From the IMG/VR virus record IMGVR_UViG_3300036978_000035, positions 1-29,578 of that record: a stretch of DNA of 29,578 nucleotides, one strand, 5' to 3'. Origin of the DNA: a virus. Shown piece after piece: positions 1-29,578 of this stretch. Position 1 is the first letter of the stretch; each line of letters begins with the position of its first letter. The notes below the pieces were generated by a model. The model did not search any database. It was given only the letters and a program-made list of their open reading frames with translations, and had not been told where the DNA came from. The position numbers and the translations under genes are program-made.

Positions 1-18
1 ATTTATAGAAGGCGCTAA
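1..18. repeat. Terminal direct repeat, left copy
   Basis: The 18 bases here are identical to 29561-29578. Joining the ends and removing one copy keeps an open reading frame intact across the junction, so this is the overlap of a circular or circularly permuted assembly rather than a biological terminal repeat of useful length. Confidence 0.93.
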
Positions 19-187
19 CGACGTAGAAGAAGACCTAGACGAAGTTTATAACGTAATAGACGACCTAGAACTAGAACTAAGGCTACAAGGTCGCGAAATT
101 AACCGCTGTCTAGAAATAAACGGACAGCTAAAACAAAGAATAGAAGAACTTGAACACGAACTAAAATTTAAAAACGTAGACTTATGA
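2..187 (+). CDS. Unknown charged helical protein, C-terminal part (gene crosses the ends)
   Basis: This is the 3' part of the gene that starts at 29451. Across the collapsed 18-bp overlap the frame is open for 98 codons and stops with TGA at 185-187. The sequence is rich in Glu, Asp, Leu and Arg with heptad-like Leu spacing (for example DDLELELRLQGREI and QRIEELEHELKF), so a coiled coil is likely. The stop overlaps the next start as ATGA, which implies translational coupling. I do not recognise a family. The location, just after the PP-loop gene and before the methyltransferase, puts it in the early operon. Confidence 0.85.
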   Translation, partial: FIEGANDVEEDLDEVYNVIDDLELELRLQGREINRCLEINGQLKQRIEELEHELKFKNVDL

Positions 188-441
188 CAAAAGAACACAA
201 ACTAGTAACCTTATCAGCTGTATTACCCGTACTAGCCGACTTTATAGACGATTTAAACGACCAGTTCGTTTTTAAACAAGACTTGAAACGAAAAGCTAAC
301 ATACTAGCAGACGAAATAAGACGCGTAGACAATAGAGTTTTACAAGTACACGGCGAAAACCGCGAAGAAATATTTAAACAGCAAGTAGAATTGCAGCTAG
401 AGTTTAGAAAATGGATAACAGAAACAATAAATTTAGACTAA
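184..441 (+). CDS. Unknown small helical protein, 85 aa
   Basis: The start overlaps the previous stop (ATGA) and the stop overlaps the next start (TAATG), so it is translated within the early operon. The predicted product is mostly helical and charged, with a Leu/Val-rich N-terminal third and a long amphipathic C-terminal helix. There is no signal peptide, cysteine or recognisable catalytic motif. I do not recognise the family. An accessory role next to the methyltransferase is possible but unsupported. Confidence 0.8.
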   Translation: MTKEHKLVTLSAVLPVLADFIDDLNDQFVFKQDLKRKANILADEIRRVDNRVLQVHGENREEIFKQQVELQLEFRKWITETINLD

Positions 442-1100
442 TGAAAGTATTAAACTTATATGCTTGTTTAGGTGGTAACCGATACAAGTGGGACGAAGTA
501 GCGGAAATAGAAGTAACCGCAGTTGAGTTAGACCCAGAAGCTGCTAGACTTTATCAAGAACGATTTCCAAACGATACTGTTATAATAGCAGACGCGCATC
601 AATATTTACTAGAACATTACAAAGAATTCGATTTTATATGGAGTTCGCCACCTTGTCCAACGCATAGTAGATTTAATTTCTCTATGAAAAATAACTGGGA
701 TTTACCTTATCCAGATATGAAACTTTATCAAGAAATAATTTTTTTGAAAACTTGGTTTAATGGCAAATATTGTGTGGAAAATGTTATTCCTTATTATGAA
801 CCATTAATACCAGCACAACAAAGGGGAAGACATTTGTATTGGACTAACTTTATTTTACCAAATAATATTAACGAACGTAAAAACCCAGAATTAAGTAGAG
901 GTCTAGCAAAAGATGTAATTAATAATTTATCGATTTATCACGATTACGATTTTACAAAGTATAAAGGTAAACAAGACAGAAGAAAAATGGCTAGAAATTT
1001 AGTTGACTACGAAGCTGCTAAAACAATTTTTGAAACAGCGCTAGGAATAATCAGAAAATCAGACACTAATCAAACTTCAATTTTTGACCATGAGATGTAA
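441..1100 (+). CDS. C5-cytosine DNA methyltransferase-like protein
   Basis: The product (219 aa from the ATG at 441) carries the order of motifs expected of m5C methyltransferases. These are a motif I variant LNLYACLGG near residue 4, an acidic SAM-ribose site (VELDP near 30), the catalytic SSPPCPTHS loop near 80, motif VI VENV near 125, and a motif VIII-like QQRGRHL near 138. The C-terminal ARNLVDYEAAKTIFETAL resembles motifs IX-X. It is much shorter than typical 300-400 aa enzymes, with almost no target-recognition domain. An in-frame ATG at 411 would add ten residues, but the TAATG overlap at 441 favours the shorter form. It probably modifies phage DNA against restriction. Codons from about 560 to 1000 are T/A-richer than those of its neighbours. 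Target site unknown. Confidence 0.85.
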   Translation: MKVLNLYACLGGNRYKWDEVAEIEVTAVELDPEAARLYQERFPNDTVIIADAHQYLLEHYKEFDFIWSSPPCPTHSRFNFSMKNNWDLPYPDMKLYQEIIFLKTWFNGKYCVENVIPYYEPLIPAQQRGRHLYWTNFILPNNINERKNPELSRGLAKDVINNLSIYHDYDFTKYKGKQDRRKMARNLVDYEAAKTIFETALGIIRKSDTNQTSIFDHEM

Positions 1101-1608
1101 AAACTGCCGTGAAAAGTTCGAGCCTATACGATTCAATCACAAATTTTGTTTAAAAGACGAATGTATTAAAGCCTTTGTCGAAGAAGTAAAGACGAACCAA
1201 TGGAAAACAACTAAAAAACGAATGAAAGAAGACCTAAAAACATTACAAGACTGGTTAAAAGAAACGCAAACCATTTTCAATAAGTACATAAGACTTCGCG
1301 ACATGGGTCTAGTCTGCATTTCGTGCCAGCAAAAAATAAACGGAGTTAAACACGCTTCGCATTATTTAAGTTCTGGTGGACATTCGGCGGTTCGATTCCA
1401 TGAAGACAATGTCTGGGTATCATGTTACAAGTGTAACGTTATGCTTTCTGGAAATCAAATTGAATACCGAAAAAGTTTGATTAAAAAAATAGGAGTTAAA
1501 CGCGTGGAATGGCTAGAAGAACACGGAAACCATGTAAAGAAATGGACTATAGAAGAATTAAAGGAATTAATAAAAGAATACAAAACAAAAGTTAGACAAT
1601 TAACATAA
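1090..1608 (+). CDS. ninG: NinG-like recombination endonuclease
   Basis: A 172-aa product resembling lambda NinG (Rap), a structure-specific nuclease that acts on recombination intermediates. The N-terminus has a zinc-finger-like set, C3xxC6 and C20...C25. A central coiled region leads to C77xxC80, H89 and H92, then C113xxC116, the layout of the NinG HNH-like core (ASHYLSSGGHSAVRFHEDNV is typical). A TTG at 1084 could extend it by two residues, but I choose the ATG at 1090, which overlaps the methyltransferase stop by 11 bases. It precedes the ERF and exonuclease genes, consistent with a recombination module. Confidence 0.85.
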   Translation: MRCKNCREKFEPIRFNHKFCLKDECIKAFVEEVKTNQWKTTKKRMKEDLKTLQDWLKETQTIFNKYIRLRDMGLVCISCQQKINGVKHASHYLSSGGHSAVRFHEDNVWVSCYKCNVMLSGNQIEYRKSLIKKIGVKRVEWLEEHGNHVKKWTIEELKELIKEYKTKVRQLT

Positions 1609-1614
1609 GAAAAA

Positions 1615-2016
1615 ATGGAAATTTGGAAAGATGTAATAGGTTACGAGGGTATTTACCAAGTATCTAATTTAGGACGGATTAAACGCATATCAAAAAATCA
1701 CCTATGCAATTTAAGGTATCAAGGTGAATACTATTTAAAACCACTAGACAACGGAAAAGGATATTTAAGAATGAAGCTATCAAATAACGGATCATCTAAA
1801 CGTGTTATGTTACATAGAATAATAGCAGAAGCGTTTATAAACAATCCAGAAAACAAAAAAGTAATTAATCATATTAACGGAAATAAAAAAGACAATCGTA
1901 TTGAAAATCTAGAATGGTGTACACAAAGTTATAATTGCTTACATTCAGTAAAAATGGGAACTTGGGGCGCGTTAAAAAATAATATTAATAAAAAGTTTGT
2001 TTCTATGGAAATATAA
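1615..2016 (+). CDS. NUMOD4/HNH homing-type endonuclease
   Basis: 133 aa. Residues 1-25 (WKDVIGYEGIYQVSNLGR) are a clear NUMOD4 DNA-binding motif. Residues about 62-105 form an HNH_3 core: LHRIIAEAFINN, then INHINGNKKDNRIENLEWCT. Such free-standing genes are usually selfish elements inserted between phage genes. Base composition is visibly more A/T-rich than ninG and erf on either side, as expected of a recent arrival. It is the only gene in this operon separated from both neighbours by non-coding bases, 6 upstream and 33 downstream. DNA target unknown. Confidence 0.92.
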   Translation: MEIWKDVIGYEGIYQVSNLGRIKRISKNHLCNLRYQGEYYLKPLDNGKGYLRMKLSNNGSSKRVMLHRIIAEAFINNPENKKVINHINGNKKDNRIENLEWCTQSYNCLHSVKMGTWGALKNNINKKFVSMEI

Positions 2017-2049
2017 ACTATCTTTACACAAATTAAAAACCAATTTATT

Positions 2050-2568
2050 ATGAAAAATCTATTTAAAGCGCTGGCTTCATTCCAGCAAGAAGTCCCAGTA
2101 ATCCACAAAGGGACGCAAGGTTACGGCTATAGCTACGCAGACTTACCGAAAATCTTTGAAGTAATTAACCCGTTACTAAAAAAACACGGGCTAGGATTTA
2201 CGCAGTTACTTAATTCAAAAGATAGTGAAAACTACATTGTAACGTGTCTTTTTCACGCAGAAAGTGGCGAATCAATCGAAAGCACTACTTTAATTCCTAG
2301 AGTAGAATTAAAAGGAATGAATGACTTTCAGTCGTTTGGTTCGGGTTGTACGTATTTCCGTCGCTATGCGCTTAGTTCGATTTTGGGTATCGTTTCAGAC
2401 AAAGACACGGACGCAAGTGGCGAACAAGTAAAGAAATTACCTACGATTGACGCTAAAAGATTCCAGAAAGCTGTCGAAGCTATTCAAGGCGGGCAATATT
2501 CACGCGAAGAACTAGAAAGTAAGTTTAGTTTAAGCGAAGGTCAAACCGATTTACTGAACGCGTTATGA
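2050..2568 (+). CDS. erf: ERF-family single-strand annealing protein
   Basis: 172 aa, typical length for the ERF superfamily. The signature FGSGCTYFRRYALSSILGI spans residues 96-114 and is followed by the acidic KDTDA (118-122). The N-terminal region YSYADLPKIFEVINPLLKKHGLGF also fits the family. Such proteins anneal complementary single strands during phage recombination and genome circularisation. The stop overlaps the downstream exonuclease start by four bases, pairing annealase with nuclease as in lambda Bet-Exo systems. The C-terminal 45 residues form a variable tail. No Shine-Dalgarno is visible; the leader is A/T-rich. Confidence 0.93.
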   Translation: MKNLFKALASFQQEVPVIHKGTQGYGYSYADLPKIFEVINPLLKKHGLGFTQLLNSKDSENYIVTCLFHAESGESIESTTLIPRVELKGMNDFQSFGSGCTYFRRYALSSILGIVSDKDTDASGEQVKKLPTIDAKRFQKAVEAIQGGQYSREELESKFSLSEGQTDLLNAL

Positions 2569-3245
2569 ATGCTTTTAAAATTAGATGTTCATCAATAGGC
2601 AAAATAATGACAAACCCCCGCACTAAGGGGGAGTTGTTAAGCCAGACTGCAAAAACATACATAGAAGAACAAGTAATAGCAGACAAGTACGGAATCAAAA
2701 AGCAATTTTACAGCCGTTACACGGACAAAGGAATACTAGTCGAAGACGACGCTATACAATTAGTCTCGGACGTGTTGGATTTAGGGTTTATTTGGAAAAA
2801 CGAAGAACACTTTTCGAATGAATGGTTAACTGGAACGCCAGACGTAAACACGGACAGCGTTTTATTAGATGTAAAATCTAGCTGGGACGCTACGACATTC
2901 CCTTTTTTCGCTACTGAAATTCCTACAAAGGACTATTACTACCAACTTCAAGGATATTTAGAACTTACGGGTAAAACTAAGTCTTTGCTTTGCTATTGTT
3001 TAGTTAACACACCAGCCAACATGGTAGAAGACGAAGTAAGGCGCGCGCATTGGAACGCTAATTTACTAGAAGAAAGTATAGACCTACGAGACGAAGTACA
3101 AAAACGCCATAACTTTAATCACATACCAGATAACCGACGCGTTAAAGTCTTCGAAGTAGAAAAAAGCGAAATACAAATAGAACTAATTAAAGAACGCGTG
3201 GAGTTATGCCGTGAATATTATAACACCTTAATAAATTTCTTATGA
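2565..3245 (+). CDS. YqaJ/lambda-Exo-type PD-(D/E)XK exonuclease
   Basis: 226 aa. The fold signature is visible in order: RYTDKGILVEDDAI (G56, E60), LTGTPDV (89-94, with D93), LLDVKSS (100-106, the D-x-K catalytic pair D102/K104) and YYYQLQGYL (124-132, the Gln motif). These are the hallmarks of YqaJ and lambda exonuclease-like enzymes, which resect duplex ends 5'-3' to feed an annealase. It begins inside the last codons of erf, supporting a coupled SynExo recombinase pair. Confidence 0.9.
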   Translation: MNAFKIRCSSIGKIMTNPRTKGELLSQTAKTYIEEQVIADKYGIKKQFYSRYTDKGILVEDDAIQLVSDVLDLGFIWKNEEHFSNEWLTGTPDVNTDSVLLDVKSSWDATTFPFFATEIPTKDYYYQLQGYLELTGKTKSLLCYCLVNTPANMVEDEVRRAHWNANLLEESIDLRDEVQKRHNFNHIPDNRRVKVFEVEKSEIQIELIKERVELCREYYNTLINFL

Positions 3246-3445
3246 ACCAACAAATAGAAGACCAAATAGTATTACGTGTTTTAAGCAGATTCAGCGAACG
3301 TTCGCAAGTAGGAATAGCCAAGTACAACACAACGCTTGAAAGAACCGATTTAAGCACGTTAGAATGGCTTACACACGCACAAGAAGAAGCTATGGACTTT
3401 GTACTATACTTAGAACGACTAAAAGACGAATTTAAAAACAAATAA
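3242..3445 (+). CDS. Small MazG-like or dNTP-hydrolase-like helical protein
   Basis: 67 aa, start overlapping the exonuclease stop (ATGA). The region VGIAKYNTTLERTDLSTLEW, then HAQEEAMDFVLYLERL, resembles short phage proteins annotated as nucleoside triphosphate pyrophosphohydrolase-like. In those, the E-E-x-x-D helix pair would hold metal. Here E46, E47 and D50 could play that role, although the protein is only a fragment of a full all-alpha NTP pyrophosphatase. The function is inferred from resemblance only. Confidence 0.6.
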   Translation: MNQQIEDQIVLRVLSRFSERSQVGIAKYNTTLERTDLSTLEWLTHAQEEAMDFVLYLERLKDEFKNK

Positions 3446-3446
3446 G

Positions 3447-3551
3447 ATGAAAGAGAAAACAAAAGCAATTATTTTAATGCTATTAGTGTTAGGCGTGTTC
3501 GGTTACGGACTATTACATTTAGTAAGCTACATTTGGCGTGGAGTATTTTAG
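3447..3551 (+). CDS. Single-pass membrane miniprotein, 34 aa
   Basis: A short open frame starts one base after the previous stop and ends with TAG at 3549-3551. The product has a basic N-terminus (MKEKTK) followed by one strongly hydrophobic segment (AIILMLLVLGVFGYGLLHLV) and a short WRG tail, a plausible single transmembrane helix with the N-terminus inside. Tight spacing on the upstream side supports that it is translated. Function unknown. Confidence 0.6.
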   Translation: MKEKTKAIILMLLVLGVFGYGLLHLVSYIWRGVF

Positions 3552-3573
3552 TAACAATTAAACAAATATAAAA

Positions 3574-3798
3574 ATGGAAAACAAGTTAAACACGGGTGCA
3601 ATCTTTAAAAACACGAACAAGAAAGCGGATAACCACCCAGACTACAAAGGAAAAGTAAACGTAAACGGCAAAGAAATGGAAGTAGCGTTATGGGTTAAAC
3701 AAGGTAAAGCTGGATCGTTCTTTTCAGCTTCATTTAGTGAACCATACGTAGCACCAGAACCAGTAAGCAAAGTAGAAAACGACGATTTCCCGTTTTGA
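3574..3798 (+). CDS. SSB-like small protein with DDFPF tail
   Basis: 74 aa. The N-terminal two thirds have the short alternating beta pattern of a small OB-like domain (GKVNVNGKEMEVALWVKQG). After a Pro-rich linker the protein ends in NDDFPF, matching the acidic aromatic tip by which bacterial SSBs recruit replication and repair enzymes. It is shorter than canonical SSBs (about 110-170 aa), so the OB fold needs checking. It lies directly after the recombination genes, a normal position for a phage ssDNA-binding protein. Leader AAACAAATATAAAA before ATG fits a strong Bacteroidota start. Confidence 0.65.
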   Translation: MENKLNTGAIFKNTNKKADNHPDYKGKVNVNGKEMEVALWVKQGKAGSFFSASFSEPYVAPEPVSKVENDDFPF

Positions 3799-3800
3799 TT

Positions 3801-4001
3801 ATGGAAATAAACGACACCGAACTACGAAAAAAGCTAAACGCCCTACTTAGAACACGAACACGTAACCAGATAGTAACAGACATCAAAACACGGACGGGTA
3901 AATTTCACCAATACCAGATTGACAAGTTTCTAAAAGGTCATGACGTTAGCCTAAGTACAGCTATAAAGCTAGACGAATACGTTTTAAGAGAATCAATGTA
4001 A
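3801..4001 (+). CDS. Small helix-turn-helix-like DNA-binding protein
   Basis: 66 aa from the ATG at 3801; a TTG at 3795 inside the previous gene is the less likely alternative. The sequence RNQIVTDIKTRTGKF, then YQIDKFLKGHDVSLSTAIKL, has the helix lengths and the conserved phi-x-x-F-L-x-G pattern of lambda-repressor-like (XRE/Cro) domains. It is the last gene before a strong terminator and directly precedes the late-region promoter, so it could regulate the early-to-late switch. That role is inference from position. Confidence 0.6.
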   Translation: MEINDTELRKKLNALLRTRTRNQIVTDIKTRTGKFHQYQIDKFLKGHDVSLSTAIKLDEYVLRESM

Positions 4002-4005
4002 CCAG

Positions 4006-4031
4006 AAGCCAGTTTAACCGCTGGCTTTTTT
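4006..4031 (+). terminator. Intrinsic terminator of the early operon
   Basis: A 7-bp stem AAGCCAG/CTGGCTT (4006-4012 with 4021-4027), an 8-base loop and a T run to 4031 follow the small DNA-binding gene by five bases. It separates the early operon from the late region. Confidence 0.88.
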
Positions 4032-4072
4032 GTTGTTAATAACTTTTTCACAGCGTGTTTAGATTTTCATCG

Positions 4073-4080
4073 TAAGTTTG
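4073..4080 (+). promoter_or_regulatory. Bacteroidota -7 box, late-region promoter
   Basis: TAAGTTTG matches the TAnnTTTG consensus of the Bacteroidota primary sigma factor, lies just downstream of the terminator at 4006-4031 and 15 bases before the ATG at 4096. No clear TTG is found 17-23 bases upstream, so the -33 half is weak and an activator could be needed. Confidence 0.6.
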
Positions 4081-4095
4081 ATTAAAATTTAACCA

Positions 4096-4347
4096 ATGAA
4101 TTACATTTATCTAGTAGCGTTTGTCTGGTGGTTTATTAAATTCGAACCTTTGCAGCTTACTTTTGACTACATTTTCAAACTTTTACCTATTAATCATTTT
4201 ACGAATCGGTTATATGAATCTGTAGGCTGTCCTAAATGCGTAGGGTTTTGGGCTGCGTTGTTTATTACTGGCAACTTCTTTACAGCTTGCGTCGTTAGTT
4301 TACTATCTTTTACACTTGACATATGCTTAGGCAAGATAGACAGATAG
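4096..4347 (+). CDS. Small membrane protein with CPKC motif, 83 aa
   Basis: First gene after the late-region promoter. It has a hydrophobic N-terminus (YIYLVAFVWWFIKF), a middle amphipathic stretch and a second hydrophobic segment, FWAALFITGNFFTACVVSLL, immediately after the Cys pair CPKC at about residues 45-48. Two membrane passes are likely. The C-x-x-C before a membrane helix recalls small phage inner-membrane proteins of unknown function. Its 3' end overlaps the next gene by 25 bases. Role unknown. Confidence 0.7.
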   Translation: MNYIYLVAFVWWFIKFEPLQLTFDYIFKLLPINHFTNRLYESVGCPKCVGFWAALFITGNFFTACVVSLLSFTLDICLGKIDR

Positions 4348-4529
4348 AAATAGAAGCAATTCTAGCCGAAATAAACCCCGAACGACTAAGTAAAATGCAC
4401 CTTAGAAAGTTGCAAGCTATCAAAGTAAAAGAAACGGGCGTACGTGATAACGAATGTTTTTGCCATCCAGACAAACGCAAGAAATGGTTTGAACAATTTT
4501 TAGAATGGCATGAAGCAAACGCTAGATAA
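4323..4529 (+). CDS. Unknown small basic protein, 68 aa
   Basis: Overlaps the membrane-protein gene upstream and the sigma-like gene downstream by about 20-25 bases each, a compact arrangement suggesting coupled translation. The C-terminal half has ECFCHPDKRKKWFEQFLEWHE, with Cys, Cys and His in a tight cluster that might bind a metal, followed by an amphipathic helix. An internal ATG at 4395 is a possible shorter start. I do not recognise the family. Confidence 0.68.
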   Translation: MLRQDRQIEIEAILAEINPERLSKMHLRKLQAIKVKETGVRDNECFCHPDKRKKWFEQFLEWHEANAR

Positions 4530-5064
4530 GTACATAAGCGAGCATTACGACGAGGTTAGAAAGTACACAAACCACTTTTTAAAGGCGTACAATAAGCGAA
4601 AGAATATAACCTTGTCCATGCTGAACGCGGACACTTGCATAAATAACGCCTACCTACACGTCTTAACTATTGACACGGACAAAATAGACACCAATAGCGT
4701 AAAGTCCTACCTACTAAATACAATCAAATATCAAATAATCTGGGACACTAGCCTAAGCCACAAACAAGACGACTGCCTGGCGTTGGAATTTATACCAAAA
4801 GACGAACCAGATAACGACGACGTAAAGCATAAAATAGGAATAGAAAATAAATATAACGACCAGCTAGCCTATATAGAGATCTACAGAAATAGTTTAGCTT
4901 GTCCAATTGAAAAAAAGGTATTTGAAAGCTATTACGACAAAGGATTTAGAACCGCCAAAAGTTTAGGCGCGCATTTTAGAATCAGTAACACGTCGGCTCA
5001 TTATTTAATACGCGGAATTAAATTAAAAATCCGTGAAATTCAATATAGTTATGAAAACAAATGA
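4510..5064 (+). CDS. Sigma factor-like transcription protein
   Basis: 184 aa. The C-terminal part, from PIEKKVFESYY through AKSLGAHFRISNTSAHYLI to KLKIREIQ, has the spacing of a sigma-70 region 4 helix-turn-helix (about residues 128-178). The N-terminal 90 residues are helical; NADTCINNAYLHVLTID and SVKSYLLNTIKYQIIWDTS are reminiscent of ECF region 2. The two domains are joined by an acidic linker (KDEPDNDDVKHK). It would redirect host RNA polymerase or act as a late regulator. Its place as third gene of the late operon fits a middle or late switch. Similarity is from pattern only. Confidence 0.6.
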   Translation: MKQTLDKYISEHYDEVRKYTNHFLKAYNKRKNITLSMLNADTCINNAYLHVLTIDTDKIDTNSVKSYLLNTIKYQIIWDTSLSHKQDDCLALEFIPKDEPDNDDVKHKIGIENKYNDQLAYIEIYRNSLACPIEKKVFESYYDKGFRTAKSLGAHFRISNTSAHYLIRGIKLKIREIQYSYENK

Positions 5065-5215
5065 AATAACAGACGCGCTGGCTAGGGTTGTACTATTCAC
5101 TATAGGCGGGGTTATCTGTCTAGGTGGTTACGAAACCGCTTTGCGTATGTTTGGCGTATTAATTATAATTAAAGCCATAGGAAATGAACTAAAACACGAA
5201 CAAAATGAAAATTAA
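5051..5215 (+). CDS. Small membrane protein, 54 aa
   Basis: I take the ATG at 5051 rather than 5033 because it ends the AATATAGTTATG element seen before five other genes. The product is two hydrophobic stretches (VVLFTIGGVICLGG and FGVLIIIKAIG) separated by a short polar turn, with a charged tail, so one or two membrane helices are likely. It overlaps the sigma-like gene by 14 bases and the next gene by 11. Function unknown. Confidence 0.68.
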   Translation: MKTNEITDALARVVLFTIGGVICLGGYETALRMFGVLIIIKAIGNELKHEQNEN

Positions 5216-5486
5216 AGACGAATACAAAGGTAAAACCATAGTAACTTACGACAGCGTACTAGGTCAAAGACGTATCGAAGTAGACAAAATCCACCCAGCG
5301 CAGTTTAAATACTACGTGACTATAGGACTAGGGTACATTTTCGAAAAGGAAAACGCTACAATTAGTTATAAAGGCGTAGAAGAAGCCACCGAAAACACGG
5401 AAAAAGAACCTATTCAAGAACCAGTAACAAAGAAACCAAATGCCACAGCCAATAAAAGGAGAAAAAAAAGAGACGTTCCTAGCTAG
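5205..5486 (+). CDS. Unknown 93-aa protein with basic tail
   Basis: Residues 1-48 look like a compact beta-rich domain (YKGKTIVTYDSVLGQRRIEV). Residues 55-80 are an acidic Pro/Thr/Glu linker, and the end is strongly basic (NKRRKKRD). The start is preceded by AAAACACGAA, a 10-mer also found before the genes at 5625 and 5806. The 3' end runs over the start of the next gene for 47 bases, and an A8 run (5462-5469) lies in that overlap. No family recognised. Confidence 0.72.
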   Translation: MKIKDEYKGKTIVTYDSVLGQRRIEVDKIHPAQFKYYVTIGLGYIFEKENATISYKGVEEATENTEKEPIQEPVTKKPNATANKRRKKRDVPS

Positions 5487-5628
5487 GTGTATAGCAGACG
5501 AAGAAAGCGTAAACGCATTTCCCGACAAATTCCAACGTTACGCGGTTTGTGTCCATACGTGGGAATCTCATTCACGTGAAGCGCTAAGTATTTACAAGAA
5601 GACCTTTAAAAACACGAAGAAGAAATGA
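5440..5628 (+). CDS. Conserved-type small protein with RC-D-FPD-QR-AVC pattern
   Basis: 62 aa. The sequence KGEKKETFLARC, then FPDKFQRYAVCVHTWESH, follows a pattern I recall from many phage head-region proteins and fusions. They start M-P-x-P-x-K-G-E, continue F-x-x-R-C and F-P-D-x-x-Q-R-x-A-V-C, and end with Trp. Its function is not known to me. It begins 47 bases inside the previous gene and is offset +1 from it, so both frames are used over the overlap. The stop overlaps the next start. Confidence 0.7.
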   Translation: MPQPIKGEKKETFLARCIADEESVNAFPDKFQRYAVCVHTWESHSREALSIYKKTFKNTKKK

Positions 5629-5813
5629 AATACTACGTTCTAGACTATGGTAAAGACATGATCCACGAAGGTAAAGTAATAACAGACTACCTAGAGAAAA
5701 TGCAATTTCACCACATAGCGTATCTAACCAGCGCCGACGGGTTACTATGTCTAGAAGAAGTAGACGAAGACGACTTTTTAAACCACTTCAAAAACACGAA
5801 ACAAAATGTCTAA
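5625..5813 (+). CDS. Unknown acidic protein, 62 aa
   Basis: Begins in the previous stop region (ATGA) and ends inside the TerS start by eight bases. Short beta-alpha-beta appearance, with an acidic C-terminal half (LEEVDEDDFLNHF). No cysteine pair, membrane segment or known motif. Its position immediately upstream of the terminase genes is common for small packaging or head accessory genes, but nothing in the sequence proves that. Confidence 0.68.
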   Translation: MKYYVLDYGKDMIHEGKVITDYLEKMQFHHIAYLTSADGLLCLEEVDEDDFLNHFKNTKQNV

Positions 5814-6237
5814 ACACAAATACATAAAGACACCCGAACTACTATGGGAAATGTTCGAAGCATATAGAGACAAAACAATAAACAACCCCCGACTAATTGA
5901 CAAAGCACTACAAAGCGGTAAGGTAGTTCAAGAATCCTTAAGAGTTCCACTAACGTTAGAAGGTTTCGAAGTTTGGGGCTACGAACACGGCGTAACACTA
6001 GACCACTATTTCAGAAATACGAATGGAGCGTATGAACATTATTGCGCCATCTGTCAACGTATAAAGAAGTCAATCCGTCAAGACCAAATCGAAGGGGGTA
6101 TGGTCGGTCAATATAACCCGTCCATAACTCAAAGACTAAACAACCTAACCGAAAAGACGGACGTAACCAGTAACGGCGAAAACATAAACGAAATTAAGAT
6201 TTCAATAATAAGACCCGACACGAAAGAACTAGAGTAA
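5806..6237 (+). CDS. terS: Terminase small subunit
   Basis: 143 aa. The N-terminal TPELLWEMFEAYRDKT and the later VPLTLEGFEVWGYEHGVTLDHY resemble gp3-like DNA-packaging small subunits common in Bacteroidota phages. In these, the latter segment is the DNA-binding helix-turn-helix. The C-terminal part (IEGGMVGQYNPSITQRLNNL) is the oligomerisation region typical of this type. It recognises phage DNA and recruits the large subunit, whose gene begins at the last base of its stop. Confidence 0.85.
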   Translation: MSKHKYIKTPELLWEMFEAYRDKTINNPRLIDKALQSGKVVQESLRVPLTLEGFEVWGYEHGVTLDHYFRNTNGAYEHYCAICQRIKKSIRQDQIEGGMVGQYNPSITQRLNNLTEKTDVTSNGENINEIKISIIRPDTKELE

Positions 6238-7388
6238 TGGAACTAAAGTCTACGATAGTCTTTGAACGGAATTACGACGCGCTTTATAATAACGAGGCGC
6301 GTTTTATAATTAACGAGGGTGGGTCGCGTTCAAGTAAGACCTATAGCCTATGCCAACTTATTCTAGTCTATTGCCTACAGAACAAAGGCGTAGTCGTTTC
6401 AATCATTCGTAAGACGTTCCCAGCTTTGAGGGCTACAGCTATGCGAGACTTTCTAGAAGTTCTAAAAGATTCTGGAATATACGAAAAGACTAGCCATAAC
6501 ATGAGTGAACATATCTACACATTCTCGAATGGATCTATGGTAGAGTTCTTTAGTGTAGACGACGAACAAAAGATACGCGGACGTAAACGACATCTGGCGT
6601 GGTGCAATGAAGCTAACGAAATTTTTTACGACGATTTCAGTCAATTGAATATGCGTACTGAACACAAGCTAATCTTTGACTATAACCCGTCAGATTCCAA
6701 CAGCTGGCTTTACGACCTACCAAAAAACGAAAGCATATTAATTAAGTCAACTTACAAGGATAACCCGTTTCTACCAGAAAGCATAAAGATTCAAATAGAA
6801 GACTTAAAGCGAACCGACGAAGCACTATACCAAATCTACGCACTAGGTGAAAAAGCCATAAGTAAAAGTAACATCTATTCAAACTGGACATTCTTACCAC
6901 ACAGACCCGCACGCTTTACTGAATTCATTTACGGACTGGATTTTGGTTATAACCACCCCCTTGCATTAATGCGCATTTACTGGCACGAAAAGGACATCTT
7001 TATAGAACCAGTCATTTACGAAAGCTACCTAACCACCGCGAACCTAATCGAAAAGCTAGCCAGTCTAAACATAGAGAAACACGCCGACATAGTAGCCGAC
7101 TACGCCAGACCCGAAATAATAGCCGAACTTAACAACGCTGGTTATAACGTACTGAATGCAAACAAGGCGGTTAAGAAAGGATTAGACGCTGTTAAGTCGT
7201 TCGGAGTTTACGCTCAAGAACACGAAGCATTAAAGAAAGAATACCAGAACTACAAATGGAAAAAGGTAGGGGACACAATCCTAGACGAACCCGTTAAACT
7301 TTGGGATGACGCTATGGACGCGACACGTTACGCGGTTACTTATATCAAAGAGCAATACTACACGGACGACAGCTACTTCGCGTTTTAG
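6237..7388 (+). CDS. terL: Terminase large subunit, PBSX/Terminase_3 type
   Basis: 383 aa, ATPase plus nuclease. The Walker A variant GGSRSSKT occupies residues 28-35, and the Walker B-like LAWCNEANEI lies near 120. The C-terminal RNase H-fold nuclease shows three acidic positions: GLDFGYNHPLAL (about 232), DIVADYARPEII (about 285-290) and LWDDAMDATRYAV (about 360-366). The length is near the low end for the family but all parts are present. It cuts and translocates DNA into the prohead. It is followed not by portal but by tail genes, an unusual order. Confidence 0.95.
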   Translation: MELKSTIVFERNYDALYNNEARFIINEGGSRSSKTYSLCQLILVYCLQNKGVVVSIIRKTFPALRATAMRDFLEVLKDSGIYEKTSHNMSEHIYTFSNGSMVEFFSVDDEQKIRGRKRHLAWCNEANEIFYDDFSQLNMRTEHKLIFDYNPSDSNSWLYDLPKNESILIKSTYKDNPFLPESIKIQIEDLKRTDEALYQIYALGEKAISKSNIYSNWTFLPHRPARFTEFIYGLDFGYNHPLALMRIYWHEKDIFIEPVIYESYLTTANLIEKLASLNIEKHADIVADYARPEIIAELNNAGYNVLNANKAVKKGLDAVKSFGVYAQEHEALKKEYQNYKWKKVGDTILDEPVKLWDDAMDATRYAVTYIKEQYYTDDSYFAF

Positions 7389-7410
7389 AACCTAAACAAA
7401 GACGGAAAAT

Positions 7411-7422
7411 AATATAGTTATG
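7411..7422 (+). promoter_or_regulatory. AATATAGTTATG start element
   Basis: One of six near-identical 12-mers ending exactly with the start codon (others at 5042, 11603, 14170, 17485 with one change, and 20124). It fixes the start of the 489-aa tail gene at 7420. Confidence 0.6.
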
Positions 7423-8889
7423 GCACAATCAATAATAGCACAACCCCAGAGAATCATGCCCGCTTACAACCCTATTAGGTTTATAGTGGATAGCACCAAC
7501 AAAAACAAAACTGGATTCCGTTACATTTACCAGATTTACAGCGGCGCGACCTTACTAGGTTCGTTCAAAGTCTTACCGACCTATTCGACTGGTTACGGAG
7601 AAATAGACCTATCTAAATTCCTTTCGAGTTATGTAAGCTGGGACTTTGACCCTAGTGTAACTCTAGATAAAGCCGCTCCAAATAGTTATAAGAACTACGC
7701 AGTAAACATAGGCGAAGAATACCTATACGAAATTACCTACACGTCTGCGCTAACCAACAGCGGAACGAACACACGTATAAACGTAGCTAACATCTTTCAA
7801 GTAGGCGACCAGATTAACATATCACAAAACGACGGCGGGACTGCTAACCCATTACTAGAAGGGTTACATACAATCATTGCAGTTTCTGGAACTTGGATTG
7901 ACGTTAACGTACCTTTCAGTTCTATTACTAACGTGAACATTGACGGCGTTATAAACTACGCAGACAATCAGAAAGTAGTAACATACAATATAACAAACAT
8001 AACCAACCTAAAAGTCTTTAACGGGGCGTTCACGTGGGTCGACTGGGTTACTTATAATTATAACGACTACACACTAGACGGGGTTACTAAGCAATGGCTA
8101 ACGAACCAGCCAAAGACGGACTTTTATTGTACACTAGGACAAGACCTATTTCTAAACGCCCGCGCTGTAGTAGGTAAAAAGATTTACTTTCAAAATAACG
8201 ACGGCGACACGTATAGCAAAAACGTAGTTAATAACGACACAATAGTAAGCGTGGCTGTAGGCTGTAACAATTACGGCGCATTGACTCCGATTACTGGAAC
8301 GTTACCAATGATTAAAGAAGACACTACGTACTATGACTTCTGGTACGAAGACGCTGGACAAAAGTCTGTTAAGTATAGAGTAAACATAGACAGACGCGTA
8401 CAAATAAACGAATACCATATTTGTTTCTTGGATCGTCTAGGTTCATTCTCTAGCTTTGCATTTCAGCTAAAGTCTTACGAACGTGGCGACGTTACACGGG
8501 ATGAGTTTAATAAAGACGTACAAGGCTACGTTAAAGCTGGTGCTTGGAATTATAATTACGAGGAGTTCGGATTTAATACGTTCAATATAAACGTGACTAA
8601 GACGCTAGAGTTAAACACTAACTGGATGACTCAAAACATGTCGGACTATTTCCAAGAATTGATAACGTCACCGCAAACGTTTTTAAAGTTAGTCCAATAC
8701 GTAACGACAGAAGACGGCGAACTAGTCCTAGATGAAGACGGATGCCCTATACACGTAGCAGAAAGCACGGCTTACGTTCCTTGCATTGTACAAAACAATA
8801 GCTTCGAAGTATACAAACAACGTAACAAGCATTTAATCAAACAAAGCATTTCAGTTAAACTAGCAAACAACGATAACGTAAATGGTTAA
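7420..8889 (+). CDS. Putative tail or baseplate structural protein, 489 aa
   Basis: A long, Asn/Thr/Tyr-rich, almost cysteine-poor protein with alternating beta strands, typical of virion surface or baseplate components. I see no enzymatic motif. It overlaps the 904-aa tail protein by eight bases and stands between terminase and tape measure, so it is most likely part of the tail tip. A possible beta-sandwich lies at residues about 110-190 (TNTRINVANIFQVGDQINIS and IIAVSGTWIDVNV). Assignment rests on composition and context. Confidence 0.7.
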   Translation: MAQSIIAQPQRIMPAYNPIRFIVDSTNKNKTGFRYIYQIYSGATLLGSFKVLPTYSTGYGEIDLSKFLSSYVSWDFDPSVTLDKAAPNSYKNYAVNIGEEYLYEITYTSALTNSGTNTRINVANIFQVGDQINISQNDGGTANPLLEGLHTIIAVSGTWIDVNVPFSSITNVNIDGVINYADNQKVVTYNITNITNLKVFNGAFTWVDWVTYNYNDYTLDGVTKQWLTNQPKTDFYCTLGQDLFLNARAVVGKKIYFQNNDGDTYSKNVVNNDTIVSVAVGCNNYGALTPITGTLPMIKEDTTYYDFWYEDAGQKSVKYRVNIDRRVQINEYHICFLDRLGSFSSFAFQLKSYERGDVTRDEFNKDVQGYVKAGAWNYNYEEFGFNTFNINVTKTLELNTNWMTQNMSDYFQELITSPQTFLKLVQYVTTEDGELVLDEDGCPIHVAESTAYVPCIVQNNSFEVYKQRNKHLIKQSISVKLANNDNVNG

Positions 8890-11596
8890 TAACGTAAAAA
8901 TAGTCCTAGAGACTGGCGTTTTAGACGTAAGACAAGACGTACAATTTCCCCTTAACTTTTCAGTAGGTGACATCCGCGACATATCTAAGCGAAGCGGTAC
9001 GTTTAGTAAGACTATCGTACTAGCTGGAACGGATAACAATAACCAACTATTAAACCATTACTACGATGTTAACATAAGCGCGGGAACGTTTGACATTACC
9101 AAGTTAACGAAGTGTCAAGTAGTACAAAATAATGTAGTCATTCTAGACAACGCGCTTTTGCAGTTGGTGAATGTAAACAAACAGCAGTTGACCGACGCGC
9201 ACGAACAAGTAGTTAACTACGAAGTCTTAATAAAAGACACGAAAGCCGAACTATTTACTACCATGAATAGTAAGGAACTAAACGATCTAGACTTTTCAGA
9301 CCTAGACCATTTCCAAACAAGCGCTGGAATTGTAGCGACGTTTAACAATACGATAGCAGACGGGTACAAGTACGTGTTACCTTATTCGACCACGAACACG
9401 AATAACTACCATATAAGAAAAATGAAGCCCGCTATTTATGCGAAACTTTATTTTGACCGCATCTTTAGCAACGCTGGCTATACATATCAATGGGACGACA
9501 TAGTACAAGCTAGGTTTGATAAACTATTGATTCCTTACAATGGCGACGAAAATGTAATAGACTGGAACGACTTTAAAGTAACAGCTGAAAAAGTATTTAC
9601 GACAGCACAACCCCAAAGTACAAATGGTTCTTTCATTTACTATTCAAACTTTATAACCAACTGGACAGAAACGCTAGACGATCAAAGTATATTTAATCCT
9701 ACGACGGGGGTTTATACTGCGCCAACAGACACCGACCCGCTAGCTTCGCAGTCTTACGAATTTAGGTTTAACGTAACATATAGACTTAAATACGAAAACT
9801 ATTCAGCTTCGCCAGTTAGACCATTCGAAAACTTAGGCTTTTCACCAACTAACGGAACTTTTAATTTTACTCCTTATTTAAAAGCAACTAATAACGGGAC
9901 TGGTGGAACAAATGCCAACTTAACTAATATTTCAGTTAATACATATATTCCTAGCGGAACTTCGTATAGTTCAACTTATGCAAATGCGGTTTTAACTTCG
10001 CCAACTCTAGTAATCAATACTGGTGATTTACTAAAGGTTAAAATAGGAATGTTAGATTATATTTCTAACCTTTCGGTAAGGTGGGGAACTTCTGCGTTCG
10101 TGGCTGCAAGGGTGGACGTAAATATAGATGTTTTAGATATTACTATGGAAATAGTCCCAAATAGTAATACCGCTGTTATTAGTGGCGTCTTAAACATGAA
10201 TCAATACGTTCCGCAAAAGATAAAACAAGCGGACTTTGTTAAGTCAATCTTTCAGATGTACAACCTATTCGCAGACGTAGACCCAGCGCAACCGAATAAC
10301 ATTATTTTAAGACACCGCGACGAATACTACGACAACGGCGCGGAGAAAGACTGGACGTATAAACTAGCAAAAGACCGCGAACAGAACCTAGAGTTTTTGC
10401 CAGACGTTACAAACAAACGTTTAATTCTTACATACAAACAAGACGAAGACGAACCAAACCAATTGTACTACCAAAGCACGGACGAAATTTACGGACAACA
10501 AGAATATATATTTGATTCAGAATATGTAAGGGACGTAGACACAAAGGAACTAATCTTTAGCCCTACACCAATTACTAAAACAAGTTTCGGGGCTATCGTT
10601 CCAATGATTGACGGACAAGCGCCTAAAACTAACATACGAATACTTTACGACGGCGGTGAACAAACGTGCGGAGCTTGGAACTTAGTAGCGCACGGTACAG
10701 TTGGAACTTTTAACATAACTACCTACCCAGCTATTACCCATTTCGACGACGCGAATACGCCAACGTTTGACATTAATTTCGGAACTTGCGACTTTTACTA
10801 TTACAATCCAGCGACACTTACTAACAACACTTTGTTTAATATGTACTGGCGTCGTACGATCAATCAAATAAACGTCGGTAAAATGCTAACGGCTTTCTTT
10901 AAGTTAGACGAACGCGACATACATAGTTTAAAACTGAACGACAAAATACGTATTGATAACAGCTGGTGGAATATTAACAAGGTAATGGACTATAACGCTG
11001 GCTTAAACCAGTTAACAAAAGTCGAACTAATAAGCGTAGACACGGAAATAGACCTAGCGCCATTTCAAACGTCTAATGGATATACAGCCCCTAGTACGAC
11101 TACCAGCGTAGCTTTGACTTCTGTTATGTCGTCGGCAATGCAAACAAATAACGTAATTCTAGCGGGTGCAAACGTAGCCATTTACGGAACGCGTAACATG
11201 GTAGCGCAGAACGTTCGAGGAATGATTATAGGCGACGAAAACACGTTAAACGAAGACGGACTAATAACGCCACGAATTAACGGCGTAGCTACTCAAGTAA
11301 GCGGGTATATTGCTAACATTACCCAGACGGGAACGAACGCGCCAGAAGCAAACGTTTTCACGGGTCAACTTGTTACGTGGACTAGAACGGGAACTGGTGA
11401 ATATTTAGGGACACCAGAAACGCCATACGATTTTAGTAACACCTACGTAATGATTAACCAAATAGAACATGACTACCAAGCAGCAGCCTATATAAACACG
11501 GACGGAAATATAGTAATAGTAACGTGTAGAAATAGCGGACATAGTCACGCAGACGGAAAACTAAATAACACTACTCTAGAAATTCGAACCTACTAA
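8882..11596 (+). CDS. Large tail-tip/baseplate protein, 904 aa
   Basis: The N-terminal 60 residues (LDVRQDVQFPLNFSVGDIRD, then KRSGTFSKTIVLAGTDNNN) resemble the start of large tail proteins of Bacteroidota siphophages. The rest is beta-rich; the end (from NNVILAGANVAIYG to MIIGDENTLNED) has the short Asn-Gly-rich repeats of a beta-helix-like tip. It is the largest virion protein here and probably part of the adsorption apparatus. DNA from about 9785 to 10190 is more A/T-rich than the flanks, suggesting a replaced segment within the gene. Confidence 0.75.
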   Translation: MVNNVKIVLETGVLDVRQDVQFPLNFSVGDIRDISKRSGTFSKTIVLAGTDNNNQLLNHYYDVNISAGTFDITKLTKCQVVQNNVVILDNALLQLVNVNKQQLTDAHEQVVNYEVLIKDTKAELFTTMNSKELNDLDFSDLDHFQTSAGIVATFNNTIADGYKYVLPYSTTNTNNYHIRKMKPAIYAKLYFDRIFSNAGYTYQWDDIVQARFDKLLIPYNGDENVIDWNDFKVTAEKVFTTAQPQSTNGSFIYYSNFITNWTETLDDQSIFNPTTGVYTAPTDTDPLASQSYEFRFNVTYRLKYENYSASPVRPFENLGFSPTNGTFNFTPYLKATNNGTGGTNANLTNISVNTYIPSGTSYSSTYANAVLTSPTLVINTGDLLKVKIGMLDYISNLSVRWGTSAFVAARVDVNIDVLDITMEIVPNSNTAVISGVLNMNQYVPQKIKQADFVKSIFQMYNLFADVDPAQPNNIILRHRDEYYDNGAEKDWTYKLAKDREQNLEFLPDVTNKRLILTYKQDEDEPNQLYYQSTDEIYGQQEYIFDSEYVRDVDTKELIFSPTPITKTSFGAIVPMIDGQAPKTNIRILYDGGEQTCGAWNLVAHGTVGTFNITTYPAITHFDDANTPTFDINFGTCDFYYYNPATLTNNTLFNMYWRRTINQINVGKMLTAFFKLDERDIHSLKLNDKIRIDNSWWNINKVMDYNAGLNQLTKVELISVDTEIDLAPFQTSNGYTAPSTTTSVALTSVMSSAMQTNNVILAGANVAIYGTRNMVAQNVRGMIIGDENTLNEDGLITPRINGVATQVSGYIANITQTGTNAPEANVFTGQLVTWTRTGTGEYLGTPETPYDFSNTYVMINQIEHDYQAAAYINTDGNIVIVTCRNSGHSHADGKLNNTTLEIRTY

Positions 11597-11602
11597 AAAG
11601 GT

Positions 11603-11614
11603 AATATAGTTATG
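11603..11614 (+). promoter_or_regulatory. AATATAGTTATG start element
   Basis: Exact copy of the 12-base element, placing the tape measure start at 11612; the preceding gene ends at 11596. Confidence 0.6.
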
Positions 11615-13714
11615 AATGAAGTAACGATACCACTAAAGCTAACGGGCGTCGGTTCGATGAAAGCCGAACTGCGCGCATTAAAAGCTGAAATAGCAAACGC
11701 TACAGATCCCGCACAAATGGAAGCGCTCGCAATGAAAGCGGGTGAACTATCGGACAAAATAAAAGACGCAAACGACGCGGTTAACGTCTTCGCTAGTGGG
11801 TCGAAGTTCGAACAAGTAAGCAACGGCTTAGGCGGTATTAAAGATTCGTTAATGTCGTTAGACTTTGAAGAAGCTAGCCAGAAATCAGAAGCCTTCGCTA
11901 ACAACTTAGGTAAGTTAAACCAAACAGATATAAGCGGGGCGCTCAAAGGAATTACTGGAACTGTAAAAAATATGGGTGGTGCGTTTGTTAAGTTAGGCGC
12001 GCAGATTCTAGCGAACCCTTTGTTTTTATTAGTGGCTATTATTACTGCTATTGTAGTAGCTATAGGCGCGTTCTTAAATAAAATAGGTGTACTAGGTACG
12101 GTTATGGATTTTATCATGGCGCCTATTAATGCTGTTATTGAAGGGTTTAAAATGCTTACGGACTGGTTAGGTTTAACTAGTTATGCAGCAGAAGAAAACG
12201 CAGAACGTATAGCAAAAGCAAACGAAACTATTATAGAATCTAGTAAAAGAAGAACGGAATCTGTAGGAGCTGCTTACGACTACGAAATAGAAAAGGCTAA
12301 GATTAACGGAAAAGACACCAATAAACTAGAACTAGAGAAGTCGAAAGCCCTAACGAACGAAGCTAAGTTACGTCGTAATCGTCAAATGATGGAACTAAAA
12401 GCGTTAAACGCCATTGCAAACGACGACAACAAAGAACAACGTAAGAAACTACGCGAATCTATTAACGCGGAAAACATAACTATTCGTCAAGGTTCGCGCG
12501 AACGTATGTTAATTTTAATGCGTGAAACCGCAGCTAAACGCGAGGAGTACAGAAAACAAAGAGAAGCAGCACAAAAGGCCGCAGAAGAAGAAGCGAAAGC
12601 AGCAGCGCAAGCCGCAGCAGATGCAGCACGCGAAGCCGCAGCACGTTGGAAAGAAAGGCGCGACGCTATTAAAAAAGCGACAGAAGACGTTCAAAAAGAA
12701 ATTGCAGCAGCTAACAAGTTATTAACAGATTCTACAAAGACCCAACAACAAGTAGAAGTTGACGACGTTAAGGTAAAATACGAAGCGTTAATAGCAGAAG
12801 CTGTAAAGTACAAACAAGACACTACAGCGCTAGAGAAAGCGAAGCAATTAGAAATTGATAAAATTAACAAAGGCTATACAGACGCGGAAATAGAAAAGCA
12901 AAAGAAAATTGACGACGAAAAACTAGCCGACCAAAAAAGACAAGCCGACCAACTCAAAGCGTTTAATGAAGCCGAAGCGTTAAAGTCCGAAGAACTAGAC
13001 GAACAAATTTACCAATCGAAACTTAGCGCCCAACAAAAAGAACTAGAAACTAATCAATATCACTTCGACGAACTTAAAGCGCAGTACGAACGTTACGGAA
13101 AAGACACAACCGATTTAATAGCGAAACAAAAAGAAGAAGAAGACAAAATTAACGCGAAGTACGCACTAGCCGAAATCGAAAAGGCTAAAGGTATTCGAGA
13201 TTCAAAGATTCAATTTACGCAAGACATAGCAACTGGTATCGGGGCTATTGGTGAAATGTTTATAAAGGATCAAAAGAAACTAGAGAAATTCAATAAAGCA
13301 CAAGCCCTAGTTCAAATCGGAATTGACACGGCGAAAGCAATCAGTTCGTTAGTCGCTATGTCGCAAGCTAACCCACTTAATGCGGTTACTGGTGGTACGG
13401 CTGGAATTGCACAATACGCCAGCGGAATTTTACAAATCATTACCAACGTAGCTAAAGCAAAAAGTTTGTTATCAAATCCTAGCGGGTCTGTTTCTGGCGG
13501 TGGTGGTGGCGGTGGTTCTGAATCCACTACTAGCGTTACACCTATTTCGCCAGCCGTACAAATGTACGGACAAGGTAACAACTTAAATACTGCGGGCGGT
13601 CAAGGTTCGGTTAACTCTAATCAAAATATGGTCGTTACTGCTGTTGTTTCTGAAACGGACATAACGAACACACAAAACAAAATAGATAAAATAAAAAAAT
13701 CTGCGGAACTATGA
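11612..13714 (+). CDS. Tail tape measure protein
   Basis: 700 aa, almost wholly helical. Hydrophobic segments follow residue 135 (NPLFLLVAIITAIVVAIGAF, then VMDFIMAPINAVI). An Ala/Glu/Lys-rich coiled coil runs over about residues 305-350 (AEEEAKAAAQAAADAAREAA), with further coils to about 530 and a Gly-rich linker (GSVSGGGGGGGS) near 630. This composition and length are those of a siphophage tape measure, whose length sets that of the tail. The usual tail assembly chaperones are not immediately upstream; candidates lie on the other strand at 16143-17451. Start fixed by AATATAGTTATG. Confidence 0.9.
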   Translation: MNEVTIPLKLTGVGSMKAELRALKAEIANATDPAQMEALAMKAGELSDKIKDANDAVNVFASGSKFEQVSNGLGGIKDSLMSLDFEEASQKSEAFANNLGKLNQTDISGALKGITGTVKNMGGAFVKLGAQILANPLFLLVAIITAIVVAIGAFLNKIGVLGTVMDFIMAPINAVIEGFKMLTDWLGLTSYAAEENAERIAKANETIIESSKRRTESVGAAYDYEIEKAKINGKDTNKLELEKSKALTNEAKLRRNRQMMELKALNAIANDDNKEQRKKLRESINAENITIRQGSRERMLILMRETAAKREEYRKQREAAQKAAEEEAKAAAQAAADAAREAAARWKERRDAIKKATEDVQKEIAAANKLLTDSTKTQQQVEVDDVKVKYEALIAEAVKYKQDTTALEKAKQLEIDKINKGYTDAEIEKQKKIDDEKLADQKRQADQLKAFNEAEALKSEELDEQIYQSKLSAQQKELETNQYHFDELKAQYERYGKDTTDLIAKQKEEEDKINAKYALAEIEKAKGIRDSKIQFTQDIATGIGAIGEMFIKDQKKLEKFNKAQALVQIGIDTAKAISSLVAMSQANPLNAVTGGTAGIAQYASGILQIITNVAKAKSLLSNPSGSVSGGGGGGGSESTTSVTPISPAVQMYGQGNNLNTAGGQGSVNSNQNMVVTAVVSETDITNTQNKIDKIKKSAEL

Positions 13715-14154
13715 CAAGCTATCAAGCCCTAATAAACGAAATAACAGCGTTTTACGATAACCATATTCAAGTAAAAAAGGTAGGGTCTGACTTTAAAGAG
13801 CAGATGTTTAACTTCGCAACTAAAGACGAAAAATACCCTATCGTTTATATAGTTCCAGTAAGCGCTTTGCCTACTGAAAACACGAACGATTTTACTTTAG
13901 AAATATATTGCTTTGACATAATCCAAAAAGACCGCGCTAATATTAACGTAATCCTTTCAGATTGCCAGCAAATTCTATACGATCTTTACACGTACTTTAT
14001 TAACTCTAATAACTACGCGTTCGACGTAATAGACATACCTAGTTTTACTCCGTTAAATAACGATTTACTAGACTATTGTGCGGGCTGGGTAATGACTGCG
14101 ACGTATTCAGTAAATAACTGGACGGACTGCGCCGTACCTTTAAAGGGAAACTAA
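13711..14154 (+). CDS. Putative tail terminator/completion protein
   Basis: 147 aa, starting in the tape measure stop (ATGA). The mixed alpha/beta pattern is IVYIVPVSALP, then LEIYCFDIIQKDRANINVIL, SDCQQILYDLYTYF and a C-terminal CAGWVMTATY. It resembles short proteins that lie beside tail genes in Bacteroidota phages and are comparable to tail-terminator folds (gpU-like), which cap the tube and join it to the head. No catalytic motif. The role is inferred from position and predicted fold. Confidence 0.6.
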   Translation: MTSYQALINEITAFYDNHIQVKKVGSDFKEQMFNFATKDEKYPIVYIVPVSALPTENTNDFTLEIYCFDIIQKDRANINVILSDCQQILYDLYTYFINSNNYAFDVIDIPSFTPLNNDLLDYCAGWVMTATYSVNNWTDCAVPLKGN

Positions 14155-14169
14155 ACACGAATTAAAATT

Positions 14170-14181
14170 AATATAGTTATG
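14170..14181 (+). promoter_or_regulatory. AATATAGTTATG start element
   Basis: Exact copy of the 12-base element that ends in a start codon; sets the start of the 90-aa gene at 14179. Confidence 0.6.
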
Positions 14182-14451
14182 GGATCAAATTTAATAGGAG
14201 AATTAGCGGGTAACATGGGAACTTTTGTAGTAAACACTACAGCAGAAGTAACAAAAAACGTAGACGCTATCGTAGTGTTAGAAGACACTATTTTTACCAG
14301 CATTAAAGTAGCTGGAACGGACGCAAAAAGTACATACATACAAGACGCTAGTTTAGCTGTTAAGGCTGGAACTATTATAACGCCTATTAACGATTTACAA
14401 TTTAGTGGCGTGAAATTAACAAGCGGTTCTGTAGTTTTAGTTTTAGGGTAA
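14179..14451 (+). CDS. Small beta-rich virion-type protein, 90 aa
   Basis: Composed of Val/Thr/Gly-rich strands (NMGTFVVNTTAEVTKNVDAI, then VVLEDTIFTSIKVAG) without cysteine, membrane segment or catalytic residues. It ends in a strand-like VKLTSGSVVLVLG. Such proteins are often head decoration, trimeric spike or fibre-associated parts. It lies directly before a 45-aa gene and the tail fibre, so a tail-surface role is the best guess. No specific family recognised. Confidence 0.65.
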   Translation: MGSNLIGELAGNMGTFVVNTTAEVTKNVDAIVVLEDTIFTSIKVAGTDAKSTYIQDASLAVKAGTIITPINDLQFSGVKLTSGSVVLVLG

Positions 14452-14452
14452 T

Positions 14453-14590
14453 ATGTACGGCTTCGCTATTTCACTTTATAACACAACGCGCTGGCTTTAT
14501 AATCAAGGTTCTAGCTTGTTTGTTTTTAGAGTAACCGAAAACACGGACGCACGAATAACAGAAAATAACGATAAATTAATCATTGAATAA
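14453..14590 (+). CDS. Unknown 45-aa protein before the tail fibre gene
   Basis: A short frame starting two bases after the previous stop and ending with TAA at 14588-14590, immediately abutting the fibre gene start at 14591. The product begins MYGFAISLYNTTRWL and ends in polar residues. Tight spacing on both sides supports a real gene, despite its length. It may be a small tail-tip or linker protein; no family recognised. Confidence 0.6.
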   Translation: MYGFAISLYNTTRWLYNQGSSLFVFRVTENTDARITENNDKLIIE

Positions 14591-15574
14591 ATGGCAAATA
14601 TTAAAATAAGTCAATTACCAGCGAAAGGCGCTAACCTAGCTTCTACAGACTTAGTAGAAATTTCTGAGTTTAACGGGTCTGGTTATGTTTCTAAAAGTAT
14701 TACGGGTCAAGAAATTATAGACGGGGCTAGTGGTGGCGGTGTAACAGACGTAACAGCTACAGCGCCGTTAAGTTCTACGGGTGGTAGTACACCAGACATA
14801 GCAATTACGCAAGCGGGCGCAGCAGACGACGGCTATTTAAGCACTGGCGACTGGAACGCTTTCAACAATAAACAAGACGGCTTAATTAGTGGTACAAATA
14901 TTAAAAGTTTAAATGGCGCTTCTTTATTAGGTTCTGGCGGTTTGTCCGTACAGCCTACGCTAGTAAGCGGCACAAACATTAAAACGATTAATGGATCTGA
15001 TATTTTAGGTAGTGGCGATTTAGTAGTTGGTGGTGGCTTACAAGGATATTATAATTTTATAAAGCCTCAAGCGGGACAAACGGTAAATAATAGATTTATT
15101 ACTACTTCTTCTTCGTTTAATATATATACTAATAATATTATTAGATTGCATCCATATGTAACAGCATATACAATAACATCCACTACTATATCAATTCAAG
15201 TTCTTACTGGTCAAGCTGGAGCATTAGGTAGAATTCTAATTTATTCAAATTTAAACGGATTACCAAATACAAAACTTTACGAAAGTGCAGACTTGAATTT
15301 ATCAACAAGTGGATTTAAAACGGCAACTATTGCATTTACTTTTACTGCGGGTACTACTTATTGGATTGGTTTTCAAAACTTTTTAACAGTCACAAGTGCA
15401 TCAATCACATCAATTTTAAATGGTTCAATGATTCAATTTTTAGCCAATCCAACCACTAATGGTGGATATACTGGATATGAAACAAGTGCATATACTTTCG
15501 GAACTGCGCCAGCAACAATGGGTGCGGTTACTGGCACAGACCAAAGTTTTCCATTAATATTAATTAAATTGTAA
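14591..15574 (+). CDS. Tail fibre / receptor-binding protein
   Basis: 327 aa. The N-terminal domain MANIKISQLPAKGANLASTD is a common attachment start of Bacteroidota phage fibres. Residues about 60-145 are a fibrous shaft with GAADDGYLSTGDWNAFNNKQD-type and SGTNIKxxNG repeats: SGTNIKSLNGASLLGSGGL and SGTNIKTINGSDILGSGDL. Residues from about 155 form an independent beta-sandwich tip, Thr/Ser/Ile-rich, likely to bind the receptor. The DNA of that tip (about 15040-15570) is markedly more A/T-rich than the shaft, as if exchanged by recombination. Confidence 0.82.
   Translation: MANIKISQLPAKGANLASTDLVEISEFNGSGYVSKSITGQEIIDGASGGGVTDVTATAPLSSTGGSTPDIAITQAGAADDGYLSTGDWNAFNNKQDGLISGTNIKSLNGASLLGSGGLSVQPTLVSGTNIKTINGSDILGSGDLVVGGGLQGYYNFIKPQAGQTVNNRFITTSSSFNIYTNNIIRLHPYVTAYTITSTTISIQVLTGQAGALGRILIYSNLNGLPNTKLYESADLNLSTSGFKTATIAFTFTAGTTYWIGFQNFLTVTSASITSILNGSMIQFLANPTTNGGYTGYETSAYTFGTAPATMGAVTGTDQSFPLILIKL
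14888..15022 (+). repeat. Fibre shaft repeat, two 19-residue units
   Basis: Two related 57-base units (14888-14944 and 14966-15022) encode SGTNIKSLNGASLLGSGGL and SGTNIKTINGSDILGSGDL. They have diverged at silent positions, so selection is on protein. Likely trimeric shaft repeats. Confidence 0.8.
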
Positions 15575-15576
15575 CT

Positions 15577-15732
15577 ATGCCACAAGTAAGAAACGAAATA
15601 TACAACGACGAAGGATTAGTAAGAGTTGAATTTATTGAAACAGACGAACCTACGCAAGAAGAACTTATTGCACAAAAAGAAGCTGAACTGCTAGCTATGT
15701 ACAATGAACTGAAAGCATTAAAAGGTGAATAA
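15577..15732 (+). CDS. Small acidic protein, 51 aa, after the fibre gene
   Basis: Starts two bases after the fibre stop and its TAA overlaps the next ATG (TAATG). The N-terminal half is beta-like (MPQVRNEIYNDEGLVRVEFI); the C-terminal half is a Glu/Leu/Ala helix (QEELIAQKEAELLAMYNELKAL) likely to form a coiled coil. Location suggests a fibre-associated or chaperone role, which cannot be shown from sequence alone. Confidence 0.68.
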   Translation: MPQVRNEIYNDEGLVRVEFIETDEPTQEELIAQKEAELLAMYNELKALKGE

Positions 15733-16163
15733 TGGCGTACGCTAATAACGGGGTATTCAATATAAAATATAAGACGCGTAATAAAATAGCGCAGACTTTG
15801 CGCCGTATTATTGCAGATGAAACGCTAATTGACACGGGCGCGCTCTACGATTCAATTAGAATTAACGCGCAAATCCCAGCCTTAGGCGAATTGGAAATAC
15901 AGATATTAGCTATGTATTATTTTGGCTTTCTAAATAATGGTACTATAAATATGGCGCCGTTTGATTTATGCGCTAAGTTAACAGAAGCCCTACAAAATAA
16001 CGGAACTACTCAAGAAATATTTCAGCAGTATACTGAATGGATGGCGCAACGTTACCCTATCTTACAAGTGGCTAATATTCTAGGTCAAAAAGAAAGTATT
16101 ATTTATACATTCGAACCTATAGGCGGTGAATTTAACGCAAACCTAACCTTTAGAGGCTTCTAA
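15732..16163 (+). CDS. Putative head-tail joining or minor structural protein
   Basis: 143 aa. The helical start with TRNKIAQTLRRIIADETL, followed by IDTGALYDSIRI and a YYFGFLNNGTI segment, recalls HK97 gp10-like neck or tail-completion proteins, in which D-T-G-x-L-x-x-S-I marks the first strand. The match is partial. The gene runs head-on into the minus-strand chaperone-like pair, overlapping its 3' end by 21 bases (16143-16163) with no visible terminator between. Confidence 0.55.
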   Translation: MAYANNGVFNIKYKTRNKIAQTLRRIIADETLIDTGALYDSIRINAQIPALGELEIQILAMYYFGFLNNGTINMAPFDLCAKLTEALQNNGTTQEIFQQYTEWMAQRYPILQVANILGQKESIIYTFEPIGGEFNANLTFRGF

Positions 16164-16928
16164 GTAACCCATTTCTTTACGCATTGCCAGCATATTAAAT
16201 ACAAATATCAAAGGTAGTTTGCCTATTTCTTCTATTTTGGTTAGGTCACCTTCGCAAAGGTCAAACAATAAAGCCTCCCAGCCCCACTTTTTAGAGCGTT
16301 TGCCTTGTTCTTTTTGCTCTAGACTAGCTTTGTAGTCTTCTATAGAATCAAAGTCCTTGACGTCTAGCTTTTCTTCGTCGTCTTCGTCGTCTGTTTCATT
16401 GAACAAATGCTCGTATTTTTTCATAAAGTCTTCGCGGTACTTCATGTAATCAGTTAAAATGCCGTACACTTCTGTTACGTAAAGGTCGTCGAATAGTTCG
16501 TAACGATCAAAGGGACTAAATATATACGGCTCAAATTCTACGTTTTGCCATTTGTCCGCGTCTACGCGTCTATAAAACACGCTAGCTATATGCGAAATAT
16601 GGTTAATGTAGTCGTTAGTCAGAAAGTATTCTAAGTCTATAAATTCAAATAACGTAAGTTTTTTAAACGGCTGTAGAATGTACGTTTGTTCTTCTAAAAC
16701 TAGTTCGTGTTTATAGTTCTTTTTAGGTTCGGATTGAAACCATTTAATAGATTCGTACATAGCTGTTATTTCATCTATGCTTAGGTCTTCTAAGTCTTCG
16801 CTAGGTACGTCTAATAAAACAGCAAGGCTATCTAACTGGAAAGAAAAATAGCCCGCTGTCTTGTCAATTTGTCGCAGTTCTTTAAACTGGTAAAGTTTAA
16901 TTTTGTTCCAACCCGTTGGTAGCTTCAT
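16143..16928 (-). CDS. Putative tail assembly chaperone B (paralogue)
   Basis: 261 aa on the minus strand. The N-terminus LPTGWNKIKLYQFKELRQI can be aligned with IPNEMNEMTIQQFEEITEI of the upstream gene, and later segments correspond loosely, so the two are probably paralogues. Helical, acidic (DDEDDEEKLDVKDFD near 185) and free of membrane segments, as expected of tail assembly chaperones, which coat the tape measure during tube assembly. Its start lies 32 bases inside the upstream gene and is offset +1 in frame. Function inferred. It is one of two minus-strand genes in the whole genome. Confidence 0.6.
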   Translation of the reverse strand: MKLPTGWNKIKLYQFKELRQIDKTAGYFSFQLDSLAVLLDVPSEDLEDLSIDEITAMYESIKWFQSEPKKNYKHELVLEEQTYILQPFKKLTLFEFIDLEYFLTNDYINHISHIASVFYRRVDADKWQNVEFEPYIFSPFDRYELFDDLYVTEVYGILTDYMKYREDFMKKYEHLFNETDDEDDEEKLDVKDFDSIEDYKASLEQKEQGKRSKKWGWEALLFDLCEGDLTKIEEIGKLPLIFVFNMLAMRKEMGYLEASKG

Positions 16929-17451
16929 TTGCTTTTTCTACGTGGTTATTAATTGCACTAGCCACCGCTACTAAATAAGGCACGGCAACTTCTGCTTTGA
17001 GTTCACGAATCAATTTAGCTTTCTGTTTTATGTGCGCATCTGTATAGTGTTCGGTTTTCGTTAAGTCCGTACGTTTAAATAAGACCGCTAGAACTTCTGA
17101 AATGTAGCCTTTGTGTTTATTGCTTAGAATCTTTTCAATAGTCTTCGTGTCCTTTGCAGTTAGTTTAAAGTCTTCGTCGTACGCTTGGTAAGTAAAGCCG
17201 TCAATTTCGAAACGCTTTAATAGTTCTGAACTGGGAACTTTCGCCGTGTTAAATTTACTAATGTACTCTTTGAATACTTCGAAGTCCACTTCTTCGATTT
17301 CTTCTGGGACACCCATAAACTTAAAAACTTCTAAATGCTTTTCGATTACGTCTAGATTGCTGTTAGCGTGGATTTCTGTAATTTCTTCGAACTGCTGAAT
17401 GGTCATTTCATTCATTTCGTTCGGAATCTGTTTTCCTAATATTTCTACCAT
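16897..17451 (-). CDS. Putative tail assembly chaperone A
   Basis: 184 aa from the ATG at 17451. A start at 17469 would lie on the candidate -7 box (17474-17467), so I prefer MVEILGKQIP as the first residues. Predicted soluble and helical, with the IPNEMNEMTIQQFEEITEI opening also typical of gpG-like tail assembly chaperones of several Bacteroidota phages, as far as I recall. It lies divergently from the protease gene at 17494. The usual place for such genes is immediately upstream of the tape measure on the same strand; here they lie 3 kb beyond it, reversed. Confidence 0.6.
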   Translation of the reverse strand: MVEILGKQIPNEMNEMTIQQFEEITEIHANSNLDVIEKHLEVFKFMGVPEEIEEVDFEVFKEYISKFNTAKVPSSELLKRFEIDGFTYQAYDEDFKLTAKDTKTIEKILSNKHKGYISEVLAVLFKRTDLTKTEHYTDAHIKQKAKLIRELKAEVAVPYLVAVASAINNHVEKANEATNGLEQN

Positions 17452-17466
17452 AATATAAATTTTGAA

Positions 17467-17474
17467 CAAATATA
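17467..17474 (-). promoter_or_regulatory. -7 box TATATTTG for the minus-strand pair
   Basis: Read on the minus strand, 17474 to 17467 is TATATTTG, matching TAnnTTTG. It lies 16 bases before the ATG at 17451. The -33 element is not clear. Confidence 0.55.
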
Positions 17475-17484
17475 CATTTTTTTT

Positions 17485-17496
17485 AATATGGTTATG
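17485..17496 (+). promoter_or_regulatory. AATATGGTTATG start element (one change)
   Basis: Same 12-base element with A to G at position six. It argues that the protease starts at the ATG at 17494 rather than the ATG at 17488, which is part of the element. Confidence 0.55.
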
Positions 17497-18477
17497 TTGA
17501 AAGACCTACCAATTTACAAAATTACTATTGACCCCGAGTATAGCGACGGCGAAGATTTAGGGATTGAACAAATAGCTTTCACAGATGCGCCCGCCATAAA
17601 GGTTAAAGGGCTAGCTTTCTCAAATGTAGAAAAACGTTTTTTCTCTGACGAACTTAAATACAGAGTAACAGCGCCAGCCATGATTCCTATGGAAATCTAT
17701 AGACGCGACGACGAAGCTGGTGACTATTACGTACAATTTGACGAAAACACGATTGAACAAATTTACGTCAAGTTCATGAAAGACCTTAGTAATAAGAACG
17801 TCTTTAACCTAGAGCATGATCCAAGTCAAGAAGTCCCAGCATATATTTTAGAAAGCTGGATAGTAGAAAGCCCGAAACAAGACAAAGCCTATACAACCTA
17901 CGGAATCGAAGTTCCTAAAGGTACGCTTATGCTAACGGCGCAAGTAACCGACACGGACTACTATAACGAACTAGTAAAAAACGAAAAACTAGGATTCTCT
18001 ATTGAAGGTTTTCTAGGAATGAAACTAAGCAAACACTTAAACAAATATACAATGAAATTACCAGACGGAGAACACCGCATCGAAGACAAAATTTACGTTG
18101 TCAAAGATGGCGAAGTAATCGAAATTAAAGACGTAGAAAAAGAAGAAGTAGCAATGGCTGACGAAAAAACTACAGAAGAAGAAGTAGTAAAAGAAGAAGT
18201 TGCTATGGAAGAAGTCGTTAAAGAAGAAGAAGAAGTTAAAGAAGAAGTCAAAGAAGAAATGGCTATTGACCCAGCAATGGACACAGAAGCTATTCTAGCA
18301 ATCGTTAAACCAGTTATCGAAGAAAACATTAACGCGGTTATTGGAATGATTGCAGACTTGAAAAACCAAATGGAAGAACTTCTAGTTAAAGAAGAAGAAG
18401 CGGAAGACATGGAAATGGCGAAAGATGTTAAAATGTCAGCTTTCGATAAATTCAAAGCGTTTCGCGCATTCAAATAA
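17494..18477 (+). CDS. XkdF-like serine protease fused to a scaffold-like tail
   Basis: 327 aa. Residues about 20-180 match the putative phage serine protease XkdF (Peptidase_S78_2): NLEHDP with H108, YILESWIVESPKQD, GIEVPKGTLMLTAQVTD and LGFSIEGFLG with S169, the presumed His/Ser of the active site. Residues about 215-305 are an extremely acidic low-complexity region, VVKEEVAMEEVVKEE-like, then helices ending in FKAFRAFK. This arrangement is that of a head-maturation protease carrying its own scaffold domain. The major capsid gene follows by 33 bases. Confidence 0.88.
   Translation: MLKDLPIYKITIDPEYSDGEDLGIEQIAFTDAPAIKVKGLAFSNVEKRFFSDELKYRVTAPAMIPMEIYRRDDEAGDYYVQFDENTIEQIYVKFMKDLSNKNVFNLEHDPSQEVPAYILESWIVESPKQDKAYTTYGIEVPKGTLMLTAQVTDTDYYNELVKNEKLGFSIEGFLGMKLSKHLNKYTMKLPDGEHRIEDKIYVVKDGEVIEIKDVEKEEVAMADEKTTEEEVVKEEVAMEEVVKEEEEVKEEVKEEMAIDPAMDTEAILAIVKPVIEENINAVIGMIADLKNQMEELLVKEEEAEDMEMAKDVKMSAFDKFKAFRAFK
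18139..18262 (+). repeat. GAAGAAGT/AAAGAAG low-complexity coding repeat
   Basis: Imperfect Glu/Lys/Val codon repeats encoding the acidic scaffold-like segment of the protease gene. The repeat also produces a spurious long open frame on the opposite strand. Confidence 0.8.
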
Positions 18478-18510
18478 GTAATAATTTAAAAACAAATAAA
18501 ACAAATAACA

Positions 18511-19440
18511 ATGATTAGAAATTTAAAATTTGACCTTGACGTAGACACTAACGCGTTATTGTGTCCTAACCCAGATGAGTTTTACGGAAAAGCTTATTTA
18601 ACAGAAGACATCGCAGACAATTACAGAACTTTGCCTGGTATCAAATCTGCTACGAAATTAGCTAACGTTACTTTCGGTAACCTTTTAGCGCCGTCTACGT
18701 GTAACTTCAGCGCGCCTACAGACAACCTAGACGCTATCACTATTGACGTTTGTGCGTTATCTGCAATGTCTCAAATTTGCCAATTCGAATTAGAGCAGTC
18801 TTTCTTAGCTTTGCAAATGTCTCAAGGTTCTAACGGCGACTTTAGTGTAGCTTCTTTTATGTCTTACTACTGGAATGAAATGGCTGGACGTATCGGTAAC
18901 GATTTAGAGTTAATCCGTTGGCAAGGTGACACAGAAAGCGTAGACCCAGTTCTTTCTTTGTGTGATGGTTACTTGAAAAAATTGTGTGCAGACGCAGACG
19001 TAAATGGTTTGTATTCAGCAGCAATTACTAGCGCTAACGTGTTGGCTCAAATGACAGCTGTATTACAAGCGTCACCAGCAGCAGTTCAAGCAAAACGCGC
19101 AGACTTACGTTTGTTCGTTTCTTCTGACGTATTCGTTAACTACCAAATTGCTGCGGCTTCTGGTAACACCGTGACTTACGTTACTGCACCTTTAGCGCCT
19201 ACTTTCTTAGGTATTAAAATCGTTCTTGCAGAAGGTATGCCAACTTCAACAATGGTCTTAGCTTTGAAAACAGATTTAATCTACGCATTCGACGCAGAAG
19301 GAGACGCTAAAGCGTTGAAAGCTGTTAACCTTGCAGATTCAGTTGCAGAGCCTTACATCCGTACACGTGCTAACTTGAAAGCTGGTTTCGCTTACACGAA
19401 CCCTAGCCAGATCGTAGTATATAACGTTTGTTTCGACTAG
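18511..19440 (+). CDS. Major capsid protein, HK97-type candidate
   Basis: 309 aa, a normal length for a mature-size HK97-fold subunit. The C-terminal part EGMPTSTMVLALKTDLIYAF, then AEPYIRTRANLKAGFAYTN, looks like the A-domain and final strand of capsid proteins. The N-terminal 60 residues may be the E-loop and arm. It follows the protease-scaffold gene. The codons differ from neighbours: more GCT, TCT, TTC, GGT and AAC, as in highly expressed genes. An A-rich leader (AAACAAATAAAACAAATAACA) precedes the ATG, and a strong terminator follows 21 bases after the stop. Confidence 0.87.
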   Translation: MIRNLKFDLDVDTNALLCPNPDEFYGKAYLTEDIADNYRTLPGIKSATKLANVTFGNLLAPSTCNFSAPTDNLDAITIDVCALSAMSQICQFELEQSFLALQMSQGSNGDFSVASFMSYYWNEMAGRIGNDLELIRWQGDTESVDPVLSLCDGYLKKLCADADVNGLYSAAITSANVLAQMTAVLQASPAAVQAKRADLRLFVSSDVFVNYQIAAASGNTVTYVTAPLAPTFLGIKIVLAEGMPTSTMVLALKTDLIYAFDAEGDAKALKAVNLADSVAEPYIRTRANLKAGFAYTNPSQIVVYNVCFD

Positions 19441-19461
19441 TCAATAACTAACTAAATAACG

Positions 19462-19492
19462 GGGGTGGGTAATGCGCCCGCCCCTTTTTTTT
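19462..19492 (+). terminator. Intrinsic terminator after the capsid gene
   Basis: A GC-rich stem GGGGTGGG/CCCGCCCC (19462-19469 with 19477-19484, one G-U pair), a 7-base loop and eight T residues (19485-19492). It insulates the capsid transcript from the next gene. Confidence 0.9.
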
Positions 19493-19511
19493 AACTTTAA
19501 AAATTATAATC

Positions 19512-20027
19512 ATGGCTTGTGCTACATTACAAGAAATACTAAAGGGTTGCGACCCGAATAGCGGTGGTATTTACACCCTATTAATAAACCAACAAGACGA
19601 AATTACCGCAATTACTACTAACGAAACTACTACTAACTGGGAAGTAACCGCTATTACACACACAACGCCTTACGTGGCTTTGGAGTTCAAACGTAATACT
19701 GGTAACTTTACAGAAGAAGCTGCTATCGATTTAGTAAACGGATCGTCTTATGTTACTCAAACAATTAACTTAATGTTTCACCGACGCGACCAAGAGAAGT
19801 CAAAAGCTATTAAAATCTTAGGCGCTGGACAACAATACTTAAACGCTGTCGTAGGTGACGCTAACGGAAAGTATTGGTATTTCCCTTTCTTACAAGTAAC
19901 AGCTTACGGCGAAGGTTCGGGAACTGCTAGAGCAGATGGTTCTAAATACTCTTTAGTATTGACTGCTGAAAACGAAAGTTTAGCTTACGAAGTAGACCCT
20001 ACTGTTATTGCTGGTCTTACAGTTTAA
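19512..20027 (+). CDS. Probable major tail tube protein
   Basis: 171 aa, beta-rich with a central helix-poor core: NWEVTAITHTTPYVALEFKR and NLMFHRRDQEKSKAIKI, then LNAVVGDANGKYWYFPFLQV. The length and strand pattern fit a tail tube fold. It is a single gene placed between two strong terminators, immediately after the capsid gene, and has highly expressed-type codons. This is what one expects of the second most abundant virion protein. A head protein is the alternative. Leader ATTATAATC before ATG. Confidence 0.7.
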   Translation: MACATLQEILKGCDPNSGGIYTLLINQQDEITAITTNETTTNWEVTAITHTTPYVALEFKRNTGNFTEEAAIDLVNGSSYVTQTINLMFHRRDQEKSKAIKILGAGQQYLNAVVGDANGKYWYFPFLQVTAYGEGSGTARADGSKYSLVLTAENESLAYEVDPTVIAGLTV

Positions 20028-20063
20028 TTGGTTTTAGTTACATTCTAGAAACGTAACACTTAT

Positions 20064-20099
20064 AACAACCCTACCTAATCTGGTGGGGTTTGTTGTTTT
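20064..20099 (+). terminator. Intrinsic terminator after the tail tube gene
   Basis: The stem joins AACAACCCTACC (20064-20075) to GGTGGGGTTTGTT (20082-20094) across a six-base loop, with a G-U pair and one bulged T. A TTTT run follows at 20096. It lies 37 bases after the stop of the tube gene. Confidence 0.85.
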
Positions 20100-20123
20100 A
20101 TGAACATTTGACTTTTAACTTTT

Positions 20124-20135
20124 AATATAGTTATG
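20124..20135 (+). promoter_or_regulatory. AATATAGTTATG start element
   Basis: Exact 12-base element after the terminator at 20064-20099; it ends in the start codon at 20133. Because it lies after a terminator, a promoter should exist here; GAAC at 20102-20105, 18 bases upstream, is a candidate upstream element. Confidence 0.6.
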
Positions 20136-20483
20136 ATTTACATTGAAAAAGGACAAGTTAACACGTTTGCTTTGACGCTGTCAGAAGTAACAACGTTAGT
20201 AGACCCCTTTTATTTATTCGTTTTTGAAGACGAATTTAACACGGCTGTCGATCCAATATACTGGATAGGCGCAGATACGTCTAGTTACCCGTACAGATAC
20301 AACCTATTCACGCTAGAAGAAGGCGTAGACTTGGATTTATTAAAAGGTCAATATACTTACAAGGTGTACGAAAGCCTTACAGACATAGTAATAGACGAAA
20401 ACACGAATACAGAAGAACTTAATTTAATCGAAGAAGGGCGCATGGTTGTAAGCGGTGTAGCTGTTTCTTCTATATATGAATAA
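20133..20483 (+). CDS. Unknown protein preceding portal, 116 aa
   Basis: Begins MIYIEKGQVNTFALTLSEVT and contains PFYLFVFEDEFN. This looks like a beta-sandwich of the type I recall as small structural proteins of Bacteroidota phages. No catalytic residues. It is the first gene after the terminator, read together with portal three bases downstream, which points to a neck or head accessory role. Exact function unknown. Confidence 0.68.
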   Translation: MIYIEKGQVNTFALTLSEVTTLVDPFYLFVFEDEFNTAVDPIYWIGADTSSYPYRYNLFTLEEGVDLDLLKGQYTYKVYESLTDIVIDENTNTEELNLIEEGRMVVSGVAVSSIYE

Positions 20484-20486
20484 AAT

Positions 20487-21794
20487 ATGGGAATTTTTGA
20501 CAGATTTAAACAGCAAAAAATAGAAGTTTCAGAGGGCTATCAGTCGTTTAGTACACCTTTCGGTAAGATAGGAAACGCTAACTTGTCGCTACCTTACGTA
20601 AACGGACGTTACCAAGTTTCTGGCTATATTCCATTTGGTCAAGATAACCTATTCCCAGAAACATTAAACCAGCTTTACTTTACTTCGCCTTTACACGGGG
20701 CTATTGTAGACTTTAAAGTTAACGCTACAATCGGAGCGGGTTACCAATTAAAGACGGACAAGTTAACACCAGAAGAAAAGCTAGACATTTACACGTGGGA
20801 AAAGAAACTAAAACTAGCTAAGTCGGTTAGATTAGTAGCTAAACAGATTGTGCTACACAACCGCGTTTACTTCATGATCCATTTCGACGAAAAGCATAAA
20901 GTAAAAAAAGTAGAGAATATCAGTCCAGAAAAGGTTCGTATTAACCGCGCGAAAGATTGTTATTTTTTATGTGACGACTGGGCTTCAAGAATTGACGTAA
21001 TCCCAGTTACTAAATACCACCCGTTAAACACGGAAAAATGTCAGCTGTACGCTTACGAAATTCCAGCAATTGGACAAGACTATTACCCACTACCACAATA
21101 TACAAGCGCTTTAAACTTTGCTTTTTTATCTGGTGAACTTTCATATTTTGCAAAATCAAACATTCAAAATAGTATTTTCCCAGCCTTTGCAATGATGTTC
21201 CCTAAACGTCCACAAAGCGAAGAAGAAAAGAAAGTCTTACGCGACACTATAGATAGAATGAAAGGCGCGCAAAACGCTGGTAAAGGCGTTGCATTCTTTG
21301 CGAATAGTCCAGACCAATTACCAAAAATCGAAAGCATTCCGACGAACTCAAACGACAAAATGTTTCAAGAAGCTAGCGGATTAAATACAGAACAAATTTG
21401 TTTTGCGCATACAATCGACCCTATCTTAATGGGTGTACGTACAACGGGTTCTTTAGGTAATGGCGCAGACATTAAACAAGCCTACATTATTTTTGAAAAA
21501 AACGTTGTTATTCCTTTACGTGAAATGGTCGAAGAAGTCTTTACTGAATTGCTCGCAATATGTAAACAAAAAGCGGACTTTACTATAAAGAATTTCCAAA
21601 TAATTAATGAAACAATTGTAGAAGTAGAAGGCGACGCTAGTAAAACTCAAGACGCACTAAATGCAATGTCCCCACTAGTAGCGACAAAGGTCCTTAACAC
21701 AATGACTACTAACGAAGTTCGAGCGCTTGCGTCACTTGCACCTATCGAAGGTGGCGACGTAGTCCCAACAGCAACACCAGCAACACCTTTATAA
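20487..21794 (+). CDS. Portal protein
   Basis: 435 aa, the expected size of a phage portal. The N-terminal part (FTSPLHGAIVDFKVNATIGAG) and the region NISPEKVRIN fit the wing domain. The helical ATIGAGYQLK-to-RDTIDRMKGAQNAGKG arrangement and the later HTIDPILMGVRTTGSLGNGADIKQAYI are typical of phage portals. It forms the dodecameric DNA gate in the head. Portal is about 13 kb from terl, with the tail genes between them, rather than next to terminase. Confidence 0.85.
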   Translation: MGIFDRFKQQKIEVSEGYQSFSTPFGKIGNANLSLPYVNGRYQVSGYIPFGQDNLFPETLNQLYFTSPLHGAIVDFKVNATIGAGYQLKTDKLTPEEKLDIYTWEKKLKLAKSVRLVAKQIVLHNRVYFMIHFDEKHKVKKVENISPEKVRINRAKDCYFLCDDWASRIDVIPVTKYHPLNTEKCQLYAYEIPAIGQDYYPLPQYTSALNFAFLSGELSYFAKSNIQNSIFPAFAMMFPKRPQSEEEKKVLRDTIDRMKGAQNAGKGVAFFANSPDQLPKIESIPTNSNDKMFQEASGLNTEQICFAHTIDPILMGVRTTGSLGNGADIKQAYIIFEKNVVIPLREMVEEVFTELLAICKQKADFTIKNFQIINETIVEVEGDASKTQDALNAMSPLVATKVLNTMTTNEVRALASLAPIEGGDVVPTATPATPL

Positions 21795-21795
21795 C

Positions 21796-22353
21796 ATGCT
21801 ATACTTTATAACCGAAACATATTTAAAGACGAACACGCCAATAACAGCGAACGTAGACGTAACAGACGTAACGCCCTACATTAAAACGCAGTCGGATCTA
21901 CGCGTGCAACCTATTCTAGGTAGTGTTTTTTATAACTACTTACTAGATGCGTACAATACGCAGACTTTAAACCCAGACGAAGAAACACTAGTAGGTTTTA
22001 TACAGCCAGTCGTAGCGTGGCGTTCAGCAGAAGACGCTGTTTTCGGTCTTTCGTACCAGTTAAAAAACAAAGGTCTTCAAACTCAAAACGGCGACTTTTC
22101 AAATAGCGTAAGTCGTACAGAAGTAGTTTTTGGAATGGAACACTTCGCACAAAAAGCGTCTTTCTTCGAAGCTAGATTAATCAAATATTTGCTAGCAAAC
22201 AAAAACCTATTTCCAGAGTTCACCAGCTTACAAAATAGGGACACGGATTTACGCCCACAAATAGAGGCTTGCGACTGCGTAGGAACTTGTTACGGACGTT
22301 GTGGACAGCGCTATAATGACAACGGATATAATAACGCTATAATGGTATTTTAA
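21796..22353 (+). CDS. Head-tail connector-type protein, DUF6712-like
   Basis: 185 aa. The N-terminus YLKTNTPITANVDVTDVTPY, then SDLRVQPILGSVFYNYLL, matches the pattern of helical head-completion proteins recorded as DUF6712 in my memory. It follows portal by one base, the usual place of a connector. The C-terminal ACDCVGTCYGRCGQRYNDN holds four cysteines in CDCxxxCxxxC spacing, which might bind a metal. The stop overlaps the holin start (TAATG). Confidence 0.7.
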   Translation: MLYFITETYLKTNTPITANVDVTDVTPYIKTQSDLRVQPILGSVFYNYLLDAYNTQTLNPDEETLVGFIQPVVAWRSAEDAVFGLSYQLKNKGLQTQNGDFSNSVSRTEVVFGMEHFAQKASFFEARLIKYLLANKNLFPEFTSLQNRDTDLRPQIEACDCVGTCYGRCGQRYNDNGYNNAIMVF

Positions 22354-22778
22354 TGAAGTCTAAGCTATCTATTTTCATTCTTTCGGCGTGCGCTATTCTT
22401 TCACCAGTTAAGCCACTTATTTTAGTTGCTATTTTAGCTATTATTTTAGACACGGCTTTCGGTATCTGGCGAAGTGTAAAGAAAAACGGCTGGACTTCTA
22501 TACGTTCAAGACGTTTAAGCCACACAATTAGTAAGTCTTTACTTTATTCTGGCGCTATTGTGTTCATTTTTTTAATGGAAAAGTACGTGGTAGCCGACAT
22601 TCTAGGTCACTTTATTGCTATAGACTTAGTTTTAACGAAAGCATTTACGTTCTTTTGTGTAATTACAGAAGTAAAATCAATTAACGAAAGCTACTTTAGT
22701 GTAACTGGCGTTAACGTTTGGGACAAGTTTATAAATTTTGTTAAACGATCTAAAGAAAATTTCGACGAGTTAAGATGA
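22353..22778 (+). CDS. Holin (Phage_holin_4-like)
   Basis: 141 aa. Hydrophobic segments at about 5-32 (with VKPLILVAILAIILDTAFGIW), 56-75 (SLLYSGAIVFIFLMEKYVV) and 82-104, separated by a basic loop, KKNGWTSIRSRRLSH. The ILDTAFGIWRSV segment and following Ser-Arg run resemble Phage_holin_4 (TcdE/UtxA-like) proteins. It lies just before the amidase and spanin, so a lysis cassette is clear. It would form lesions in the inner membrane. Confidence 0.82.
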   Translation: MKSKLSIFILSACAILSPVKPLILVAILAIILDTAFGIWRSVKKNGWTSIRSRRLSHTISKSLLYSGAIVFIFLMEKYVVADILGHFIAIDLVLTKAFTFFCVITEVKSINESYFSVTGVNVWDKFINFVKRSKENFDELR

Positions 22779-23425
22779 AAAAACTAGACATACAAGCTAT
22801 TAAACAAGTACGTTTAAAAGACAATCAGTATTTTGCTGAAAGTTCGCCTAAGACGCAGATTTATTTACACCATACTGCTGGCAATGGTAACGCAGAAGGG
22901 GTTTCACGTTATTGGAATGGTAACGACAGCCGAATAGCTACAGCTTTTATCATTGGTGAAAATGGTACGATTGTACAATGTTTTTCTTCTAAGCATTGGG
23001 CGTGGCATTTAGGAATAGATACAGAAGACTTCGCTAGAAATGGCGCTAAATATAGCAACTTAAACAAACTATCTGTAGGAATAGAAGTTTGTAACTGGGG
23101 TTATCTTAAAAAGAAAGGCGACAAGTATTACAATTACGCTGGCGGTGTAGTTAATCCGTCTTATGTTACCGAACTAGACCAGCCTTACAAGGGTTATAAA
23201 TACTGGTATAAATACAGCGACGCACAAATAGAATCATTACGTCAACTTGTAGAATACTTGTGCGAAACGTACGACATTCCTAAAGACTATAGAAGCGAAA
23301 TCTGGTCAATAGACAAAGAGGCTTTTAAAGGAACTAAAGGAATCTTTACACATAACTCAGTTCGTAAGGATAAAAGCGACATGTACCCATGTCCGCGCGT
23401 TATCGAAATGCTAAAAAATTTATGA
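22775..23425 (+). CDS. N-acetylmuramoyl-L-alanine amidase endolysin
   Basis: 216 aa, Amidase_2 (T7 lysozyme-type). The first zinc histidine is in IYLHHTAG (H32/H33). Tyr46 and the stretch ATAFIIGENGTIVQCF (55-70) follow, then SSKHWAWHLG with H74 and H78. THNSVRKDKSDMYPCP carries H193 and the K-x-D-x-x-P end at 200-207, with C206 a possible metal ligand. No signal peptide, so export depends on the holin. Its start overlaps the holin stop and its stop overlaps the spanin start. Confidence 0.92.
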   Translation: MKKLDIQAIKQVRLKDNQYFAESSPKTQIYLHHTAGNGNAEGVSRYWNGNDSRIATAFIIGENGTIVQCFSSKHWAWHLGIDTEDFARNGAKYSNLNKLSVGIEVCNWGYLKKKGDKYYNYAGGVVNPSYVTELDQPYKGYKYWYKYSDAQIESLRQLVEYLCETYDIPKDYRSEIWSIDKEAFKGTKGIFTHNSVRKDKSDMYPCPRVIEMLKNL

Positions 23426-23856
23426 GAATATTAATAGTCCTTATTTTACTTACTTCGTGTTCGGCTAATTACCACCTACGTAAAGCAATTAAAAAAGGCT
23501 ATACTTGTGACGAAATAGGAGACACAATTACAATAAGTTCTATCGACTCCATTCCGTACGTTTTAAGAGACTCTATTTTTTGGGAGAAGGTAATAGTCCA
23601 GAAAGATACAATCGTTCGTTACAAGCGTTCCTACGTGCCTAAAACGCGGTTTCAAACTAAGATTGAATATAAGTACAAAACAAAAGTCCTAAAATCGGAC
23701 GTTGAAAAGGTAAAATATAAAAATAAGTACATAACAAAGACAAAGGTTAACTGGTTATTTGTTATCATTGCTTTCGTTTTAGGATTCCTTACTAGGTTGT
23801 CCATAAGCGAAACCTTTAGAAGTAGGTTAAAACTTCTACCTAAACTTTTCAGATGA
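23422..23856 (+). CDS. Unimolecular spanin candidate (lipoprotein with C-terminal TM)
   Basis: 144 aa from the ATG at 23422, which overlaps the amidase stop (ATGA). The signal MRILIVLILLTSC ends in lipobox LTSC with C13 as the lipidated residue, targeting the outer membrane in Gram-negative cells. A helical Lys/Tyr/Arg-rich middle (IEYKYKTKVLKSDVEKVKYK) and a C-terminal membrane segment WLFVIIAFVLGFL (111-123) follow, then a basic tail. A single protein joining outer and inner membranes is a u-spanin, as in T1 gp11. Position after holin and endolysin strongly supports this. No separate i-spanin/o-spanin pair is seen. Confidence 0.82.
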   Translation: MRILIVLILLTSCSANYHLRKAIKKGYTCDEIGDTITISSIDSIPYVLRDSIFWEKVIVQKDTIVRYKRSYVPKTRFQTKIEYKYKTKVLKSDVEKVKYKNKYITKTKVNWLFVIIAFVLGFLTRLSISETFRSRLKLLPKLFR

Positions 23857-24947
23857 ATAAAAACAAAGGCGGGCGTCCAGTTGTAAGCAAAGGCGTTCCA
23901 CGTGTGCGGTTAAGTCCGCAAGAATTCGACCTAATTAAGCAATATCGGGCAATCAAAGACAAGTCTAACGAAATGGGTTTAAATGAAAACGATGTTAAGC
24001 ACGGCTGGATTAAAACAAAAGACGCTAGTTTATTCTTTGCGAACCCTAGTTTTAACGCTGGTAAAGAACTAGACCTAGACTTTCATAAGCTACTAGAAAA
24101 CGCGCCTAAATTAGAAGTAAAGCCTAAGCAAACACGGAACTTTAACGGGGCTTTTGACAAGTTAGTCTTTACAGATGTTCACATAGGAATGGACGTAACC
24201 GACAAAGGACGTAATTTATACGCGTCTAACTGGAATGAAGACATACTTTTTGAACGTTTGTCCCAAATGATTGACCACACACTAGCTAAACAGAATAGCA
24301 ACGTATTACATATCTTAGATTTAGGCGACTATCTAGACGGCTTTAACGGATTGACTACTAGAGGCGGTCACACGTTACCACAAAACATGAGTAACCAAAA
24401 AGCGTTTGACGTTGGTTTCTTATTTAAGACTTTATTAATTACACACTTGTCGCCATTCTACGATAAAATATATGTTAGGAATATTTGTAACGATAACCAT
24501 AGCGGTGACTTTTCCTACTTTGTTAACCAGTTCTTTAAAACGTATGTCGAACGGGATTTAAAAAACGTCTTAGTAACTAACCAGACTTTGTTTATTGATC
24601 ATGAAATAATTGATAACTATTGTTTTGTAACTACACACGGAAAAGACACACACAATTTAAAACACGGATTTAGACCTAAAATTGACGCGAACCAGATTAA
24701 TAAAATACTAGGATATTTAAACGCTAAAGGACTACTTAACAAAGGCTACGAAATTATTTTCGAAAAAGGCGACAGCCATTTATATTTATTCGATAGTTCA
24801 AGTTGTGACGTATTTAAGTATTACAATTACCCAGCTTTTAGCCCGTCTAGTAACTGGGTGGCTACTAATTTTCAGCTAGGTAAAAGCGGATTTATTCACT
24901 TTAATTACGATTTAGAACAAAAGAGTATAAACGAATTCTTTTTTTAG
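23853..24947 (+). CDS. Calcineurin-like metallophosphoesterase with AT-hook-like N-terminus
   Basis: 364 aa. Metal-binding motifs appear in order: FTDVHIGMD (D108, H110), LDLGDYLDGF (near 150), ICNDNHSGD (the GNHD equivalent, near 213), TTHGKDTH and EKGDSHLYL (the GHxH equivalent). Residues 1-20 (KNKGGRPVVSKG) hold a GRP motif like an AT-hook and may bind DNA. It resembles phage and SbcD-like phosphoesterases; substrate could be DNA. It is the last gene before the main terminator, at the end of the lysis operon, so it may have been added as a mobile cargo. Confidence 0.82.
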   Translation: MNKNKGGRPVVSKGVPRVRLSPQEFDLIKQYRAIKDKSNEMGLNENDVKHGWIKTKDASLFFANPSFNAGKELDLDFHKLLENAPKLEVKPKQTRNFNGAFDKLVFTDVHIGMDVTDKGRNLYASNWNEDILFERLSQMIDHTLAKQNSNVLHILDLGDYLDGFNGLTTRGGHTLPQNMSNQKAFDVGFLFKTLLITHLSPFYDKIYVRNICNDNHSGDFSYFVNQFFKTYVERDLKNVLVTNQTLFIDHEIIDNYCFVTTHGKDTHNLKHGFRPKIDANQINKILGYLNAKGLLNKGYEIIFEKGDSHLYLFDSSSCDVFKYYNYPAFSPSSNWVATNFQLGKSGFIHFNYDLEQKSINEFFF

Positions 24948-24949
24948 TG

Positions 24950-24957
24950 TATATTTG
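24950..24957 (+). promoter_or_regulatory. TATATTTG box before the terminator
   Basis: Perfect TAnnTTTG starting three bases after the stop of the phosphoesterase gene. It would start transcription about 20 bases before the hairpin at 24985, so if active it gives only a short RNA. A chance AT-rich match is possible. Confidence 0.35.
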
Positions 24958-24984
24958 AACTTTCATAATAGGTTTTTAAAAATT

Positions 24985-25018
24985 AGGGTTAGCAGTTGAA
25001 AGCGTTAACCCTTTTTTT
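24985..25018 (+). terminator. Intrinsic terminator of the late operon
   Basis: The stem AGGGTTA/TAACCCT (24985-24991 with 25006-25012), with an inner GC/GC pair, is followed by seven T residues (25012-25018). It is placed 38 bases after the last late gene. Confidence 0.9.
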
Positions 25019-25210
25019 ATGTCCATCATTTTAAAGCGAACACCCCTATGTAAGGATATACCCTTAATAAATAGCACGTGTCACACTTTTACAAATAATT
25101 GTGTCGCATATTTAGCAGATATTTGCGACATTCTGTAACATATTTGTCAAGTTTTTGTGACAATTTACTGGACAAACATTTGCCACTATTTAGATTTATT
25201 GGATTTTGTA

Positions 25211-25260
25211 TACGTATTTATCCGTATTTATACGTAAAATATACGCTATCGTATATAATT
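25211..25260. repeat. 10-bp-periodic tandem repeat
   Basis: Consecutive decamers TACGTATTTA, TCCGTATTTA, TACGTAAAAT, ATACGCTATC and GTATATAATT keep the ACGTA/CGTA core in a 10-base phase over the first three, with decay afterwards. The phase equals one helical turn, as expected of protein-binding iterons. Confidence 0.6.
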
Positions 25261-25367
25261 TAAGTGAATTTCCTATACATTACGTACTTTTCACGTAAAG
25301 TTAATCCCAGTAAATACTAGCATTTTAAAAATAAATGTAAAAAACTTTAAAAAAAATGTTAAAAAAG

Positions 25368-25398
25368 TTTGGTAGTTCAGATTTAGTCTTTATATTTG
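25368..25398 (+). promoter_or_regulatory. Early promoter, Bacteroidota consensus
   Basis: TTTG (25368-25371) and TATATTTG (25391-25398) are separated by 19 bases, a fit to the TTG-N17-23-TAnnTTTG Bacteroidota promoter. It precedes the first early gene by 37 bases. The best promoter in the genome. Confidence 0.82.
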
Positions 25399-25435
25399 CA
25401 TATAATTAATTCACAAACACACAAAAAAACAAGTT

Positions 25436-25603
25436 ATGAAAACGAAAAAAGAAATGAACGAAATTATTTTAAAAGAGTTAAACGACTTATGGAATGAGTA
25501 CGAGCAGTTTAACGAAGTGTTAGGCGCGGACCACGAAGCTACGCAAAGAGCAGCTACACGTTGGGCGTCAATTAATGAACTAGTAAATAAATTAGGACTA
25601 TGA
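25436..25603 (+). CDS. Small early protein, 55 aa
   Basis: First gene after the consensus promoter. The 55-residue product is helical and charged (LKELNDLWNEYEQFNEVLGA and WASINELVNKLGL), without membrane segments or cysteine. The leader has AAAAAAACAAGTT before the ATG, an A-rich strong start. It ends in an ATGA overlap with the next gene. Such first-expressed small proteins of virulent phages often modify host proteins; there is no family match to test this here. Confidence 0.8.
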   Translation: MKTKKEMNEIILKELNDLWNEYEQFNEVLGADHEATQRAATRWASINELVNKLGL

Positions 25604-25800
25604 AAAATATAAACTTACAAGAATCATTTGGCGACATTTGCGCTGGTGTAATTATTTTGATCGTAATCAGTTTGGCTGTAATTAGACCTTACGGCGCTGA
25701 AAACACGGACGAAGTAAAACAAGAAGTAACAGAAACAGCTGTAAAGCAAAGCAAAGTCTTAGAGAAATACGGCGAACTAATAACTAAAAACTGGAAATGA
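25600..25800 (+). CDS. Single-pass membrane protein, 66 aa
   Basis: A short polar N-terminus precedes a hydrophobic segment, ICAGVIILIVISLAVI (about residues 13-28), then a polar Glu/Lys/Thr-rich tail that may be helical (VKQEVTETAVKQSKVLEKY). One transmembrane helix is likely. Start and stop both overlap neighbours by ATGA, which argues for coupled translation. Possibly an early superinfection-exclusion or host-membrane protein; unproved. Confidence 0.72.
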   Translation: MKNINLQESFGDICAGVIILIVISLAVIRPYGAENTDEVKQEVTETAVKQSKVLEKYGELITKNWK

Positions 25801-26162
25801 TGTTTGATATTTTAGAATGTGAACTAGACGTATATACGTTAAATTTATCCTATAGCTACAATGACTTAATTTACGACGTTGTCTGCGAGTTTGACTGGTT
25901 AGACAAAGAATATAACGGGTCTATGTTAGACTTTACTTTAAAAGCTATTAAAGGAACGTATTTTAGTGGCGAAGTAGGTAACGACGAAGAAGGCGAAATA
26001 GAAATAACGCCAGCTTATTCTGAATGGTTACTTGAACAAGTACGAGAATACAGAAAAAAACATATTTATTTTATGTGCGAAGAAGAAGAAAACGAACGAA
26101 GAAAATTAGATTTAAACGTAGAAGACGATAACCCTCAAAACTGGCACTACTATGGTATTTAA
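25797..26162 (+). CDS. Unknown acidic protein, 121 aa
   Basis: The start is ATG at 25797, overlapping the previous TGA; a second ATG at 25800 would remove one residue. The product is acidic with beta strands at the start (ILECELDVYTLNLSYSY) and an Asp/Glu-rich middle. A charged helix follows (WLLEQVREYRKKHIYF), then an EEEENERR tail. It looks like a typical DNA-mimic-like or small phage protein in charge but no match is known to me. Its last 11 bases overlap the next gene. Confidence 0.72.
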   Translation: MMFDILECELDVYTLNLSYSYNDLIYDVVCEFDWLDKEYNGSMLDFTLKAIKGTYFSGEVGNDEEGEIEITPAYSEWLLEQVREYRKKHIYFMCEEEENERRKLDLNVEDDNPQNWHYYGI

Positions 26163-26280
26163 ACTTCAAAGAATGGTTAGGTTCTGGACGGGCAAAACCA
26201 CACACGAACACGTAAGAGGTTCTTTTAATGAAGAACTTTATAAAAGAATTTGTGAAATAAAATATAACCAGACGTTATGA
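26152..26280 (+). CDS. Small basic protein, 42 aa
   Basis: Starts inside the previous gene by 11 bases and ends with an ATGA overlap. The product is basic (MVFKLQRMVRFWTGKTTHEHVRG) with a second polar half (FNEELYKRICEIKYNQ). Both overlaps are in the style of this operon, so expression is likely despite the length. Function unknown. Confidence 0.6.
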   Translation: MVFKLQRMVRFWTGKTTHEHVRGSFNEELYKRICEIKYNQTL

Positions 26281-26489
26281 AATATTACTGGAAAATGAAA
26301 AATGGTCAAGAAATAGACATAGACCAAATGAGCGAAACACATTTACGTAACACGTTAAAAATGATTGTTCGAAACAGTCAAGTTAAAACTACTAAAACAC
26401 GAATAGGAAATATCGAAGCTAATTTTATGGAAGAAGTTTACCTAGAATATGCAGATGAAGAAACACTAGAAAACTTTTACGGCTTTTAA
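26277..26489 (+). CDS. Unknown 70-aa protein
   Basis: Start overlaps the previous stop. Begins MKYYWKMKNGQEIDIDQMSE, a beta hairpin-like opening, followed by helices with THLRNTLKMIV, and ends in an acidic-aromatic LEYADEETLENFYGF. No cysteines or hydrophobic segment. A small soluble early protein; family not recognised. Confidence 0.72.
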   Translation: MKYYWKMKNGQEIDIDQMSETHLRNTLKMIVRNSQVKTTKTRIGNIEANFMEEVYLEYADEETLENFYGF

Positions 26490-26507
26490 ATTATAAAACG
26501 AAATAGC

Positions 26508-26654
26508 ATGAAATTTAAGTTAGTATATTACAGCGGGTCAAATGTTATTCACAGCTGGACTTTTGACAATAAAGCGCTATGCAACTGGAAAAAAAAGGAA
26601 CTAAGGTCTAGGGGTCTTTGTTTATTAGGAAATTTTAGAATAGAAAAGGTATGA
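26508..26654 (+). CDS. Unknown 48-aa protein
   Basis: Open frame starting after an 18-base gap, ending with TGA that overlaps the next ATG (ATGA at 26651). Starts with beta-like MKFKLVYYSGSNVIHSWTF and then basic KKKELRSRG, ending GNFRIEKV. The overlap with the DnaA-like gene supports it; function unknown. Confidence 0.62.
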   Translation: MKFKLVYYSGSNVIHSWTFDNKALCNWKKKELRSRGLCLLGNFRIEKV

Positions 26655-27052
26655 ACGACAAAATAATAGATTTAATTCGTGAATTTATAGATCGCGACGA
26701 ACTAAACAAACCAAACAGAAAGCGTCAACAGATTTACAAAAAGGCGTATTTACAACACAAGCTAAAAGAATGCGGACTAACGTTTAAAGCTATAGCAGAT
26801 ATGTTTAATATGACACACGCTAGCGCTATTCATAACATTAAAACGCACTACATTCTAGTACAATACCATAAAAACGAATACGAAGCTTATATTTACGAAT
26901 ATCTAGAAGCCTTAGACGGCTATAAAGTCGAACCAAAAACACGGAATCTAATAGAAGACATTAACAATTGTGCAAATTTATACCAGCTGAATAGAGTTAA
27001 ACGCTGGATTCGTGAAAAAAAATATGAAGTAGATGCAACTTCTATTGAATAA
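26651..27052 (+). CDS. DnaA domain IV-like DNA-binding protein
   Basis: 133 aa. Residues about 30-80 (LKECGLTFKAIADMFNMTHASAIHNIKTHYILVQ, shown in part) have the spacing of DnaA domain IV, where helix-turn-helix and D-H-T-T-V-x-H are replaced by T-H-A-S-A-I-H-N. No AAA+ domain is present. The protein may bind the repeats at 25.1-25.3 kb and help the host machinery start replication. This is inference from fold-like resemblance and position. The C-terminal part (VKRWIREKKYEVDA) is helical. Confidence 0.65.
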   Translation: MNDKIIDLIREFIDRDELNKPNRKRQQIYKKAYLQHKLKECGLTFKAIADMFNMTHASAIHNIKTHYILVQYHKNEYEAYIYEYLEALDGYKVEPKTRNLIEDINNCANLYQLNRVKRWIREKKYEVDATSIE

Positions 27053-27059
27053 ATACGTT

Positions 27060-27067
27060 TATATTTG
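27060..27067 (+). promoter_or_regulatory. TATATTTG promoter box before the replisome genes
   Basis: Perfect TAnnTTTG (27060-27067) eight bases after the stop of the DnaA-like gene. The TTG at 27045-27047 is only 12 bases upstream, closer than the normal 17-23, so the -33 part is doubtful. It would start an RNA at about 27074. Confidence 0.55.
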
Positions 27068-27072
27068 TACAT

Positions 27073-27157
27073 GGGTAAGCAGACCCTAATTAAAAGAACT
27101 TATTAGAACCTCATTTGGCTAGTAGTGCTGCTTCACGAAAACCGAATGGGGTTTTTT
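27073..27157 (+). ncRNA. Leader RNA or small RNA candidate
   Basis: Between the promoter box and a terminator lie about 84 nt. They contain a first hairpin GGGT-aagcag-ACCC (27073-27086) and end in the terminator at 27107-27157. Whether it is a stand-alone RNA or an attenuator for the downstream replication genes cannot be read from sequence. No tRNA-like cloverleaf or TTCGA loop is present. Confidence 0.45.
27107..27157 (+). terminator. Terminator/attenuator before the replisome genes
   Basis: The arms AACCTCATTTGG (27107-27118) and CCGAATGGGGTT (27142-27153) form about 12 pairs with U-G wobbles. They enclose a 23-base loop with a small inner GTG/CAC stem, followed by six T residues (27152-27157). 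It lies 17 bases before the ATG at 27175, so replication genes are expressed only by read-through. Confidence 0.75.
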
Positions 27158-27174
27158 CATTTTAAAGCAGTAAA

Positions 27175-27756
27175 ATGGCAACAGAAAAAAATTCATTTCT
27201 TTTGTATTGTGATACAATTCATACAATAGAAAAACTTTCAGACGTAGACGCTGGTCAATTACTTAAACATATTTTAAGATATGTAAACGACAAAGACCCA
27301 GTAACAGACAATCCACTAGTAGAAATTGCTTTCGAACCAATTAGACAAAGTCTTAAACGTGATTTAGTTAAGTACGAAAACATACGAACGCGTAATAGCG
27401 AAAACGCAAAGAAGCGCTGGAATGCGACCGCATCCGACCGCATACCAAATAATGCCAAAAATGCCGATAGTGATAGTGATAGTGTAAGTGATAGTGTTAT
27501 ATCTAAAGATATATATAGAGCGTTCGCTCATTTGTCTATAACTAATTTAGAAGTAGAAAAGCTACTGGAAAAGTATTCTATTACAGAAATAGACGGAATA
27601 CTAGACGACATTCAAAATTTTAAAGGTCACAAAAAATATACTTCACTATATTTGACAGCTACTAAATGGCTAGCAAAAAACATAAAGCCTAAACAAGAAA
27701 TGATTTACGACCCATTGTACGAAAAAGCAAAAGCACTAGGTTATGTTAAAGACTAA
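27175..27756 (+). CDS. DUF6291-like replication/helicase-loader type protein
   Basis: 193 aa. The N-terminal part (SFLLYCDTIHTIEKLSDVDAGQLLKHILRYV, shown shortened) and EIAFEPIRQSLKRDLVKYE, followed by RNSENAKKRWN, resemble the DUF6291 domain. This domain is found as the first part of phage replisome-organiser proteins. A flexible Ser/Asp linker (DSDSDSVSDSV) at about 98-108 connects to a DnaD-like helical C-terminus (LTATKWLAKNIKP). It sits just before the helicase gene and overlaps it by 14 bases, a normal pair for loader and helicase. Confidence 0.75.
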   Translation: MATEKNSFLLYCDTIHTIEKLSDVDAGQLLKHILRYVNDKDPVTDNPLVEIAFEPIRQSLKRDLVKYENIRTRNSENAKKRWNATASDRIPNNAKNADSDSDSVSDSVISKDIYRAFAHLSITNLEVEKLLEKYSITEIDGILDDIQNFKGHKKYTSLYLTATKWLAKNIKPKQEMIYDPLYEKAKALGYVKD

Positions 27757-28678
27757 AGGACAAGAATTAAAATACCTAATTGATTACAAAGAAGGTAAAA
27801 TAAAACAAGGTTTGGGGCTGGATTGTCTACTAGACGACTTTCTAAGGTTTAAACCTAGACAGCTTAACATCATTCTAGGACATGACAACGTAGGTAAGAC
27901 TTACTGGATTAACTGGTATTTCCTTTCTTTAGCTTTAAAGCACGGAATTAAGTTTGTTATTTGGTCTGGTGAAAACCAATACGGACAAATTCTACGCGAC
28001 ATGATCCAAATATACAGCGGACAGCCTTTTAAAAGTCTAAACATTTCGCAAATTACTAGCTATTCTACTTACCTAGAACAATTCTTTGACTTTGTGGATA
28101 ACTCAAAGCTGTACAAACCAGAAGAACTTCTAGACATTTTTAAGAAGTCAGATGCGAAAGCGTGTTTAATAGACCCGTATACTGGACTAGATAGGAAAAT
28201 GGGTTACGAGGGTAATTACGAATTCTTAAATATGGCGCGTCAATTTGTTAATGAAACTGGAATGACTTTGTACATTAACACGCATCCAAATACTGAAAGC
28301 GGACGAAGTGGTAACTTATTCCCAGACAACCACCACTGGAAAGGACATTTAAAGCCACCAATGAAAGACCACATAGAAGGCGGTAAGGCTTTTTTGAATA
28401 GATGTGACGATATGTTTGTAATACATAGGCTAGTTAAACACGAAGAAATGAAGTTTATAACGCTGGTAACAACGGAAAAAATAAAAGACACGGACACGGG
28501 CGGTAAAATAACACCACTAAACGACTATATTTTTTGTGAATATAACAACGGACTAGGGTTTAAAATAGGTGGTATTGATCCACTTAAAAAAGAAAGACCA
28601 AAGCCAGCTGAACAAACTAAGTTAACAACGTTAGGAGAAAAACTAAAAACAATAAACAATGAAAATAGGCTGGTTTAG
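27743..28678 (+). CDS. RecA-fold ATPase, DnaB/Twinkle-like helicase
   Basis: 311 aa. Walker A GHDNVGKT (46-53), Walker B-like KACLIDPYTGLD with D144, sensor-like LYINTHPNT with H181, and a GGKAFLNRCDDMFVIHR segment with the arginine-rich region of RecA-type helicases. It lacks the N-terminal primase-type domain, so it is a lone motor domain. Position after the DUF6291 gene and near the PP-loop gene supports replicative helicase function. Its 3' end overlaps the PP-loop gene by 20 bases. Confidence 0.83.
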   Translation: MLKTKGQELKYLIDYKEGKIKQGLGLDCLLDDFLRFKPRQLNIILGHDNVGKTYWINWYFLSLALKHGIKFVIWSGENQYGQILRDMIQIYSGQPFKSLNISQITSYSTYLEQFFDFVDNSKLYKPEELLDIFKKSDAKACLIDPYTGLDRKMGYEGNYEFLNMARQFVNETGMTLYINTHPNTESGRSGNLFPDNHHWKGHLKPPMKDHIEGGKAFLNRCDDMFVIHRLVKHEEMKFITLVTTEKIKDTDTGGKITPLNDYIFCEYNNGLGFKIGGIDPLKKERPKPAEQTKLTTLGEKLKTINNENRLV

Positions 28679-29450
28679 TTGTGGTGTGACAAGCGCAGTA
28701 GCGTGTAAAATAGCACTAGAACAATACGGAAAAGAAAATGTAGCGCTTTATTACATGGTAATAGATAGCGCGCACCCAGACAATGAGCGTTTTATTTTAG
28801 ATTGTGAACGCTGGTATGGTAAAAAAATTACTAAAATACGTAGTGAAAAATATACCGATCAGTTTGACGTAATAGAAAAGACGAAATACATTAACGGCGT
28901 AGCTGGTGCAAGGTGTACTTTAGAACTAAAAAAGAACGTGCGTTATAAAGTTGAAAAAGAAATTGAATACGATGCGCAAATATTTGGCTTTGAGTTTAGC
29001 AAAAAGGAAATAAACCGCGCTATTCGTTTTGCAGAACAGCACCCGAAAGCAAAACCTTTATTTCCATTAATCGAAAGACAAATGACAAAAGAACAATGCG
29101 CAGAACTTTTACTAATGAATGGAATTAAATTACCTAAAATGTACGAACTGGGATTCCACAATAACAATTGTATAGGGTGCGTAAAAGGTGGTAAGGGTTA
29201 CTGGAATAAAATACGAAAAGAATTTCCAGAGTTTTATAAACGTATGTCCGATTTAGAAATTCAAACTGGCGCAAGTTGCATAAAAGGAAAATACCTAGTA
29301 GATTTAAAACCAAACGAAGGAAAACACGAACCGCCTATACTACCAGACTGCGGTACATTTTGCGAAATAGAATTTGCAGACTTAATAGACCCAAACACGG
29401 AACGAATTTACAGCGGTCAAATGAATATTAAACAACTAAAACTTTTTTAA
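28659..29450 (+). CDS. PP-loop ATPase, PAPS reductase-like
   Basis: 263 aa. The PP-loop variant WFSCGVTSAVACKIAL (5-20) and the second-strand VALYYMVIDSAHPDN are those of phage PAPS-reductase-like adenine-nucleotide alpha hydrolases. Later cysteines (C171, C174, C207, C231, C235) in NCIGCVKGG, ASCIKG and DCGTFC could hold an iron-sulfur cluster or zinc. Family members include true PAPS reductases, DndC (DNA phosphorothioation) and tRNA or base-modification enzymes; the exact reaction is unclear. It is encoded between helicase and methyltransferase genes. Confidence 0.82.
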   Translation: MKIGWFSCGVTSAVACKIALEQYGKENVALYYMVIDSAHPDNERFILDCERWYGKKITKIRSEKYTDQFDVIEKTKYINGVAGARCTLELKKNVRYKVEKEIEYDAQIFGFEFSKKEINRAIRFAEQHPKAKPLFPLIERQMTKEQCAELLLMNGIKLPKMYELGFHNNNCIGCVKGGKGYWNKIRKEFPEFYKRMSDLEIQTGASCIKGKYLVDLKPNEGKHEPPILPDCGTFCEIEFADLIDPNTERIYSGQMNIKQLKLF

Positions 29451-29578
29451 ATGGACATAGGACTAAAACTATTACTAGCTAAGGGTAAAATTCTTGCAAT
29501 GAAATGGCGCATTAAATTAACCCGCGAAGAACTAGAAGAAAAACGACCAAACGCGAAAGCATTTATAGAAGGCGCTAA
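29451..29578 (+). CDS. Unknown charged helical protein, N-terminal part (gene crosses the ends)
   Basis: Begins right after the PP-loop gene stop (29448-29450). Reads MDIGLKLLLAKGKILAMKWR and continues through a Glu/Arg-rich region into position 19 of this window when the repeat is collapsed. The complete product is 98 aa with Leu/Glu-rich heptads. Family unknown. Confidence 0.85.
   Translation, partial: MDIGLKLLLAKGKILAMKWRIKLTREELEEKRPNAKAFIEGA
29561..29578. repeat. Terminal direct repeat, right copy
   Basis: Identical to 1-18 and in frame with the gene that crosses the ends; the overlap that closes the genome at about 29560 bp. Confidence 0.93.

Follow-up and report, generated by a model that had tools for sequence, protein, structure and literature searches.

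Two overlapping minus-strand paralogues are probable short and long tail assembly chaperones in a Bacteroidota-type phage lineage

The stretch of DNA analysed here (the window) is an IMG/VR virus record of 29,578 bases in which two overlapping genes, A and B, lie on the minus strand between the tail and head modules (Table 1). These had been described as the only minus-strand genes of the genome, and they are the only convincing ones: the remaining minus-strand ORFs mostly fall inside plus-strand ORFs of greater length and have the appearance of antisense by-products. The length given for A is counted from an ATG; the ORF list also offers an alternative TTG upstream. Along the plus strand, the terminase is followed by two large tail genes, the tape measure, a terminator-like gene, the inverted A/B pair, the protease, the capsid, a tube-like gene and the portal. 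The pair is thus inverted and remote from the tape measure gene, as first described, lying on the opposite strand about 2.4 kb downstream of its end, and the same position is seen in relatives. The tape measure protein was aligned with the tape-measure-like gp50 (686 aa) of Nonlabens phage P12024L (hhalign E 9e-9; this and all other hhalign E-values are those of single comparisons), and the tube-like gene probably encodes the major tail tube protein, as its position suggests. The 143-aa gene that is convergent with B adjoins A/B in nearly all relatives, while on the other side the start codons of A and the protease gene are about 37 nt apart. Elsewhere in the otherwise densely coded window, a stretch of 650 bases (24948-25599) is without any ORF of 60 aa or more, and two regions were assigned by eye only, one as PAPS-reductase-like (28659-29450) and one as DNA cytosine methyltransferase-like (411-1100).

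Table 1 Features of the A/B locus and of the genes discussed with it (positions in the window).
Feature	Position	Strand	Basis or remark
Probable tape measure protein, presumed A/B client	11612..13714	+	hhalign to P12024L gp50
Tail terminator/completion-like gene	13711..14154	+	hhalign to P12024L gp42, E 2.4e-4
143-aa gene convergent with B	15732..16163	+	3' ends overlap by 21 nt
Gene B, probable long tail assembly chaperone (TAC-NC / gpGT-like)	16143..16928	-	261 aa
B residues 162-261, counterpart of the T extension (-1 frame in relatives)	16146..16445	-	FF/LSFR junction in the B-GT alignment
A/B overlap	16897..16928	-	32 nt in the window; B in the +1 frame relative to A
Gene A, probable short tail assembly chaperone (TAC-N / gpG-like)	16897..17451	-	184 aa, without T domain
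TATATTTG, Bacteroidota-type -7 promoter element (TAnnTTTG) of the A-B operon	17467..17474	-	Conserved motif upstream of A
Head maturation protease (Peptidase_S78_2), divergent from A	17488..18477	+	Pfam PF14550, E 7.7e-10
Probable major tail tube protein, presumed T-domain target	19512..20027	+	hhalign to P12024L gp03, E 3.4e-7

The proposal that the pair has its own promoter was supported by the upstream sequences. The TAnnTTTG motif, present in the window as TATATTTG, was found in 54 of 55 distinct regions upstream of A, mostly 20-26 nt from the start and therefore at near-fixed spacing. In the sole exception (A at 7064-7609 of its contig), no TAnnTTTG occurs within 75 nt, and different DNA replaces the upstream sequence. 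The promoter type, together with the related flavobacterial phages, points to a host among the Bacteroidota.

Relatives of A and B are present in many IMG/VR contigs, mostly at 57-99% identity, with the lowest at 24-32%. An alignment search with B gave near relatives only, among the matches listed, and no relative was found when B was scanned against genome contigs. A and/or B run antisense to the protease or capsid gene in all 200 related loci in which such a gene could be labelled, and both genes are present in 189 of these (the loci overlap, so that the counts are of loci and not of independent genomes). Purifying selection on both genes is strong: dN/dS is about 0.03-0.11 for 86 distinct sequences of A and 84 of B. 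In one contig, two A/B pairs face each other around a single protease gene (5165-8645), with tape-measure matches on either side; this contig is probably a chimeric or palindromic assembly.

The initial annotation had guessed from their openings that A and B are paralogues, and this is borne out at the profile level. With 14 sequences per side, A and B were aligned over 119 collinear columns (hhalign E 1.7e-5), and with about 30 sequences per side the comparison reached E 5.3e-6 and a score of 44.2, above all controls: 60 column shuffles scored no higher than 22.6, and nine unrelated families of the same phages, used as decoys, scored 10-20 with a maximum of 20.3. AF2 models of the two proteins (pLDDT 86.7 for A and 83.4 for B) returned largely the same phage proteins from BFVD in Foldseek searches, including a P12024S protein. 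The top BFVD match of the A model was a 42%-identical relative of A which, against the B model, gave E 1.5e-5 and a TM of 0.66 by its length. By these profile and fold comparisons, A and B are remote paralogues. Because A is about equally far from B and from the G proteins described below, the scores cannot tell a duplication of A/B within the lineage.

Single-sequence searches with A and B gave nothing in PHROGs, nothing above the Pfam threshold and no match to a phage record. Likewise, no named tail assembly chaperone (TAC) family in Pfam or PHROGs matched A/B, and no credible match was obtained when PDB sequences were searched by profile. Fold comparison of the A model with the HK97 TAC (2ob9_B) gave a weak match (Z 3.1, rmsd 3.7, 66 residues), with unrelated rows at similar Z, and the fold search of the PDB with the B model gave neither a 2ob9 row nor any informative row. 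One fold match common to A and B, the P12024S protein, has gp40 as its counterpart in P12024L. Directly after gp40 lies gp41, whose KWGWYHTFNV... resembles the C-terminus of B. Together with more than 130 viral contigs, gp40/gp41 make up a sister family with remote homology to A/B.

In 133 of 143 loci of this sister family, a T extension in the -1 frame comes after a single ORF (G). All 85 distinct G-T junctions examined contain a poly-T slippery run, TTTTTTT; in contigs with gp40 relatives the junction sequence is NTT TTT TTT TAT CAT TTA, inside an FFYHLGND motif, and products read through the shift end LSFRERL..YD.LF...KWGWYSSIYALAKGD... Eight sister loci that were first classed as in-frame GT were judged to be probable overextended matches rather than true fusions, as the match ends barely past the junction. 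This layout matches that of lambda-type G/GT genes, with the frameshift predicted from the sequence, and the two deposited hypothetical proteins of P12024L (23946-24640) appear to belong to a single tail assembly chaperone gene with a frameshift. PHROG 32199, which has no function assigned, matches eight of the eight sister-family members scanned.

P12024L resembles the window in more than the detectable homology of gp40/gp41 to A/B, as its protease, capsid, tube-like, portal and tape-measure genes are homologous to those of the window. By contrast with A/B, gp40/gp41 consist of one ORF and a -1-frame T part joined at a poly-T run, lie on the strand of the tail genes and adjoin the terminase. 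The sister order, all on the same strand, is terminase, TAC, terminator-like gene, large tail genes and tape measure, with the relative of the window's terminator-like gene (hmmsearch label TT) placed directly after the G/GT gene, whereas in the window lineage the terminator-like gene and the TAC come after the tape measure and the TAC is inverted. Minus-strand genes 3' of the P12024L tape measure were considered as positional counterparts of A/B and were set aside, as they bear no resemblance by eye.

When profiles were compared across the two families, the alignment of B with GT, frameshifted in silico, ran from end to end (hhalign E 6.4e-24, score 160.9, 234 of about 248 columns). The alignment of B with unshifted G was poorer (E 6.7e-11, score 77.0), because B has the T segment in frame. 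A aligned with the G ORFs at E 2.8e-6 and a score of 45.4, and column shuffles in these comparisons scored no higher than 27.3. In hmmsearch, the G ORFs were matched by the A HMM at several loci (8e-6 to 2e-5) and by the B HMM (1e-8 to 1e-13). The core of the T-equivalent part of B is KWGWEALLFDLCEGDLTK..., and the same terminal segment as in the sister products is found in frame as DYMKYREDFMKKYEHLFNE...KKWGWEALLFDLCEGD..., so that the G-like and T-like parts of B lie within one single frame. Since B matches GT and A matches G without T, the short form has its equivalent in A, and the long one, fused in frame, in B. The call of a duplicated cassette accordingly holds for the paralogy of the two genes and fails for a plain second copy, B carrying the in-frame T equivalent that A is without.

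These comparisons link A and B by profile and by fold to a family with G/GT layout, in agreement with their first description as chaperone-like; the lack of similarity between A and B, or to chaperones, that had been named as speaking against it was not what was found. The A-B and B-GT alignments show two isoforms with a common N-terminal domain and a T domain on the longer one. Production of the long form by a programmed frameshift and a position just upstream of the tape measure gene are usual for TACs without being strictly defining; here, B is read in a single open frame from a start codon of its own, and the pair is neither upstream of the tape measure nor on its strand. The opposite strand and the separate promoter are also features of moron-like genes, and A and B might be unrelated minus-strand genes, either regulators or morons, inserted between the tail and head modules. 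However, unrelated genes would hardly be expected to match a frameshifted GT product end to end, or to be conserved at every related locus under strong purifying selection, and we give this explanation almost no credence.

As the initial annotation had stated, B starts inside A at an offset of +1. The overlap is 14-38 nt among relatives, and the +1 frame of B is kept in 72 of 72 distinct overlap sequences. Conservation of this kind would be compatible with A and B being TACs whose functional long form is an A-B fusion made by a +1 (or -2) frameshift in the overlap. Several features of the same 72 sequences argue against such a product: the overlap is short, its sequence and the context of the A stop are variable, no slippery heptamer is conserved in it and no A-B fusion was found. 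The start of B is conserved, the B frame is closed no more than 21 codons before its ATG and, in 33 of the 72, an in-frame stop lies immediately 5' of that ATG. Moreover, a fusion would hold two G-like parts, as B alone has a complete one. An A-B fusion peptide, which had been suggested as something to look for, is therefore very unlikely.

A pair of this kind has a counterpart in T4. Genes 26 and 51 of T4 are paralogues (hhalign E 2e-22), and gp51 is about 45 residues longer at its C-terminus; from the layout seen here, we take them to be the probable short and long TAC genes. Like A/B, they are a pair of paralogues of which the longer has extra C-terminal residues, and they differ from A/B in that T4 is a myophage and that genes 26 and 51 are divergent and close to the tape measure gene, 29. 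T4-like phages differ in how the short and long genes are oriented: two pseudoteven/slopek-type records have the shorter gene after 51 on the same strand. Common ancestry of the two pairs was considered and is unsupported at the sequence level: when gp26 and gp51 were compared by profile with A, B, G and GT, the hhalign scores of 15.5-19.5 were at the level of the decoys. The A/B pair and the T4 pair are thus likely to be of independent origin, although a relation by fold may exist, and A/B would be a further version of a known kind of gene pair.

T4 genes 26 and 51 carry long-standing baseplate annotations in the records (baseplate hub, hub assembly), and the shared layout raises the alternative that A and B act on the tail tip or baseplate, as chaperones or assembly factors, and not on the tape measure. 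We consider this unlikely, given that A/B have no profile similarity to gp26/gp51 and that the -1 frameshift layout of the sister family is one that tape-measure chaperones are known to have. In addition, PMC10885494, citing Vladimirov, Gautam and Davidson (2022), describes some T4-like phages as having separate TAC genes, one short and one long and fused, in place of frameshifting, and the terms TAC-N and TAC-NC appear in PMC12846349 where it cites the same work.

Taken together, these data make it probable that A and B encode two isoforms of a tail assembly chaperone, from two paralogous overlapping genes under their own minus-strand promoter, and the gene pair appears to replace the programmed frameshift of related phages. 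In lambda, the long form gpGT is made from one gene by -1 frameshifting, at about 30:1 (PMC5009743, also the source for the roles of G/GT in tail assembly). A and B are like gpG and gpGT in being short and long forms with a common N-terminal domain, with a C-terminal T domain on the long form alone; unlike lambda, they are two genes, inverted and with their own promoter and, unlike textbook TACs, they neither adjoin the tape measure gene nor share its strand. By analogy with lambda, many copies of A and few of B would coat the tape measure protein via the common N-terminal domain, the T domain of B would recruit tube subunits, and both proteins would depart before completion of the tail. The ratio of A to B would then be set by translation, with the internal start of B, perhaps coupled to A, replacing a frameshift of a few percent. 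The short-to-long ratio has been reported to be crucial in lambda, and few recoding events in tailed phages are as widely conserved as the G/GT frameshift.

With modest confidence, we favour the view that a Bacteroidota-type siphophage lineage gave up the -1 frameshift independently of the T4-like phages, keeping a short and an in-frame long copy that were moved to their own divergent promoter. No report of this two-gene inverted arrangement in siphophages was found in the open-access literature searched. PHROG 32199 and P12024L gp40/gp41, now hypothetical, gain a functional reading from this analysis, and TAC genes can lie antisense and away from the tape measure, where annotation based on position overlooks them. 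If the proposed replacement is correct, the dose and timing of the isoforms would be set by transcription and translation initiation and not by slippage, and tail assembly would not need to rely on a fixed frameshift ratio. A large natural clade that seemingly uses two genes in place of the frameshift could then be used to ask whether slippage itself matters, or just the ratio.
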